Assembly (NCBI GenBank): GCA_002842095.1
Contig: PHCB01000005.1
Span: 62,001-126,000 of the forward strand
Length of the DNA stretch: 64,000 nt
DNA from: a candidate division BRC1 bacterium HGW-BRC1-1
GTDB lineage: Bacteria > Sumerlaeota > Sumerlaeia > Sumerlaeales > Sumerlaeaceae
Direction: 5' to 3'
Positions 1-64,000 of this stretch are shown piece by piece. The position numbers were made by a program, and so were the translations under genes. A model generated the notes under the pieces. That model worked only from the letters and a program-made list of their open reading frames with translations. It ran no database searches and was not told the DNA's origin. Numbering within the stretch: position 1 is the stretch's first letter; each line of letters opens with the position of its first letter.

Positions 1-933
1 GCCGCCCGTTCCCTCGACATCAGCCTGAACGCCCACGATATTGCCCGCCAGCAACGCCTTCGCACCGAAGAATTCGCACGCGTGGGCAGGGTTCCGTCTC
101 TCGATGTGCTGGCCGCGCAGGCCGAGGAAAGCTCGCGCATCAGCGAAGTCATTAACTCAGCCGAGACATTACGCCGCCGGCAGCTCGATTTGTTGCGGCT
201 TCTGAATCCAGACTTTTTCCCACTGGGATGGAAAACCCGCCTATTCGCACAGCATGGACCAATTCTACCCAATGAAAAGGTGGACCCCGATGACCGTGTG
301 AAGGTTGCCCTCAAATGGCGACCCGACCTGCGACAAGCCCAGATTGATCTCGCCAACAACGAGCTTGAAGTGGTGCGTTCCGAAAATGGTCTTCTCCCCG
401 TTTTGGATTTCGTTTTGAACGCCGGCCTCAACGGGTTGGGAGACAGTCCCGGCCAGGCACTCAAGTACATTGGCGGCACTGATTTTCCCAACTACAACGT
501 GGGGCTGCAATTTTCCTATCCCCTGCAGAACCGCGCCGCCAAGGCTTCCCACCGCCGGGCAACATTCCAACGCCAACAGGCAGTAGAGGCCCTCACCAAT
601 TTTCAGCAAATTATTGAATTCGACGTTCGCGCGGCAGCCATCGAAATTGAGCGCACTCGCAAATTGATCGATTCCACAAAGATCACTGCAAGTTTACGTA
701 TCGAAGAACTTCGTGCTGAAATGGAAAAATATCGCGTTGGCCGGTCAACACAACTTCTGGTCAACCAAGCCCAACGCGACACCATCAATGCTGCACTGAA
801 TCAGGTGTCGGCTGAGGTTGCACACATGAAAGCCTACATTGCCCTCTATCGCGTGGAAGGCACCACCCTCCAGCGCGCAGGAATATCCCCCATCATGATC
901 ACACCCGAAAGTGGAGTTGGTATCGCACGATGA
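1..933 (+). CDS. TolC-family outer membrane efflux protein, 5' end cut by window edge
   Basis: The frame is open from the first base and gives 310 residues, so the N-terminal part lies outside the window (TolC-family proteins usually have 420-480 residues). The visible part is rich in long amphipathic helices with regularly spaced Ala, Arg, Glu and Gln, interrupted by beta-like stretches near residues 130-175. This is typical of the second OEP repeat. TolC-like trimers form the outer-membrane channel and periplasmic tunnel of tripartite exporters. The stop overlaps the start of the downstream membrane fusion protein gene in an ATGA, so the two are almost certainly co-translated. The family is clear; the transported substrate cannot be told. 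Confidence 0.85.
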   Translation, partial: AARSLDISLNAHDIARQQRLRTEEFARVGRVPSLDVLAAQAEESSRISEVINSAETLRRRQLDLLRLLNPDFFPLGWKTRLFAQHGPILPNEKVDPDDRVKVALKWRPDLRQAQIDLANNELEVVRSENGLLPVLDFVLNAGLNGLGDSPGQALKYIGGTDFPNYNVGLQFSYPLQNRAAKASHRRATFQRQQAVEALTNFQQIIEFDVRAAAIEIERTRKLIDSTKITASLRIEELRAEMEKYRVGRSTQLLVNQAQRDTINAALNQVSAEVAHMKAYIALYRVEGTTLQRAGISPIMITPESGVGIAR

Positions 934-2309
934 AAAAATTGATCCTTCTGATTGTTGTCATCGCCCTCGTTGGAGGTGGCGTCTGGTTCTACCGCCAGCG
1001 GGCAGCCAAGGCTGCAGCTGCCGCCGAGAATGGTGAGCAACTCAAGGCACCGCCCATCACCGTCATGAAGGGCAAAATTGATCTGCAGGTTCCCACCACA
1101 GGGAAACTCATTTCCAACCTCGACGTCGAAATTAAATCCAAGGCCAGCGGCCAGATACTTCGCCTGCCCTTCGACGTCAGCGACAAAATCACCTCGGGCA
1201 ACCTGCTGTGTGAGCTCGACCCGGTCGACGAAAAACGCAACGTTTCCCAACGTGAGGCGGCGCTTTCTTCCTCCCAGGCTCGCTTGATTCAAGCCCGTGA
1301 GGAATTAAAAATATCAGAGCTGGATCGCGACACACGTACTTCCTCCACACAAGCGGATCTGGCGAACGCAGTCATCCGAAACCGAGATGCTCAGGCTCGT
1401 CTGGAGCGGGCCAAGGAGTTGTACGACCGCCAATTGGTGAGCAAGGAAGAATTTGATGCGGCCCGCACTGAAGCGTCCAACGCATCAAATTCATTACTCA
1501 AAGCCCAGTTAGCCATTACTGACATCAAAAGTCTCAGTAACACGATTGAGATTCGCCGTCAGAGTATCAAATTGAACGAAGCCAGCTTGCAGCAATCTTC
1601 AGTCGATCTGGAAAACGCCCAACAGCGCCTGCGCGAAACAAAGATCTTCGCACCCATGAATGGCGTTTTGACGTCGCGACCGGTTCAGCCTGGCCAGATC
1701 ATCGCGTCCGGCGTTTCAAACGTTGGCGGCGGCACAACCCTCATGACCCTCAGCGACATGTCGCAACTATTTGTCATGGCGAACGTGGACGAATCGGACA
1801 TCGGCAAGGTGAAACCGGGCCAACGGTGCATCATCACAGCGGATGCCTTTGCTGGAAAACGCTTCAACGGAAAGGTTGTGCGCATTGCAGCCAAAGGCGT
1901 GAACAATAGCAACGTTGTGACCTTTGAAGTAAAAATAGAGGTGACCGGTGAGGGTGTCAACGTCTTGAAACCGGAGATGACAACGAACGTTATTATACAG
2001 GCCGAACGCCGCGAGGACGCGCTTCTACTGCCCAACGAGGCGATTCAGTTCGATCGAACTGGTTATTATGTGGACACTCCGGTTGGAAATGACGACACTA
2101 CGCGGTCAACCCAGCGCATAAAAATCGGAATCACCGACGGCATCAACACCGAGATACTCGAAGGATTATCGGAAAACGACGACGTGCTTCTGCCCGCTGT
2201 CCTCGCAAGCAAGTGGGTGCAAGGTCAGGCTCAAGCCGGCGGCGGCAACAACCTCCAACGCGGCATGCAACGCGCTACCTTCAGCTTGAGCCGCGGCGGC
2301 AGACGGTAA
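930..2309 (+). CDS. Periplasmic adaptor (HlyD/MacA-like membrane fusion protein)
   Basis: 459 residues. An N-terminal membrane anchor spans about residues 3-20 (LILLIVVIALVGGGVWFY). A lipoyl-like half-motif with TGKLISNLDVEIKSKASGQI follows near residue 55. A long Ala/Glu/Arg-rich coiled coil covers roughly 95-230, then the second lipoyl half and beta-barrel (RETKIFAPMNGVLTSRPVQPG), and a Gly/Arg-rich tail. This is the architecture of MacA-type adaptors that link an inner-membrane ABC transporter to TolC. The gene overlaps the TolC gene by four bases upstream and is followed after seven bases by an ABC ATPase gene, so the three form an operon. The export substrate is unknown. Confidence 0.9.
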   Translation: MKKLILLIVVIALVGGGVWFYRQRAAKAAAAAENGEQLKAPPITVMKGKIDLQVPTTGKLISNLDVEIKSKASGQILRLPFDVSDKITSGNLLCELDPVDEKRNVSQREAALSSSQARLIQAREELKISELDRDTRTSSTQADLANAVIRNRDAQARLERAKELYDRQLVSKEEFDAARTEASNASNSLLKAQLAITDIKSLSNTIEIRRQSIKLNEASLQQSSVDLENAQQRLRETKIFAPMNGVLTSRPVQPGQIIASGVSNVGGGTTLMTLSDMSQLFVMANVDESDIGKVKPGQRCIITADAFAGKRFNGKVVRIAAKGVNNSNVVTFEVKIEVTGEGVNVLKPEMTTNVIIQAERREDALLLPNEAIQFDRTGYYVDTPVGNDDTTRSTQRIKIGITDGINTEILEGLSENDDVLLPAVLASKWVQGQAQAGGGNNLQRGMQRATFSLSRGGRR

Positions 2310-2316
2310 GCCTCTT

Positions 2317-3009
2317 ATGAGCCATGCCATTGAAGTTCGCAACCTGACAAAAATATATGCCATGGGTGGCGAAACCGTGCACGCCCTCGATGGGGTAACT
2401 TTCTCCATCGAACCCGGCGAGATGGTCGCTATTATCGGATCATCCGGCAGTGGCAAAAGCACTCTGATGAACATCATCGGATGCCTCGACCGGCCCACCA
2501 GTGGAGAGTATCATCTCGATGGTCAGGACGTCAGCCGATTCTCAGGCAACGCGCTGGCCCGCGTGCGCAACCGCAACATCGGTTTTGTTTTCCAGAACTT
2601 CAATCTTCTGCCACGCATGTCAGCTTTGGAAAACGTCGAAGTCCCCATCCTTTATTCCGGCACCGGTGGTGCGGCCAAGCTTGCACGAGCCGCCCTTGAA
2701 CGGGTGGGACTGGCGGACCGCGCGGGGCACGAACCAAACCAGTTGAGCGGCGGTCAACGTCAGCGTGTCGCCATCGCGCGGGCTCTCGTCAACAATCCCA
2801 CCATCCTCCTCGCTGACGAACCAACCGGCAATCTCGACACCCGAACCGGCCGGGAGATCATGAAGCTCTTCCATGAGCTTCACGCAGAGAAAGTTACCCT
2901 GATCATCGTAACCCACGACACTGAGGTGGCGGAACAATGCAGCCGCAACATCGTGCTGCGTGACGGCAAGATCATCGAGGACAAACAGATCCAAGCCCAA
3001 ATGCCCTGA
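2317..3009 (+). CDS. ABC transporter ATP-binding protein, MacB/LolD type
   Basis: 230 residues, the usual length for a stand-alone LolD/MacB-type ATPase. Walker A GSSGSGKST is at 41-49, signature LSGGQRQR at 143-150, Walker B LLADEP at 164-169 and the H-loop His at 200. It should power an FtsX-type permease that works with the MacA-like adaptor and TolC encoded just upstream. No permease gene follows. The next gene is on the other strand behind a weak terminator, so the permease is either upstream of the window or encoded elsewhere. The orphan FtsX-like permease at 17338-18504 is one candidate. Confidence 0.92.
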   Translation: MSHAIEVRNLTKIYAMGGETVHALDGVTFSIEPGEMVAIIGSSGSGKSTLMNIIGCLDRPTSGEYHLDGQDVSRFSGNALARVRNRNIGFVFQNFNLLPRMSALENVEVPILYSGTGGAAKLARAALERVGLADRAGHEPNQLSGGQRQRVAIARALVNNPTILLADEPTGNLDTRTGREIMKLFHELHAEKVTLIIVTHDTEVAEQCSRNIVLRDGKIIEDKQIQAQMP

Positions 3010-3029
3010 GCCAATCTGGCGGGTTTTTT
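3004..3029 (+). terminator. Possible weak intrinsic terminator after the efflux operon
   Basis: A short stem GCCA/TGGC (3010-3013 and 3017-3020), which could be extended through CCC/GGG with a bulge, is followed by six T residues at 3024-3029. It overlaps the stop of the ATPase gene. The stem is short, so this is tentative. Confidence 0.35.
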
Positions 3030-4506
3030 ACGAAGCAACCTTATCTTCGCTTTTGGCGGCCTCTGCCCGTTGTGCAACTTTACGGAGCAATCCTGCAAAA
3101 ATAAGGCGATGGATCGGATAAAGAGGATACCAATAGAGCCACCCCGCCAGACCGTGAGGCTCGAAGAATGCGGTCTGTGTAATGGTGCTTCCACCCTTCT
3201 CGTCCGGGCATACTTCAAACTGCAACCAGGCGCGCCCCGGAACGCGCATCTCTGCGCGCAAGCGCAACAGCTCCGGAGGTCGAATCTCCTCCACGCGCCA
3301 AAAATCCAATGCGTCGCCAACTCGCAAATCTGACAGAGAACGTCTCCCCCGCCTCATCCCCGGCCCACCAAAAAGGTGATCGATGGCACCCCTGAGCGAC
3401 CACAAAGCGTCTGCATAAAGCCAACCCTCGGGTCCCCCCAAACGTTTCACCTGATCGAAGGCCCGCTCGGGTGATGCCGCACTCTCTTGCGTACGCCGCT
3501 CAACAATCATGCCTTCGTTCTCAACCAACACATCCTGCTGTTGATGTCGACTGAGGCCGAAGTAGTACGCATCAAACCAGCTCGAATCCTGACCATCGGC
3601 CGCCAGTCGCTTCAACGCCAGATCGACGGCGTGTTCGAACCCGATGGGTTGAAACCCGAAAAGATCCATTCCACTTCTGTCGCGCACGACAACTTCTGTG
3701 CGAAGTCCCTCGATCAGAGGGCGCGCCAGCGCCGCAGGCAGCGGCGTGACAAAATCCACCCAATATGACGACAAGCGTGGCGTGAGCACCGGCACCATGA
3801 TCAGCCATCGGCGCAGTCTTCTTACATGAGCGTATCCACGCATCACGTCCGCATAGGTAAGAACGTCCTGTCCGCCGATTTCGATGATGCGCCCGGCGCT
3901 TGCCTCCACCTTCAGCGTATCGACGAGATAATGAAGCACGTCGCGGATTGCGATAGGCTGGCACCGGGTGCGTACCCAGCGAGGGCAGATCATCACCGGT
4001 AAACGTTCAGTTAAATAACGAATCATCTCGAACGACGCACTGCCCGACCCCACGATGACCGCAGCCCGAAATTCGGTCACAAGCTTGCCACTTTCAACCA
4101 ACAAACTTCCGACCTCTTGCCGCGACCGCAAATGGGCAGACATCTCTTTGTCGCCGTTCGCATTGCCGCCAAGTCCACCCAGATAAACAATGCGCTTCAG
4201 CGATGCACAGCGCGCCGCAGCCCGCGCAAAGGTTTGCGCATAACAACGGTCGCGCTCTTCAAAATCCTCAACTGTACCCGACATCGAATGGATGAGATAG
4301 TATGCCGCTTCGCACCCTTCCAAGGCGCGCACGAGCGACTCCTCGTCCTCCACGCTTCCCTGCGCGATTTCATAATCCCCCCAGGGCCGCCCCTCCAGGC
4401 GCCGAGGATCGCGCACGAAACAGCGCACCTGATGACCGGCTTCGATAAGCAACGGCACAAGCCGACCACCCACATAACCCGTGGCTCCGGTAACGAGAAT
4501 GAGCAT
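3028..4506 (-). CDS. NAD(P)-binding SDR oxidoreductase with C-terminal DUF2867-like domain
   Basis: 492 residues. The N-terminus has an atypical-SDR Rossmann fold with TGATGYVGGRL at residues 7-17 and a later YLGGLGG segment, as in NmrA/complex-I-assembly-like NAD(P)H-binding proteins. From about residue 340 a second domain includes GPGMRRGRRSLSDLRVGDAL and resembles DUF2867, a polyketide-cyclase/START-like fold often fused to this SDR type. It is probably a cytoplasmic oxidoreductase or a regulator acting on a lipid-like substrate; the reaction is unknown. It lies 24 bases downstream of the GT4 gene on the same strand and is probably co-transcribed with it. Confidence 0.82.
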   Translation of the reverse strand: MLILVTGATGYVGGRLVPLLIEAGHQVRCFVRDPRRLEGRPWGDYEIAQGSVEDEESLVRALEGCEAAYYLIHSMSGTVEDFEERDRCYAQTFARAAARCASLKRIVYLGGLGGNANGDKEMSAHLRSRQEVGSLLVESGKLVTEFRAAVIVGSGSASFEMIRYLTERLPVMICPRWVRTRCQPIAIRDVLHYLVDTLKVEASAGRIIEIGGQDVLTYADVMRGYAHVRRLRRWLIMVPVLTPRLSSYWVDFVTPLPAALARPLIEGLRTEVVVRDRSGMDLFGFQPIGFEHAVDLALKRLAADGQDSSWFDAYYFGLSRHQQQDVLVENEGMIVERRTQESAASPERAFDQVKRLGGPEGWLYADALWSLRGAIDHLFGGPGMRRGRRSLSDLRVGDALDFWRVEEIRPPELLRLRAEMRVPGRAWLQFEVCPDEKGGSTITQTAFFEPHGLAGWLYWYPLYPIHRLIFAGLLRKVAQRAEAAKSEDKVAS

Positions 4507-4530
4507 TACCGGTTAGGTCCCATCAGGTAC

Positions 4531-5769
4531 TCATGGTATGATCTCATCAATGCCCTCTGTTATCTTGTTCCACTGGTAACGGAAGACTTCCTTGAGCATC
4601 AGAAAGAATTCATCGCGACGCGGACGGCGATGAAGCAATACATGCTTGTACAACGATTCCACACGCCGGCTGGTCCGAGCAAGGGATAGGGTGCGGGCTT
4701 TAGTCAACGCACCTTCGCGGAATTTAGTATGCAGGTCGGAATCGGTCAAAATCTCGACCATGCGCGTGGCGAACCCTTCAACGTCACCCTCCTCCAGCAG
4801 GAAACCCGTCTCCCCTTCCACCACAACATCGCGCACACCGGGCGCATCCACCGCAACCACGGGGCATCCTGCAGCCATGGACTCCAGCACCACCATCCCC
4901 TGCGTTTCACTGGTTGAGGCGAAAACAAACAGATCCGCATCCACATAAGCCGACACCACATCGGGGCCGTCGAGGCGTCCGGCAAATACGATTCGCTCGT
5001 TCAACCCCACCTCAGCCGCCTGCTTTTTCAGATCCTCCTCGGCATCCCCCTCCCCCACCAATACCAGCTTTGAATCGGGGATTTTTGAAGCCATGGCGGC
5101 AAATGATTCGATCAGAAATCCCACATTTTTCTCGTGAGCGAGGCGACTCACGAACAGCAGGATCGTTTCATCCGCGCCGATCCCAAAACGCTGGCGCAGA
5201 AAGCCCTTTTCCACATTCTTAAAACGCGCCAGTTCCACCCCCGTCGGAATCACACGGATTTCCGTCGTCACGCCGCGCTCCAACAGCATCTCGCGAATAT
5301 CCGAGGAGGGCGCAATGACAGCGTCGCAACAGTTGGCGAATTTCCAACCAACCTGTTGCGCCACTTCACCCACCATCATCTCGTTGAAGGGCAGGTAATG
5401 GGCATAGCGCTCGTATTGGGTGTGGTAGGTAAAAATGACCGGCAGGTTCATCGCCCGCCCAAGCCCCAACCCCGTACTACCCAGGAGAAATGGATGGTGA
5501 ACATGCACCACATCCGGCTCCTCATCGGCGAAATAGGATTGCGCCTCCAGTGTGATGGGCAGCGGCAGAACGAAGCTGCTCTCGTTAAAATTGGTCAATG
5601 CGGAAATGCGACAGACATCCTCCTCGGGAGGCACTTCCGGGTCATATTGCGGTGCAAATATGATGACCCGATGCCCGAACCCCCGCAGTGTAACCGCCAT
5701 GTTTTCCACGGCAATCGGAACGCCTCCAACGAAGGGTTTGTAATTGTTCGTGAAAAAGGCAATCTTCAT
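4531..5769 (-). CDS. Glycosyltransferase family 4 protein
   Basis: 412 residues with the GT-B fold. The N-terminus FFTNNYKPFVGGVPIAVEN carries the glycine-rich acceptor-side loop. HVHHPFLLG is near residue 95, RLAHEKN (phosphate-binding Arg/Lys) near 210, and the donor-site motif ETQGMVVLESMAAG near 290. Relatives include diacylglycerol glucosyltransferases and PimB-like mannosyltransferases. The specific sugar and acceptor are not determinable. It is divergent from a large glycosidase-fold gene and upstream of an SDR gene, which would suit membrane glycolipid or glucan synthesis. The start ATG at 5769 gives the complete N-terminal strand of the family. Confidence 0.9.
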   Translation of the reverse strand: MKIAFFTNNYKPFVGGVPIAVENMAVTLRGFGHRVIIFAPQYDPEVPPEEDVCRISALTNFNESSFVLPLPITLEAQSYFADEEPDVVHVHHPFLLGSTGLGLGRAMNLPVIFTYHTQYERYAHYLPFNEMMVGEVAQQVGWKFANCCDAVIAPSSDIREMLLERGVTTEIRVIPTGVELARFKNVEKGFLRQRFGIGADETILLFVSRLAHEKNVGFLIESFAAMASKIPDSKLVLVGEGDAEEDLKKQAAEVGLNERIVFAGRLDGPDVVSAYVDADLFVFASTSETQGMVVLESMAAGCPVVAVDAPGVRDVVVEGETGFLLEEGDVEGFATRMVEILTDSDLHTKFREGALTKARTLSLARTSRRVESLYKHVLLHRRPRRDEFFLMLKEVFRYQWNKITEGIDEIIP

Positions 5770-5911
5770 CGCTTCCGGCTTCGCCTTTCCTGCGCTCTTC
5801 GCGCACGATATGAATCACACTTTCGTTTTCGCACAACCCAACCGGACAAACGCTGTCGAATTCATCAGGACCAAATTCTGTAGCGGCTCATCAGGCGGAC
5901 CTTACAACCTT

Positions 5912-8335
5912 ATGTTCTTTATCAAACACATTCTCAATTACCTCAAACGCTATTACAAGATTGATCAGGGCACGGAATTTGTCGATGCCCTTCGACATCT
6001 CAACCAACCCTCGGAAGTCACAGTCCCCAACGAGCTGATTCCGGCCGGCGTGCTGATGCAGTTGCGCGGTTTCTATAACCTCCACGCGCTCTCCATCAAC
6101 AGCGATTGGATCTGGCCCTACTGGATGGAGCGCCAATCCAATCCCCACAGCGAGTCTTTTATCCCGCGAGCCATGAGCCTGAGCTACATCAACCTGACAC
6201 ACCGCAACTGGACCGGGGTTGGCGTGTGCGGAGGGACCCGGGAAGGGGTGGTGGACCCCCGTGGTCTCGTAACGCCCTGGCTGCAGGGATGGAGTCTCGA
6301 TGCCTGGCTAACCGTTGACGGCAAGCACTATTTCCCGTCCCGCATGGACGACAACAAGATCAGCCAGCAACTTCGCAACAACCTGCCTTTCGTCATCACC
6401 GAGGTGGAAACCCCACCCCTGCGCATGTTCATGGAAACCTGGGCCTTCCGCGACGATGATCAGGACTACATCTGCCACGAAGTGCATGTGGCGAATCCCA
6501 CGCGCGAACCCCAAACCGCCCGTCTGACCTTTGCCCTGCGCCCGCACAATCCCGAGGGGCTGAGTCTGATTTTCAACCTCGCATACAACACCCGGGGTTT
6601 CTGGCTCATCGGCTCCGACCTGGCAGCCTTCTTCCCCCAACGACCCGACAGAAGTATTGCCTCGAACCATGCAACCGGTGATACCGCGCATTTTCTCGAT
6701 ACCGCTTCTGATGCCATCGACAATCAAACCCAATGCCCCAGCGGCCTGGCCAACGGCGCTAACAGCTACACAATTCAGCTTGGTCCGGGGCAAAGTGAAC
6801 GGCGCTTCGTGGTCATGCCCATCGAGCCACTCAACCCGAGGAATTTCTCGTTCACCCGGTTCACTCCCGAGAAACTTGAGACGATCAAGGAAAAGGCCCT
6901 GGCGGATTGGCGCAGGGAGGCCGACCGCGGCGTGACAGTGGAACTGCCCGACCAGCGCTATGTGGACGCCTTCGAGGCGAACAAAGCATTTCTCGTGATG
7001 CTCAACGACGGCTACGAAATTACCGCAGGTCCTCTGACCTATCATCGCCACTGGTTCCGCGACGCTGCTTTCCTGCTAAATGGCCTCGGCAAAGTTGGCT
7101 ACGGCGAAGAGGTTGCAAAAAACCTCCGGTTCACTCCGCTCAAGCAATGGAAGAATGGATACTTCTGCTCACAAAAAGGCGAGTGGGACAGCAACGGCCA
7201 GGCCATCTGGTCCATCATGGAACACTTCCGCCTGACGCGTGACATGGACCTGTTGAGGGAGCTGTACCCCGCCATACGCCGCGGTGCCCTCTGGATCGAA
7301 AAGAAACGCCACGATATCAGCTTCTCCAAGCGGAAACCCCGCGGACTACTCCCCGCCGGTTTCAGCGCGGAACACCTCGGGCCCAACGACTTCTATTATT
7401 GGGATAACTTCTGGTCCCTTCGCGGACTGATGGATGCGACAGAAGCCGCCACCGCGCTCGATCTGACAGACGATCAGGAACTGTTCAAATCGTTGGAGGC
7501 CGGCTATCGACGCGATCTGCTCGAGGCCATCAACCGCGACATCGAGCACAGCCCCGTCCACGCCCTGCCGGCAGCACCCCGACGACGCCCCGACGCCGGC
7601 ATGATCGGTAATATTGCAGCGGCCTATCCGTTGAAGATCGTGCATCCTGAAGAGACCCCCTGGATGCGCAACACGTTGCTGTTCATCCGCAATCACCTCT
7701 TCCACGACGACGGCTTTTATCAGCAGATGATCCATAGCGGTATAAATTCCTACCTGACCCTGCAAATGGCCCAGTGCATGCTGATGATGAAAGATATCGG
7801 CGCATATAAACTGATCAATTATATGCTCGACCTTGCGACCCCCACATGGTGCTGGCCTGAAGCGATTCATCCACGCACACGCGGGGGCTGTATGGGGGAT
7901 GGCCACCATGGCTGGGCCGCCGCCGAATGGCTGCTACTTGTTCGCAACCTCATCATTCACGAGCAAGACCAGGTGCTACACATCACGCCTTTGCTTCCCG
8001 CAGAATGGTGCCACCCGGGCAAACGCGTTGCGATCAACCGCGCACCCACCGCATTCGGTGTTGTCTCGGTGCTTGTGGAATTCGAAGAGAACGAAGAATT
8101 CCTCACCATCGAAGCCGACTGGCACACGCCCCCAACCGAAATCCATTGGCACCTGCCGGCCCCCGGACGAAAGCTGACGGGCAGCACCGACGGAATTACG
8201 CTGGAGGACAATCTCGCCCGAGTTCAGCCTCACGTGAAAAACGTACGTGTAGAGATCGGACTGGAGGCCGCCCCCAGCATACGCGAAGGCGAGGTGCCGG
8301 GTCTGGATGAACTTCCCCCTCCGCCCGATGCGTAA
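5912..8335 (+). CDS. Six-hairpin ((alpha/alpha)6) glycosidase-like protein
   Basis: About 807 residues from the ATG at 5912. The frame is open further upstream, to 5744, but that would run into the divergent GT4 gene, and the extra N-terminus has no conserved appearance. The N-terminal half looks beta-rich. The C-terminal half, from about residue 350, has repeated Trp/Asp/Glu-rich helices (HRHWFRDAAFLLNG, YYWDNFWSLRGLMDA, GGCMGDGHHGWAAAEWL) typical of six-hairpin glycosidases such as amylo-alpha-1,6-glucosidase or GH15/GH63-like enzymes. There is no signal peptide, so it is probably cytoplasmic. Substrate and catalytic acids are not assigned. It is divergent from a GT4 gene, suggesting paired synthesis and trimming of a glucan. 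Confidence 0.7.
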   Translation: MFFIKHILNYLKRYYKIDQGTEFVDALRHLNQPSEVTVPNELIPAGVLMQLRGFYNLHALSINSDWIWPYWMERQSNPHSESFIPRAMSLSYINLTHRNWTGVGVCGGTREGVVDPRGLVTPWLQGWSLDAWLTVDGKHYFPSRMDDNKISQQLRNNLPFVITEVETPPLRMFMETWAFRDDDQDYICHEVHVANPTREPQTARLTFALRPHNPEGLSLIFNLAYNTRGFWLIGSDLAAFFPQRPDRSIASNHATGDTAHFLDTASDAIDNQTQCPSGLANGANSYTIQLGPGQSERRFVVMPIEPLNPRNFSFTRFTPEKLETIKEKALADWRREADRGVTVELPDQRYVDAFEANKAFLVMLNDGYEITAGPLTYHRHWFRDAAFLLNGLGKVGYGEEVAKNLRFTPLKQWKNGYFCSQKGEWDSNGQAIWSIMEHFRLTRDMDLLRELYPAIRRGALWIEKKRHDISFSKRKPRGLLPAGFSAEHLGPNDFYYWDNFWSLRGLMDATEAATALDLTDDQELFKSLEAGYRRDLLEAINRDIEHSPVHALPAAPRRRPDAGMIGNIAAAYPLKIVHPEETPWMRNTLLFIRNHLFHDDGFYQQMIHSGINSYLTLQMAQCMLMMKDIGAYKLINYMLDLATPTWCWPEAIHPRTRGGCMGDGHHGWAAAEWLLLVRNLIIHEQDQVLHITPLLPAEWCHPGKRVAINRAPTAFGVVSVLVEFEENEEFLTIEADWHTPPTEIHWHLPAPGRKLTGSTDGITLEDNLARVQPHVKNVRVEIGLEAAPSIREGEVPGLDELPPPPDA

Positions 8336-8447
8336 GCTTTCAGCCAGACAAGACAATTTATGACCCCATTTACCCGTATTCTTCTTTGACACGACCCAGC
8401 CGAAAACCGTGTGCTGGTAGTGCATTCAGACACCCAGAGGAGGCATA

Positions 8448-8463
8448 GCCCCTGACCAGGGGC
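8448..8463 (+). promoter_or_regulatory. Hairpin between a strong Shine-Dalgarno-like site and the leuB-like start
   Basis: A perfect 6-bp stem (GCCCCT 8448-8453, AGGGGC 8458-8463) with a 4-nt loop lies between AGAGGAGG at 8436-8443 and the ATG at 8475. The ribosome-binding-like site is about 31 nt from the ATG in linear sequence. Folding of the stem would bring the two closer. A role in translation control is inference. Confidence 0.35.
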
Positions 8464-8474
8464 ACCTGACATTC

Positions 8475-9551
8475 ATGGCTCAAAAAACATCGTACGATAT
8501 CGCAGTGCTCGGCGGCGACGGAACCGGTCCCGAAGTTGTTCGCGAAGGCATCAAAGTTCTCAAGGCTGTAGCTGACAAATTTAATTTCAGTCTCAATTTT
8601 TCCGACTTCGATTTCGGAGGCGATCGCTATCTTCGCACCGGCGAAGTATTGCCTAACAACGCCAGCGACGAACTGCGCAAATTCGACGCCATTTTTCTGG
8701 GCGCCATCGGACACCCCGACGTTCAACCGGGCATTCTTGAAAAGGGCATCCTCCTGCGCCTCCGTTTTGAGCTGGACCAGTACATCAATCTCCGCCCTGT
8801 AAAGCTTTATCCCGGCGTTGAAACCCCCATCAAAGACAAGGGCCCGGAAGACATCGACTTCGTCGTCATCCGCGAAAACACCCAGGACGCTTATTGCGGC
8901 ATGGGCGGCGCCATGCATGTTGGCACCCCCCAGGAGGTCGCCACGCAAACGGCTGTCTATACCCGCTTCGGCGTCGATCGCGCATTGAAGTATGCCTTCG
9001 AGTACACGCGCAAGCGCAACAAGCGCAAACAACTCACGCTTTGCGGCAAGACAAACGTTCTCACCTACATTTATGGTTTGTGGGAGCGCGCCTTCCACGA
9101 AATGGGCGATCGTGACTACGCCGACATTAAGCGCGAGTACACGCACGTTGACGCTACCACAATGTGGTTTGTGAAAAATCCCGAGTGGTTCGACGTGATT
9201 GTTACGGGCAACCTTTTCGGCGACATCATCACCGACCTTGGCGCCATGATTCAGGGCGGCATGGGTATCGCAGCCGGTGGCAACATCAACCCCGATCCCG
9301 GTGGCGTCTCCATGTTCGAACCCATTGGCGGCAGTGCCCCCAAGTACACGGGCAAAAACGTGATCAATCCCCTCGCCGCCATCGGCGCTGCGCAGCTTAT
9401 GCTCGAGACCCTCGGGCAGGACGAAGCAGCCAAGGCGATTGAGAACGCCATTATGGAAGTGACCGCCAACAAGCTGAAAAGCCTCGCCGCGGGTCGCATG
9501 GGTTTCACCACTTCCGAAGTGGGTGATATGGTCGCGTCCCTCGCAGTCTGA
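8475..9551 (+). CDS. leuB: 3-isopropylmalate dehydrogenase-like beta-decarboxylating dehydrogenase
   Basis: 358 residues, the usual length for LeuB/isocitrate dehydrogenase family enzymes. [13 protein letters not shown] lies at the N-terminus. [16 protein letters not shown] carries the substrate-binding arginines, [12 protein letters not shown] follows, and the metal-binding segment is [30 protein letters not shown] is the nucleotide loop. The [13 protein letters not shown] version resembles the actinobacterial-type LeuB, which makes 2-oxoisocaproate in leucine synthesis. No other leucine gene is nearby. The partner downstream is sucC, so a role on isocitrate or another 2-hydroxyacid cannot be excluded. 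Family membership is firm; the exact substrate is inferred. Confidence 0.82.
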
Positions 9552-9604
9552 GGAAAACTCACTCACCACGCACAGACATAAAAACAAACACACTGGAGTC
9601 AGGG

Positions 9605-10762
9605 ATGAAGATTCACGAGTATCAGGCCAAGGCAATCCTTCGCAAATACGGGGTAAAAACCCCGGCTGGAGAAGTTGCGCAAACGCCCGAAGAAGCTGCC
9701 GCCATATCGAAGCGTCTGCTCGATGAAGGCGCATCCCTGCCCCACGTGGTTAAATCGCAGGTTCTCGTGGGGGGGCGCGGCAAAGCCGGCGGCATCAAGC
9801 TTGCCAACTCCCCCGACGAGGTGCGCGAAGTGGCCGGCCGCATTCTCGGCATGGACATCAAGGGCGAAATTGTAGGAGAGGTGCTGATCGAGCAGGGCAT
9901 CGACATTCAGCGCGAAATTTATCTGGGTATCATCCTCGACCGTTCACGCAAGAAACCCGTCATCATGGCCAGTGCGGCCGGTGGTGTGGAGATTGAACAG
10001 GTTGCCGCTGACACCCCCGAGAAAATTCTCTTCGTCGCGGTTGAACCCTGGATTGGACTGGCCGATTTTCAGATTCGTGAGATTGCCGCGTTCATTGAAA
10101 TTCCTAAAAGTGGCGCCAAAGATTTCGCCGCTATCATGCGCGGCTTGTATAAGGCTTTCACGGAGAGCGACTGCTCTCTGGCCGAGATCAACCCTCTCGT
10201 CATAACGGGAGACGGCGCCGTGATCACCGCCGATGCGAAGATGAACTTCGACGACAACGCGGTGGGACGACACCCGGCCATCGCCGCCCTGCGCGATGAC
10301 GCCGCCGAGGATCCCCTCGAACGCAAAGCACGCGAACTGCATCTGAATTACGTCAAGCTCGATGGCCAGATCGGTTGCATCGTCAACGGTGCGGGGCTCG
10401 CCATGGGCACCATGGACATCGTAAAACATTTCGGCGGCGAACCCGCCAACTTCCTCGACATCGGCGGCGGCGCAAAAGCCGAACAGGTGGCGGAAGCTCT
10501 GAAGCTGATCGTGGCCGACCCGAAGGTTAACACCATCTTCTTCAACATTTTCGGCGGTATCGTCCGTTGTGATCTCGTGGCTGAGGGCATACTCTCTGCC
10601 ATCAAATCACTGCCTGATTGGAACACGCCCATCGTGATCCGGTTGAGTGGCACCAACGAAGAAGCCGCCCGCGAAATGTTGAAGGGCACGGATCTCATCT
10701 CCGCAGCGACGATGAGTGAAGGCGCGCGCAAGGCCGTGGAAATCAGCAAGCGCGCCGCTTGA
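9605..10762 (+). CDS. sucC: Succinate-CoA ligase (ADP/GDP-forming) subunit beta
   Basis: 385 residues, full length for SucC. The start MKIHEYQAKAILRKYGV is the family N-terminus. The ATP-grasp domain follows with VLVGGRGKAGGIKLA near residue 50. The C-terminal flavodoxin-like ligase domain has NGAGLAMGTMDIVKHFGG and FNIFGGIVRCD. With SucD it makes succinyl-CoA/succinate plus nucleotide triphosphate in the TCA cycle. The start is preceded by GGAGTCAGGG. sucD normally follows directly, but here the next gene is convergent after nine bases, so the alpha subunit must be encoded elsewhere. Confidence 0.95.
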   Translation: MKIHEYQAKAILRKYGVKTPAGEVAQTPEEAAAISKRLLDEGASLPHVVKSQVLVGGRGKAGGIKLANSPDEVREVAGRILGMDIKGEIVGEVLIEQGIDIQREIYLGIILDRSRKKPVIMASAAGGVEIEQVAADTPEKILFVAVEPWIGLADFQIREIAAFIEIPKSGAKDFAAIMRGLYKAFTESDCSLAEINPLVITGDGAVITADAKMNFDDNAVGRHPAIAALRDDAAEDPLERKARELHLNYVKLDGQIGCIVNGAGLAMGTMDIVKHFGGEPANFLDIGGGAKAEQVAEALKLIVADPKVNTIFFNIFGGIVRCDLVAEGILSAIKSLPDWNTPIVIRLSGTNEEAAREMLKGTDLISAATMSEGARKAVEISKRAA

Positions 10763-10771
10763 TTTCTGGCG

Positions 10772-11722
10772 TTAAAACGCTCCGTCAGGGAACGTGACCC
10801 GCCAGACACTTCCATCGCGCTTACCATTACCGCTGCCGCCACAGGTCACCCAGAGTACCTTTTCGTTCGTGCCCGGCTGCAGTTCGCAGTTGGTCGTTCT
10901 GTCCGTGATGGGCACCGTCATAAGCGTTTTCCCATCCGGCGAAGCAACCCGGATGTTTCCTGTCACATATTGAGCGATGTAAAGATTCCCCTTGGAATCA
11001 ATGGTCATACCATCGGGGTTGTCGCCGTGGTCAAGCTGCAGCCAGACGCTTCCCTCCGTCAGATCGCCATTCTCCCCCAGCTTGAAACGCATGATGTCGT
11101 GCGTCCCCGAGCGGGCGAGATACAACCACTTCTGGTCGGGCGAAACCACCAGGCCATTGGGCTGGTCCGTCGTGGTAACAACGCGTACGACCTTCCCATC
11201 CGGGGATATGCGATAGACTCCCTGAACCTTGTCAGGGCCCGGCGCCCATGTTGGGTCCGTAAAGAAAACGTTCCCGCGCTTGTCCAGCGCCACATCGTTG
11301 ACGTTCAGATAAGGTTTCCCCTCGTATTTGCTTGTCAGAACCTCAAAATCGCCGGTCTTCGCATCGATGCGCAGCATCTCAAATTCCGAATGGCAGCAGG
11401 CGTAAATGGAGCGACCATCATTGCTCATGATGAGGCCGTTGGTTTTCTTCCCCTTATCGAACCATGTCTGCGATCCGCCTTCGGGTTTGATGCGCTCGAT
11501 GGTTTTTCCATGGACATCAGAGAAGAGAAGAAAACCATCGGGATGCCATACGGGGCCTTCAGGGAAAACCAGATTATCGGCTATTTTTTCTACGCGAGCC
11601 GCGGTTTGTTGAGTCATCGTTGTTCCTTTTTCACTGGTTTGGGCCCCATGCAACTGCGCGCCACTCATGCAAAACAGAAATCCCACGGCAAGCATCATGC
11701 TTGCCCGAGGCAGAAACATCAT
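10772..11722 (-). CDS. Secreted SMP-30/gluconolactonase-like beta-propeller protein
   Basis: 316 residues. A signal peptide is visible (basic start, hydrophobic MMLAVGFLFCMSG, then AQLHGAQ). The rest is a six-bladed propeller of the SMP-30/gluconolactonase/LRE family, with FPEGPVWHPDG for the first metal-binding Glu, NVNDVALDKRG for the Asn/Asp ligands, PNGLVVSPDQ and NPDGMTIDSKGNLYIA. Members are metal-dependent lactonases acting on sugar lactones. Its start overlaps the stop of the upstream gene as TGATG, so the two are translationally coupled. The substrate is unknown. Confidence 0.88.
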   Translation of the reverse strand: MMFLPRASMMLAVGFLFCMSGAQLHGAQTSEKGTTMTQQTAARVEKIADNLVFPEGPVWHPDGFLLFSDVHGKTIERIKPEGGSQTWFDKGKKTNGLIMSNDGRSIYACCHSEFEMLRIDAKTGDFEVLTSKYEGKPYLNVNDVALDKRGNVFFTDPTWAPGPDKVQGVYRISPDGKVVRVVTTTDQPNGLVVSPDQKWLYLARSGTHDIMRFKLGENGDLTEGSVWLQLDHGDNPDGMTIDSKGNLYIAQYVTGNIRVASPDGKTLMTVPITDRTTNCELQPGTNEKVLWVTCGGSGNGKRDGSVWRVTFPDGAF

Positions 11723-12774
11723 CAGGCTTCCACCACAGAACCCTGCGGTGGTGGCGTTACACCAGGCAGATAATCGTTTCCAAATGCGAAACGACCGCAG
11801 ATCTCGGTGAAGCGTTCTTTCAGCTTGGTGCCCTGGGCGTCTTTGTAATCGTACGGCTCACCCAGATTTCGATCCTCTGCAAGCACTTGCTTCAAGGTGC
11901 GCTTCGCTTCGGCCACGTTGCGTCTGACAAACTCGATCATCTTCTCACGGGTCACCATGTCATGGTCCATGTGCATGGCGCGGGCGAAATAATCGTGCAT
12001 GGCCGGATCCACATCCTTGCTCTCATCTTCCAGAGCCTCAAGCGCCATCATATGCCTGGCTGTTTTCATAATTTCCTGGTTCGTGGCGGCCACGGGAAGT
12101 TCATCGCGACAGATAATGGTCACATAAGCCTCTTCCTCTTTTCGCTTCTGCACAAACCGTGTGACAATCTGGTTCATAAGGGTCAGTTCGAATTTGAAGA
12201 TATCATCGTCGGTGAAAGGATCATCAGACCGCAACCGCATGGCAGCCCTATATTTTTTCCTCATATCGTCGGAAATGGAAATGGCCTGAATTGCCGAAAT
12301 ACGGCGGACATTTTTATCGAAGTGGAAAAGGTCCGCAGCATCCGACAGGTCCCAATACGACCAATGTTGCACTAACTGAACCACGGTTTCGAGAGACGGG
12401 TTGAGCGAACGGAACAGCGTGCGGGTGTCGTGGATAGCCATGTCCACCACACGGCTGGATTTTGCCTGGTCCTGTCGGTCAATGATCTCATAGACCACGG
12501 CGTTTTGATCTGTATGGCTGAGAATCGCGCGGCGTCGTGTGTCATCGACACCCGTGAGAGCATCTGCGACCCGAACGCGATCGGGAGCAAACGTCTTTAA
12601 CTTCTCCAGAACCTGTCGCATGTGCGCCATCTGCATCCACACGATCTCCCCGATAACCATCGCAATAGGAGGATGCATGCGTGAGGCCTGCCGGCCGCGG
12701 GTTGCAATGTAGTCGCTCAAATAATGCAGAACGCCCTCTACTGCATCATCGTGGTTGGAGGGTTCGACGCTCAT
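11722..12774 (-). CDS. Conserved-looking hypothetical protein, helical, coupled to SMP-30 gene
   Basis: 350 residues from the ATG at 12774, which has GAGGAG seven bases upstream. A longer in-frame start at 12849 has no comparable site. I do not recognise the family. The protein appears almost entirely alpha-helical, is rich in Met, Asp and Arg, and has no signal peptide or membrane segment. It contains several HXXD/E-like stretches (MHDYFARAMHMDHDMVTREKM near residue 275). It ends in a TGATG overlap with the secreted SMP-30 gene. A cytoplasmic regulatory or scaffold role is possible, but nothing in the sequence fixes it. Confidence 0.75.
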   Translation of the reverse strand: MSVEPSNHDDAVEGVLHYLSDYIATRGRQASRMHPPIAMVIGEIVWMQMAHMRQVLEKLKTFAPDRVRVADALTGVDDTRRRAILSHTDQNAVVYEIIDRQDQAKSSRVVDMAIHDTRTLFRSLNPSLETVVQLVQHWSYWDLSDAADLFHFDKNVRRISAIQAISISDDMRKKYRAAMRLRSDDPFTDDDIFKFELTLMNQIVTRFVQKRKEEEAYVTIICRDELPVAATNQEIMKTARHMMALEALEDESKDVDPAMHDYFARAMHMDHDMVTREKMIEFVRRNVAEAKRTLKQVLAEDRNLGEPYDYKDAQGTKLKERFTEICGRFAFGNDYLPGVTPPPQGSVVEA

Positions 12775-12897
12775 GAGAAATCTCCTCGTTGAAATATGCG
12801 GAACGGGTGAGAGAGGAAAAACCACTTCCCCCGAATCCATTCGCACCACCCCCGCCTACGATCGCAACATCATTTTCGCCCGGCGTTGTCCACCGGG

Positions 12898-13686
12898 TTA
12901 AAACTTCCCACCCAGCACTTCACTCAGAAACCCAAAGGACTTCAATTCCATCTCCAGATGGCGTCGCATGACATCGCGCACTATCCTCAAAAACAACAGG
13001 ACGGACCGCTGAGGCAACGGAGTCCTGTCTTTGGGAATACTACGCGAAAACACCGCTTGAAGACCACGCACGTCCGCCCCCGTGAGTGGCAGGTAACGTC
13101 GGTGTTCCGCCGCACAATCCGCACAAACAGTTTCGGCACCGCGCAAATCAAAATGGTGAAGCTGGAGTTTCGAGCCGCATCGCCCGCATACTCCGAACTG
13201 AGGGCCAACCCCCATCTCGTTCAACAAGCGCGCCCAGTACCACAGCACCGATGCATCGCGCGCCACGAATATGGGCTCGCGAGCCACCGCGGAGCCCACC
13301 ATCTGGATTTGATTCATGAAACCTTCCGTGAGACCAAAAAGGCGGTCCCCTTCTGGCCCGGGTTGCGCGCTTGCCAGCAAGATTTCAAACCACGCCCCGG
13401 CCAGCGCATAGGCTTCGATGTTCGTACGCAGCACGTCGTATTGCCGCTCCACCTCCGCACTGCGCAAAGCGCCCAGACCGTCGGGATCACGCAGCGAATA
13501 GCTCAGATGAACCAATGCAAATGGCTGCAACACCGGTGCGCTTGCACCTTTGCGAACCGAGCGCATTCCCCGACCCACCAGCGAAACCAACCCTTCGCCC
13601 TGCACCAACAGCCGCACCAGCGCGGAGGACTCCCGATAGTCGCGCACATCCAGCACGAACGCTCGGGCGCCTTGCACCATGGCCAT
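12898..13686 (-). CDS. recO: DNA repair protein RecO
   Basis: 262 residues, close to the usual 240-270. The N-terminal OB fold begins ARAFVLDVRDYRESSALVRLL and contains GRGMRSVRKG. The C-terminal helical domain carries a four-cysteine zinc site, CGRC near residue 155 followed by CADC. RecO helps RecA load on SSB-coated single-stranded DNA with RecR and RecF. It sits in a minus-strand run between a deoxyhypusine synthase-like gene (24 bases upstream) and an unknown gene. Confidence 0.9.
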   Translation of the reverse strand: MAMVQGARAFVLDVRDYRESSALVRLLVQGEGLVSLVGRGMRSVRKGASAPVLQPFALVHLSYSLRDPDGLGALRSAEVERQYDVLRTNIEAYALAGAWFEILLASAQPGPEGDRLFGLTEGFMNQIQMVGSAVAREPIFVARDASVLWYWARLLNEMGVGPQFGVCGRCGSKLQLHHFDLRGAETVCADCAAEHRRYLPLTGADVRGLQAVFSRSIPKDRTPLPQRSVLLFLRIVRDVMRRHLEMELKSFGFLSEVLGGKF

Positions 13687-13709
13687 GATTCAGTCGCCCA
13701 TCGGATGGG

Positions 13710-14810
13710 TTAACGCTTGCCGGCTTTGCGCACCGCGTCATATTCCGACCGCAGATGAGCCATCATCTTATCCCGCTGATCGTAAAGCCGCTTGGGCCTG
13801 CGGGGCGCATGGCGCGACAGTGCGTAGGCCGTGATGAGAGGCATGGCTATCGTCGTGTCGCAGTAGCACACCACAGCATCGGGAAGCATGTCCGGGTCAA
13901 TCTTGCCCCAACTCACCGCTTCGCTGGGCGTGGCACCGCTCAGGCCGCCGGTGTCCGGACGTGCATCCGTAACCTGCAGGAAATAATCATGGCCGCGCTC
14001 ATCAATGCCCAGAACTTCCTGGATTTGGGGTTCGGTCTGCAGAGCAAAGTTTTTGGGCGAACCACCGCCAAAGATCACGATGGCGCTCTTGCCACCGGAA
14101 CGCTTTGCGTTCAAAACGATGGATGCCGTCTCGTTCACATCCAGCATGGGGTCAATGGTCAGCTTCGATCCGCACAACTGACGCTCGGCGATGTTCATGC
14201 CGATGGAACTGTCGCCCGGGCTCGATGTGTAAACCGGAACGCCGCATTCGTAACAAACCGACAGCAGCGACCGCCGCTTTGCTCCCAACTTCTCTTCGCG
14301 AGCAGCAATGTATTTTCCGCAAAGGTAATGGAATTCCGCACTGCTCATGCTGCGTTGAAACTCCTCCGCATCGAACAACTGGCGGAAGAACAAATCGGTC
14401 TCCAGCAGAACGGAGTAATCGAAGAAGATGTCATAGATACGCACCACGCCCTCATCGCGCAACACGCGGTCGTCGATGGAAGGGCTGCCCTCGTGCAGAT
14501 TCAGTCCAATGCCGAAATGCGTATCGTGGTAAAGATTGGCTCCGGTGGAAATGATCCAATCGACGAACCCCGCCTCCACCAGAGGAATGAGAGATGACAT
14601 GCCAAGCCCGGCCGGCGTGAGCGCACCGGTCAGCGTCATGCCCACGGTCACATCGTCGTCGAGACATTTGTTGGTCAGCAACTGGGCAGCCTGACGCAGG
14701 CGGCCACCATTATAGGCCATAAAACTCTGCTCCATCAAATCAGCCACGGTCATGCCTGCTGTTATGGACGGCGGATCAATGCGCCGCCCCTTCAGAAATT
14801 TCGATGTCAT
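13710..14810 (-). CDS. Deoxyhypusine synthase-like protein
   Basis: 366 residues, matching the family. Landmarks are [20 protein letters not shown] at 59-78, [17 protein letters not shown] at 88-104, [13 protein letters not shown] at 192-204 and [15 protein letters not shown], which places the expected active-site lysine at about residue 253. In archaea and eukaryotes the enzyme transfers the butylamine group of spermidine to eIF5A. Bacterial members lack that partner and some act in polyamine metabolism, for example homospermidine formation. No eIF5A gene is in the window. GAGGAG lies upstream of the ATG. The family is certain; the substrate is not. Confidence 0.88.
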
Positions 14811-14887
14811 CTGACCAACTCCTCATCGCCTGTTTTACTGTTTATCCGTTTCATCGAACTTGGGTTACCGAAGCACCACAATTTCCA

Positions 14888-16276
14888 TCAAGCATCCTGC
14901 TCATGTTCCAAAGCATCATCCTGCTGCCGCATGAGAGCCAGAAATAGCGCGGCCAGCACCCACGCGAGACTCCCCCGCACGGCCATATGCAAAGGGAAGC
15001 TGAAGGCTGCATTGATGAAGATGCAGGCGGCTCCCCCAAAGCATGCAAGGGCCAGAAGGACGCGATCTTTCTCGATTGGAGAATCGTCGCTCTCCCCGTT
15101 CAACCGAATGAATTTTAAAACGACAACGGTCAGAAAAAACAAAATAGCTGCCAGTCCCACGGTCCCCCGGTCAGCCCATATCTCCAGATAATCATTATGC
15201 GCATGATCAGCCACTCCCCCCTTCAGGTCTTCGGTCATCATGAGCACCCCCGCGCGGGGATCATCCTCCTGCAGGCGCAGGACGGTGGGATAGAAATTCA
15301 ATTGATATGTGCCGGGGCCATCCCCCAGCACCGGGTGGCGCGCGATCATCTTTCCCGAAACGGAATAGAACAAGACTCGCTCGCGCATGGAGGTTGAATT
15401 GAGATCGAGCAGCGCAACGAAACGCTGGGCCAACCGCACATTGCGCACATTGAGCGGATTACTGGTTGAAAGCAGGACAACACCTGCGGCCGCCAGGATA
15501 GTCAGCAGCGCCAACCCCCAAAACGTAACACGTCGAAGCCTGCGGCTGAGTTGCGGCCAAACCCGGATGAGCACCAACGCAACCGCCAGCACAAACCCAA
15601 TACCCGCCCCCCGGGTGCCACTGAGTAGTAGCGCGAAAAGCAAAGACACCGTCACCACCATCCAGATCCCAAGGCGAACAATGCTCCCACCGCGCAGAAG
15701 TTGCAGCAATGCCACGGCAGAAACCGCAGCAACATATCCGCCGAAATACTCCGGGTTTCCCAGCAGGGAATGGACATAGTTGCGGCCATCCTCGGCCTTG
15801 ATTAAAAACGGATAAATACCCTGTAGAAAATCCCAACCGAGAAAAGCACTCACCCCATAAATAGTGGCGGCCATGGCGCTCACAGCAATCACAACCAACA
15901 AGCGCGTGGCCTCGCGGGTTGAAGGCAACACCCGGTAAACCATCCAACCGAGCAGTGGCAGCGTCCAATTTTGCCACGCCTCAAAAAACGAAAACATGGG
16001 GCGGGAAGAAAATACCGTGGCCAGTAAACCCGAAGCGGTAACGCTCAAAAAAGCCAGATCAACCAGGTCCCACCGGCGGCGCAGCAACGCCGGCCAGACT
16101 GCCACAAACAACACTCCCAGCACCGCCAGAAAGAACCGCAAACCCAGTTCCTTGGAATGCACTGCGGGATTCTGCGTGGACAGTGGAATGACCAACAAAG
16201 GGAGGATAAAGAGCATCGCGCCCAGCATCAGCAGAAAACCTTTGCGAGCTGAACGGGCTATAATCGAAGCCTCCAT
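14888..16276 (-). CDS. O-antigen ligase/polymerase-like membrane protein
   Basis: 462 residues from the ATG at 16276; the frame continues upstream to 16360 but the extension is not hydrophobic or conserved-looking. About ten to twelve transmembrane segments are visible, with a large loop near residues 300-370. That loop contains the family signature region GDGPGTYQLNFYP and ADHAHNDYLEIWADRGTVG, the HxxxxxxxxEx(G)-type motif of the Wzy/WaaL superfamily. These enzymes ligate or polymerise lipid-linked polysaccharide at the periplasmic face. The polyprenyl glycosylphosphotransferase at 54134 could supply such substrates, though it is far away. Confidence 0.85.
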   Translation of the reverse strand: MEASIIARSARKGFLLMLGAMLFILPLLVIPLSTQNPAVHSKELGLRFFLAVLGVLFVAVWPALLRRRWDLVDLAFLSVTASGLLATVFSSRPMFSFFEAWQNWTLPLLGWMVYRVLPSTREATRLLVVIAVSAMAATIYGVSAFLGWDFLQGIYPFLIKAEDGRNYVHSLLGNPEYFGGYVAAVSAVALLQLLRGGSIVRLGIWMVVTVSLLFALLLSGTRGAGIGFVLAVALVLIRVWPQLSRRLRRVTFWGLALLTILAAAGVVLLSTSNPLNVRNVRLAQRFVALLDLNSTSMRERVLFYSVSGKMIARHPVLGDGPGTYQLNFYPTVLRLQEDDPRAGVLMMTEDLKGGVADHAHNDYLEIWADRGTVGLAAILFFLTVVVLKFIRLNGESDDSPIEKDRVLLALACFGGAACIFINAAFSFPLHMAVRGSLAWVLAALFLALMRQQDDALEHEQDA

Positions 16277-16461
16277 GCGGTTACCCGGGGTTTGAAAGTG
16301 CAATCGAATGAGAAACCTGACACAAGATTTGGAATCAGAATGCGCTCGAAAAAACAGCACAATGCCGATATTACTTCAGAAAGAGAATGGGGCAGCGCGC
16401 AACCAAATTCCAGCCGGCACCACCGTCAGCACGACCAGTCATTCCTCAACCGATGCGTGGT

Positions 16462-16662
16462 TCAGTAGCGACGAAACTTATCGTAAATGATTGTAATTTC
16501 GTCGCCCTCAAGTATATCGACCCCATCGGGCATGGGCAAACCCGTTTCACGGGCAGCTTCGTCCACTATCCGCTGGATGAAAGAGTTCGAAGGAATACCC
16601 GGACGAGATTCTTCGGTCTCGAAGTCCGGGTGACGGTTGTCACGAAAATCCCTGTAAGCCAT
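16462..16662 (-). CDS. Small hypothetical protein
   Basis: 66 residues from the ATG at 16662. GGGAG lies about 11 bases upstream, and GTG codons at 16671 and 16674 are alternative starts. The sequence is acidic and Arg-rich and ends YDKFRRY. There is no signal peptide or membrane helix. It sits in line with smpB upstream and the O-antigen ligase gene downstream. I do not recognise the family. It is kept because its composition looks coding and it has no better frame on either strand, but it could be spurious. Confidence 0.45.
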   Translation of the reverse strand: MAYRDFRDNRHPDFETEESRPGIPSNSFIQRIVDEAARETGLPMPDGVDILEGDEITIIYDKFRRY

Positions 16663-16817
16663 CAGATACACCACTCCCAGGACGCAACGTGAAATTCTAT
16701 GGCTGAATGACCCTGCATCTGTTAGAGAACCATACGACTCAACCGTAAGAGTATTGCATCAGGCGGGGGCATTACCACCTTTTTCGACAAACAAACCATT
16801 TTTACGAAAGAGAACCC

Positions 16818-17285
16818 TTAATCGCGTCGATGTTTCATCACGCGAGATAGTTCGCGCTTGGATTCTTTATCCTTCAAATCATGGCGTTTATCGTATTCTT
16901 TCTTTCCCCGAACCACGCCCAACTCAACCTTCACCTGGCTCCCCTTAAAATAAAGCGAAAGAGGAACCACCGTAAAACCTTTTTGTCTCACCTGCACCGT
17001 CAGTTTACCGATCTGCTGCTTATGAAGCAGAAGCTTTCGGGGGCGCCTTTCCTCGTGGTTATTACGATTCGCCTTATCGTACGGGTTGATAAACATATTA
17101 TAGAGAAAGGCCTCACCAGCGGAGAAGGTTGCGTATGCATCCACCAGGCTACCCTTGCCCGCTCGCAGCGATTTCACCTCGGTGCCCACCAGCACGATGC
17201 CCGCCTCGATGCGATCCTCCACATGATAATCATGCCAGGCTTTACGGTTCGTCGCAATCACTTTGGTTTTGCTGGGTTCAGCCAT
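16818..17285 (-). CDS. smpB: SsrA-binding protein SmpB
   Basis: 155 residues from the ATG at 17285 (AAAGG upstream), the normal SmpB length; the 40-codon upstream extension is not family-like. Core motifs are TNRKAWHDYHVEDRIEAGIV, GTEVKSLRAGKGSLVDAYA and YDKANRNNHEERRPRKLLLHK. The C-terminal tail is basic (KRELSRVMKHRRD) and would fill the mRNA channel. SmpB brings tmRNA to stalled ribosomes. Its RNA partner is encoded in the same window at 31680-32117. It lies 52 bases downstream of an FtsX-like permease gene. Confidence 0.95.
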   Translation of the reverse strand: MAEPSKTKVIATNRKAWHDYHVEDRIEAGIVLVGTEVKSLRAGKGSLVDAYATFSAGEAFLYNMFINPYDKANRNNHEERRPRKLLLHKQQIGKLTVQVRQKGFTVVPLSLYFKGSQVKVELGVVRGKKEYDKRHDLKDKESKRELSRVMKHRRD

Positions 17286-17337
17286 CTTCTTACCTTTATC
17301 CTCTGCCTCTTTATAGTGGGAGAAGCGGCCTCTAAAT

Positions 17338-18504
17338 TCAATTTGTCTGACGCAAACCTGCCAATACACTTTGCCGGGATGCGATAATGCCGGGCACGGC
17401 AGCACTCAATACCCCGATGAGAAGCGACGCGATCAGGGCAATTAAAATAACCTGACCTCCCAACTGGAAGTACGGAATCATGCCGCCGGTCGCTTTGCTC
17501 AGATCCACCAGCGAGAAAAAAAGCCACCCCAGCCCCAAGCCCACGACTCCACCGGTGAGTGACAAGGCGATGCCCTCCCCGATCAATAGAAAGAGGATGG
17601 TGTTGCGGCGATATCCCAAAGTTTTCATGACCGCAATTTCGCCGGACCGCTCGCGGATCGACATGGCCATCGTGCTGGATACGACAAGCAGTATCGTGAG
17701 CACCACAATCGCCGAAATGCTGCCGAACAATAATTTCACATTGCCGAGCATACTCATGAAACTTGCCGCGAAAGCCTTCTCTGTCTCGGTCTTGGTTTCT
17801 GCGTTGGTGTTGCGAAAGGTCCTGTCGATCGTGTCCGCGACCCGTGCCGAGTCCGCCAGCGATCGCACCTTCACCCAATACGTACCCACGTTCCCCGAGC
17901 GCCCCATGGCCTCATCAAACAGATCGTTGTGAAAAAACAGCGTGGTGTCGTGACCGGGCACGGTTGTTCCAAAAATCCCACGGATGATTAATTCCACGGT
18001 GGCCGCAGAACCATCACTATTGAACCAAATCTGGCTGGTCAGGATGACGCGATCCCCCAGTTTCCAACCCATTTGATCGGCTGTAATGCGCCCCACGATG
18101 GCTGCGGACTTCTCTCGAACGAAGGCATCGCGTTCCTCCCGCGACAGAATCAGTTCCTGAAAAAGATCCAGCAGAACCCCGGCATCCACGGCAAATTGCC
18201 CAAAGAAACCCTGCTCATTTTCCGTGCGAACGCCCTGAAACCAGGTGAACGGCGTCACATATCTCACCCCGTCAATGGCGCGAATCTTGTTCTTAAATGA
18301 AGCGGGAAGAGGATCCGCCAGCGATGTTGACCGGCGCACAACGAGACGCAGATAGCTATCGTCGGTCTCGGGACCGTTAAGCAAAATAACAACCTGGATG
18401 AGGGTGCTCAGCAGAAACAAAGAGAACGCGATGCTCAAGACAGTGAGTGTCGTCCGCCGTGGATTGCGGAGCATGTTGCGCCAAGCAAGTTGACCCAGGG
18501 TCAT
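17338..18504 (-). CDS. FtsX/MacB-type ABC transporter permease
   Basis: 388 residues. One N-terminal transmembrane helix follows AWRNMLRNPRRTTLTVLSIAF (about residues 18-38). A periplasmic domain of about 220 residues comes next, then three C-terminal helices beginning near 265, 310 and 355 with SIRERSGEIAVMKTLGYRR between them. This is the MacB/LolC/FtsX permease layout without a fused ATPase. It overlaps tilS by four bases (ATGA), and no ATPase gene adjoins it. It might pair with the ATPase at 2317-3009. The transported molecule is unknown. Confidence 0.88.
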   Translation of the reverse strand: MTLGQLAWRNMLRNPRRTTLTVLSIAFSLFLLSTLIQVVILLNGPETDDSYLRLVVRRSTSLADPLPASFKNKIRAIDGVRYVTPFTWFQGVRTENEQGFFGQFAVDAGVLLDLFQELILSREERDAFVREKSAAIVGRITADQMGWKLGDRVILTSQIWFNSDGSAATVELIIRGIFGTTVPGHDTTLFFHNDLFDEAMGRSGNVGTYWVKVRSLADSARVADTIDRTFRNTNAETKTETEKAFAASFMSMLGNVKLLFGSISAIVVLTILLVVSSTMAMSIRERSGEIAVMKTLGYRRNTILFLLIGEGIALSLTGGVVGLGLGWLFFSLVDLSKATGGMIPYFQLGGQVILIALIASLLIGVLSAAVPGIIASRQSVLAGLRQTN

Positions 18505-20033
18505 GACGTTGACTCCGGTGGCGCATCGGTTCCGCCATCGTGTGGCCCAACAATAAAATCATATTTGATGGCCACACCCTGAGCCACTGTCGCACGCAAC
18601 CGGGCGTTCACGCGTTCCATCCCCACAATTGCCAGAAACCTGCCGTTGGCATCCGCCACCACTATCAGGAAGTCGCGGATATAATACGGCACCTTGTCAT
18701 TGATCAACACCGACTTGAGGCGAACGGATGGTGAGAGACGATCACCTGCCCGACGGTTGCGCAGGACCAGAGGCAGGGCCAACTCTGTGGCAGGATCGTT
18801 CTCGACCTCCTCCAATGGCAACACTTCCTGGGTGAACACGCTGCCCTGCAGCGACAGAGTTCTCCCATCGAGAGTCGTGAGTTGAACTGAAAATTGGTCG
18901 TCCCTGTCATCAGTCCTGAGAGGTACATCTTTGATAAATCGCACCAAAGGGAGATTGGAATTCTGGACCGCAAATCTCCGAGCCAGTTCCTCCCGTGCGG
19001 GCGCATCCGATCCAAGGTCAAGACCCGACGCTTTGAACGAACCCCTGCCTGCCGCGATCGCGACCAGATTATCTCCCGACTTGCTCACGATCGCTCCGGC
19101 CGTTAACCTTAACCGACGCCCCTTGGACGAGCGGGCCAGCTTCAAAACATTCTGGCTCTGCTCGAAGGAGGGACGCCCCACAGCCCCCAATGCCTCCACC
19201 AACCATTGGTGAATCACCTCAAGGGCGAGCACCTCGGGCAGAGCGGTAAGCCGGCACATAGGAAGCGCAGCGCGGTCACCGCTGGAGCGCTGCATGCGCC
19301 GAAGGTGACGCGCTGCCCGCTCGTGAACATATTCCTGGGCTCCTCCGAGTATATGCGTCGTGCGGCGTAGCGCCAGCCGGACGGATGGATTGAACTCCCG
19401 TTCGACGAAGGGAATCAGCAGATTGCGCACCCGGTTGCGGGTAAAGTCCATGGATCGATTTGTTTCATCCTCACGGTAATTCACCCCGAACCGCGTGAGA
19501 TACTTCAGCACCTTCGTGCGGGAAGTTTGCCACAGGGGTCGAAGCAAAACCAGGGAGCCCTTGCGCTGTGAAAACTGAAAAGTAAGCCCACGCAACCCGG
19601 CCCCGCGCATCAGATGCATCAGGAAGTTCTCCGCCAGATCATCGGCCGTATGCCCCAACACCACATGGTGTACCCCTTCGCTGCGTGCCACCTCCGCGAT
19701 GGCCGCATGACGTTGGTCACGGAAAAACTCCTCGGTGGTTGCCCCACGTGGTTTCACGCTCAGAGGGGCTGTCTCACGGTAGTGGCAACGAACCCCCAAA
19801 TCCTCGCTGGCGCGCTTCACCAACTCGAAATCATCCTGAGCCGCCTGTCCCCTCACGAGATGATTAACATGGACAACCTGCAGAGCAATGCCCGCAGATT
19901 GCGACGCCATCTGATGCATGGCATACAGAAGGCACATGCTGTCCGCCCCGCCCGAGACACAAAGAAGCCACGTCTCATCCTGCCCGAGAAAAGGCGCGAG
20001 AGCATTCACATCGAGCACGTGGCGGTAATCCAT
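18501..20033 (-). CDS. tilS: tRNA(Ile)-lysidine synthase TilS
   Basis: 510 residues from the ATG at 20033, which has AGGA seven bases upstream; a TTG at 20069 is a weaker alternative. The PP-loop SGGADSMCLL lies near residue 27. VHVNHLVRGQAAQDDFELV and HTADDLAENFLMHLMRGAGLRGL are the TilS active-site segments. The substrate-binding and C-terminal domains follow, with RRAGDRLSPS near residue 430. TilS makes lysidine at position 34 of the tRNA-Ile that decodes AUA. It lies downstream of the Helicase_C_3 gene and overlaps the permease gene by four bases. Confidence 0.93.
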   Translation of the reverse strand: MDYRHVLDVNALAPFLGQDETWLLCVSGGADSMCLLYAMHQMASQSAGIALQVVHVNHLVRGQAAQDDFELVKRASEDLGVRCHYRETAPLSVKPRGATTEEFFRDQRHAAIAEVARSEGVHHVVLGHTADDLAENFLMHLMRGAGLRGLTFQFSQRKGSLVLLRPLWQTSRTKVLKYLTRFGVNYREDETNRSMDFTRNRVRNLLIPFVEREFNPSVRLALRRTTHILGGAQEYVHERAARHLRRMQRSSGDRAALPMCRLTALPEVLALEVIHQWLVEALGAVGRPSFEQSQNVLKLARSSKGRRLRLTAGAIVSKSGDNLVAIAAGRGSFKASGLDLGSDAPAREELARRFAVQNSNLPLVRFIKDVPLRTDDRDDQFSVQLTTLDGRTLSLQGSVFTQEVLPLEEVENDPATELALPLVLRNRRAGDRLSPSVRLKSVLINDKVPYYIRDFLIVVADANGRFLAIVGMERVNARLRATVAQGVAIKYDFIVGPHDGGTDAPPESTS

Positions 20034-20112
20034 AAGTCGATCCTGCAAAGCTGATGGCCTCGCTTGCAAGAAAGTGATTCAACAAGCGCACCACCCCCGC
20101 ACTGCCCGACTA

Positions 20113-22851
20113 TCAGACCAGTGTCGCCCGCATAATCCTCTCAATGGCGTACATGGCATCGCTGTCGGTGTCCTGACAATGAGCGTACATGCGTGAGCCT
20201 TCGATGGTCTTGGGCACCACCGTGGTGGCCACTTCCTGCTCGTTGGCCTTCACATAGTTCAGCTTCACGTCCAGTTCGTAATCCCGTGCAAAGGCGATGA
20301 GTTTCAGAATATCGTCTCGGTCCTCCGCCGGATTCGTCCCGCGATAATTATACTTCGAAGGCCCGCGCCCGCTCATGCTGCGCGTCACCATGCGCGAGAG
20401 CTGCGATTTATATTTTTCGGCGATCTCGTCGGTGGTGGTCTTTAAAGCCGCACGAAAACGCTTTTCATAATTCCGCGTCGTCATATCCGCATACTGCCTC
20501 ACGCGGGCGAAGCTGGAACTTTCCGGACGAAGTTTCTGTGCCAGGGCGGCGGACTTTCCCTCCGAGATATCTGCGTCCAGTTCCTCTTCCACATAGCGAA
20601 CGAACCGCACAGCGCCCATGACATCGGCCAGTTCCTGGGCGGTCAACGTGAGATGAAACCTGTCTTCTGCCGAACGATGAACAGCGCCAGTTTCCACATG
20701 CGGCATCAACCCAAGGTGGCGCATCAGGGCGGCCAGCTTCTTCATATCCACATCGGGAGCGAGAACGATCAGATGATCCTCAACCACCTCCCGGATGAAG
20801 GGCTGAAAACGCGGGGTCGCTGCGATCTGGCGGAGCATAACCGGGTCATCCGCGGTGATGGTTCCACCGGACGCCGACAAGTACACTTCGCCATGCTTGT
20901 TCGAACACTCCTGGATCAGGTGCGTCACGGTCTCGGGCACGTCGACCCGGCTCAGTTCGCGTAGAAACGAAAGAATCTCGTCGCCCTGCAAACCACGATC
21001 CATGGCCCCCCGCACACTCTCGCGGGTGATTTCGAATGTCGTCATCACGTCCACATTGCGAATGCTGCAGAAGCCCGCCAGCCGGAAGACATGCACCGCC
21101 GCAAGATCAGGAGGTGCCATGATTTCAAGATTCGGCTGAACGATAAGCCAGGCCGCATCATACGAAAGCGGGATGGCCGGCAGATCTTCTTCGGCAACCA
21201 AACGGGGATCGAGGAAATGATCGGCAAAAAGAGCCGTCCCATATTGGGTGGGTTGAAACCAGAGATCATCACCTTCCGTGGCTTGCGACTGTCTCCATTT
21301 GGAGCGCCCCTTACGCTGGGGTTCCTCGATGCCGTTCACTATCTTGAGCGGATCACCCGCGTAAGCACCGATGCTCAGGATGCCCAGCCAGTTAAGGCTT
21401 TCACCCATCACGTTCAATAGTGTCTCACGGAACATGCGCTTGGCCCGCGAATCGGCCAACGAAGGAAACTGCGTATTGATGAGGGGCACCAACGTTTCAT
21501 AAAACGCATTGAAGCTGAGCCAGTTCTCCCCGGGAATGCTTGCGATTCCACGAAGAACGGCCCGGCGCAATTCCAGCAAATCCACAGGACTGTCGAGTTT
21601 CGCCTCGCTGAAAAGAACGCTCCCCTCCAGTCCCTCCTCCTGCCAGTCGGCGCTGCCCAACCACCAGGTGTACATCTCCCAGTAGCAATCTCGCGGTTTC
21701 TCCAGCCACTCCCTCAGCGTTTCATCCACGCGCCAGACGTTTCCGACCGGTATCAGGAATTTCCGTCCAACCAAAAATGCGGCGAGAAACATGGCATAAC
21801 GCAGAGGCTTGGCACCACCCAGCAAAGGCAGAACGCGTTTGAGATCGTTCTTATTAATCCCACCGCCGGTCAACCGCTTCAGAGATTGTGCATCCATGAA
21901 ACTTGCCATAATTGCCAGGTCTCGGAGCAAGGTCCGGGAGTTATCGGTCACATGGGGGGGAACCATGTCCACACGCCCCAAGCCGGTTCCCTCCAGTCCA
22001 CTCAGGCATCGATCATCCACCGCAAAATTATTTGTGACCATCTGGTAAATGTCACGGGGGACCATCAGCAGGTTGGTATACTTGTTGTTCCCCTCGGCCA
22101 CAGAGAACACCAGGCCCGAGTCGCTGATGAGTGAGTTCAACTGCTCCGTCTTGGCATGGTCGAAACGACGGGGACTGCCCGGTTCCAACAGGTCACGATA
22201 GAGACAAAAACCTTTGCGTTCTATCAGCGAATCGAAGAACCGGCGTTCATCGTCCGTCAGATTCTCGATATGCTCGCGCAGGTTTGAAGGCACCAACAAC
22301 CATTCCCTCAATTGGAAGGGCGAAACCGATTTGCGTGATTTCTTCCCCCCGAGGTCGGGGATTTCCGCAGCAATATCCACCAATTGGGAACTCGTTAATC
22401 CACGAAGAAGGTTCCCCAGATAACCCTTCCAATGAGCCGGAAGCTCGATGAATCGAAGATAGGATTCGGGTAACCCGATTATGTTTTCTGCCGCCCCATC
22501 CCCCCCCCGCTCCGTAAAAACAAACCCTTTGCCTTCCATCGTCTGCAACATGCGCGCCATGGCTTCTTCGTCATCTGCAAAGCAGCGCTTACGGACTTCC
22601 CCTCCTCGCAACTCGCATCCGTGAATGGCCAGGAAATAAACCAGATCGCGTTCGTCCGACTCCAGTTTCTCGAAGGCGTTTCGGAAATACTGCGCCGTCT
22701 GAAGGCGGGGGTATAGGAACTCAACCAAAGTGGCTTGCCGCCGCGTTTCTCCGATGGCAGCGTCATCCGGCAGCTTCAGTCCCCAGAAATCCACAATGAC
22801 TGCGAGTTGAGCCTCTGAAAGCGCACGCAGAGCTGTTTTCAATTTAATCAT
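20113..22851 (-). CDS. Helicase_C_3-domain protein with WYL-like C-terminus, partner of XPB
   Basis: 912 residues with no Walker motifs. Residues about 565-720 match the Helicase_C_3 (XPB/Ssl2 N-terminal-like) pattern: WLIVQPNLEIMAPPDL, TFEITRESVRGAMDRGL, EILSFLRELSRVDVPETV and LIVLAPDVDMKKL. The last 68 residues (from about 845) look WYL-like: helix, Y-rich strand, TVVPKTIEGSRMYAHCQ, then AIERIMRA. The N-terminal 500 residues are helical, with several winged-helix-like segments. Bacterial XPB helicases are often encoded beside such proteins; here the XPB gene ends 42 bases upstream. The role is probably a DNA-binding partner in repair or genome maintenance. A run of nine G on the coding strand (plus-strand C at 22500-22508) lies near codon 115. 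Confidence 0.78.
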   Translation of the reverse strand: MIKLKTALRALSEAQLAVIVDFWGLKLPDDAAIGETRRQATLVEFLYPRLQTAQYFRNAFEKLESDERDLVYFLAIHGCELRGGEVRKRCFADDEEAMARMLQTMEGKGFVFTERGGDGAAENIIGLPESYLRFIELPAHWKGYLGNLLRGLTSSQLVDIAAEIPDLGGKKSRKSVSPFQLREWLLVPSNLREHIENLTDDERRFFDSLIERKGFCLYRDLLEPGSPRRFDHAKTEQLNSLISDSGLVFSVAEGNNKYTNLLMVPRDIYQMVTNNFAVDDRCLSGLEGTGLGRVDMVPPHVTDNSRTLLRDLAIMASFMDAQSLKRLTGGGINKNDLKRVLPLLGGAKPLRYAMFLAAFLVGRKFLIPVGNVWRVDETLREWLEKPRDCYWEMYTWWLGSADWQEEGLEGSVLFSEAKLDSPVDLLELRRAVLRGIASIPGENWLSFNAFYETLVPLINTQFPSLADSRAKRMFRETLLNVMGESLNWLGILSIGAYAGDPLKIVNGIEEPQRKGRSKWRQSQATEGDDLWFQPTQYGTALFADHFLDPRLVAEEDLPAIPLSYDAAWLIVQPNLEIMAPPDLAAVHVFRLAGFCSIRNVDVMTTFEITRESVRGAMDRGLQGDEILSFLRELSRVDVPETVTHLIQECSNKHGEVYLSASGGTITADDPVMLRQIAATPRFQPFIREVVEDHLIVLAPDVDMKKLAALMRHLGLMPHVETGAVHRSAEDRFHLTLTAQELADVMGAVRFVRYVEEELDADISEGKSAALAQKLRPESSSFARVRQYADMTTRNYEKRFRAALKTTTDEIAEKYKSQLSRMVTRSMSGRGPSKYNYRGTNPAEDRDDILKLIAFARDYELDVKLNYVKANEQEVATTVVPKTIEGSRMYAHCQDTDSDAMYAIERIMRATLV

Positions 22852-22893
22852 ATTATCGGTTCATCCAGAAATGGTTTTCCCACGCTGCACATT

Positions 22894-24672
22894 TCATGCT
22901 TCGTCAGGAACCTCTTCCACTGGCACCTCGGCCAGCGATTCCACGATGCCATCCTCGGCCGAATCAAAACTCAAATCATCCACCGTAAAATCCAATCCGC
23001 TCAGCACCCGGATGCGGTAGCGATAGCCTTGCTCCGTCAGGAACAGAGACCGCCGTTTGGCGCATTCCTGATCCTTTGTATCTTTCGTAACCACGGAATA
23101 GAAATAGGCGAAATTGCCACCCGTTTTGGGGCGCAACACCCGGCCGAGACGCTGTGTCTCCTCCTGGCGGCTTCGAAACGTTCCCGAGATCTGAATGGCC
23201 ACATTGGCGTCCGGCAGATCGACCGCAAAGTTCGCCACTTTTGAAACTATCAGAACCTTGTTTTTACCGGTTTTGAAATCGTTATAAAGCACCTCGCGCT
23301 CGGAATTGGGCGTTTCTCCTGTAATGATCGGCGCTCCAGTGAGTTCACGAATCGCTTCCAGTTGGTCGAGATATTGCCCGATAATCAGAACGTTGTCTTC
23401 CTTGTGTTTCTTCAGAAGGCACTCGACAACCGGCAACTTGGATGGGTTTTCCATGGACAACCGGTACTTGTTGCGAAGCTCCGCCACGGCATACTCCAGG
23501 CGCTTGTCCTCTGCCATGGGAACGCGAATCTCCATGCACCGTGCCTGGGCGATCCAACCCTGTGCTTCAAGTTCCTTCCAGGGCTTGTCCAACCGTTTCG
23601 GCCCGATGAGCGAAAAGACATCATCCTCTTTGCCGTCTTCGCGCACCAGCGTAGCGGTCAGCCCCAAACGCCGCCGGGCTTGAATCTCTGTGGTAGCGCG
23701 GAAAACCGGGGCCGGCAGCAAGTGCACCTCATCGTAAATCATGAGACCCCAGTTGTATTTCTGAAACAAATCCATGTGCAAAAACTCATCGTTGCGAGAC
23801 TTCTTATAGGTCAGGATCTGGTACGTGGTCACCGTGACCGGCTTTACGTCCTTCACCTCGCCGCTGTACTCGCCAATCTGATCTTCGGTCAGTGTGGTCT
23901 TGTCCGCAATCTCACGCTTCCATTGGCGCAAGGCCGTCAAGTTGGTGGTGAGGATAAGCGTATGCTGCCCCACCATGGACATAGCCGCTATACCGATAAC
24001 GGTTTTCCCCGCCCCGCAGGGAAGCACCAGAACTCCACTGCCCCCCGTCCTGGCACCGTTGGCGTAAAAAACCTCCGCTGCGTCGCGTTGATATTCTCTT
24101 AGCGAAAACGGCAAACCGGAGACAGTCTCTTCGCGCATGGTTACTTCGAGGGGGTCCCCCTGCACATACCCGGCGAGATCCTCCACGGGGAAGCCAATTT
24201 TAATAAGCGCTTGCTTGATGCGCCCGCGAGTACCCGGCAAAATTAAAATCTGGTTCTCACCCCTACGGACACTCAAGAACGGCCTAACTTGGGGTGACGC
24301 CAGGATCTCCTCCAATGCGATGGGATCATCCGACTGCAAAATATGCTCGTCCGTCTCGTCCAACCGCAGCAGCTTCACCTTGCCGTAGCGCGCCATCTGC
24401 TCACGGATTTCTGTGAAAACATTCGGCGGCACATCATACTTCGTCAGCCGACGAAGCCCCTCAATGATCCCCTCCACTTCCACACCCGCGGCAGCGGCGT
24501 TCCACAACGAGAGGGGTGTCACCCCATAGGTATGCAGATACTCGGGACTCTTGTGGAGCTCTGCAAACTGGTTGAGAAAATCTCGCGCTGTATCAAAATG
24601 AGGCCCCATCGTTTCCAAAAGGATAGTCATGTCGGACTGCACAATCAGGGGGTTTTCGGGCTTAAAGTTCAT
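22894..24672 (-). CDS. XPB-type DNA repair helicase
   Basis: 592 residues. The N-terminal domain (PLIVQSDMTILLET near residues 8-21) resembles the XPB damage-recognition region. Superfamily 2 motifs follow: Q-like FSLREYQRDAAE near 189-200, Walker A LPCGAGKT at 217-224, DEVH box at 314-317, LTATLVREDGK with the XPB-specific RED motif at 344-346, and motif VI RQEETQRLGRVLRP near 505. Bacterial XPB proteins are 3'-5' DNA helicases linked to nucleotide excision repair or transcription. The neighbouring Helicase_C_3 protein gene is immediately downstream. No Bax1-like nuclease gene is adjacent. Confidence 0.93.
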   Translation of the reverse strand: MNFKPENPLIVQSDMTILLETMGPHFDTARDFLNQFAELHKSPEYLHTYGVTPLSLWNAAAAGVEVEGIIEGLRRLTKYDVPPNVFTEIREQMARYGKVKLLRLDETDEHILQSDDPIALEEILASPQVRPFLSVRRGENQILILPGTRGRIKQALIKIGFPVEDLAGYVQGDPLEVTMREETVSGLPFSLREYQRDAAEVFYANGARTGGSGVLVLPCGAGKTVIGIAAMSMVGQHTLILTTNLTALRQWKREIADKTTLTEDQIGEYSGEVKDVKPVTVTTYQILTYKKSRNDEFLHMDLFQKYNWGLMIYDEVHLLPAPVFRATTEIQARRRLGLTATLVREDGKEDDVFSLIGPKRLDKPWKELEAQGWIAQARCMEIRVPMAEDKRLEYAVAELRNKYRLSMENPSKLPVVECLLKKHKEDNVLIIGQYLDQLEAIRELTGAPIITGETPNSEREVLYNDFKTGKNKVLIVSKVANFAVDLPDANVAIQISGTFRSRQEETQRLGRVLRPKTGGNFAYFYSVVTKDTKDQECAKRRSLFLTEQGYRYRIRVLSGLDFTVDDLSFDSAEDGIVESLAEVPVEEVPDEA

Positions 24673-24803
24673 TCAGGGGAGTCACCAGGGTTCGCTATTG
24701 TCATCTTGAAAGTCTTTATTTTCAGCATTCTACCACAGAATGAGAAGGCCTGTTGGGGCTGCTCCGCACCTATACCATAATGCTACACATAAACCAAACC
24801 AAT

Positions 24804-24832
24804 TTTATCTCGAAATTAACAACCTGTGTCAA
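24804..24832 (-). promoter_or_regulatory. Candidate sigma70-type promoter for the XPB operon
   Basis: Reading on the minus strand, TTGACA (24832-24827, a perfect -35) is followed after 17 bases by GATAAA (24809-24804, 4 of 6 matches to TATAAT). It points toward the XPB start at 24672. The -35 box lies inside the left arm of the inverted-repeat element at 24826-24889. Confidence 0.45.
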
Positions 24833-24889
24833 GGGGGGAAACGTAAATTCTGCAAAAATATATGACATTTCCCCGCAGAACCTTGACAC
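24826..24889. repeat. Three abutting inverted repeats with pseudoknot topology
   Basis: The outer arms GTGTCAAGG (24826-24834) and CCTTGACAC (24881-24889) are perfect 9-bp complements. Next to the left arm lies GGGGAAA (24835-24841), complementary to TTTCCCC (24868-24874). TTCTGC (24848-24853) is complementary to GCAGAA (24875-24880). The second and third pairs interleave, as in an H-type pseudoknot, and TTTCCCC, GCAGAA and CCTTGACAC follow one another without a spacer. The element may be a structured RNA, an operator overlapping the promoter, or a short mobile-element relic. Confidence 0.6.
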
Positions 24890-24916
24890 GCCAGAAACAG
24901 AAAACCCCCCCCGGAG

Positions 24917-25858
24917 TTATCCATCCCCATCGGGCGATTTTTCTTCCATCACCGACATGGGCTTCAACCCCAAGACCACATCCATCGGTTGCGTGGGCCA
25001 GATGCATTCTGGATACTCGCGGATGGTCTCCTCGAAGATTCGCAAGTAATCCTCCATCAATCTCTTCGAAACATCCGCGCCGGCGTCCCGTGGAATGTAT
25101 TCAGGCTTGGAAACCTTAACTAAAAATTTGCCATCTCGATACATCCCCAACGCAAAACAGATGGGCGCGCCAGCCAACCGCGCTATTTCCGGTGCTCCCT
25201 GACGAACCGGATAGGTGCCACCCAGCATGGGCATCCCCATTAGTCCACCACCCTGGTTACCATCCACCGCCACTCCCAGAACCTTGCCGGCCTGCAGCAT
25301 ACGTACCGCCCCACGAACCGAGCCTCCCAAACCGGACTTGGTTCCCACGAAAACCGGATCCTTATGTATGAACAACATCCGCCGCTCACGCTCCGATTCG
25401 ACCCCGGCCACGCCGACCTTGCGCATCACTTCAACCTCATATCCCAAATGATCCAGTTGAACGAAGCTGAGCATGTTCGAACCAAAATGCATCGAGGTAA
25501 TTAAAACTCCGGTGCCCCCATCCAGAATTTTAATCACTTCATCCAACCCTTCAAACACCACGGTTCCGTCGTGCCATGCGGGAGAATCGGGATGTTGAAA
25601 AACGTAATTGGCGGTCAAAAGAAGAAATTGTGTACGGTAGAATTTCCGAGTCAGAGCCTTGGGATCCATCTCCAGACCAAGCCGACCCAACAAAATCCGA
25701 AAACGCTTCTCAACCTCATGGCGTCGCCCCCGACGGCTCCAATACAAGAACTCCCCCACCGCCGCGCTCATAAGCGGCAACCAGCGGTGAGGCAACCGGC
25801 GCGCAAGTTCCGCAAGCCTCAGAACATTTGCACCGCGCGGATTGACGATCATTTTCAT
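24917..25858 (-). CDS. LpxL/HtrB-like LPLAT acyltransferase with altered catalytic motif
   Basis: 313 residues from the ATG at 25858, which has GGAG eight bases upstream; the longer frame to 25897 is less likely. The fold markers of lipid A/lysophospholipid acyltransferases are present: helical N-terminus, GGTGVLITSMHFGSN at 114-128, then LGVAVDGNQGG and GAPEIARLAGAPICFA. The family catalytic motif is HX4(D/E). Here His124 is present but the acidic position 129 is Met, so activity is doubtful or different. A membrane-associated role in outer-leaflet or glycolipid acylation is inferred. It lies upstream of the XPB gene, separated by 244 bases holding a structured element. Confidence 0.8.
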   Translation of the reverse strand: MKMIVNPRGANVLRLAELARRLPHRWLPLMSAAVGEFLYWSRRGRRHEVEKRFRILLGRLGLEMDPKALTRKFYRTQFLLLTANYVFQHPDSPAWHDGTVVFEGLDEVIKILDGGTGVLITSMHFGSNMLSFVQLDHLGYEVEVMRKVGVAGVESERERRMLFIHKDPVFVGTKSGLGGSVRGAVRMLQAGKVLGVAVDGNQGGGLMGMPMLGGTYPVRQGAPEIARLAGAPICFALGMYRDGKFLVKVSKPEYIPRDAGADVSKRLMEDYLRIFEETIREYPECIWPTQPMDVVLGLKPMSVMEEKSPDGDG

Positions 25859-26054
25859 GCATAACACTCCACAAATGCCCGTGCCAAATAGTTGCACTGG
25901 CGGTCAGGATCAATTAGTCGAACTAAAATTTTATGTATGGGCTATCGTGCCGATGCAAGACGGAAAAGTGCAGAGATTCTGCAGCTGAACCATACCGTTC
26001 CGGCACCGCTTTCCGCTTGCCGCCGGCACACCATTGCGCCACCCCTGCATTATC

Positions 26055-26618
26055 ATGCACCCAGCCATATTCTTAGCTCTGGTTCACTACCCCGTGATGG
26101 ACAAACACGGTCTGGTCGTGTCCACTTCCATAACCAATCTCGATATCCACGACATCTCCCGCGCGTCGCAAACCTACGGGGTGCGACGCTATTACCTCGT
26201 CACCCCTGTGGAAGCGCAGCATTGGCTCGCCCGCCGCGTAGTTCAGCATTGGGAGGCCGGCTGGGGAGCCACCTATAATCCAAACCGCAAAGCTGCACTC
26301 GGCATTATTGACGTGAAGACCGACCTCGCTGAGGTGGGCGAGGACATCCAGTCAATCACTGGCAGGGAACCCCTTTGGGTGGTCACTTCCGCAAGACCTT
26401 ATCCCAACAGCATTACGTTTGCAAACCTTCGCTCGCGCTTCCAGACCCAACCCGAACAACCGTACTGTCTGGTGCTGGGTACCGGCCATGGTCTACATGC
26501 CGAGGTTATGGCCGACGCCGACCTCGTGCTTGAACCCATTCACGGACCCACTTCGTATAACCATCTTTCCGTACGCAGCGCCGCGTCCATCATCTTGGAC
26601 CGCCTGCTTGCCCCATGA
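26055..26618 (+). CDS. SPOUT-like RNA methyltransferase (Methyltrn_RNA_4/TM1570 type)
   Basis: 187 residues from the ATG at 26055; a start at 26034 would add seven residues. The beginning IFLALVHYPVMDKHGLVVSTSITNLD, the segment YYLVTPV, and CLVLGTGHGLHAEVMADADLVLEPI with YNHLSVRSAASIILDRL match the SAM-dependent RNA methyltransferase family typified by TM1570. That family has a SPOUT-type knot and is often encoded near trmD or rimM, although neither is here. The target nucleotide is unknown. It is divergent from the acyltransferase gene. Confidence 0.8.
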   Translation: MHPAIFLALVHYPVMDKHGLVVSTSITNLDIHDISRASQTYGVRRYYLVTPVEAQHWLARRVVQHWEAGWGATYNPNRKAALGIIDVKTDLAEVGEDIQSITGREPLWVVTSARPYPNSITFANLRSRFQTQPEQPYCLVLGTGHGLHAEVMADADLVLEPIHGPTSYNHLSVRSAASIILDRLLAP

Positions 26619-26677
26619 AACGAAACAATCGTCATGTATAAGGACTTTGGCATTGCGCTTGCTCTGAGATTTTTACC

Positions 26678-28255
26678 ATGATGACCCGACAGAAAAAGAT
26701 GAGAACTTTTCAAACCATAGCTGCCCTGATGGCGTTCCTCGCGATCTTCGCTGCGCCCGCCCATTCGCAGACGACGCCTGATTACGATCGTATGAAGAAC
26801 ATGTCGCGCGAAGAACGGATCAAAGCACATCAGGAACGCATCGAAAAAATTATCAAAGAAACCCGCGAGCGCCAACAGAAGGAAGCCGAGGAGCAGAAGG
26901 CAAAAAAGGCTGAAGAATCCAAAGAGCCCGCCACTGCAAACCCGACGCCTCTGACCGGTCTTCCAACCCAGGGCCAGAAACCCGGCACTGCGCTTCCCAC
27001 CGGACCGGTGCAGCCCATCGCCGCCCAGCCGGATCAGGGTAAAAAAGGGCCGCCGCCCCCTCAAGCCGCTCCCCCTCCCCAGGCCGCCCGGAGTTCATCC
27101 CGTGCGTTGCTCTACATGAAACCGTTCGACACCGTGGTCAATACCGGCGAGGTTTTCACCACCGAGATCATAGCCGACAGCCGCGACGGCAGCGTCGATC
27201 ACCTCGCGCTGCGGCTTGATTACCCACCGTCGCTCCTCAATCCTTTGGCCATCGACGTCTCACCCCTCGCATCCCTCGTGGACGAAGACGTGCAGTACGA
27301 CACCAACCCTGCGGAAGGGTTCGTCGCCATCAGCGCCCCCCTCACCGGCCCGACAAAAATGAATTCCCAGGTCCTCGCGATCGTTTATTGGGAAGCGCTC
27401 CAACCCACCGAAACCGCAGAAATCCGATTCGGATTCGGCGAGAAACCCGATACCGCCCTTCTTTTGTCAGGCAAAAGCGTATTAGGCACCGAGGGAGGCT
27501 CATCTGACGGCGTAATTCACAGCAACGTCATCATCCGTAGCCTTCGCAACAAGCCGATCGCTCAGAAGGCCGGCAACAAAGGCCTACTCGTTGCCTCCTC
27601 CCGCCTCACCCCGCCGACTTCCGGGTTGGAACTCGCCCTCTCAACCGAGAAAAGATCCGCTCGTGCCGGCGAGAAGTTCAGCGTGGAGGTAGATCTCCGA
27701 AACCCCGATCTTCTCCCCTTCAACCATCTGATGCTTTATCTTCAGTTCGACCCCAACGTGCTTGAAGTCGTGGACACCGACCGCGGCAACTGGTCGCGCG
27801 ATGGCATCAACATCCTCGACGCCTTCGCCCACGAAGATTTCCCCTTCGACTTTCACAAACAAAACATGGCCGACAATAAATCCGGCGAAATCATCTACGA
27901 TGTGGCCCGCGAACTCGATCCTGTTCGAGCAACCGGCCCGGTGGCCCGCATCACCTTCCGCGCTCTCAAAACCTCACCTCGCACGGACATCGTTCTGGTA
28001 CGCAACCAACCCGGCATCTCGCCCACCTCCGACATTCAGTATCTCCAGCAATCGGTGTTGAAAGACCGCCCCTCCGAAGCCGCCCCCCTCGATGGATTGG
28101 CCATGCAGATTCTCCCGAAAAACGCTGCAACGGCAGGGGCCAATTCTCAGGACGGGAACGAAACCAATTCCAACGGTTTCGAAGAAGAGAATGATTCCCC
28201 TTCGGAACCTCGTGGCATCGTGCTGCAAGCGGGAACAATTCGCAGGAACCGATAA
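26678..28255 (+). CDS. Secreted protein with two cohesin-like domains
   Basis: 525 residues. A signal peptide (TIAALMAFLAIFAAPAHSQ) precedes a charged helix rich in Glu, Lys and Arg (about residues 35-90) and a Pro/Gln linker. Two beta-sandwich regions follow. The first, about 145-290, has FDTVVNTGEVFTTEIIAD and LALRLDYPPSLL. The second, about 320-460, has KRSARAGEKFSVEVDLRNP and LMLYLQFDPNVLEVVD. Both carry the strand pattern of cohesin/CBM-like domains. No dockerin or other cellulosome gene is here, so it is more likely an extracellular or envelope adhesion or scaffold protein. It is followed after 30 bases by a small secreted-protein gene. The start at 26678 is chosen; an ATG at 26699 also fits. 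Confidence 0.65.
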   Translation: MMTRQKKMRTFQTIAALMAFLAIFAAPAHSQTTPDYDRMKNMSREERIKAHQERIEKIIKETRERQQKEAEEQKAKKAEESKEPATANPTPLTGLPTQGQKPGTALPTGPVQPIAAQPDQGKKGPPPPQAAPPPQAARSSSRALLYMKPFDTVVNTGEVFTTEIIADSRDGSVDHLALRLDYPPSLLNPLAIDVSPLASLVDEDVQYDTNPAEGFVAISAPLTGPTKMNSQVLAIVYWEALQPTETAEIRFGFGEKPDTALLLSGKSVLGTEGGSSDGVIHSNVIIRSLRNKPIAQKAGNKGLLVASSRLTPPTSGLELALSTEKRSARAGEKFSVEVDLRNPDLLPFNHLMLYLQFDPNVLEVVDTDRGNWSRDGINILDAFAHEDFPFDFHKQNMADNKSGEIIYDVARELDPVRATGPVARITFRALKTSPRTDIVLVRNQPGISPTSDIQYLQQSVLKDRPSEAAPLDGLAMQILPKNAATAGANSQDGNETNSNGFEEENDSPSEPRGIVLQAGTIRRNR

Positions 28256-28285
28256 CGAACCAGTCCGAACCGGAAGGAGCACCCC

Positions 28286-28582
28286 TTGAAACACATCATC
28301 GCAGCCTTTTCTCTCATTGCCGCTTTGGGATTTTCCGACGCCGCAACCGTGCAAGCGCAGGCCCGCTACAACGGAGCCTATCGCTATCCCATGCCGGGCT
28401 ATCGCAACTACGTGGGCTACCCGTATCGGTCCTCGTGGGGTTATCGCATCGATCCGTACTGGTCCTACAGCAGCACGCGCCAGCCCTATGGCTATCAAGG
28501 CGATGGTTCATACTATGGCCTCGGATACAGTAGATATGGTGGTCAGGGAAACAACTACGGCGGCAACTATTGGTATTGGTGA
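28286..28582 (+). CDS. Small secreted Tyr/Gly-rich protein
   Basis: 98 residues from a TTG at 28286, supported by GGAAGGAG ending six bases upstream. The first 24 residues form a signal peptide (IIAAFSLIAALGFSDAATVQA). The mature part is dominated by Tyr, Gly, Arg, Ser and Pro in short repeats such as YGYQGDGSYYG and ends in YWYW. No known domain was recognised. It probably belongs to the same operon as the cohesin-like gene 30 bases upstream. It resembles in composition, but not clearly in sequence, the protein at 62937-63233. An envelope or surface role is inferred. Confidence 0.7.
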   Translation: MKHIIAAFSLIAALGFSDAATVQAQARYNGAYRYPMPGYRNYVGYPYRSSWGYRIDPYWSYSSTRQPYGYQGDGSYYGLGYSRYGGQGNNYGGNYWYW

Positions 28583-28610
28583 GCGGAAATTCTCCGACCG
28601 CCGGACCCTC

Positions 28611-30032
28611 TCAGGCCGATAACAAATTGCCCAACCGCTGCAACGCGGCCCGCGCATAATGGCGCGTATTGCCTGATGAAGCGGCATGGCTGAGTGTGCG
28701 CCAGATATAAGCCGGTCGCCCGTACATCCGCAATAAAGCTCGCCGCCGCCAGACCGTTAACTCGGCGCTGGAAAGTTTGTACGTCCGCACGGCCGCCTGG
28801 CCGTACCCGCCCTTTGTGTGGTCGTCCGACTCAAACAATCCGTCGCGCACCACAATGTCATGGTACTCCGTGCCGGGTAGCGGATAAGCGATGTTGAAAT
28901 CGAAGAAATCAGGATTCAATCGCCGCGTAAAATCCAAAACCGACGCCAAAGTTTCGCGCGTCTCCCAGGGCATGCCGACCACAAAGAACCCGTGAACCTT
29001 CAGCCCGTTACGTCGGCAAACCTCCACCGCCTCAAAGGCCTTCTCCACCCGCGCGCCCTTCTTCATCTTGTCGAGCATGTCCTGGTCACCATGCTCGAAG
29101 CCAAACGCCACCACCCAGCATCCCGCCCGCTTCATCCAATCGGCGCGCTCATCGTCCAGCGTGTCGACCCGTGAATTGCAACCCCAGCGGACCTCAAGTT
29201 TGCGTTCGAGAATCAACCGGCAGAGGTCAATCAGCCACCGCTTGTGCAGCGTAAACGTATCGCCGTGAAAAAGGAAATCGCGTATGCCATGGTCGCGCAC
29301 GCACATTTCAATTTCATCCACCACGTTTTCCACCGTACGCTCGCGCACGCGGTACTCGAACAACGATCCCGCCGGGCAAAAAATGCACTTAGCCGGGCAT
29401 CCCCGCTGGGCATAAATCGCCGCGATACGGCGTCCGTTCTCCGGGCTGCGATATAGATCGAGATTCAACAAATCATACGCGGGCAGAGGCAACTGATCCA
29501 GCGGTTCGATAAGCGGTCGCCCCGCATTGCGCTTCGCGCAACCCTCATCATCGCGCCACACGACACCGCTAATCTCGCTCAGCGGCCTGCCTGAAATAAT
29601 CTCGCCAAAGGTTAGTTCCGGTTCCCCGTCCAGAATCGCATCCAACTCCGGATGCGTCGGCATCATGGCGTCTGCCATAATCGAAACGCTCTCGCCCCGT
29701 GCAAAGGTGCGGACCTGAGCATTGCCCTCACGCGCCAGTTGCAATGCTGCCAGATCCTCTTCCATGGTGTGGGCCGTTGTGTTCACGAGAATAAGAGTCG
29801 GCTTCAGCTTTTCCAGATCGGCCAGATACTCCTCACGTCCCGCCCCCATGGCCGGATAATCGCGCACCCACACCTGCTGTGCCCCCGCCTCCCGTGCCAC
29901 CGAGGCCAGCACCGCCAGTTCCACGGGCGGAAAAACCACGCGCACGGCTTGATCTTCCACCTTCGACTGGCAGCGGTCATCACGCCGGTAAAGCCCCGAC
30001 GGCGGGTTCATCAAAAGAATGCGGTTATCCAT
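28611..30032 (-). CDS. B12-binding-domain radical SAM protein
   Basis: 473 residues from the ATG at 30032, which has AGGA six bases upstream. The N-terminal 150 residues look like a cobalamin-binding Rossmann domain (MNPPSGLYRRDDRC, then TLILVNTTAHTMEEDL). The radical SAM core has RGCPAKCIFCPAG, a CX3CX2C iron-sulfur motif near residue 205, followed by the TIM-barrel pattern FLFHGDTFTLHKRW and HGFFVVGMPWETRE. Such enzymes often methylate or rearrange unactivated carbons. The substrate is unknown. The gene lies head-on to the small secreted-protein gene and is downstream of DUF507 genes. Confidence 0.88.
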   Translation of the reverse strand: MDNRILLMNPPSGLYRRDDRCQSKVEDQAVRVVFPPVELAVLASVAREAGAQQVWVRDYPAMGAGREEYLADLEKLKPTLILVNTTAHTMEEDLAALQLAREGNAQVRTFARGESVSIMADAMMPTHPELDAILDGEPELTFGEIISGRPLSEISGVVWRDDEGCAKRNAGRPLIEPLDQLPLPAYDLLNLDLYRSPENGRRIAAIYAQRGCPAKCIFCPAGSLFEYRVRERTVENVVDEIEMCVRDHGIRDFLFHGDTFTLHKRWLIDLCRLILERKLEVRWGCNSRVDTLDDERADWMKRAGCWVVAFGFEHGDQDMLDKMKKGARVEKAFEAVEVCRRNGLKVHGFFVVGMPWETRETLASVLDFTRRLNPDFFDFNIAYPLPGTEYHDIVVRDGLFESDDHTKGGYGQAAVRTYKLSSAELTVWRRRALLRMYGRPAYIWRTLSHAASSGNTRHYARAALQRLGNLLSA

Positions 30033-30086
30033 GGAGAGTCCTACAACCAACAACGCCGAACCAAGCAAAGATGCCCGGCCATGTCG

Positions 30087-30368
30087 TCAATAAATGTAAT
30101 TCCTGCGACGAGCGATCTCTTCCTTCTTCTGCGAATAAATCGCCTGCCACTCTGCGCTTCCCTGGGGGATCGCACGCTTCATGCTGTCAATCATCTCCAC
30201 CACTTCGCGATCAATCTCTTCCTCAATCTTCAGGTCTGATGCGATCACGCGAGCAATCTCGGCTTCCATCACCAACAAAGACCCGCCGAATTTAACCAGG
30301 TTCTTGCTCACCAGATCCTCTGCGATCTGATGCGCTATAAAAGTAATCCGTTCCTCAGACAGTCGCAT
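30087..30368 (-). CDS. DUF507 family protein, copy A
   Basis: 93 residues, the usual DUF507 size. It begins MRLSEERITFIAHQIAEDLV and ends with KKEEIARRRNYIY; both ends are characteristic. It is wholly helical and probably cytoplasmic. The function of the family is unknown. It lies 42 bases downstream of a second DUF507 gene of the same length, so the pair arose by tandem duplication or is an obligate heteromer. GGGAAAGGG precedes the start. Confidence 0.85.
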   Translation of the reverse strand: MRLSEERITFIAHQIAEDLVSKNLVKFGGSLLVMEAEIARVIASDLKIEEEIDREVVEMIDSMKRAIPQGSAEWQAIYSQKKEEIARRRNYIY

Positions 30369-30410
30369 CTGCTACACCCTTTCCCAACGCCCGAACCAAT
30401 GTTGCGCCCA

Positions 30411-30692
30411 TCAAAGAACGATCTTCTTCTGGCGCGCCAATTCCTTCTTCGTCTTCTGCAACAACGTACTGTAGCTCAATGCCCGCATCATGATGTGCTG
30501 TTGATGCTGCCGCAAAATCGCCTCAGCTTCCTTCTCCAGCTCATCCTCACGGCGCAAATCCTCGAGGATCACACGCCGCACCGCGCCCGATACCTGCTCC
30601 GCAGTCCCCACCATTTCGATGCGCTTCAACGACTTCAACGAAGTCGTAACCTTGCCCGCCAGATACTCCACTTTTTCCGGTTTCAATCTCAT
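30411..30692 (-). CDS. DUF507 family protein, copy B
   Basis: 93 residues, beginning MRLKPEKVEYLAGKVTTSLK and ending KTKKELARQKKIVL. It is the same length as its neighbour at 30087 and has matching start and end motifs, but the middle has diverged strongly. It is all-helical with no signal peptide. GAGGG lies upstream of the ATG. It is encoded 22 bases downstream of yebC and is probably co-transcribed with it. DUF507 proteins have no assigned function. Confidence 0.85.
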   Translation of the reverse strand: MRLKPEKVEYLAGKVTTSLKSLKRIEMVGTAEQVSGAVRRVILEDLRREDELEKEAEAILRQHQQHIMMRALSYSTLLQKTKKELARQKKIVL

Positions 30693-30714
30693 TTGCCGGC
30701 AACCCTCTTTCGCA

Positions 30715-31461
30715 TTATTGCAACAGTTCCATCAGCTCGTCGCTGAGGTCAAAATTCGCACTTACGTTCACCACGTCGTCCAGTTCATCCAGCGCGTTCA
30801 ACAGCTTGACTAACGTCTCACCCTCTTTGCCCTCAACGGCTTTCGTCATGGACGGAATGTTGGCGACCTCGCCAGATTCAACCTTGATGCCCGCCGCTTC
30901 CATCTTCTCGCGCACATCCGCCACGTCATTGGGCGCTGTCTCGATGAGAAAGAAACCATCCTCGGATTTCACGTCCTCGGCACCGGCCTCCAAGCCAGCC
31001 TCCATGACAACGTCCTCGTCCACCCCTTCGGCGGTCACGGTGATGATTCCCTTTTTGCCGAACAGATAGGAGACGCTTCCCACAGCTCCCAGACTTCCGT
31101 TGTACTTCGAGAAAGCGTGGCGAACCTCGCTGGCCGTACGATTGCGATTATCCGTAGCCGTATCGACAAGAATGGCCACACCGCCGGGACCATAGCCCTC
31201 GTACGTGATCTCCTCGTAATCAACCCCGTCCTGCTCGCCCGAACCCTTCTTGACAGCCGACTCAATGTTTCTCAGCGGCATGTTCACATCCTTCGCCGCC
31301 GCGATGGCCGTCCTCAATCGCGGATTTCCCCCAGGGTCGCTCCCACCGGTCTTTGCTGCGATCGTCAATTCCCGGATGATCCGCGTGAAAGCCTTACCCC
31401 GCTTCGCATCCGTCGCAGCCTTCTTGTGCTTGATCGAACTCCATTTTGAATGGCCCGACAT
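30715..31461 (-). CDS. yebC: YebC/PmpR family protein
   Basis: 248 residues, the normal length. The start MSGHSKWSSIKHKKAATDAKR is the highly conserved family N-terminus. It is followed by GGSDPGGNPRLRTAIAAAKDVNMP and the central YEGYGPGGVAILVDTATDNRNRT, split here for brevity. YebC proteins were first described as DNA-binding regulators and have more recently been linked to translation of polyproline stretches. The ATG has GAGGTGG upstream. It heads a run with two DUF507 genes and a radical SAM gene. Confidence 0.95.
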   Translation of the reverse strand: MSGHSKWSSIKHKKAATDAKRGKAFTRIIRELTIAAKTGGSDPGGNPRLRTAIAAAKDVNMPLRNIESAVKKGSGEQDGVDYEEITYEGYGPGGVAILVDTATDNRNRTASEVRHAFSKYNGSLGAVGSVSYLFGKKGIITVTAEGVDEDVVMEAGLEAGAEDVKSEDGFFLIETAPNDVADVREKMEAAGIKVESGEVANIPSMTKAVEGKEGETLVKLLNALDELDDVVNVSANFDLSDELMELLQ

Positions 31462-31581
31462 CGTACCACCTCGCTCTCACTTCACCAGAATGTTCACAAT
31501 AGCATAACGGAAAAAAACCCCGTCATTCGTCACACAATGCTCAAGAACAATATCACACAAGCCCCACCCACCCCCACCCTT

Positions 31582-31608
31582 GTCCATTTCGTCCATATCG
31601 TCCATCCG
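31582..31608. repeat. Nine-nucleotide tandem repeat, three units
   Basis: Three units GTCCATTTC, GTCCATATC and GTCCATCCG run without a gap between yebC and the tmRNA gene. On the minus strand each unit contains ATGGAC. A similar period-9 array with ATGGGA units is at 56405-56431. Confidence 0.6.
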
Positions 31609-31679
31609 CTCCCCCGCGAACAATACTCCCCCCCTCGCTGTATTTCCCACCAGCTCGATCCAACGGCTGCACCACCTGT

Positions 31680-32117
31680 GGGGGCGTAACGGCTTCGACG
31701 GTGAACGCTGGAGGAGAGGCTGCAAGCCGGGGCGCATACTAACCCCGTCAAAAAGTGTGCAACGGCAATTAACTGCCAACGATAATCTCGCACTCGCTGC
31801 CTAACTAAACCTTAGCGCAGCGATGTCCGCCGTCGGGTCGCCTGAATCCGACGGGCCGGGCATCGACCCCCTCAGGCTGGCTTAGGTGCGCGGCCCGCGC
31901 ACCCGAGTGAGATCATGGGCTGGTTTGCAAGGCGCGCCCGTCGGACGGCGTTCCACCGCGAATGAGATACGATTGGCCGGACCCCTCATCCCCCAAACCC
32001 GGGTAACCGGGCGCAAGGTTTAAGGACGAAAGCCCCTCTTAAATAGCCCGACTACGCTTGTAGACGCCGCTCAAACAGGTTCTTCGGACGCGGGTTCGAC
32101 TCCCGCCGCCTCCACCA
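31680..32117 (+). ncRNA. ssrA: tmRNA (SsrA)
   Basis: The 5' end GGGGGCGTAACGGCTTCGAC and the 3' end with a T-arm-like GGGTTCGACTCCC followed by CGCCTCCACCA are classic. The acceptor stem pairs 31680-31686 with 32107-32113 and includes the G3-U70 wobble required for alanine charging; CCA is encoded. The tag reading frame starts at GCC 31775 and ends at the TAA 31802-31804, giving ANDNLALAA. At about 438 nt the gene is longer than the usual 350-400, with GC-rich hairpin or pseudoknot segments between 31815 and 32060. It works with SmpB (16818-17285) to release stalled ribosomes and tag the peptide for proteolysis. Confidence 0.95.
31775..31804 (+). other. tmRNA tag peptide frame (ANDNLALAA)
   Basis: Nine codons from GCC to GCC followed by TAA encode A-N-D-N-L-A-L-A-A. 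The LALAA end fits recognition by ClpXP-type proteases; the common version is YALAA. Confidence 0.9.
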
Positions 32118-32306
32118 TTTTCGCTTTATGCGCCAAAAGCTCTGAACAGCGCGGTCCCCCACCTTAAACTTTGCAGAGATATCAAACTTCTGCGCATGTA
32201 CATTAATCGGAGAAACGGGTATTTCAGGCCTCCGAGCTGGGACCCGTTCTTCGCGTCCTTCGCATAATTAATGGTCACATAGTGGTTCTTTGCAGGGAGA
32301 GCATCG
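32118..32306. other. Intergenic region between tmRNA and ADP-ribosylglycohydrolase
   Basis: 189 bases without a recognised gene. A perfect 7-bp inverted repeat AACGGGT (32214-32220) and ACCCGTT (32242-32248) encloses a 21-nt loop. No clear promoter or attachment-site duplication of the tmRNA 3' end was seen. Confidence 0.5.
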
Positions 32307-33278
32307 TTGTCCAAAATTAAAGGCACACGTACAGGTGGAACCGGTTTGTCCCGTGCCCAAGGTTGCCTTATGGGTCAGTTTGCCGGGGATGCGCTCGGCA
32401 GTTTGGTTGAGTTCGAATCGCCGGAAGATATCCTTGAAGAATATCCTGACGGAGTCCGCGAGTTGGCCGATGGCGGCGTGTGGGAGACCATCGCCGGGCA
32501 GCCTACGGATGACTCCGAGATGGCGTTGCTGTTGGCGCGAATGCTGGTTGAGCGCAAAACGTACGATGCCAATGTGGCTTTCAAGGCCTATGAGTACTGG
32601 CTCGAATCCGACCCTTTTGACTGCGGAGGAACCATACGCGCAGCGCTGCGGGGAAGGTTGAAACTGGACAGTCAGGCTAACGGTGCGATGATGCGGGTCA
32701 GTCCGCTGGGTATCTTCGGCGCCAACTACTCTCTGGAACAGGTTGCCGAGTGGGCCCGCCAGGACGCTGCGTTGACTCATCCAAATCCCGTCTGCCAGCA
32801 GGCCAATGCGCTTTTCGTCATGGCGATTGCGCACGCAATCAAAGCGGGGTGTGACGCGCAATCTTTGTATCGGGACATCGTTGGCTGGGCCAAGGATCTC
32901 AGTATTGACCCAACCCTGATGGACGCCATCATAGGCGCGGCCGACGCTCCCCCGCCCACCTACACCTATCAGCAGGGATGGCTTCTCATCGCCTTCCGTA
33001 ACGCTCTCTGGCAGTTAATCCATGCGCCCAATCTGGAGGAGGGCGTGGTGGACACGGTGATGCGTGGTGGAGACACCGACACCAACGCGGCCATCTGTGG
33101 CGCGCTACTCGGCGCGGTGTACGGCCTCGAGGCCGTTCCCGCCCAATGGGTCGACAAGGTACTAAACTGCCGCCCCCAAGAAGGCCTTCCTGGCGTGCAT
33201 CAGCCCCGCCCCGAATGCTTCTGGCCGGCGGATGCGCTGGAATTGGCGACCCAACTCATATCCACAGGAATCGATTAA
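32307..33278 (+). CDS. ADP-ribosylglycohydrolase family protein
   Basis: 323 residues from a TTG at 32307, supported by GGGAG ending about six bases upstream. Family motifs are GQFAGDALGSLVEF near residue 24, PTDDSEMAL near 65 (first magnesium-binding acidic cluster), and RGGDTDTNAAICGALLGA near 250 (second metal cluster). Such enzymes remove ADP-ribose from Arg or Ser residues of proteins or from DNA. No ADP-ribosyltransferase gene is nearby, so the substrate is unknown. It is followed by a GGCT-like gene after about 150 bases. Confidence 0.88.
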   Translation: MSKIKGTRTGGTGLSRAQGCLMGQFAGDALGSLVEFESPEDILEEYPDGVRELADGGVWETIAGQPTDDSEMALLLARMLVERKTYDANVAFKAYEYWLESDPFDCGGTIRAALRGRLKLDSQANGAMMRVSPLGIFGANYSLEQVAEWARQDAALTHPNPVCQQANALFVMAIAHAIKAGCDAQSLYRDIVGWAKDLSIDPTLMDAIIGAADAPPPTYTYQQGWLLIAFRNALWQLIHAPNLEEGVVDTVMRGGDTDTNAAICGALLGAVYGLEAVPAQWVDKVLNCRPQEGLPGVHQPRPECFWPADALELATQLISTGID

Positions 33279-33432
33279 AAGGACATTCGTCACAACGCTT
33301 GTCCGCGTACCCGCCCCTCTGAAAACTGTTAGATGTTGCGTGAACCTGCCCCAACAACAAATTCCCCGGTATAGGCCATAGACACTCGATGAGATTACAC
33401 GCATCGTGAACACACCAAAACCGGGGGTATCA

Positions 33433-33942
33433 ATGCAGAAGAATACAAATCACGACGACACAACCGAGAGCATTATCCGAATTTTCGTCTATGGAACCCT
33501 GAAGCGCGGCCATGCAAATCATCGCCTGTGCGCCCATGCCCGCAGCATCGAACCAGCCGCGGTTTGGGGGCGCCTTTACCACCTTCACTGGGGCATCCCG
33601 AGGGTCGAAGTCCCCGAGGAGACCATTCTCGCCCAAGGCACCGATGACCCGTTAGCCGACGCTCGCGCGCAGCAGCGGACAAGTGAGCCTGAATTCAACC
33701 GCCCTGTCGGCGACTGGGATCTCGTCCATGGGGAAATGGTGACTTTCGCCGATTCATCGCGTGACCTGCCACCCATCGACCGTCTGGAAGGATTCCATCC
33801 AGACCGCGAAGGCAATTTCTATGAGCGGGTTTTGGTCTCTGCAAAGTGTGGATCGACGACACTCCCCGTCTGGATCTACTGGATGCAAAATCCGACCGAC
33901 TGCGAGAGAGTTGCCAATGGCAAATGGTGCGATCATCTGTAG
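33433..33942 (+). CDS. Gamma-glutamylcyclotransferase-like (AIG2/GGCT fold) protein
   Basis: 169 residues from the ATG at 33433, which has GGGGG a few bases upstream; a GTG at 33406 would add nine residues. The motif IRIFVYGTLKRGHANHRL is the substrate-binding loop of the GGCT/AIG2 fold. PIDRLEGFHPDREGNFYERV carries the conserved Glu and the end of the barrel. Members cyclise gamma-glutamyl amines or related conjugates. The middle contains an insertion of about 25 residues (around TDDPLADARAQQRTSEPE). It is a cytoplasmic enzyme of unknown substrate. Confidence 0.82.
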   Translation: MQKNTNHDDTTESIIRIFVYGTLKRGHANHRLCAHARSIEPAAVWGRLYHLHWGIPRVEVPEETILAQGTDDPLADARAQQRTSEPEFNRPVGDWDLVHGEMVTFADSSRDLPPIDRLEGFHPDREGNFYERVLVSAKCGSTTLPVWIYWMQNPTDCERVANGKWCDHL

Positions 33943-34030
33943 ACTTTTGCACTCAACCAAGTTCTCTCTCAAAAATGAAATGTCGTCCAACGAACCCACC
34001 GCCAAAACGCATCTGGAGATGTGAACGAAA

Positions 34031-35470
34031 TTGTCGCCCATTAAAGCGCCGAAAAATTACACCATAAAGCCTTACCACGGCATTCTGGTGGTATATTTCG
34101 TGCTGGCTTTGGGGACGCTGTTCGCGTGGCGGGCCGTGGGGGTCAACGGGGTTATCGGGGATGAGCCCCATTATCTGGTGATGGCGTCCGGCTGGGCGCG
34201 CCATGGGGTGCTGGAGCAGACCCTGCCTTATCTCGACGAGTTTCAGAATCAGGAAATCTATCCGGGAGGGTGGGTGCCGCGCGATGCGGTGCCGACGCCG
34301 GAGATCACCCACGCGCTGCAGGGACCCCGGGGGCTTTACAATATCCATAACATCGGACTGCCACTTCTCCTGTCAGCACCCTTCGGGATGAGCGGAGTGC
34401 TCGGGGCCAGGTTGTTTATGATACTACTGGGCTCCTTCGCCGTGGCAGTGAGTTGGCGCTTGATCGGATATTTTACGCGAAATCCCGACGTGCAGTTCTT
34501 GTGTGCGGCGAGCCTTTGCTGGGCACTGCCCCTCGTCCCGGCCGCGAATCAGATCTACCCCGACTTGCTGGCAGGGACCATTTTGCTATATTGCCTGCCC
34601 CACGTGATGTGGACAGAATTGCGGCCCGGCCTGCGGCAAACAATATGGATGGCTTTGCTGTTGAGCTTCCTTCCATGGCTTCAAGTCAAGTATGCGCTGC
34701 CAGCGCTTATCGTAATGGCAGCATTAGTCGTGCAAAGCCTGCAAAGAGAACAGGTTGTAAAGCGAGTTATTGCAATAATTGGAATTGCAACGGTTTGCGC
34801 TGTTCCCCTGGCGCTTTACAATAATCACGCTTTCGGCAAGTTTACCGGCCCTTACAACGGGCTTGGGTTCGAGATCAACCGAACCTCCCTCATGGTTTTC
34901 CATGGGCTTTTCATCGACCAAAACCAGGGATTTCTCATGCAGAATCCCATTCATTGGGTGGGCGTGGCCGCCGTTGGAATGCAACTGGCGCGTCACCCGA
35001 AAAGAACCCTTCTATGGGCAGTAGTCTTTTTGTCGCTCCTGCTGCCCAACGCCATGCACCCCAACTGGTACGGCGGACAAAGCTTCTCGGGCCGTTTCGG
35101 TTGGGCCGCCACGCTGGTTTTCTGGATCCCTACGTTGGCGGGCCTTACAGCGTTGGCGGAGAATCAACGGCACGTCTTTAAGGGAATTATTTCAGCATCG
35201 TTGCTTTTGCAAGCAACTTGGCTGATGCTTATTATGACGGATGCAGTCGAGCTATATAACCGCTCTGTCCATACACACCTTTCCTATTATTCCATGCTCA
35301 ACGCTCCCATCCACGCGATCCTGCCCGCCCTCTATAATGTGACCTGGGCATACCGCTATCCGCCCAATTGGGTTTGGGCGTTTATCTTACTTGGTGTTTT
35401 TGCGTGCGGGTTCCGTTGGGCTGTAGCCCATCCAGCGAAAACCATCGACCTCAAGAATCATCCTGCCTGA
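34031..35470 (+). CDS. Polytopic membrane protein, GT-C glycosyltransferase-like
   Basis: 479 residues with about ten to twelve transmembrane segments. After the first helix the periplasmic loop contains GVIGDEPHYLVMASGW, the Asp-Glu-containing loop of GT-C enzymes such as ArnT and PMT family members. The rest has no signature I can name. The start is a TTG at 34031; a GGAG lies 12 bases upstream, farther than ideal, so the exact start is uncertain. The 3' end overlaps the convergent MFS gene by 13 bases. It is probably an envelope glycosyltransferase using polyprenyl-linked sugars; this is inferred from fold only. Confidence 0.7.
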   Translation: MSPIKAPKNYTIKPYHGILVVYFVLALGTLFAWRAVGVNGVIGDEPHYLVMASGWARHGVLEQTLPYLDEFQNQEIYPGGWVPRDAVPTPEITHALQGPRGLYNIHNIGLPLLLSAPFGMSGVLGARLFMILLGSFAVAVSWRLIGYFTRNPDVQFLCAASLCWALPLVPAANQIYPDLLAGTILLYCLPHVMWTELRPGLRQTIWMALLLSFLPWLQVKYALPALIVMAALVVQSLQREQVVKRVIAIIGIATVCAVPLALYNNHAFGKFTGPYNGLGFEINRTSLMVFHGLFIDQNQGFLMQNPIHWVGVAAVGMQLARHPKRTLLWAVVFLSLLLPNAMHPNWYGGQSFSGRFGWAATLVFWIPTLAGLTALAENQRHVFKGIISASLLLQATWLMLIMTDAVELYNRSVHTHLSYYSMLNAPIHAILPALYNVTWAYRYPPNWVWAFILLGVFACGFRWAVAHPAKTIDLKNHPA

Positions 35471-36657
35471 CCGGCGCGCGCCGGGATCTTCACCCAAAAC
35501 ATGAGCAGCAGCGCCGCTGCCATGGCACAAGTCGCGGAAAATGCGAACGCCACAGCAGGCCCGATCCCCTGATATAACGCACCAAACAGAATGCTCGCGG
35601 GCAGAAGCATGATGCCCGCCGTGAGGTTGAACCATCCGAAGGCCGTGCCTCTGCGATGGTCGGGGGCGAGGTCCGCCACGAGCGCTTTTTCCACCCCCTC
35701 CGTGGCGGCCATGAAGATGCCATAAAACGCGAAAAGCGCGAACAACGCCGCCCCGTTGCCGGCGATGAACCCCATGGCCAGATAGAAAAAACCATAAGCC
35801 GCGTAGCCCACAACGAGGAGCCGTACCCTTCCCAAGCGATCCGAGAGAGCCGACAACGGGGTTGAGAACAGCATGGCGACCAGAGAAACTCCTCCCCACA
35901 GCAGCGGTATGTGCGCTTGCGAAACGCCCAACTCCCGGGCCCGCAGAAGCAGGAACATGTTAGATGAATTGCCCAGCGTGAAAAGCGCCACGACCAACAT
36001 ATAGCGTCGAAACGAAGGCGGCATATCCCCCAACCGCCAGTCAAAGGGCGAGGCCTTGGGAGCGCCCGGCGGTATGACGTTGGCTTTCGGTTCACGCAAC
36101 GCCAACGCCAGAGCCACACATAGCGCTCCGGGCAACGCCGCCCATAAAAAGACATCCTTCATTGAGACGCCCGCGCTCAACAACAACCACGCGGCCAGCG
36201 GGCCGATGACCGCTCCGGCATTGTCCATGGCGCGATGAAACCCGAACGCAAGTCCGCGATTCTCCGCACTAACGGCCTGCGCCAGAATTGCGTCGCGGGG
36301 CGATGTGCGCAATCCTTTCCCCACCCGGTCAAGAAAACGCAAACCCAGCAGCCACGGCCATGACGACACCAAGGCGATGAATGGTCGCGCAACCGCCGCC
36401 ACTCCGTAGCCAAAGACGACCCATTCCTTTGCACGCCCTCGGCGATCCACCACAACTCCCGAGAACAGCTTCAGCAACGCCGCCGTCGCTTCCGCGATCC
36501 CTTCCATAATCCCCAAAGCGCGCGGGCCCGCCATCAAAACCGATGCAAAATAAATGGGAATCAGCGGATACACCATCTCGCTGGCGCTGTCGTTCATCAG
36601 GCTGATAAATGCGATAAGCCAAACCGTACGGGGCAAAGCCCACAACGTGCGCCACAT
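35458..36657 (-). CDS. MFS transporter
   Basis: 399 residues from the ATG at 36657, with GGAG nine bases upstream; the frame extends to 36756 but that would cross the divergent promoter region. Twelve transmembrane helices are evident. The loop between helices 2 and 3 has VVDRRGRAKEW and that after helix 8 has LSDRLGRVRLL, the two MFS loop motifs. RVGKGLRTSPRDA near residue 110 resembles a group of uncharacterised drug-efflux-like MFS proteins. It is divergent from a MarR-type regulator gene, which probably controls it. The substrate is unknown. Confidence 0.9.
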   Translation of the reverse strand: MWRTLWALPRTVWLIAFISLMNDSASEMVYPLIPIYFASVLMAGPRALGIMEGIAEATAALLKLFSGVVVDRRGRAKEWVVFGYGVAAVARPFIALVSSWPWLLGLRFLDRVGKGLRTSPRDAILAQAVSAENRGLAFGFHRAMDNAGAVIGPLAAWLLLSAGVSMKDVFLWAALPGALCVALALALREPKANVIPPGAPKASPFDWRLGDMPPSFRRYMLVVALFTLGNSSNMFLLLRARELGVSQAHIPLLWGGVSLVAMLFSTPLSALSDRLGRVRLLVVGYAAYGFFYLAMGFIAGNGAALFALFAFYGIFMAATEGVEKALVADLAPDHRRGTAFGWFNLTAGIMLLPASILFGALYQGIGPAVAFAFSATCAMAAALLLMFWVKIPARAGQAG

Positions 36658-36677
36658 GGAGAAAACTCCGTTTGGGG

Positions 36678-36714
36678 AATGAAGAGTAAGAACGAAAAAA
36701 GCTGGCTCTTCATT
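36678..36714. promoter_or_regulatory. Perfect 9-bp inverted repeat in the MFS/MarR divergent promoter region
   Basis: AATGAAGAG (36678-36686) and CTCTTCATT (36706-36714) are exact complements separated by 19 bases, close to the MFS start at 36657. It could be a regulator-binding dyad or a leader hairpin. Confidence 0.45.
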
Positions 36715-36723
36715 TGGTGGCAA

Positions 36724-36740
36724 TGCAATTATTTCTTGCA
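36724..36740. promoter_or_regulatory. Candidate MarR operator
   Basis: TGCAA (36724-36728) and TTGCA (36736-36740) form a 17-bp palindrome with a 7-base centre. This is the size typical of MarR-dimer operators, and it lies 34 bases upstream of the marR-type start at 36774. Confidence 0.45.
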
Positions 36741-36773
36741 CACGCTTTCCAACCAAGGCATCGCATGGTGCCT

Positions 36774-37319
36774 ATGAACGCTGAACCTCAACTGCACACA
36801 TTAATTGCAACGCTGCACAAGGCCTATCAGATGTACCTGAAAGACCGTCTGAAAACCATCGGCATCAACCCCGGTTGGGCGCCCTTCCTTTTGCACCTGG
36901 CCACGATGGAAGGGGTGAGCCAGGAGAATATGGCCCGCTCGGCGGGACTGGATCCGGGGACCGCTGCCCGTGCGTTGTTTCGCATGGAACAAGAGGGGCT
37001 TATCATCCGCAAAGCCGACACCGCCGACCGGCGCGTGATGCGGGTTTCGCTGACCCGAAAAGGGCGCGAGCTACTGCCCCCGTTGCAGGCCATCGAAACA
37101 CAGTGGGAGGCGACACTCGTTCAGGCACTCACAGCCAAAGAACAACCGGCAACGCTGCGCGCCTTGGAGAAAATTACGGCTGTTTTGTCGGGAGACGAAA
37201 GTGCTGCGCAGGAGACTTCTGCCACGGCCACCGACAACGAACCGGAAGACCCTGGATCCACTCCGATTGGCGGAACTCAAACGACAGATGAGTTTCCCAT
37301 GGACGACTTTTTTAATTAG
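36774..37319 (+). CDS. MarR family transcriptional regulator
   Basis: 181 residues from the ATG at 36774; the open frame begins at 36714 but the additional residues lie over the divergent promoter. The winged-helix domain (about residues 10-140) includes GVSQENMARSAGLDPGTAARALFRMEQEGLI, quoted here as the recognition region spanning residues 49-79, then DRRVMRVSLTRKGRELL for the wing. A Glu/Asp/Thr-rich tail of about 40 residues is unusual for the family. It likely represses the divergent MFS transporter and itself, binding palindromes in 36658-36773. The 3' end overlaps the convergent gene by eight bases. Confidence 0.9.
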   Translation: MNAEPQLHTLIATLHKAYQMYLKDRLKTIGINPGWAPFLLHLATMEGVSQENMARSAGLDPGTAARALFRMEQEGLIIRKADTADRRVMRVSLTRKGRELLPPLQAIETQWEATLVQALTAKEQPATLRALEKITAVLSGDESAAQETSATATDNEPEDPGSTPIGGTQTTDEFPMDDFFN

Positions 37320-38151
37320 AAACCGATGGCTCCGAGGGACCATTGGCTCGTTCCTTGAGCCAATTTTTTACCATAATCGCGCCAATGATGATTGCGAAAA
37401 AGACCATCAGGGCCTGCAGAGCGGGTGACGCCGATCGAGACTGAGAGCCAAACGCCAACATGGTCATGGCCAGAAGTATACCCAACGGTGTTTGGAACAG
37501 CGGGCCGAATCCCATCTTCTGATGGCGCGCCAAAACCGAGATGATCAGCGGCACCAGGGCAGCGAACGCGCATCCGGCAAATGTGGCTCTGGTTGCCATT
37601 TCAAAAATCATGGCATCCCATTCAACGACTCGGATTCCTCCCGGAAAAACCGAAATAGCCCCCACAGCTCCAGCAGATAGCATAAGATAGACTAACGAAC
37701 GACGCAATGCTGGCGTAAGAAGGAGCTGGGCAAACCCTCTGAGATGGGGCCTGATCGCCTCGCTAACTCCAAAAGCGGCAAGAAAAGCGATTGCGTGCGC
37801 AACCACCCACATCCAAACCGAGAATAATGGCGTCTGTTTCGACATCCCCCAGACAAGTCCGGTAATGGATACAAGCGCCACGGACCCGGCAACGGCTCCG
37901 ATCTTCGCAGTGGCACGAGTGAGAGGGTCGGTCGGCAGATAAAGCCATACGCCCAGCCAGGCGGGGAACAACACCTGAAGGATCAGACTCGCCATGCTGT
38001 TCTGCCCCGTCAAACCCGCAAAATTCCGCCAAACATGGTACAGCTCATAACCCAAATATCCCACCAGGGCGATTTGGAAAAATGCGAGACCGGCCGCCAG
38101 AGCGGAGCCTTTTGCTTCGGGCGAGGTCGGGTCGAGGGGGGCGCGGGCCAT
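37312..38151 (-). CDS. Hypothetical polytopic membrane protein
   Basis: 279 residues with seven or eight predicted transmembrane helices, starting near residue 18. It is rich in Ala, Leu and Gly, with short charged loops and a cytoplasmic C-terminus (KNWLKERANGPSEPSVSN). No family motif was recognised. It is downstream of fumC by position but on the same strand as it, beyond a strong hairpin, so it is probably separately transcribed or depends on read-through. It overlaps the end of the marR-type gene by eight bases in convergent orientation. Confidence 0.75.
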   Translation of the reverse strand: MARAPLDPTSPEAKGSALAAGLAFFQIALVGYLGYELYHVWRNFAGLTGQNSMASLILQVLFPAWLGVWLYLPTDPLTRATAKIGAVAGSVALVSITGLVWGMSKQTPLFSVWMWVVAHAIAFLAAFGVSEAIRPHLRGFAQLLLTPALRRSLVYLMLSAGAVGAISVFPGGIRVVEWDAMIFEMATRATFAGCAFAALVPLIISVLARHQKMGFGPLFQTPLGILLAMTMLAFGSQSRSASPALQALMVFFAIIIGAIMVKNWLKERANGPSEPSVSN

Positions 38152-38178
38152 GATGGTTTCTCCAGATGGATCATGCTC

Positions 38179-38226
38179 AAAAACGAGAATCGGGTCCTGA
38201 GGAACCGTTAGACTCCGCAGGACCCG
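38179..38226 (-). terminator. Probable intrinsic terminator of fumC
   Basis: A 9-bp perfect stem CGGGTCCTG (38191-38199) and CAGGACCCG (38218-38226) extends inward by GGA/TCC after one mismatch. On the minus strand it is followed six bases later by five T residues (38183-38179). It lies just after the fumC stop at 38244. Confidence 0.6.
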
Positions 38227-38243
38227 TAGAAAAGCTGGTGGGA

Positions 38244-39656
38244 TTATTCAGGATGAGTCATGCGCTCAGGCTGCACGTATTCGTCAAACTGCTCGGCTGT
38301 CAACAGTCCCAGCTTCACGGCAGTTTCTTTCAGATTTGCGCGGTCTTTATGGGCGGTCTTGGCAATCTTCGCGGCATTATCATAGCCAATATGCTGATTC
38401 AACGCAGTCACCAGCATCAGGGAATTATCAACGTAATGCTCGAGCTGTTCCCGATTAACTTCAATACCCACAACACAATGCTCAACGAACATATCGCATG
38501 AATCTGCGATCAGGCGAATGGAATGCAGGAGATTGAAGATCATCACGGGCTTGAACACGTTAAGCTCGAAATTGCCCTGCGATCCGGCGAAACCGATCGT
38601 CGCATCGTTACCCATAACCTGCGCCGCGACCATGGTCATTGCCTCGCTCTGGGTGGGGTTCACTTTGCCGGGCATGATGGATGAGCCCGGTTCATTTTCT
38701 GGGATGATCAATTCGCCCAAGCCACAACGGGGACCGCTCGCCAACCAGCGCACGTCGTTGGCGATTTTCATGAGCGAAGCCGCAATAGTCTTCAGAGCGC
38801 CACTGGCAAAAACCACTTCATCATGGGCAGCCAGGGCTGCGAATTTGTTCGGGTGAGACTTGAAGGCAAGGCCCGTAAGATCAGCAATCTTAGTGGCAGC
38901 ACGCTCGGCAAACTCGGGGTGCGTGTTAAGGCCGGTGCCCACCGCAGTGCCTCCGATGGCAAGATCATTCAGCCCCGGCACGACAGCTTCGATCCGCGCA
39001 AGGTCACGATCGAGCATCGACACCCAGCCGGAGAACTCCTGACCGACGGTCAGCGGAACAGCATCCTGGAGGTGCGTACGACCAATTTTGACGATGTCGT
39101 TGAACTCGGTCTGCTTGGCCTCAAGAGCATCGCGCAATTGCTTCAAGGCGGGCTTGAGCTTATGCTCAATCTGCATGGAAGCCGCAATGTGCATGGCAGC
39201 CGGAAACGTGTCATTTGAGGACTGAGACATGTTCACGTGATCATTGGGATGCACGGGCTTCTTGCTGCCCATCACTCCCCCTGCAATCTCGATGGCGCGG
39301 TTGGAGATAACCTCGTTGACGTTCATGTTCGTCTGAGTGCCGCTGCCTGTCTGCCAGATGCGTAGAGGGAAGTGATCATTCAACTTACCGGCAATCACTT
39401 CATCCGCAGCCTGAACGATGAGATTGCATTTTTCCTCATCCAGTTTACCCAGGTCTCGGTTTACGAGCGCACACGCTTTTTTCAAAATTCCGAAGGCCTT
39501 GATCAGTTCGGCGGGCATCGTATCATCGCCAATGGCAAAATGGATCAACGAGCGCTGGGTTTGCGCTCCGTAGTAGCGATCTGCTGCCACCTCAATTTCA
39601 CCCATGCTATCGGTTTCAATTCTAACCGGCTGCTGCTTATACGCTGCGTCAGACAT
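38244..39656 (-). CDS. fumC: Class II fumarate hydratase
   Basis: 470 residues, the normal FumC length. The N-terminus [20 protein letters not shown] is family-typical. [19 protein letters not shown] near residue 138, the active-site segment [16 protein letters not shown] near 192, and the fumarase/aspartase signature [11 protein letters not shown] at about 322-332 are all present. It hydrates fumarate to malate in the TCA cycle. AAGGA precedes the ATG. It is 45 bases downstream of the sigma54 activator gene and ends at a strong terminator, so the two may share a transcript. Confidence 0.96.
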
Positions 39657-39701
39657 TCAATCTTTTCCTTAAGGTTATTGGCTTAAATCGTTTGGTTTAA
39701 A

Positions 39702-41702
39702 TCATTCCGCAACAGGAGCGGGGGTGTCGTAGGTCTTCAACTTCTCGTATAGAGTCGTTCGGCTAATCCCCAGCAACCCTGCCGCTTTCAGCTTGTTGCC
39801 GCCCACGCGATCGAGCACATACAGAATGTGGCGTCGCTCCAAATCGCTTAGAGTCAGCGGTTCACCATCATCATCCAACTGAGGGGCCATGGATTCTTCA
39901 TTGGCCGAGCCGGGGAGAACTGCAATCGTCGGAACTAAATTATCGTTAAGCCCTCCCAACCCGTCCGATGAAGCGTGGACCTCAGCAGGTAAGTGCTGTG
40001 GAAGCAATGTATCACCTTGGGCAAATACAAGGCCCCGTTCGATGACGTTTCGCAATTCGCGAACATTGCCGGGAAAGGGATAGCGCTGCAAGGCTGCCAA
40101 CGCCTCGGGGGAAATTTTCTGAACATTTGAAGGGAATTTCCCGCGAAGTTGCTTGAGGAAGTATTGCGCCAGTACCGGAATGTCATCGGGTCGCTGGCGC
40201 AGCGGCGGCAGTTCAATCTCGATAACACGCAGTCGGTAGTAAAGGTCTTGACGGAAATTGCCATTCGCCACTTCATCCGCTAGTTTCTTGTTGGTAGCGG
40301 CGATCACTCGAACATCCACCTTGATGACTTTGTTCCCGCCAACTCGCTGAATCTCGCCTTCCTGCAGAGCACGCAACAACTTGGCTTGGGCCGAGGGGCT
40401 GATCTCCCCGAGTTCATCGAGGAACAGAATTCCATGATTTGCCACCTCGAATTTCCCGATACGCCTTTCATGGGCACCCGTGAAGGCTCCCTTTTCGTGG
40501 CCAAAAAGTTCGCTTTCCAGCAATGTCTCAGGAAGGGCAGCACAATTGACAGCCACCAGGGGACGCAACCGCCGCGCAGAAAAATGATGGATCGATTTCG
40601 CGATCAATTCTTTGCCCGTCCCGCTTTCCCCGGTAATCAATACGGTCGCATCGCTTTCAGCAACCCGTTCCGTCACCGCCATAACGCGCTTCATTGTTTC
40701 GTTGTTAGTCACCACCACGAAATCTTCGTCCATCTTTTGGCGCAGTTGAACGTTCTCCTGCTTCAATTGCTGAACCTGTTCAAACTGGTTCAGGCGGATG
40801 CTGACTTGCACTCCCAGCGTCGAGATAAAATCGACGTCATTTTTTGAGAAAGCATCTCTTGATTGAGGATTATCCACATAGATAATTGCAGCCAGTTGTT
40901 TACCTCGAAAAAGCGGAACGGCGATGGCGTTGGCCATCCCACCGCTGAAGTCCACTTCTCCTCGCTTGTCAACCTGAGCCAGAACCACGCGCTCTTCATC
41001 TCGCGCCCGATCCAGCAGCTGGGTTGATTCTGCAATCTGGGCTGCATCATGATGCAGTTTCACCGAAGTCTGGCTGTGATACCGCTGCCAACCGTCGCTG
41101 GTCTTCTCTGCATAAAGGAAAAACACTGCCCGTTCGGCGGCCGTGCTCACAGTAATTGCACGACCAATCACTTCAAAGATTTCTTTAAGACTGGGAGCGT
41201 CGGCGACCTGCTGGAAGATTCGGTAGAGCGCCTTAAGCTTTTGATAAACTTCTTTTAATGCATCAGTTTGCGTTTCTTCCGGGATTGATTCGAACATCTG
41301 CGTATGGGACTTCACCTCGGAATCCGCTGGCTGCGAGGAAGCGTTGCCCGCCTCGACCGAGCGAACCCGCGGCATAATGCCCGAGTGATCCAAGCCCATC
41401 TCCCGGGGTGCCCGCTCGCCCTCAACGTAAACAAGTTCTGTCTCACCCAGGGTTATAACGTCCCCACTCATCAGAAAGATGCGGGATATGGGCAATCCGT
41501 TTACGAAGGTCCCGTTGGAGCTGTTCAAATCCACCAAGGCCATTATCCCGTCGAGCATCACTGCCTGGGCATGATGGCGCGAAACGTTGGCATCAGCAAT
41601 GAGAACATCACATTCCTCAGCCCTTCCAAAGAGGGTCCGATTTGTCTCAGCCTGTATTTCCACGCCGGGTTTCGCTCCGGTCCTGACGATAAATTTTGGC
41701 AT
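39702..41702 (-). CDS. FHA-GAF-AAA+ sigma54-dependent activator
   Basis: 666 residues. The FHA domain is at about 1-100 ([39 protein letters not shown]), the GAF domain at about 150-310, and the AAA+ sigma54-interaction domain at about 330-560. That domain has Walker [16 protein letters not shown], the sigma54 loop [10 protein letters not shown], Walker [11 protein letters not shown] and arginine-finger region [19 protein letters not shown] Fis-type HTH is at 620-660 ([20 protein letters not shown]). It would activate RpoN promoters in response to phosphothreonine signalling and a GAF ligand. It is divergent from the DUF58-transglutaminase operon and upstream of fumC. The targets are unknown. 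Confidence 0.95.
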
Positions 41703-41805
41703 GGCAGCCGCTAATGGCTCTCCCTGTACGATTTTTTAAGGCTCAATCAAGGTACCAATACGATGATGTTGCTATGGGCTTTTCCAATGAAAAATGAGGA
41801 ATAAA

Positions 41806-43011
41806 GTGACACCGAAACGGACCCGTGTGCCTCGCGCCGCCCGGCTTGCCTTGCGGGAAATGCGCGGGCGCGTAGCCCATCGGCAGCGTTACCGCCTTGT
41901 TTCTCAAGGTTGGCAATATGTTGGAGCCATGGCAATTATCGGTTTTGCAGCGTGGCACTCGGGCACCAACCTCGTCTACCTTGTTTTCTCGGCCATGGTG
42001 GCGGCCTTTGTGGGGCACGGGTTTATTGTGGGGATATCCCTGATGGGTCTGGATGTACGCCGCGGCCTCCCCCATCATGCTGTTGCGGAAACCCCTGTAT
42101 CGATAGGCGTAACCCTCACAAATCGGAGATGGTTTCTCCCCTCCTACGGGGTCCGCCTGACTGATTTTCTGGCGAATGCAAAACCGGTTGGAGCCGCCTT
42201 CTTTTTTCGTGTCGACACGAAAAGCTCCTCCGAGACCCACTATACCATGACCTTTCCGCTGAGAGGCGTTTACAAGCTGGACCGCCTTGAGGTCGCGAGT
42301 CGCTTTCCCTTCGGTATGGTGGAAAGATATTTTCTCGTGAGTCAGCCGCAGGAGTTGGTGGTTTTCCCACAAATCGTCGAGGTGACGGAATGGCTGTCCC
42401 GTCTGCAATCCTACCAGGGCGACCTGGCCGCCCACCAAAAAGGCACGGGGCTGGACCTCTTTGGCATCCGCTCATACAATGAAGGCGAACACGCGCGCCG
42501 CATCCACTGGAAAAGCACCGCACGCACGCAACGCCTGATGGTTATGGAGTTTGATCGCGAAGAGCAGCCGAAGACCACCATCATATTGCGCAACCTGGTA
42601 ACGGCAGACTTACGCAACGACCCCGATGTGGTTCGAGATTTCGAAATAGCCATCGTGGCTGCGGCCTCCCTCGCAACTCAGATCTGCAAGAGTAACAAGG
42701 AAGTGTCGCTGCTTACTTCGCAGGGAATCATCGAAGCGGGAAGCGGCTCTGAACATCTGAATCGAATCCTGCACGCCCTTGCGCGGCTCGAATTAGTTAC
42801 CACTGCCAAGCGCTGGCCGTCCGATGCGATTGATAGAAAATCCATTGTAGAAGTGCGCTTCCGGGACTGGCAGCCGGGCGAAGGCTCTCTGGCCGATGTG
42901 GAACTGGACGCGCGCGATTTAGAGATTCGCAGCGGCAAAATGTTGCGCCGGCCGGGTTTGGTCGAGGCACCACCACCGAATCCCACCAGCAGCAAGCGTC
43001 GCGCCGCATGA
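41806..43011 (+). CDS. DUF58 domain protein
   Basis: 401 residues from a GTG at 41806, supported by GAGGA five bases upstream; an ATG at 41794 lacks such a site. Two transmembrane helices are near residues 40-85. The DUF58 core contains GDLAAHQKGTGLDLFGIRSYNEGEHARRIHW, spanning residues about 205-235 and including the signature RxYxxGDxxRxIxW-like part. A VWA-like C-terminal domain follows. DUF58 genes usually sit between a MoxR ATPase and a TgpA-like transglutaminase gene. Here the transglutaminase is present (ATGA overlap) but no MoxR gene precedes. Confidence 0.9.
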   Translation: MTPKRTRVPRAARLALREMRGRVAHRQRYRLVSQGWQYVGAMAIIGFAAWHSGTNLVYLVFSAMVAAFVGHGFIVGISLMGLDVRRGLPHHAVAETPVSIGVTLTNRRWFLPSYGVRLTDFLANAKPVGAAFFFRVDTKSSSETHYTMTFPLRGVYKLDRLEVASRFPFGMVERYFLVSQPQELVVFPQIVEVTEWLSRLQSYQGDLAAHQKGTGLDLFGIRSYNEGEHARRIHWKSTARTQRLMVMEFDREEQPKTTIILRNLVTADLRNDPDVVRDFEIAIVAAASLATQICKSNKEVSLLTSQGIIEAGSGSEHLNRILHALARLELVTTAKRWPSDAIDRKSIVEVRFRDWQPGEGSLADVELDARDLEIRSGKMLRRPGLVEAPPPNPTSSKRRAA

Positions 43012-45365
43012 GATTCGCCTATGTTCAGCGACTCCTACTCTACACCACGGCGCTGTATGGCCCCCTGGCGCTTCTGACCACGGGCGAGTACAGCACACTG
43101 GTCATGCTTCTGTTCATGCTCGTGATGGCAGGATCGTTTTTTACCCAACGGCGACATATAGTGATGCCCGACTGGTTGGCAAACGTGGCCACCATGGCTG
43201 TGTTTATCGGCATGGCTGCTCTGGCGCGCAGCAATCTCTTTGATGCCGTCGCTTACTTCTTCCTCTTCCTGCAGGTTATAAAGCTCTACGCCATGCGCAG
43301 CCATTCCGATGTGCATTGGGTTTACACCATCACTTTGTTTCTGATGATTGGCACATCAGCGCTCACAACCTCTCTCACCTTCGGTGTCGTTTTTCTCGGA
43401 TATCTCGCGCTCATGGTTTTTTCACTCACGATGCTCACGATTCAGGGCAATCACGAGGAAACTCTCAAGCGGCAGCAGCGTTTTAATCGTGATGCTTTCA
43501 ACACTTTTCCCTCCCTGGCTCTGGCCACTGCAGGAGCAGATACACCAAAACGCAGTCGTTGGGTGCGCGAACCCGTGCGCCGTTTGCCAACCTTTGCCGA
43601 CGGCAATTTGCGAACGAGTCTCGTCGTCTTCCTGCAAGCGCTGACAGTAGGACTCCTGGTCCTCACTATGTGGCTCTTTCTGGTCATTCCCCGACTCAGC
43701 ACGCAAAGCGTCATTCAACCCATGCAGCGCCCCACGACAGACACCGAGAGCACCTCGGCGTTCAGTTCAGATATCAAGTTTGGGGAACTAACCAAGATCA
43801 GCCTCGACCCGCGAGTGGCATTGTATGTCCGCCCGCTTGATGAAAAGGACAGCGACCAGGTTCGCCTGCGCGGCGTGGCCCTGACACGTTTTACGGGAGA
43901 TTCCTGGAGTCGGGGGGGAGCGAACATTTCTTACGACCGCCTTCCCTTTGCACCCTTCCATCGCCCCATGCCCGAAACAAAGCAGCACCGGTACCTCATG
44001 ATTCAGCAACCCGAATTGGACACCCCTTATCTCTTCGGCGAGACATTTCCCCAGAGTATCCGCACCGATCGCGGACTGCGTTTCCTCTTCGATCCTCAGA
44101 ACAACACAGTACGCATCGGCCCCCATCTTCCCCACGAGTTCCATTATACGGTGGAGTCACGCGGCGAGGATCTTGACCAGAGGGTCGACCCGTCCACTCT
44201 TCCGCGGGCCGGCCGATTCGATCGCGATGAAACTGAACGCCCCGCCAACATGCAACGGTGGCTGGAGCAGTTGCGTTCCACCATGGGACGCGAGGATGAA
44301 GGGCAAAACTACCGCCGCCGCGATCAGACCTGGGAAATTAGAGATGGCTATCGGAAGATGTGTCTCGAAATATCCGACACGTTGGACAGAGACCGCCTGC
44401 GTACTCTCGCCAACGAATGGACCAGGGATGCTTCCACGCCGTTTGAACAAGCCCACGCCATCGAGCGCACCTTCCGTACTACTTTTGGTTACACCCTGAC
44501 CCCCGAGGCGAGGGGCAACATTATCGAGGATTTTCTTTACAACAAAAAGCGCGGCCATTGCGAGTACTTCGCCACTTCCATGGCCCTCATGGTGCGCACC
44601 ATCGGACTGCCATCGCGTGTGGTGAATGGCTTCGTCAGTTCCGAATGGAACGACATCGCCAAGGCTTTTGTCGTGCGCCAAAGCGACGCCCATTCCTGGG
44701 TTGAAATCTACTTCGACGGTTATGGGTGGATGACCTTCGATCCCACACCCGCCGACGGAGTTGCGCGACGCACGGAAATGGGCAGAATCCAGAAATGGGC
44801 CGGACGCCTGAGCGACGCGCTGCGGGTCCGCTGGTACCGCTACATGATCGATTACAGCTTTGCGGACCAGGCGGGCATTATCCGTTCGGTACTGACCACG
44901 GCATTCAGCATCCACGAGATCCTGAACCGCGTACAGGTTCGGGAACCGGGCCAGCCCTGGAGCTTTTCAAGCATGGGTAGGGCCGGCTCGACTGTGGGAG
45001 TGGCAGTTGGAATATTGGGAGCCGTTTTGCTGATGGTTGGCATTGCCTTGGTCTGGCGAAGGAAAGGGACCAAGAAGGTTAAAAAACGCAATGCCGCAAG
45101 CCTTGTGAAGTTCCACACCGAATTGATGAAGAAGCTTAATCGACTCGGTCTACGTTTGAAATCGGGAGAAACTTCCAGGGAGTTTTCCCAACGGGTGGTC
45201 GAAAAGATACCCGATCTGGCCGCTCTTCCATCAGTCATTGAAACGTACTACGCTTTGAGGTTTCACGGACGAGAGCCTCATGCCGAAGAATGGCGGATGA
45301 TTGATGAACTGAAAGTTCAAATGGGCACCCTCAAGCCTCGCACCCTACGGCAACAGAACCGATAG
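43008..45365 (+). CDS. Membrane transglutaminase-like protein (TgpA/DUF3488 type)
   Basis: 785 residues. About five or six N-terminal transmembrane helices (to residue 235) are followed by a periplasmic transglutaminase-like core. Its catalytic Cys is in KKRGHCEYFATSMALM (about residue 518), His in DAHSWVEIYFDGYGW (about 562) and Asp in TFDPTP (about 577). A last membrane helix lies near 665-690, then a cytoplasmic DUF4129-like tail. TgpA-type proteins are thought to act on peptide crosslinks or glutamine side chains in the envelope. It overlaps the DUF58 gene by four bases, and the two probably act together. Confidence 0.92.
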   Translation: MRFAYVQRLLLYTTALYGPLALLTTGEYSTLVMLLFMLVMAGSFFTQRRHIVMPDWLANVATMAVFIGMAALARSNLFDAVAYFFLFLQVIKLYAMRSHSDVHWVYTITLFLMIGTSALTTSLTFGVVFLGYLALMVFSLTMLTIQGNHEETLKRQQRFNRDAFNTFPSLALATAGADTPKRSRWVREPVRRLPTFADGNLRTSLVVFLQALTVGLLVLTMWLFLVIPRLSTQSVIQPMQRPTTDTESTSAFSSDIKFGELTKISLDPRVALYVRPLDEKDSDQVRLRGVALTRFTGDSWSRGGANISYDRLPFAPFHRPMPETKQHRYLMIQQPELDTPYLFGETFPQSIRTDRGLRFLFDPQNNTVRIGPHLPHEFHYTVESRGEDLDQRVDPSTLPRAGRFDRDETERPANMQRWLEQLRSTMGREDEGQNYRRRDQTWEIRDGYRKMCLEISDTLDRDRLRTLANEWTRDASTPFEQAHAIERTFRTTFGYTLTPEARGNIIEDFLYNKKRGHCEYFATSMALMVRTIGLPSRVVNGFVSSEWNDIAKAFVVRQSDAHSWVEIYFDGYGWMTFDPTPADGVARRTEMGRIQKWAGRLSDALRVRWYRYMIDYSFADQAGIIRSVLTTAFSIHEILNRVQVREPGQPWSFSSMGRAGSTVGVAVGILGAVLLMVGIALVWRRKGTKKVKKRNAASLVKFHTELMKKLNRLGLRLKSGETSREFSQRVVEKIPDLAALPSVIETYYALRFHGREPHAEEWRMIDELKVQMGTLKPRTLRQQNR

Positions 45366-45451
45366 AAGATCCAATTGCTGTTTTGTGAAACAGAAGATTT
45401 TCACCAATTTGCGTCATTGCAGTATAGCGGAGGAGCCCTTAACAAGGTCCT

Positions 45452-47860
45452 ATGGAAGACTTAAAAGCACGGATCATTGAGATTCTGAAGAAGCGTCGTG
45501 GCGCCCCCATTAAGATTGATGCGTTACTAAAGGAACTTGGCCTTCCCCCCACGGACCGCAAACATCTGCGGCGATATCTGCGTACATTGGTTCAGGATGG
45601 AGTGCTGGCCGCATTGCGGGGCCAAAGCTACACCCTCCCCCAGGACGCCTCCACGATCATCGGTATCCTGCGCACCTCGAACAAAGGTTTCGGATTTGTG
45701 ATTCCCGTGGCCGAAGAGGCCGCGGATGAATCCGACGACGAGGGAGACGAGGCAGAATATCCGGCTCCCGCTCGCCCTCCGGAGGTTTACGTTCCACGCA
45801 AGCGCATGAGCGATGCCATGAATGGCGACAAGGTGGCTGTGCGCATTGTCGGCCGCACCGACCGCAGCCCCGAGGGGCAGGTGCTGGAGGTTCTGGAACG
45901 CGGCTCCCACGAAATTGTCGGCACTTTTTATGCCACCAAGCGGGGAGGAAATGTGATCCCCCGCGACGAAAAATTTACGCGCAGCATCGTCACGCCGCGC
46001 CCCCATCCGGACCTCGGTGTGCAGGATGGGATGTACGTCGTGGCCACGATTGTGGAATGGACTCCCCCGTCTCAGCCATTGATTGGTCGTGTGCGCGAGG
46101 CGCTGGGCGACTCCGATTCGCCGGGCATCGATATCACCGTTGTCATCCGCGATGCGGGGGTTGACCCGGAATTCCCGGCTGCCGTTTTAGAAGAAGCCAA
46201 GGCCGCAACGGGCAAACTGACCGCCAAGCAAGCCGCTCAACGTACCGACATGCGCGACCTCATGACGTTCACCATGGACGGAGCCACCGCCAAGGACTTC
46301 GACGATGCCCTTTCCATCAGCCTTACCGAGGAGGGGCTATGGCGTCTCGGCGTTCACATTGCCGATGTCTCCCATTTCGTTCGTGAGGGCAGCGCCCTCG
46401 ATGAAGAAGCCCTCGACCGAGCCACCAGCATTTATCCCATCGACCGCGTTGTTCCGATGCTGCCCGAACACCTTTCCAACGATCTCTGCTCGCTGCGACC
46501 GAACGAAGACCGGCTGGCGATGAGTTGCCTGATGGATATCGACGAGCGGGGCCGGGTGCACGATTACTCCATCCACGAAAGCATCATCCGCAGCAGCCAC
46601 CGCCTCATTTACGAAGAGGTTCAGGCTATAATCGATGGCACCGCTTCGCCCGAACAGATGAAAGTCTTGGGCGCGATTCGTCCACAATTGGACATGTTAT
46701 ACGAACTTCGCGTCGTTCTCACGAACATGCGCATGCGACGCGGCGCGCTGGACCTCGACATCCCCGAGACAGCCATCGAGTTCGATCCCAAGGGAGCCGT
46801 CAGCGCCATCGTCAAACGCTCCCGTCTGGAAAGCCATCGCGTGGTGGAAGAGTGCATGCTCATAGCGAACGAGGTTGTCGCCACGCACCTCTTTAACCTT
46901 CGCGTGCCGTCTGTTTATCGGGTCCATGAGCCACCCGATCTGGCCAAGCTTCGCCGGCTCGAACCGGTGCTGGCCCATCTCGGCTTCCGCTTCCCCGCAC
47001 ACCACGACATCAATCAGGAGGTAATCCAGACGATGCTGGATAAAACCTCGGAAAGCGATGTGGGCGCCATAGCCCGCCGTCTGGTTTTGCGTTCGATGAT
47101 GCAGGCCCGATACACGGATGAAAATCTGGGGCACTATGGGTTGGGCAGCACGTGTTATACCCACTTCACTTCGCCCATCCGCCGCTACCCGGACCTGCTC
47201 GTGCATCGCATTCTTCACGACTGTATCCACGCCGGAGCACCCATGGAGGGGCGTTACATCCCGCCGGTCGATCCCAATTCGAAAGATGAACGAAAGGGCC
47301 GTAAAGCCGCTCCAGCGAAGACAACTCCTCCGCCCCTGCCACCGCTGCAAATGGAGCATCTACGCCAGGGCCTGCCCGGCTGGACCCGCCATTGCAGCGA
47401 GCGGGAACGTCGCGCTCAGAACATCGAATACGATGCGATAAAGATCAAATCACTCGAGTTCATGCGAACCAAACTCGGCGAGGAATTCGACGGGATGATT
47501 ACCGCCGTCCTCAACTGGGGTTTCTTCGTGGAACTCAACGACCCTCCCGTGGAGGGGCTCGTGCACGTGCGAAAACTCGATGACGATTTTTACGAGTTCG
47601 ACGAAGAGCGGCAAATCCTCATGGGCAGGCAATCGGGCAACGCCTTCAAGCTGGGCGACAAGGTGAAGGTGATGGTTGAAAACGTAAACATGCTGAGTCT
47701 CGAGCTTGATTACGCTCTGATTTCCAAAGCCAGTGGCAAGGCCGGACCGGATAAAAAACGCGACCTCCATCGTGCCAAAACCGCTGCTGCCACCCGCCAC
47801 AATGAACGGCGCCCATCCACCGGTGGCTTCCAGAAAAGGGGCGGTCGCAAGCGCCGATAG
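45452..47860 (+). CDS. rnr: Ribonuclease R
   Basis: 802 residues. A winged-helix-like N-terminus (IKIDALLKELGLPPTDRKHL) precedes cold-shock domains. The RNB nuclease core has TMDGATAKDFDDALSISL near residue 272, whose Asp cluster binds magnesium, plus HYGLGSTCYTHFTSPIRRYPD near 560. A C-terminal S1 domain (EEFDGMITAVLNWGFFVEL) and a basic Lys/Arg tail follow. An insertion of about 40 residues rich in Lys and Pro lies at about 608-645, inside the end of the RNB domain. RNase R degrades structured RNA and, with tmRNA-SmpB, non-stop mRNA; both partners are in this window. AAGG precedes the ATG. Confidence 0.94.
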   Translation: MEDLKARIIEILKKRRGAPIKIDALLKELGLPPTDRKHLRRYLRTLVQDGVLAALRGQSYTLPQDASTIIGILRTSNKGFGFVIPVAEEAADESDDEGDEAEYPAPARPPEVYVPRKRMSDAMNGDKVAVRIVGRTDRSPEGQVLEVLERGSHEIVGTFYATKRGGNVIPRDEKFTRSIVTPRPHPDLGVQDGMYVVATIVEWTPPSQPLIGRVREALGDSDSPGIDITVVIRDAGVDPEFPAAVLEEAKAATGKLTAKQAAQRTDMRDLMTFTMDGATAKDFDDALSISLTEEGLWRLGVHIADVSHFVREGSALDEEALDRATSIYPIDRVVPMLPEHLSNDLCSLRPNEDRLAMSCLMDIDERGRVHDYSIHESIIRSSHRLIYEEVQAIIDGTASPEQMKVLGAIRPQLDMLYELRVVLTNMRMRRGALDLDIPETAIEFDPKGAVSAIVKRSRLESHRVVEECMLIANEVVATHLFNLRVPSVYRVHEPPDLAKLRRLEPVLAHLGFRFPAHHDINQEVIQTMLDKTSESDVGAIARRLVLRSMMQARYTDENLGHYGLGSTCYTHFTSPIRRYPDLLVHRILHDCIHAGAPMEGRYIPPVDPNSKDERKGRKAAPAKTTPPPLPPLQMEHLRQGLPGWTRHCSERERRAQNIEYDAIKIKSLEFMRTKLGEEFDGMITAVLNWGFFVELNDPPVEGLVHVRKLDDDFYEFDEERQILMGRQSGNAFKLGDKVKVMVENVNMLSLELDYALISKASGKAGPDKKRDLHRAKTAAATRHNERRPSTGGFQKRGGRKRR

Positions 47861-47962
47861 CACCAAAGTTTCACGCTACTTGATGAACCTTGCCGCCTGT
47901 GTCGAATGCTTTTTTCGGAGCGATGTAGAGGCAACACGTCCGCGTTGCCGGACCCACAAAGC

Positions 47963-48038
47963 GTCCCCATCGTCTAGTGGCCTAGGACACCGCCCTTTCA
48001 CGGCGGTAACAGGGGTTCGAGTCCCCTTGGGGACGCCA
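47963..48038 (+). tRNA. tRNA-Glu (UUC)
   Basis: The acceptor stem GTCCCCA (47963-47969) pairs with TGGGGAC (48028-48034). The anticodon stem CCGCC/GGCGG encloses loop CTTTCAC with anticodon TTC at 47997-47999. The T arm has GGTTCGAGTCC. CCA is encoded at 48036-48038. It lies between rnr and the GH57 gene. Confidence 0.97.
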
Positions 48039-48054
48039 ACCTTTTCCTTCCGCC

Positions 48055-50490
48055 CTACTCCTCCGCCACAGCAACTTTGAGTTTATCGGCAGCGCGCCGG
48101 AACTCAGTAATCCACATTGCGGCGTGATTGTCTCCCTCCAGGGCCGACGTTTTCATCGACTCCCAATAGCATTGCTTGATGGCATAGACGATGTTTTGGG
48201 GATGGTTGAAGTTTACCACCAGCGGCAGTTCGCGAGCGAACGCCACCACTTCCCCCAACCGCCGAATCAGATCGACGTTGCGATGGTCAGCCTCGACTTT
48301 ATTGCCCAGATCATCAAGGCGATGGGTCAACTGATAGGTCAGGCCCGGTGCATCGAGCTGCAACTTGTAGCTCTTCGCCTCCTCAAAGAGTCGGCGCGCA
48401 TCGTCGATATCAAAGTTCTCTGTCTCAAACGCCAGACGCAGGTTTGCGTTGAAAACGAATTCCATCGTTTTGTGCAAAACCTCCGGCACCGGGAACGAAA
48501 GTTCGGCCAGCGAAGCCACCAACGGCGAATAGCGCTCGTACATCTGGCGATAACCATTCATGATCTCGCCGATGTATTCCTTCAGAATGATGTCAACAAT
48601 CTGACTCTGCTCGTCGCGGAAGAGCGTCGTGAGACTGAACGTGTTGCCTGAAAAATATTGCCGCAGTTTCTTCGCCGTATCATCCAATCGATTTTCTTCG
48701 AAGGAGTGTTTGGTTTCAGAGGCAAAACCCGCCTGATCTTCATGGCCCGACAACTCCCGAACGCCACCGAGCAGGTTCTGGTCGCCCCGAAACAAGACGC
48801 CGTAAGCGAGACGAAGAGATTCATCCGTGACTCGTGATCGGATGCTGCCATGCCCCACGAGGAATCGTTCCCCTTCGTCGTTCTCCAAAAAGGTCTGGTC
48901 TTCCCGCGTAACGTTGAAAGCATAAATGCGAGCTTCCTCCGGCGTGCTTCGGAAGAGCGACATCACCGCATAGTGGGCCCCAACCTTGAGGAGGTCCACA
49001 ACGGCCGGTCGCACAAGCTTGTCATACACTGCAGCCCCATCGCGATACTCGGGAAAATTGCTGTTCGCCAACGCGAGGTGCTTGAGGAAATCCCTCTCAA
49101 GCCGGATACCCAGCAGATTCTCCCCCAGTTGAATACACCTTGCAGCATAGCGCAGAATCTGGGTGGCTTCCAACCCCGACAATTCATCGAAGAACCAACC
49201 GCAACTGGTGAACATGAGCATCGCCTGACGCTGCATTTCCATAAGCTGGCGAACGGTTACTGACTCTTCATCGGTCAGATCGTGGGTCTGGTTTTCTCCC
49301 AACCATTTTTGGAAATCGGCCGGCTCATGGGTGAGTGCCACATTGATGTAACTGTTGCGGGCGGCCCAAGGGTCTTTGAGGTATTGCGAGGTTTTTTTCT
49401 CATATTCAGGCGCAACCGCATCCCGCAGTCCATCCAACGCCACACGCAATGCTCCGCGCCATGCGCGGCTCCAGCCGGCCGGCACGTTGCCGCCACAACC
49501 GCAGTCATTGCGCCAGCGCTCGATCCCATGGAAACAACTCCACGAAGAATCTTCGAGAATCTCCACCTGCATGGTAGGCGGGCAAAGATCGAGAAATTGC
49601 CCGTAGTTGGTTAGCTCAGAGGTCTTGCCATGCTCGATATTATCCAGGGCCGATGCCAACGCCATGTCGCCGAAGCGGTGATGATGTCCGTAGCTTTCGC
49701 CATCCGTGGCAATGTGAACGAGTTGGGGGCCTGTGCGATTGAGGGAGAAGCCCGACTCCAGGCGCTTGGCAAACTTCGCGCCATCAGCCAGAATGCCCTC
49801 GAAGGCAACCGCCTGAGAAATTGGTCCATCGTAAAAAAACAAAACGATGCTGCGCCCACTGGGCAGCTTGCACAGATACGGCACGGCGGGATCCACCAAC
49901 CCGCCACGAACGTCTTTCCACGGGCCCGTGGGGATTTTACGCACCCTTCCCGCCTGACGTGGTGCCAGCAACGTGAAGCGAATTCCCTGCTCTGCAAGGG
50001 CCTCCAGACTGGCCGTGTCCACCGCCGTTTCCGGCAGCCACATCCCCTCGGGGAACCGACCATAGGTATATTCGAAATCGCGAATGCCCCAGATGACTTG
50101 CGTGCGCTTGTCGCGGGCCGAAGCCAGCGGCATGATCATGTGATTGTAACATTGCGCCAAAGCGTTGCCATGGCCACCGAAACGCTCGCGACTTTCGCAA
50201 TCCGCCCAGATGATTCGCTTGTAAGTGTCCGCCGCGTGGTCGCGCATCCACGACAGCAGCGTGGGCCCGATGTTGAAACTCATACGGGCATAATTGCTTA
50301 CGATGGACCTGATGTAACCCCGATCATCGAGGATGCGACTTTCGGCATTGGTCTCATAACATTCCGCCGTAATGCGCTCGTTCCAATCATGATAGGGGTA
50401 GGCAGAGGGTTGGAGTTCGATGCTTTCCAACCAGGGATTTTCGCGGGGAGGCTGGTAAAAATGACCATGGACGCAGATATAATGATTCAT
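48055..50490 (-). CDS. Glycoside hydrolase family 57 protein with DUF3536
   Basis: 811 residues. The first residues (YICVHGHFYQPPRENPW) are the GH57 opening motif with metal/sugar-binding histidines. GMWLPETAVDTASLE near residue 149 carries the likely nucleophile Glu, and LVHIATDGESYGHHHRFGD near 263 the likely acid/base Asp. From about residue 390 the DUF3536 helical domain runs to the end. GH57 enzymes are alpha-amylases, branching enzymes or 4-alpha-glucanotransferases. There is no signal peptide, so it probably acts on cytoplasmic alpha-glucan. It stands alone between tRNA-Glu and a divergent membrane-protein gene. Confidence 0.92.
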   Translation of the reverse strand: MNHYICVHGHFYQPPRENPWLESIELQPSAYPYHDWNERITAECYETNAESRILDDRGYIRSIVSNYARMSFNIGPTLLSWMRDHAADTYKRIIWADCESRERFGGHGNALAQCYNHMIMPLASARDKRTQVIWGIRDFEYTYGRFPEGMWLPETAVDTASLEALAEQGIRFTLLAPRQAGRVRKIPTGPWKDVRGGLVDPAVPYLCKLPSGRSIVLFFYDGPISQAVAFEGILADGAKFAKRLESGFSLNRTGPQLVHIATDGESYGHHHRFGDMALASALDNIEHGKTSELTNYGQFLDLCPPTMQVEILEDSSWSCFHGIERWRNDCGCGGNVPAGWSRAWRGALRVALDGLRDAVAPEYEKKTSQYLKDPWAARNSYINVALTHEPADFQKWLGENQTHDLTDEESVTVRQLMEMQRQAMLMFTSCGWFFDELSGLEATQILRYAARCIQLGENLLGIRLERDFLKHLALANSNFPEYRDGAAVYDKLVRPAVVDLLKVGAHYAVMSLFRSTPEEARIYAFNVTREDQTFLENDEGERFLVGHGSIRSRVTDESLRLAYGVLFRGDQNLLGGVRELSGHEDQAGFASETKHSFEENRLDDTAKKLRQYFSGNTFSLTTLFRDEQSQIVDIILKEYIGEIMNGYRQMYERYSPLVASLAELSFPVPEVLHKTMEFVFNANLRLAFETENFDIDDARRLFEEAKSYKLQLDAPGLTYQLTHRLDDLGNKVEADHRNVDLIRRLGEVVAFARELPLVVNFNHPQNIVYAIKQCYWESMKTSALEGDNHAAMWITEFRRAADKLKVAVAEE

Positions 50491-50632
50491 GGCGACAACC
50501 TTTGATGTTCTGCCCGGGGAGGATCAACCGTCAAATGTCCTGCCGCGACTCTGAAGACGGTTCATTGCGAAGGATGTGGGCGTCGTCATTTTCTCTTGGC
50601 ACATGAGAGCATTAACCTGAATCTTTCGCACC

Positions 50633-51811
50633 ATGACGCCGCCCCCCAAGCCAGACAAACGCACCATCCTCGGAGCAGCGATTTTTTTCTTCCTCGGATC
50701 AGTGGCGTTCTTCCATGCCCTCACACCCTTGCGACTCATGGGCGGAGACACGGAAATTTATCTTTCCAATTATGGAAAGGTTTTAACCTCCAGCCGACTC
50801 ATCTATCATGTACGCGAACCGGGGGCAGTGTGGCTGCTGCAAATCATTTTCGCGGTCATGAAAGGCTTCAAGGATTCTGAGATAATTACCGCTGCATTCC
50901 TTGCCAGAGGGTTTGAGCATCTCTCAACTATCTGTGGAGGTGTCTTTGTTCTTGGCGCTGTTGCTTTTGCAGATCGCCTGTCCTCACGCCCATGGGACAA
51001 ACTGGCAACCTTTGGACTCACCTGTGGCGGCATCTATTTCTGGCTGTTTCCGGGTCATATTGAGTTGTACGCCCCGCTTCTGATGGCGCTCATATTCCTG
51101 TTTCTCGCCGCCCTCGCGGTAACTCGTGTAGGGGCCAATCCGGCATGGGCATGGGCTGCCCTTATCGTGGCCGCCACCATGCATCGAGTCGCTTTGGTCT
51201 ACGTTCCGGCGTTTTATTTCCTGCTTCCGCCCCCCCGATGGCCCCGGCGCATCCGCCCAATCTCGAAGAAATTCCTCGTGCAAGGCTCCGTTGCAACCCT
51301 GGCCATACTGCTTCCCCACATCTTACTTCTCGCAACATATCTGCTCCATTGGCAACAAGTGCGCCCTTTGCCCATGGAATTAACCAACTGGCTCCCGGAA
51401 CTCGTCACACCTTTAACCCAGGCGCAACTCGAGTATGTGCGAACCCACAGCCAGATGGGCAGTTTCCATCTCTTCACCCTGGGTTCCCTTGCTCACTGGC
51501 AGCACTTTCTAATCTTCATCCTCATCTCGGCGCCGGCGGGACTGGTTGTCCTTCTGCTCCATGGCAACCGACTACGCCAGAGCGATGACTTTCAGAAATT
51601 TCTGATCACAGCCGCCGTGTGCGGATGGACCTGGGCGTTCGTGTGGCATCCCCACCGATCCTACGGCGATTGGGATTTGTTCTGCCACCCCGGTTTGGCG
51701 ACCAACCTTCTGGCCGCCACACTGCTTGTGCCTCAGGTTCTTAGCGGGGCATCCCGCCCTCAGCCGGAGGGCCTTTCTGAATCTCCTCCACCCGGGCCGA
51801 CGGCAACGTAA
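50633..51811 (+). CDS. Hypothetical polytopic membrane protein, GT-C-like
   Basis: 392 residues with nine or ten transmembrane helices. An early loop after helix 1 has RLMGGDTEIYLSNYGK, and WLFPGHIELYAPLLM is near residue 145. Acidic residues in the first periplasmic loop recall GT-C glycosyltransferases, but no family signature is clear. A Pro-rich tail (PQPEGLSESPPPGPTAT) ends the protein. Its 3' end overlaps the convergent GHL10 gene by 71 bases, so the last 23 codons are shared with the opposite strand. Confidence 0.72.
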   Translation: MTPPPKPDKRTILGAAIFFFLGSVAFFHALTPLRLMGGDTEIYLSNYGKVLTSSRLIYHVREPGAVWLLQIIFAVMKGFKDSEIITAAFLARGFEHLSTICGGVFVLGAVAFADRLSSRPWDKLATFGLTCGGIYFWLFPGHIELYAPLLMALIFLFLAALAVTRVGANPAWAWAALIVAATMHRVALVYVPAFYFLLPPPRWPRRIRPISKKFLVQGSVATLAILLPHILLLATYLLHWQQVRPLPMELTNWLPELVTPLTQAQLEYVRTHSQMGSFHLFTLGSLAHWQHFLIFILISAPAGLVVLLLHGNRLRQSDDFQKFLITAAVCGWTWAFVWHPHRSYGDWDLFCHPGLATNLLAATLLVPQVLSGASRPQPEGLSESPPPGPTAT

Positions 51812-53987
51812 TGATGCCCCCGGTGGGCAGCTTGATTTGAACCTGCTTGCCTTCCTGCATAATCAGTCCCTGAAACGACTTTCCGTTTTTCAGGCGAATC
51901 ATGTCATATCCGGGTAATTGCGATTGCTCTGGGGCAGAACCAATTCCCGAAGGTGTGGCCATCCGCGCAGGGGCGGGACCACCATCCATGCTCATTTCAG
52001 GCAGGTATTCATTGCCCATGGGGCCCGGGTTCTGTGGCTGAGCAGCAGGGTCTTGAATTTCACCCTGCTGAGGTTTCACGTCCAAAACGTTTGGAGCGAC
52101 AAACGGTTTCAAAGTCGGATTGGCTCCCGGCATTGGATTTCCCCCCCAGTTCGATTCACCTTTCGGCCGGGGTGTGCCAACCGGCGTTGGCGATGGCAGA
52201 AGATAGGCCGGGGTGATGTAGCGCCTTTGCTCCGGATTCGCAGGCTGAAGGGCGCTGTCGAGAGCGGGATCCACAGGCTCACCTGGTTGCGGCTGCAATG
52301 GTTGCAAAGGCATCTCTGTTCCTGGAGGTAGCGCTGCGGGGGCCTGACCCGGCAACGGCGCGCCTCCCTGCTGACGCCCCAAATCGGACAATGAAGGAAC
52401 TGGCGCATTGTTAACAGGATCAGCAACCGTCGGCTGTGGAGAAAATACCGGTGTTTGAAACCGTACGGGTGGCAGAGCCGCAGGAGGAGTAGCCGCGGAG
52501 CCTGAAATGATTGGAGGAGTTGTTGGCGATGCCGGCGCCATAAACGCGGGCGTAGCTGCAACCGGCGCCGGGTTGGTGCCCGTCGTGAGTGCTCCATGCA
52601 GCAAGGCTGTCGAGATCGAGGTCAGCGTGGCTGGAAGCGTAGCAGCGTTGATCTCGTTCAATCCGGTAGATCCGGCCGCAGAACTCACCGCAGCCACCGT
52701 TTGAGCATTAAAACCTTTGGCGATCACCGTCCATGCCATACCGTCTGGTTCGTCTGCTCGGGCAGCATTGGCATAATTATAAAGCACCACTCCATCCGTG
52801 GCCGGCTGCAATGCTCCGGCGGCTAAAGCTGCGGCGGTATCGCGCGACGCATTGAGCCAGCCGCCCACGCCCAGCCACAGCTTTGCTTTTCCTTTGTTTT
52901 GAAGGGCGAAGTTCCACCATCCGGCGAACTCCTCCCCTTTGCTGTCGGCGGGTTTGTAATCCAACAGCAGGTTCGCATCCACCAGACCGGCTTCGCACCA
53001 TCCGGCCCAGTCGCTAAGCACCCGGGTGTAAGGCACGCTCTCATTTTTCCACTGCTCCATGTTGGCCGGGGGCTGACCATACGTCACACTTCCCACCGCG
53101 ATCGTTACGCCCGCCCGCGCCGCATGGGCGGAAGTGGAGATTTTACGCATGACCTCCGTCAACTGCGAGCGACGCCAGTTCACCCACACTGCTTCCTGAG
53201 GTGCGGGAATTTCGCTGCTTTGCCGCGAGCGGTTGAAAAGCTCCACCGCGATAGGGTTATACCCCGACCGGAGGTCCGTGTCCGGATACCGCATTCGATC
53301 CAGCACCACGCCATCCACGGCATAGTTCGCCACGAGGTCCGTTACGACGAGCGCGAGGTAATCCTGCACCGGCGTCACTCCGGGATCGAGCCACGACTCC
53401 GCCGCCTCGCCTGCCATCTGTTTCCCACCCTCGGGAAACTGCGTGAGCCATTCGGGGTGTTTGCGCACCACATGATTGAAGGGTGCCTCGCCCAGCTTAT
53501 CGCTCCAAACGCGCAGCATGGTCATCATGGCCATCACCCGCACGGGCTGCCCCCCCTGTCGCGCTTCCTGCAATAATGTGGCCAGCGGATCGAAGCCTGC
53601 CGCAAGTGCCGAGTCCATGGGAACATGGCCGCTTTTGTAAAGGGCATCCCCGTGGGATCGGACCTGGGCAACAATCGTGTCGATGCCCCGACTGCGACAG
53701 TCCGCCACCAGTTTCTTAATCGCTTCGGGGGAACGCAGGGCAGGCCCGCGAGCCTCCACCACGACGCCCCGCACAAAATCAGCACGAAGGGCCACAGAAG
53801 GTGCGGTCGCACCAGGTGCTCCCCCAAGGGGGGCTGGCGGTGGCAATGCGTCGGTTATGGCTCCTACGCTGGCGGCGTCGCCAATCGGAGGAAGAACACC
53901 CTGAGCAAAACCATTTATCGTGCAGCAAAAAAAGAAAAACACTGCCGCGCCTACCCGCGCCGGCCACCGCAAATTGGATTTCATCAT
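51741..53987 (-). CDS. Secreted GHL10-type (DUF187-like) glycosyl hydrolase with C-terminal small beta-barrel
   Basis: 748 residues from the ATG at 53987; an ATG at 54020 adds 11 residues ahead of the signal peptide. The signal peptide ends near GFAQG. The TIM-barrel domain (about 75-430) has RGVVVEARGPALRSPEAI, the catalytic-type segment YAVDGVVLDRMRYPDTD and WVNWRRSQLTEVMRKIS, as in GHL10 proteins. A Pro/Ala/Thr/Gln-rich linker covers 470-690. Residues 696-738 form a small domain (RLKNGKSFQGLIMQEG, then GGIITLPSARVEEI) that is also found in the protein at 62159-62677. GHL10 members act on polysaccharides in the envelope; the substrate is unknown. Confidence 0.85.
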   Translation of the reverse strand: MMKSNLRWPARVGAAVFFFFCCTINGFAQGVLPPIGDAASVGAITDALPPPAPLGGAPGATAPSVALRADFVRGVVVEARGPALRSPEAIKKLVADCRSRGIDTIVAQVRSHGDALYKSGHVPMDSALAAGFDPLATLLQEARQGGQPVRVMAMMTMLRVWSDKLGEAPFNHVVRKHPEWLTQFPEGGKQMAGEAAESWLDPGVTPVQDYLALVVTDLVANYAVDGVVLDRMRYPDTDLRSGYNPIAVELFNRSRQSSEIPAPQEAVWVNWRRSQLTEVMRKISTSAHAARAGVTIAVGSVTYGQPPANMEQWKNESVPYTRVLSDWAGWCEAGLVDANLLLDYKPADSKGEEFAGWWNFALQNKGKAKLWLGVGGWLNASRDTAAALAAGALQPATDGVVLYNYANAARADEPDGMAWTVIAKGFNAQTVAAVSSAAGSTGLNEINAATLPATLTSISTALLHGALTTGTNPAPVAATPAFMAPASPTTPPIISGSAATPPAALPPVRFQTPVFSPQPTVADPVNNAPVPSLSDLGRQQGGAPLPGQAPAALPPGTEMPLQPLQPQPGEPVDPALDSALQPANPEQRRYITPAYLLPSPTPVGTPRPKGESNWGGNPMPGANPTLKPFVAPNVLDVKPQQGEIQDPAAQPQNPGPMGNEYLPEMSMDGGPAPARMATPSGIGSAPEQSQLPGYDMIRLKNGKSFQGLIMQEGKQVQIKLPTGGIITLPSARVEEIQKGPPAEGGMPR

Positions 53988-54133
53988 ATCAGCTATTTCA
54001 CCTCTGCGCGCCTCACTCATCCTGCGAAGAGCGATTTTCTTACGCGTGAACCTGTCTCTTGACCATCAAGCCAAGCACAACGATGCTTTTGAAATGCGAG
54101 TTAAAACGTATCGAAAGAAATAGTACAGGCAAC

Positions 54134-55528
54134 ATGAACGGGTTTCTCAAGAGTCGATATCTCACCATACTGCTTCTATTGGCAGACATGACTGCGTTCA
54201 TCGCCGTTTGGTTTGGTGCATATTCTCTGCGCGATTTCGTCGGGAATCTGGGTGCCATGGCCAGCCCCATCAATCCCCTTCACAACTATGTCATCGGTCT
54301 GCCGGTCTACATTGCCGTTTGGGTCGCCTCCTGCTGGTACTACGGGTTATACGATCACCATGACAAAATTACAGGCCTCAACCAGGTCTCGCGAATCTTA
54401 AAGACTTTCATCGCAGCTCTGGTCGCGTCCCTTTCTCTGGCCTACCTTTTCAAACAGTGGGACATTGGCCGATCCATCCTGCTCTCCTCCGCCGCCGGAT
54501 TTCTGGTCTGGCTTTATGCCTCGCGCTCTACGCTACGCGTCTGGAAACAATCGCAGCTTAAGCGGGGTATCGGCATCACGCGGGTCATGATCATCGGTGT
54601 TGGCCGCACGGCCCAGAGGGTGGTGGATCGCATCGTAAATCACCCCGAAGGTGGCTATCAATTCCTCGGCTTCATCGATCCCCATCCGCGCCGCCACCTG
54701 ACTCAACTCAAAGGTTTTCCGGTACTGGGACCCGTTTCAAAGCTCCAACGCATCATGCGCACCGACCGGCCCGACATGGTATTTTTCGCCGTGCCGCGCA
54801 TGCCTCAAAACGACATGATGAACCTCATTGCGAGCTGCGAAGACCTTGGCGTTCCCTTTAAATTAGTATCCAACATTCTCGAAGTCATCACGTCGCAGGT
54901 GCAAATCGACGTCATTGACGAAGTGCCTGTAATTCACATGCGAAACACAGAGCTGCCTTTTGAGCAACAGGTGATGAAGCGCATGCTCGACATCATTGTC
55001 GCCTCCATCCTTCTCATTTTGTTTTCCATTCCCATGCTTCTCATCGCGTTGTGGGTCCGACTCGACTCCCCCGGTCCCGCTCTCTTTCGTCATGTGCGGG
55101 TTGGCAAGAGGGGCAAGCCTTTCACCATGTATAAATTCCGCACCATGCGCACGGAGGCGGACCCCTATTCAACGGCTCCCCTGGACCCCGAAGACAATCG
55201 CGTAACCCGCGCCGGACACATTCTTCGCCGTTTCAGTTTCGATGAATTCCCCCAACTGATCAACGTCCTCCGGGGCGATATGAGCATGGTCGGTCCGCGG
55301 CCCGAGATGCAATTTGTCGTCGACGATTACGAACACTGGCAACGCTGTCGTCTGGATGTTAAACCCGGAGTGACCGGTCTCTGGCAGATCGTCGGGCGGA
55401 AAAATCTTCCCCTCGCCCTCAACCTGGAGTATGATTTTTATTACATCAAAAACCAGTCGTTTTTCTTCGATCTTGTCATTCTCATCAAGACCATCCCCGC
55501 TGTCGTTTTCGGCAAAGGTGCTTTTTAA
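54134..55528 (+). CDS. Exopolysaccharide polyprenyl glycosylphosphotransferase
   Basis: 464 residues from the ATG at 54134; the frame is open to a TTG at 54059 but the extension is not membrane-like. Four or five N-terminal membrane helices are followed by a CoA-binding-like Rossmann domain (VMIIGVGRTAQRVVDRIV). The C-terminal sugar transferase domain has KRMLDIIVASILLILFSIP, DSPGPALFRHVRVGKRGKPF, YKFRTMRTEAD, DEFPQLINVLRGDMSMVGPR and KPGVTGLWQI. These enzymes attach the first sugar-1-phosphate to undecaprenyl phosphate at the inner membrane, starting a repeat unit or lipid-linked glycan. No other EPS gene adjoins it apart from the divergent GHL10 gene. Confidence 0.94.
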   Translation: MNGFLKSRYLTILLLLADMTAFIAVWFGAYSLRDFVGNLGAMASPINPLHNYVIGLPVYIAVWVASCWYYGLYDHHDKITGLNQVSRILKTFIAALVASLSLAYLFKQWDIGRSILLSSAAGFLVWLYASRSTLRVWKQSQLKRGIGITRVMIIGVGRTAQRVVDRIVNHPEGGYQFLGFIDPHPRRHLTQLKGFPVLGPVSKLQRIMRTDRPDMVFFAVPRMPQNDMMNLIASCEDLGVPFKLVSNILEVITSQVQIDVIDEVPVIHMRNTELPFEQQVMKRMLDIIVASILLILFSIPMLLIALWVRLDSPGPALFRHVRVGKRGKPFTMYKFRTMRTEADPYSTAPLDPEDNRVTRAGHILRRFSFDEFPQLINVLRGDMSMVGPRPEMQFVVDDYEHWQRCRLDVKPGVTGLWQIVGRKNLPLALNLEYDFYYIKNQSFFFDLVILIKTIPAVVFGKGAF

Positions 55529-55597
55529 GAATTCCCCTGTTGCAATCCAACCCCGACAGGAGCCGCAATGCATGCGGTGCCCAGTTTACCCGTTGAC

Positions 55598-55617
55598 GTC
55601 CTCCGCACCCGGAGGAC
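55598..55617 (+). promoter_or_regulatory. Strong hairpin in the leader of the 236-residue gene
   Basis: GTCCTCCG (55598-55605) and CGGAGGAC (55610-55617) form a perfect 8-bp stem with loop CACC. There is no T tract. A second, 5-bp stem CCGCA/TGCGG lies at 55563-55577. The ribosome-binding site AAGGA follows at about 55632. Confidence 0.4.
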
Positions 55618-55643
55618 ATAGCAGACCGCAGAAGGATTGAATC

Positions 55644-56354
55644 ATGTCTTTGCGCGCCAACAATCATCGTCGCTTTTCTTTCTCCGCCCCCCGCCGGGGC
55701 AATGCGCTTTTCACCATGTTCCTTTTTCTTCTCTTACTGATCAGTTGTAGCCTGATGTATTATTACTTTCAGCGCTCACAACGCCAGCAAAGGGAACTGG
55801 ACATCTGGCGGGCCGGACGCACGCCCACCCAGTCTGAACTGGCCAGCACCATTTCCACGGTGGGAGACATCACCACAGCCTTCCGCGATTCGGTAACGAG
55901 CCTACCTGCCACAGGGATGTTTCAATCCCTGTCAGGAGCCACCGAAGCCGCGAAGCTGGATGGCGCAGCCCCATCAGATAATTTTGAGCCACCGATCAAG
56001 GAGCCCGATCCAACCCTCGCCCGGGTGCCAGACCCCGACGCAACTCCCCAACCCACTGCCACGCCTGCTGTGCCCGTGAAAACCGAAGCCGCTGCTGCAT
56101 CAGAAACTCCAAAACCCACGAAACCCCTGGCGGTGGAAGTACCCAGTTCGGCGTATTCTCCGGCCGTTGAACAGCGGAGAACAGAGGAAATTAACAGCAG
56201 ACGAGAGCCTCCCCAAACCGCGCCTCCTCCCCGATCCACACCGGCTCTCCGCCTGCGCTCACCCGCAAGAACAACCGAAACACCATCCGGGCCGGGGGCT
56301 GTACCGGTCACCGATGAAATCGGCTCCATGCTGCGAGGCAACAACAGACGTTAA
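55644..56354 (+). CDS. Single-pass membrane protein with long low-complexity tail
   Basis: 236 residues from an ATG with AAGGA upstream. One transmembrane segment (LFTMFLFLLLLISCSLMYYY, about residues 22-41) follows a basic N-terminus. Residues 42-100 could form a helix. From 105 to the end the protein is rich in Pro, Thr, Ala and Glu and is probably disordered (KPTKPLAVEVPSS; PPQTAPPPRSTPALR). No domain was recognised. It lies 115 bases after the glycosylphosphotransferase gene, with two hairpins between. It is likely an envelope protein of unknown role. Confidence 0.7.
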   Translation: MSLRANNHRRFSFSAPRRGNALFTMFLFLLLLISCSLMYYYFQRSQRQQRELDIWRAGRTPTQSELASTISTVGDITTAFRDSVTSLPATGMFQSLSGATEAAKLDGAAPSDNFEPPIKEPDPTLARVPDPDATPQPTATPAVPVKTEAAAASETPKPTKPLAVEVPSSAYSPAVEQRRTEEINSRREPPQTAPPPRSTPALRLRSPARTTETPSGPGAVPVTDEIGSMLRGNNRR

Positions 56355-56404
56355 AGTGGCATCGGCCTCTCCTGTCGGTTCGTTACATCTCCTCCTCTGG
56401 GAAG

Positions 56405-56431
56405 AATGGGAGGGATGGGAAGGATGGGAGG
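56405..56431. repeat. Nine-nucleotide tandem repeat, three units
   Basis: AATGGGAGG, GATGGGAAG and GATGGGAGG are consecutive, in the 200-base gap before clpB. The period and ATGG core match the array at 31582-31608 read on the minus strand. Confidence 0.6.
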
Positions 56432-56451
56432 AATCCTTTTACTAACAGGCA

Positions 56452-56480
56452 TTGTCCTTGCTAAGGATGATGTATGTAAT
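56452..56480 (+). promoter_or_regulatory. Candidate sigma70-type promoter of clpB
   Basis: TTGTCC (56452-56457, 4 of 6) and TGTAAT (56475-56480, 5 of 6) are separated by 17 bases, about 75 bases before the clpB ATG. The spacer holds a small palindrome TCCTT/AAGGA (56455-56467). No CIRCE element was seen. Confidence 0.45.
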
Positions 56481-56554
56481 AACATGGGTTGCGCGATTTG
56501 AGCGGATATAAACAACCCTGCCATCATGCCCTGTAGGAGAGGAACTTTCAAACC

Positions 56555-59134
56555 ATGCGAGCCGACAAATTCACCCATAAAGCCACCGAGGCACTCCAGC
56601 AGGCTCAGACCTACGCCAGCGAAAACGGTCAGATGGAAATCGCTCCCGAGCACCTTCTTCTCGCCCTCGCTTCGCAGGAGGAGGGAATCGTTCCCCCCTT
56701 ACTTCAAGCCCTGGGGATCACCGTCAAAACCTTGCAGCAACGCCTGGCCGAAATCATCGGACGCATGCCGCGCGTCGGCGGAATGCAGCAGATGCCGTCC
56801 ATCGGTCGCGCGCTACATTCGGCCATCGACCACGCTGAAAAAGAAGCCGATCGCCTCCGCGACGACTACACTTCCACCGAGCATTTGCTGGTGGGCATCG
56901 CCAAACGGCGCGACTCCGAAGCGGCGCGACTTCTGGTATCCCTTGGTGCCTCGGAGGAAACTATCCTTCAAGCCCTGACCGAGGTGCGGGGCAATCAGCG
57001 TGTGACCGATCAATCGCCAGAGGACAAATATCAGGCCCTGAAACGCTACGGCCGCGACCTGACCGAGGCCGCCCAGCAGGGCAAGCTGGACCCGGTCATT
57101 GGTCGCGACGAAGAAGTTCGTCGCATCATGCAGGTGTTATCGCGTAAAACCAAAAACAACCCCGTCCTCATCGGCGATCCCGGCGTGGGGAAAACCGCCA
57201 TCGTGGAGGGTCTGGCCCAGCGCATCACGCGCGGTGACGTACCCGAGGGATTGAAAAACAAGCGCGTCGTGGCTCTCGATATTGGCTCGCTCATTGCCGG
57301 AGCAAAGTTTCGTGGAGAATTTGAGGAACGCCTGAAGGCCGTCCTGAAAGAAGTGACCGAGTCCCAGGGACGCATTATTCTTTTCATCGACGAATTGCAC
57401 ACGGTCGTCGGCGCCGGAGCCGCAGAGGGCGCAGTGGACGCAGCCAACATGTTGAAACCTCTGCTCGCCCGAGGTGAGTTGCACACCGTGGGCGCTACCA
57501 CGGTGGACGAATATCGAAAGTACATCGAAAAGGACGCTGCCCTCGAACGCCGCTTTCAGCCCATCATGATCGACGAACCAACCGTGGACGTGACCATCTC
57601 CATCCTTCGCGGACTGCGTGATCGCTATGAGCAACACCACAAGGTGCGGATCAAGGACGCAGCGCTGGTGGCAGCCGCAACCCTCGCCCACCGCTACATC
57701 ACCGACCGCTTCCTTCCGGACAAGGCCATTGATCTGGTGGACGAGGCCGCCTCCCGTCTGCACATGGAGATTACCTCGCGGCCCGAGGAACTGGATGAAG
57801 TCCAGCGCCGTGTGGTTCAGTTGCAGGTGGAGGCCGCCGCGCTACGCAAAGAAGCCGATCCGGCAAGCAAGGATCGGCTGGAGAAACTGGAAGAAGAACT
57901 GGCCGATCTGGAAGCGCGCGAGCGCCAGATGGAAGCGGAGTGGCAGGCCGAGAAGCAGGTGGGTGATCGCATTGCTGAACTGAAAAAACAGATCGACGCC
58001 ACCAACCATGAAATTGAAGGGGCGAGCCAGCGGGCGGACTGGAACCACCTCGCAGAACTCCAGCACGGGCAATTGCCCGAATTGCAGAACAAGCTTGCCG
58101 AGGCTCAGGCGGCGGGAGATGAGGCGTCGGGCCTGGCCCGCAACGAGGTCACCGAGGAAGACATCGCCGGCATCGTGTCACGCTGGACCCACATCCCCGT
58201 CAGCAAGCTGGTGGAAGGCGAAGCGGAGAAACTTGTGCGCATGGACGAGCGGCTGGCGGAGCGCGTGGTGGGTCAAACCGATGCCCTGCGCGCCGTGAGC
58301 AACGCGGTACGGCGATCGCGGTCGGGCCTTGCCGACCCCAACCGCCCCATCGGATCGTTCATTTTTCTCGGCCCTACCGGTGTCGGTAAAACCGAGCTGG
58401 CCCGTGCCCTCGCTGAGTTCCTCTTCGACGACGAGAACAACCTCGTGCGGGTGGACATGAGCGAATACATGGAGAAGCACAGCGTTGCCCGCATGATCGG
58501 CGCGCCCCCCGGATACATAGGTTTCGAGCAGGGCGGCCAACTGACGGAGGCCGTGCGCCGCAAACCCTACTCGGTGGTTCTCCTCGATGAAATCGAGAAG
58601 GCCCACCCCGATGTTTTCAACGTCCTGCTTCAGTTGCTGGAAGACGGGCGACTGACAGATGGACAGGGACGCCTGGTCAACTTCCGCAACACGGTCCTCA
58701 TCATGACGTCCAACATTGCCTCATCGATGATCGAGGCCATGGCCGGAAAGGATCAGGAAAAGATGTCGAAAGCTGTGCGCGAAGAATTGCGCAATCATTT
58801 CCGGCCAGAGTTCCTCAACCGTGTGGATGAAGTCATCGTATTCCACCCTCTATCCCGCGAAAACATCGCTTCGATTATCGACATTCAAATGCGCCGGGTG
58901 CTCGATCGCCTGGCTGAGCGAAAAATCGGTCTTGTGCTTACACCGTCGGCACGGCAGTTCATCGCATCAGAGGGGTATGACCCGGCTTACGGGGCACGCC
59001 CTTTGAAGCGAGCCATTCAATCGGAAATCTTAGACCCCCTCAGCCTGCATTTGCTGGAGGGCGACTTCCTCGAAGGCGACACTGTAGTTGCGGATAAAGA
59101 CGAAGGCGCACGACTCACCTTCCGGAAAGAATAA
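56555..59134 (+). CDS. clpB: ATP-dependent chaperone ClpB
   Basis: 859 residues, the normal length. Clp N repeats begin [19 protein letters not shown]. The first AAA+ domain has Walker A GDPGVGKT near residue 207 and Walker B ILFIDELH. The long coiled-coil M domain covers about 400-530, and its presence separates ClpB from ClpA and ClpC. The second AAA+ domain has [19 protein letters not shown] near 606 and [20 protein letters not shown]. ClpB disaggregates proteins with DnaK. GGAGAGGA lies upstream of the ATG. der begins two bases after the stop, so the two are co-transcribed. Confidence 0.97.
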
Positions 59135-59136
59135 TT

Positions 59137-60507
59137 TTGGAAAAGACACTCATTAACCGCCACCTCCCCATCGTGGCTATCGTCGGACGTCCGAACGTGG
59201 GCAAGTCGACGCTGTTCAACCGTATCACCGGTCACCGCAAAGCTGTGGTACTCGATACGCCCGGCATTACCCGCGACCGCAATTATCACATTGCAGAATG
59301 GGAGGGTCAGTCGTTCCTGCTGATCGACACCGGCGGCTATGAGATGGACCCTGAGCAGCCCCTTCTCCGCCAGATGCGGGAACAAACGCTGATGGCCGTG
59401 GAAGAAGCCGACGCCATCATCTTTCTGACGGACCTCGACGAACCGATGAATCCAACCGACGACGACGTCATGCAGATTCTGCGTCGAACCCGCAAGCCGG
59501 TCTTCACGGCGGTGAACAAGTGCGACAACCGCGATCGCCGTGACCTTGCGGCCATCGAGTTTGCCCGCTACGGCGCCGACCGCGTGTTTGGCGTGAGCGC
59601 CCTGCATGGCAGCGGAACCACCGACCTGCTCGATGCGCTGATCGATTCATTGCCCGATGACCGCGCCGATGCCATGCCCGAAGAGGGCATCCGCATCGCG
59701 GTGGTGGGCAGGCCAAATGTCGGCAAGTCGACCCTGGTAAACAAGATTCTCGGTTTCGAGCGGGCCATAGCGAGTGCCATCCCCGGCACCACCCGCGATT
59801 CCATCGATACGACCTTCGAGCGCGGCGGACAGACCTACACGCTGATCGACACAGCGGGCATTCGACGCCGTGGCAAGATTCAGAAAGGCGCCGAAAAACT
59901 CAGCGCCGTTTCTGCGGTCATGAGCCTTGAGCGTTGCGACATCGCCATCGTCATCATCGACGCCATCGACGGCCTTACAGATCAGGATGCGCACATAGCC
60001 GGCTACGCAGTGGACGCCGGTTGCGGGGTGATCCTTGCCGTAAACAAATGGGACGCCGTGGAGAAAGACAATTCCACTGCGGGAACCATGGTGCGCGAAC
60101 TGCGCGATGAACTTGGTTTCATGCGTCACGCCCCCATCATTCAGATTTCAGCCCTCAGCGGTCAGCGCGTAGAAAAGCTGTTCGAAATTGTGAACCGGGT
60201 CTTTGTAGAATACGAAAAGCAGATCGACACGAGTGAACTCAACCAATGGCTAAAGCGGGCAACCACGCACCTCTCCCCGCCGGTACACAGCGGCCGGCAG
60301 GCCAAGATAAAATACGTTACCCAAACCGGGATCAAGCCCCCCAGCTTTGTGCTTTTCGTGAACGACCCGAAGCTTGTCCACTTCAGCTATCAGCGCTACC
60401 TGACCAATCAGCTCAGGGAAGCATACGGTTTCGAGGGCGTGCCCATCCGTTTGCGTTTCCGCAAAAAAGCAGAGGATTCGCCCTTCGCTCCAAAAAAGAA
60501 AGGTTGA
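59137..60507 (+). CDS. der: Ribosome-associated GTPase Der (EngA)
   Basis: 456 residues with two tandem G domains. The first has VGRPNVGKSTLFNRI near residue 16, DTGGYE and NKCD. The second has VGRPNVGKSTLVNKILGF near 190, DTAGIRRRGKI and NKWD. The C-terminal KH-like domain contains NDPKLVHFSYQRYLTNQLRE and ends in a basic tail. Der is needed for 50S subunit assembly. The start is a TTG at 59137, two bases after the clpB stop, with a GGAAAGAA upstream; initiation probably depends on coupling to clpB translation. Confidence 0.96.
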   Translation: MEKTLINRHLPIVAIVGRPNVGKSTLFNRITGHRKAVVLDTPGITRDRNYHIAEWEGQSFLLIDTGGYEMDPEQPLLRQMREQTLMAVEEADAIIFLTDLDEPMNPTDDDVMQILRRTRKPVFTAVNKCDNRDRRDLAAIEFARYGADRVFGVSALHGSGTTDLLDALIDSLPDDRADAMPEEGIRIAVVGRPNVGKSTLVNKILGFERAIASAIPGTTRDSIDTTFERGGQTYTLIDTAGIRRRGKIQKGAEKLSAVSAVMSLERCDIAIVIIDAIDGLTDQDAHIAGYAVDAGCGVILAVNKWDAVEKDNSTAGTMVRELRDELGFMRHAPIIQISALSGQRVEKLFEIVNRVFVEYEKQIDTSELNQWLKRATTHLSPPVHSGRQAKIKYVTQTGIKPPSFVLFVNDPKLVHFSYQRYLTNQLREAYGFEGVPIRLRFRKKAEDSPFAPKKKG

Positions 60508-60522
60508 GGGTTTTTAAGAGAA

Positions 60523-62007
60523 TCAGCCCGCAGCGGCAGTGCGGCGCATGGTGTCCATGGCCAGACAGAAGGCAGCGTAGAATTCACGGACAACCTTGCC
60601 CTCGAATTCACTCAACAGACCTTCCTCAACACCTTCCTGCGATTCGTTGAACATCGTCACCAGGTGCTGATAGAGCGACTCGATTTGTTCGTCCGAGCGT
60701 CCCTCAAGGTTCATCTTGAACAACTGAATACGGGGATCATCCTGAGACATCTTGGGCAACTGCCCCGTACCATACAAACGCTTGGCGTGAGAAAGGGTGG
60801 CGGGTCTGTCGGAAGCGGCAGCACGGGCAGCCGTAGCGGTGCTGGCCCTTCCCGCACTCTTCGTTTTTGAAGCCGCACGCGAACCGGTGGTGGCTTTTCC
60901 GCTCTCAGTGGCAGTTTTGGGAACTGGTTCAACCTGCGCAACCCCACCCACCGTCGGTTCGGCGGTTTCTCCATCTTTTACGCCGATGGAAGTCTTCAGA
61001 TCACTCAGCCAAGCCTCAAAAGCCTGCTCGCGCTCGCCCTTGGTGTCTCCCGCGGCCTTCTTTAGTTTCAAGGCGTGGTCTATCTTTGACGCCATTTCCC
61101 GCATGGCGGGATTGCCCGGCGTATAGCGAAGACCCAACTCGATGGTTTCTTTCGCTTTCTTCAGGTTGTTCTCGCGCACATAATGCGCGGTGGCGGTCCG
61201 CAACTCTTCAACCGCATCGAACTGGTTGCCCTGCCGCAGCAGAATCTCACCGAGGATTCGGTGGCTGTCGGGATACTCCGGGCACAGCTCGATCATCTTG
61301 CGACAGATCTGCCCGGCGTCCTTCATCTCGCCCTTGCGCACGTGGCGATCCACGACCCACTTCAGTTGCGCCACGGCTTCATCCTCGCGCTTGAGACGCG
61401 AAAAAAGGTAGCTCAACTGCTTGCGCACTTTCACGTCGTCGGGCGAAATGATCAGCAGGATATTGTAAATGTGCAGGGTTTTGTCCAACTCGCCCCGCAC
61501 ACCAAAATGCTCTGCCGCCGTTAGATATTCGCGGTAACCCCGGTCGCGGTCGCCCAATTCGAGATACAATGCCGCAAGGCGGCATCGCGAAATAACGTTG
61601 GAGGAATCAAGTTGCACCGCCTTGGTCAGCAGCGGCACGGCCTCCACCAGCGAGCCCTCCTGGATGAGCTTGTCGGCCCGCTCCACGAGGTCGGTGTCAC
61701 CCTCCCCCTGAGACTTGATGCGCCCCACAACCTCGCCCACTTCGCAACCCGTATAGGCTGCGTAAAAATCGAGCAGGTTTCCACCCTTGTGCCCCGGACA
61801 ATTCATATACTGGCACCGATAGGTGTTTTTATCGGTATAAATAATCAGCGAGCGACGAACCTGATCCTTGTGCAAGGGGCAGAACAGGCGGATGCTGTTG
61901 CCTTCGTGGTACAGCGAACTTTCGGTGAAACCCATCTGCATCAACAGATCGGCTGCATCCAGAGATGCGTTGAAGGTTGATTCCTCATCCGTAAAATTAT
62001 AATTCAC
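60523..62007 (-). CDS. CHC2 (DnaG-type) zinc-finger protein fused to TPR repeats
   Basis: 494 residues. The N-terminal 90 residues form a primase-type zinc ribbon: C43, H46, C65 and C70 (or H73), in LFCPLHKDQVRRS and YRCQYMNCPGHKGGNLLDFY. The last part matches the DnaG GNAIDFL region, but the C65-C70 spacing is two residues longer than usual. No primase catalytic or TOPRIM domain follows. Instead TPR-like helical repeats run from about 105 to 320 (LIQEGSLVEAVPLLTKAVQLD; ILGEILLRQGNQFDAVEEL), then an Ala/Thr/Ser-rich linker at 355-405 and a helical C-terminus. It may bind single-stranded nucleic acid and recruit partners. It lies head-on to der. Confidence 0.8.
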   Translation of the reverse strand: MNYNFTDEESTFNASLDAADLLMQMGFTESSLYHEGNSIRLFCPLHKDQVRRSLIIYTDKNTYRCQYMNCPGHKGGNLLDFYAAYTGCEVGEVVGRIKSQGEGDTDLVERADKLIQEGSLVEAVPLLTKAVQLDSSNVISRCRLAALYLELGDRDRGYREYLTAAEHFGVRGELDKTLHIYNILLIISPDDVKVRKQLSYLFSRLKREDEAVAQLKWVVDRHVRKGEMKDAGQICRKMIELCPEYPDSHRILGEILLRQGNQFDAVEELRTATAHYVRENNLKKAKETIELGLRYTPGNPAMREMASKIDHALKLKKAAGDTKGEREQAFEAWLSDLKTSIGVKDGETAEPTVGGVAQVEPVPKTATESGKATTGSRAASKTKSAGRASTATAARAAASDRPATLSHAKRLYGTGQLPKMSQDDPRIQLFKMNLEGRSDEQIESLYQHLVTMFNESQEGVEEGLLSEFEGKVVREFYAAFCLAMDTMRRTAAAG

Positions 62008-62057
62008 TTTTAAACGTCCACCTGTACGTTGTACTGGTTTGGTGAGGCATGCGGATT

Positions 62058-62112
62058 GGTTTCAGCAGTTTGTACACAACAGATTTGTCCTTGTGGACAA
62101 ACCTCTGAAACC
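62058..62112. repeat. 55-bp imperfect palindrome with 22-nt arms
   Basis: The arm 62058-62079 pairs with 62091-62112 at 19 of 22 positions: 8 pairs, a 2x2 mismatch, 6 pairs, a 1x1 mismatch, then 5 pairs around an 11-nt centre. The outer arms are GGTTTCAG and CTGAAACC. The right arm holds TGTGGACAA, the complement of TTGTCCACA, one base from the DnaA box TTATCCACA. It lies in the divergent gap between the CHC2-TPR gene and a secreted-protein gene. It may be an operator, a DnaA-type site or a bidirectional hairpin. Confidence 0.6.
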
Positions 62113-62158
62113 GGAATCGCAACGCCTCGCAACACTCATTTTATCAAGCGATCGGACC

Positions 62159-62677
62159 ATGAAAATCTCAACGCCTGCCTACGTCAAGTTTTTACGCCAA
62201 TTACCACTCTCCCAATATATCGCCCATACTGCAATCATTCTTTGCACACTGGTGCCGACCGCTTGGGGCGATGCGCTGAAGCACATCGACGGCACCCTCG
62301 TGGAGGGGACCATCGTAAGTGAAACCACCGAAACCATTCGCATAAAAACCCAATACGGTATTTTCACCTATCCCCGTTCGGAAATCAGGGAAATCACGCG
62401 ACCCGTCGTCGTCACGCCCACCCCGGCACCAGTGGTTACGCCCACCCCCACGCCCGTAAATTTTTTGAGCGATTTGCCCCGGGGCCCTATTAATCCGTTT
62501 GCGCCGCCGCGCAATCTTCCCAACCTGACCGAACGCGGTGCGCCCTATGCTCCGGTGACTTCGGCGCCTCTTACCGCAATAGCCCCACTTGCGCCAACAC
62601 CCGCCGTAACACCAGATCAAACACCAGTGGCGCCCGTGGGTTTGCCTGAAGGCGGAATGGCACCGCCCATCATCTGA
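62159..62677 (+). CDS. Small secreted protein with beta-barrel domain and Pro-rich tail
   Basis: 172 residues from the ATG at 62159; the longer frame to 62039 crosses the palindrome and is not favoured. A signal-like segment (IAHTAIILCTLVPTAWGDA) ends near residue 38. Residues 39-83 (HIDGTLVEGTIVSETTE, then YGIFTYPRSEIREI) match in length and pattern the C-terminal domain of the GHL10 protein at 51741-53987. The rest is a Pro/Thr/Ala-rich tail. The small domain resembles an Sm/SH3-like barrel, common as a secreted module in the PVC group. The function is unknown. Confidence 0.68.
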   Translation: MKISTPAYVKFLRQLPLSQYIAHTAIILCTLVPTAWGDALKHIDGTLVEGTIVSETTETIRIKTQYGIFTYPRSEIREITRPVVVTPTPAPVVTPTPTPVNFLSDLPRGPINPFAPPRNLPNLTERGAPYAPVTSAPLTAIAPLAPTPAVTPDQTPVAPVGLPEGGMAPPII

Positions 62678-62936
62678 CCCCACGGAATCCGTACCATGGT
62701 TGATCCCCGTACAGGCAGACTGTCCGGCAAACGGTCACTGTGTGATCTTTGTATAATTCCTTCAAAGCCACCCGGACTTCGTAAGTAATATTGGATCAGC
62801 GCTTCACGAAACGAATCTCCTTATTACACCTCCACCCCCTCCGGGCACTGGTTTCGCTTATACACTATTGCATATGGCTCTGAGCGCAATCTTTACCCCA
62901 AGGTTGCCCGGCCACGATAACAGGAGGATCTACACT
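62678..62936. other. Intergenic region, 259 bases
   Basis: No gene recognised. A TATAAT hexamer lies at about 62752, but no matching -35 box is found at the right spacing. A small palindrome TCAC-TGT-GTGA lies just upstream of it. A strong AGGAGG at the 3' end serves the next gene. Confidence 0.4.
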
Positions 62937-63233
62937 ATGAACAAGTTGTCCTTGATTTTAGCTTCCACCGCCCTGGCGGCGATTATGACGGTCGGCGCAT
63001 CAAACGCAGACGCCCGCAGCAGCTGGAGTGTTGGCATAAATACCGGCCCCGGTTACTACGGAGCTCCCGCATATTATGGCCCCTCGTACTACGGTCCCTC
63101 TTACTATTCGCGCCCAGTCTACAGGCCGAACTATTGCGCACCAACCTATTACGGCGGCTACTACGGGCGCGGCTACGCTACTCCGTATTATGCCCCTGCA
63201 CCCAGCTTTTCCTTTGGATACTCCCATCGTTAG
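62937..63233 (+). CDS. Small secreted Tyr/Pro/Gly-rich protein
   Basis: 98 residues from the ATG at 62937, which has a strong AGGAGG about ten bases upstream. A clear signal peptide (LSLILASTALAAIMTVGASNADA) is followed by a mature part of short Tyr-rich units such as GAPAYYGPSYYGPSYYSRP and YYGGYYGRGYATPYYAP. One Cys is present. It resembles in design the protein at 28286-28582. It probably coats or decorates the cell surface; no enzyme motif is seen. It ends before a 311-base gap that contains a strong terminator. Confidence 0.78.
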   Translation: MNKLSLILASTALAAIMTVGASNADARSSWSVGINTGPGYYGAPAYYGPSYYGPSYYSRPVYRPNYCAPTYYGGYYGRGYATPYYAPAPSFSFGYSHR

Positions 63234-63544
63234 AGTTTGGAAAAAGTAACACCACAACCGGATTTCGGTTTCGGAATCGAACTCAAGTCAACACGCCCGC
63301 CCACCAACAACGAGACCGATAACCGCTTTATTAAGATGGCAGACCTCTCCAAGCCCCAACACAAAATTTCGGTTAGCCAACTTTCAGGCCCGACGCCCCC
63401 TCTCTCCGGCGTCGGGCCTTTCATTTTGCCCCGAAGAATTATGATTCATCCCGATCTCAAATCAAACCGGATTCGGTGCGGTATAACAGGGCAAGCGACA
63501 TTGCTCCATCCTGTTGCGACTTCTTCGAACGGAGATTTCCAAGT
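63234..63544. other. Intergenic region, 311 bases
   Basis: No gene was recognised. It holds the strong terminator at 63386-63427 and, after it, a possible promoter region for the PTPS-like gene with TATAAC near 63483 but no convincing -35 box. The bases between 63240 and 63380 show nothing else. Confidence 0.5.
63386..63427 (+). terminator. Strong intrinsic terminator
   Basis: AGGCCCGACGCC (63386-63397) and GGCGTCGGGCCT (63408-63419) form a perfect 12-bp GC-rich stem with a 10-nt loop, followed by TTTCATTTT. It would end transcription of the small secreted-protein gene. Confidence 0.9.
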
Positions 63545-64000
63545 TTGTTTCTCATCAAAGTGCGCACCCGCTTCAGCGCCGCCCTCAGGCTGTATTCCAA
63601 CGAAATGACCGAGGAAGAAAACTTTCGACTATATGGCAAGTGCGCCAGTCCCAACGGCCACGGACATGATTACGATGTTGAAGTGGCTTTCATGGGCGAT
63701 ATCGATTCACGCACCGGGATGGTTGCGAACTTTTACGAACTGCAAAAACTTCTCGATTCGGAAATCTTCGACCGCGTCGATCACACAAATTTGAACACCG
63801 ATGTGGATTTCCTCAAAGGCGTTATCCCCACCACGGAGAACCTCGCAAAAGCATTTTGGGATCTGCTTGAACCTCATAGAGAGGTCGGACAGCTTTTCAG
63901 CATTTCCGTGGGGGAGCGCACCAATAATCTGGTAACGTACTTTGGCCCTGACGCCAACCTAAACGATATTCGGACGAAACTCCTGCGGGAAAGCGCCACG
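63545..64000 (+). CDS. 6-pyruvoyl-tetrahydropterin synthase/QueD family protein, 3' end cut by window edge
   Basis: 152 codons from a TTG at 63545 run off the window; GGAG lies ten bases upstream, and a GTG at 63560 is an alternative. Family motifs are GKCASPNGHGHDYDVEV (catalytic Cys33, zinc ligands His39 and His41), DRVDHTNLN, PTTENLAKAFW and GERTNN. The first zinc ligand is normally the His of FSAAHRL; here the segment reads FSAALRL, with Leu14. The family makes 6-pyruvoyl-tetrahydropterin or, as QueD, 6-carboxy-tetrahydropterin for queuosine. The loss of one zinc ligand makes the activity uncertain. Confidence 0.85.
   Translation, partial: MFLIKVRTRFSAALRLYSNEMTEEENFRLYGKCASPNGHGHDYDVEVAFMGDIDSRTGMVANFYELQKLLDSEIFDRVDHTNLNTDVDFLKGVIPTTENLAKAFWDLLEPHREVGQLFSISVGERTNNLVTYFGPDANLNDIRTKLLRESAT

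Follow-up and report, generated by a model that had tools for sequence, protein, structure and literature searches.

The locus and the arrangement of its inverted repeats

The window (the whole stretch of DNA that was analyzed, 64 kb in length) carries an XPB DNA repair helicase gene, which is followed on the same strand by a gene with a Helicase_C_3 domain and preceded by a lipid A biosynthesis acyltransferase-like gene. The order of XPB and the Helicase_C_3/Tfb2-like gene is near-universal among orthologous loci, and the acyltransferase-XPB order is conserved in four of six same-family relatives. Judging from the best named matches to XPB (71-74% identity), the host is a member of the Candidatus Sumerlaeota lineage. 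Elsewhere, the window contains a tmRNA gene (31680-32117, plus strand, Rfam RF00023).

A 64-base element of three inverted-repeat pairs (24826-24889) lies in the gap from the acyltransferase stop to the XPB start, where the original prediction had placed it, and on the coding strand it begins 27 nt past the stop codon of the acyltransferase gene. The features of the locus are as follows.

20113-22851, minus strand: gene downstream of XPB, Helicase_C_3 domain and weak Tfb2-like match
22894-24672, minus strand: XPB DNA repair helicase gene (NCBIfam NF045503, E 8.5e-253)
24802-24807, minus strand: probable -10 box TAAAAT, 19 nt past the -35 box, best promoter match in the gap
24826-24834, no strand assigned: arm A, GTGTCAAGG, pairs with A'
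24827-24832, minus strand: -35 box TTGACA of the candidate XPB promoter, from orthologue conservation; makes up most of arm A
24835-24841, no strand assigned: arm B, GGGGAAA, pairs with B'
24848-24853, no strand assigned: arm C, TTCTGC, pairs with C'
24868-24874, no strand assigned: arm B', TTTCCCC
24875-24880, no strand assigned: arm C', GCAGAA
24881-24889, no strand assigned: arm A', CCTTGACAC, no counterpart in six relatives
24917-25897, minus strand: lipid A biosynthesis acyltransferase-like gene upstream of XPB (PF03279, E 9e-4, below the curated cut-off)

The predicted layout was confirmed exactly: three perfect pairs of 9, 7 and 6 bp fall within 64 bases in the arm order A B C B' C' A', with B and C interlocked, and the contacts A/B, B'/C' and C'/A' are all without a gap. 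The B/B' pairing reaches 10 bp if one mismatch is allowed.

We estimated how often such an arrangement arises by chance from 104 Mb of simulated, locally composition-matched sequence, counting every triple that packs 22 bp or more into 64 nt or less. Interlocked triples appeared at a rate of 0.0049 per 64 kb and 0.29 per 3.77-Mb genome, and three-helix triples of any of three topologies at 0.011 per 64 kb and about 0.65 per 3.77-Mb genome. The perfect 9/7/6 interlocked triple is the only one in the window, and no second triple of at least 22 bp turned up in 547 kb of actual genomic sequence (from this genome and the XPB loci of relatives), the runner-up measuring 21 bp. The claim that the order exceeds chance expectation thus holds for the 64-kb window (0.0049 or 0.011 expected) and fails for the genome, where about 0.65 such triples are expected under a criterion that was set post hoc, after the pattern was seen.

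On the gene strand, the element is predicted to fold into a bulged A+B hairpin with a 6-nt bulge (-25.3 kcal/mol, z = -4.95). When the stems were scored alone, A+B reached -19.6 kcal/mol vs -16.7 kcal/mol for A+C. Stability alone is not exceptional, because the 415 kb used for calibration (the window and other stretches of its genome) contain four further loci that fold as stably at the same or a lower G+C (at most 0.46). A stable low-G+C hairpin at 62053-62116 of the window, GGTTTCAG...CTGAAACC with an inner GTTTGT/ACAAAC pair, matches the stability of the element.

The candidate XPB promoter in the left arm

That the left outer arm contains the -35 box of a candidate XPB promoter, as originally predicted, was borne out by comparison with orthologues. 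The sequence TTGACA-N19-TAAAAT sits 160 nt upstream of the XPB ATG, and this site is the single match to TTGAC[AT]-N17-19-NANAAT in 415 kb of this genome. All six same-family orthologues carry TTGAC[AT]-N18-NANAAT at a distance of 78-187 nt upstream of XPB; more widely, TTGAC[AT] is present in 19 of 30 XPB orthologue upstream regions, the window included, vs 3.3 expected. Genes of this genome are preceded by TTGACA about twice as often as expected (12 vs 6.3), whereas its reverse complement TGTCAA shows no such excess (6 vs 5.8 expected), which fits the expectation for a -35 element. The TTGACA of the right arm points the opposite way, and by inspection no -10 box accompanies it on the plus strand.

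The -35 box is the sole part of the element kept by relatives: an inverted partner of at least 6 bp upstream of it is absent in six of six same-family relatives. Judged from its sequence, the site resembles a sigma-70-type promoter (TTGACA, 16-19 nt, TATAAT), with a perfect -35 hexamer, five of six matches at the -10 box, a position upstream of a gene and conservation in orthologues. The -35/-10 spacing is 18 in the six family relatives, whereas in the window it is 19, or 17 with the weaker alternative -10 box GATAAA; promoters were compared by position, not by multiple alignment. Many XPB orthologues (L019-L047) also carry a GATT/GATA motif at a near-fixed distance after the -10 box (about 12 nt past its start), near the expected transcription start. 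This motif is absent in the window; it may represent a conserved feature of the XPB promoter, either at the start site or as an operator.

We consider it probable, at roughly two chances in three, that the element is ordinary DNA from the upstream part of the XPB promoter, and that its inverted repeat is lineage-specific and most likely arose by chance. Arm A would supply the conserved -35 box to a minus-strand promoter of the sigma-70 type, from which XPB and its downstream partner gene would be transcribed. The remaining arms, and hence the three-helix pattern, would be specific to the lineage of this genome, and the repeats probably have no function of their own. Since a -35 box in the left arm puts the predicted XPB start downstream of the element, the element would lie outside the XPB leader and would presumably be transcribed solely through read-through from the acyltransferase gene. 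A striking pattern of inverted repeats can thus be built around an ordinary conserved promoter; as a by-product, the analysis yields a candidate for a promoter that bacterial XPB genes share across a phylum that has been little studied.

Three points count against this reading. Only about 0.01 such elements are expected per 64-kb window, and the fold has a z of about -4.9. The spacing of 19 (or 17) departs from the 18 of the relatives. Finally, the comparison would overlook a function limited to the genus, because the nearest genomes are only 66-75% identical in the XPB protein; a search of genome contigs with XPB found no closer relative.

Conservation and alternative readings

Homologues of the element were sought in several ways. 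DNA similarity searches of this genome and its relatives returned the element itself or chance matches of 14-31 nt. A covariance model of the A+B hairpin, a check that had been proposed at the outset, found the element alone in its own genome and, among 45 other genomes, one marginal match in genome G035 (E = 0.39, 17.7 bits), which is chance level for 46 genomes. Apart from that match, no homologue was detected upstream of XPB or elsewhere in the 45 relatives, and no stem pairs conserved through compensatory changes. Further, an exact scan of viral contigs and a blastn search of plasmids gave no match to the element, and Rfam gave none inside it; a sub-threshold Rfam match to ACA64 (snoRNA) lies on the other strand at 24893-24985, outside the element.

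The alternative that survives best, though we regard it as rather unlikely, is a lineage-specific A+B hairpin in the 3'-terminal part of the acyltransferase mRNA, where it would stabilize the transcript end or cut read-through into the XPB promoter. Both its location just behind the stop codon of the acyltransferase gene, read on the coding strand, and the stability of the A+B fold are consistent with such a role, but the stem is not followed by a U-tract. Comparable folds upstream of the -35 box reach z = -1.4 to +0.9 in five of six relatives, which is weak; the sixth, L020, has a moderate fold of a different kind (z = -2.8). An intrinsic terminator, with a GC-rich stem followed by a T run, was also considered and rejected, as the terminator scan showed no terminator-like site at the element. 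The one minus-strand match of the scan (24918-24903) is outside the element and equals the shuffle mean of 1.0.

Somewhat less probable is a DNA operator, in which a regulator would bind two inverted GTGTCAAGG half-sites whose centres are 55 bp apart (about five helical turns), and would loop or block the XPB -35 box. Arms A and A' are indeed perfect 9-bp inverted copies, and one half-site covers the -35 box. However, the partner site is missing upstream of XPB in all six family relatives that have the gene, and no second pair of half-sites was found in this genome or in seven other family genomes, so that half-site pairs do not recur at several genes or at orthologues, as they would in a regulon.

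We give little credence to a genus-specific element, acting as DNA or as read-through RNA, whose hairpin would sequester or flag the XPB -35 box and thereby couple acyltransferase transcription to XPB expression.

The structured RNA with an H-type pseudoknot that was initially proposed, with B and C interlocked inside stem A, is very improbable. Its arm order allows interlocking, as in the B C B' C' order of known H-type pseudoknots, and all three pairs are perfect. Unlike such pseudoknots, the element has a nested predicted fold, the A+B hairpin, which is favored over A+C when the stems are scored alone; one loop of the pseudoknot would measure 0 nt; and neither conservation nor covariation was seen, with no Rfam match in the element and no homologue in the 45 genomes searched. 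The site is also upstream of the predicted XPB start.

The least probable reading, a remnant of a small mobile element or repeat, can be dismissed almost entirely: the 9-bp terminal inverted repeats flanking a short AT-rich core in an intergenic gap do recall MITEs and REP-like palindromic repeats, but the copy count suggested for this idea gave a single copy in this genome by DNA, covariance-model and pattern searches, and the repeated palindromes of the genome, one with 20 exact copies, do not include the element.

Two dispersed repeats were observed in the course of these searches. The perfect palindromic hairpin GGGGGCATTCCTGCCCCC has 20 copies in this genome (0 for a control pattern), none of them in the window; copies such as those at C28:4433-4450 and C2:141794-141811 make up a repeated hairpin family. 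The motif TTTGCGNTCTTNGCG has 15 copies in this genome (control 0), for example at C34:17435-17449 and C1:273579-273602, and at locus L067 it forms one arm of a long AT-rich hairpin.
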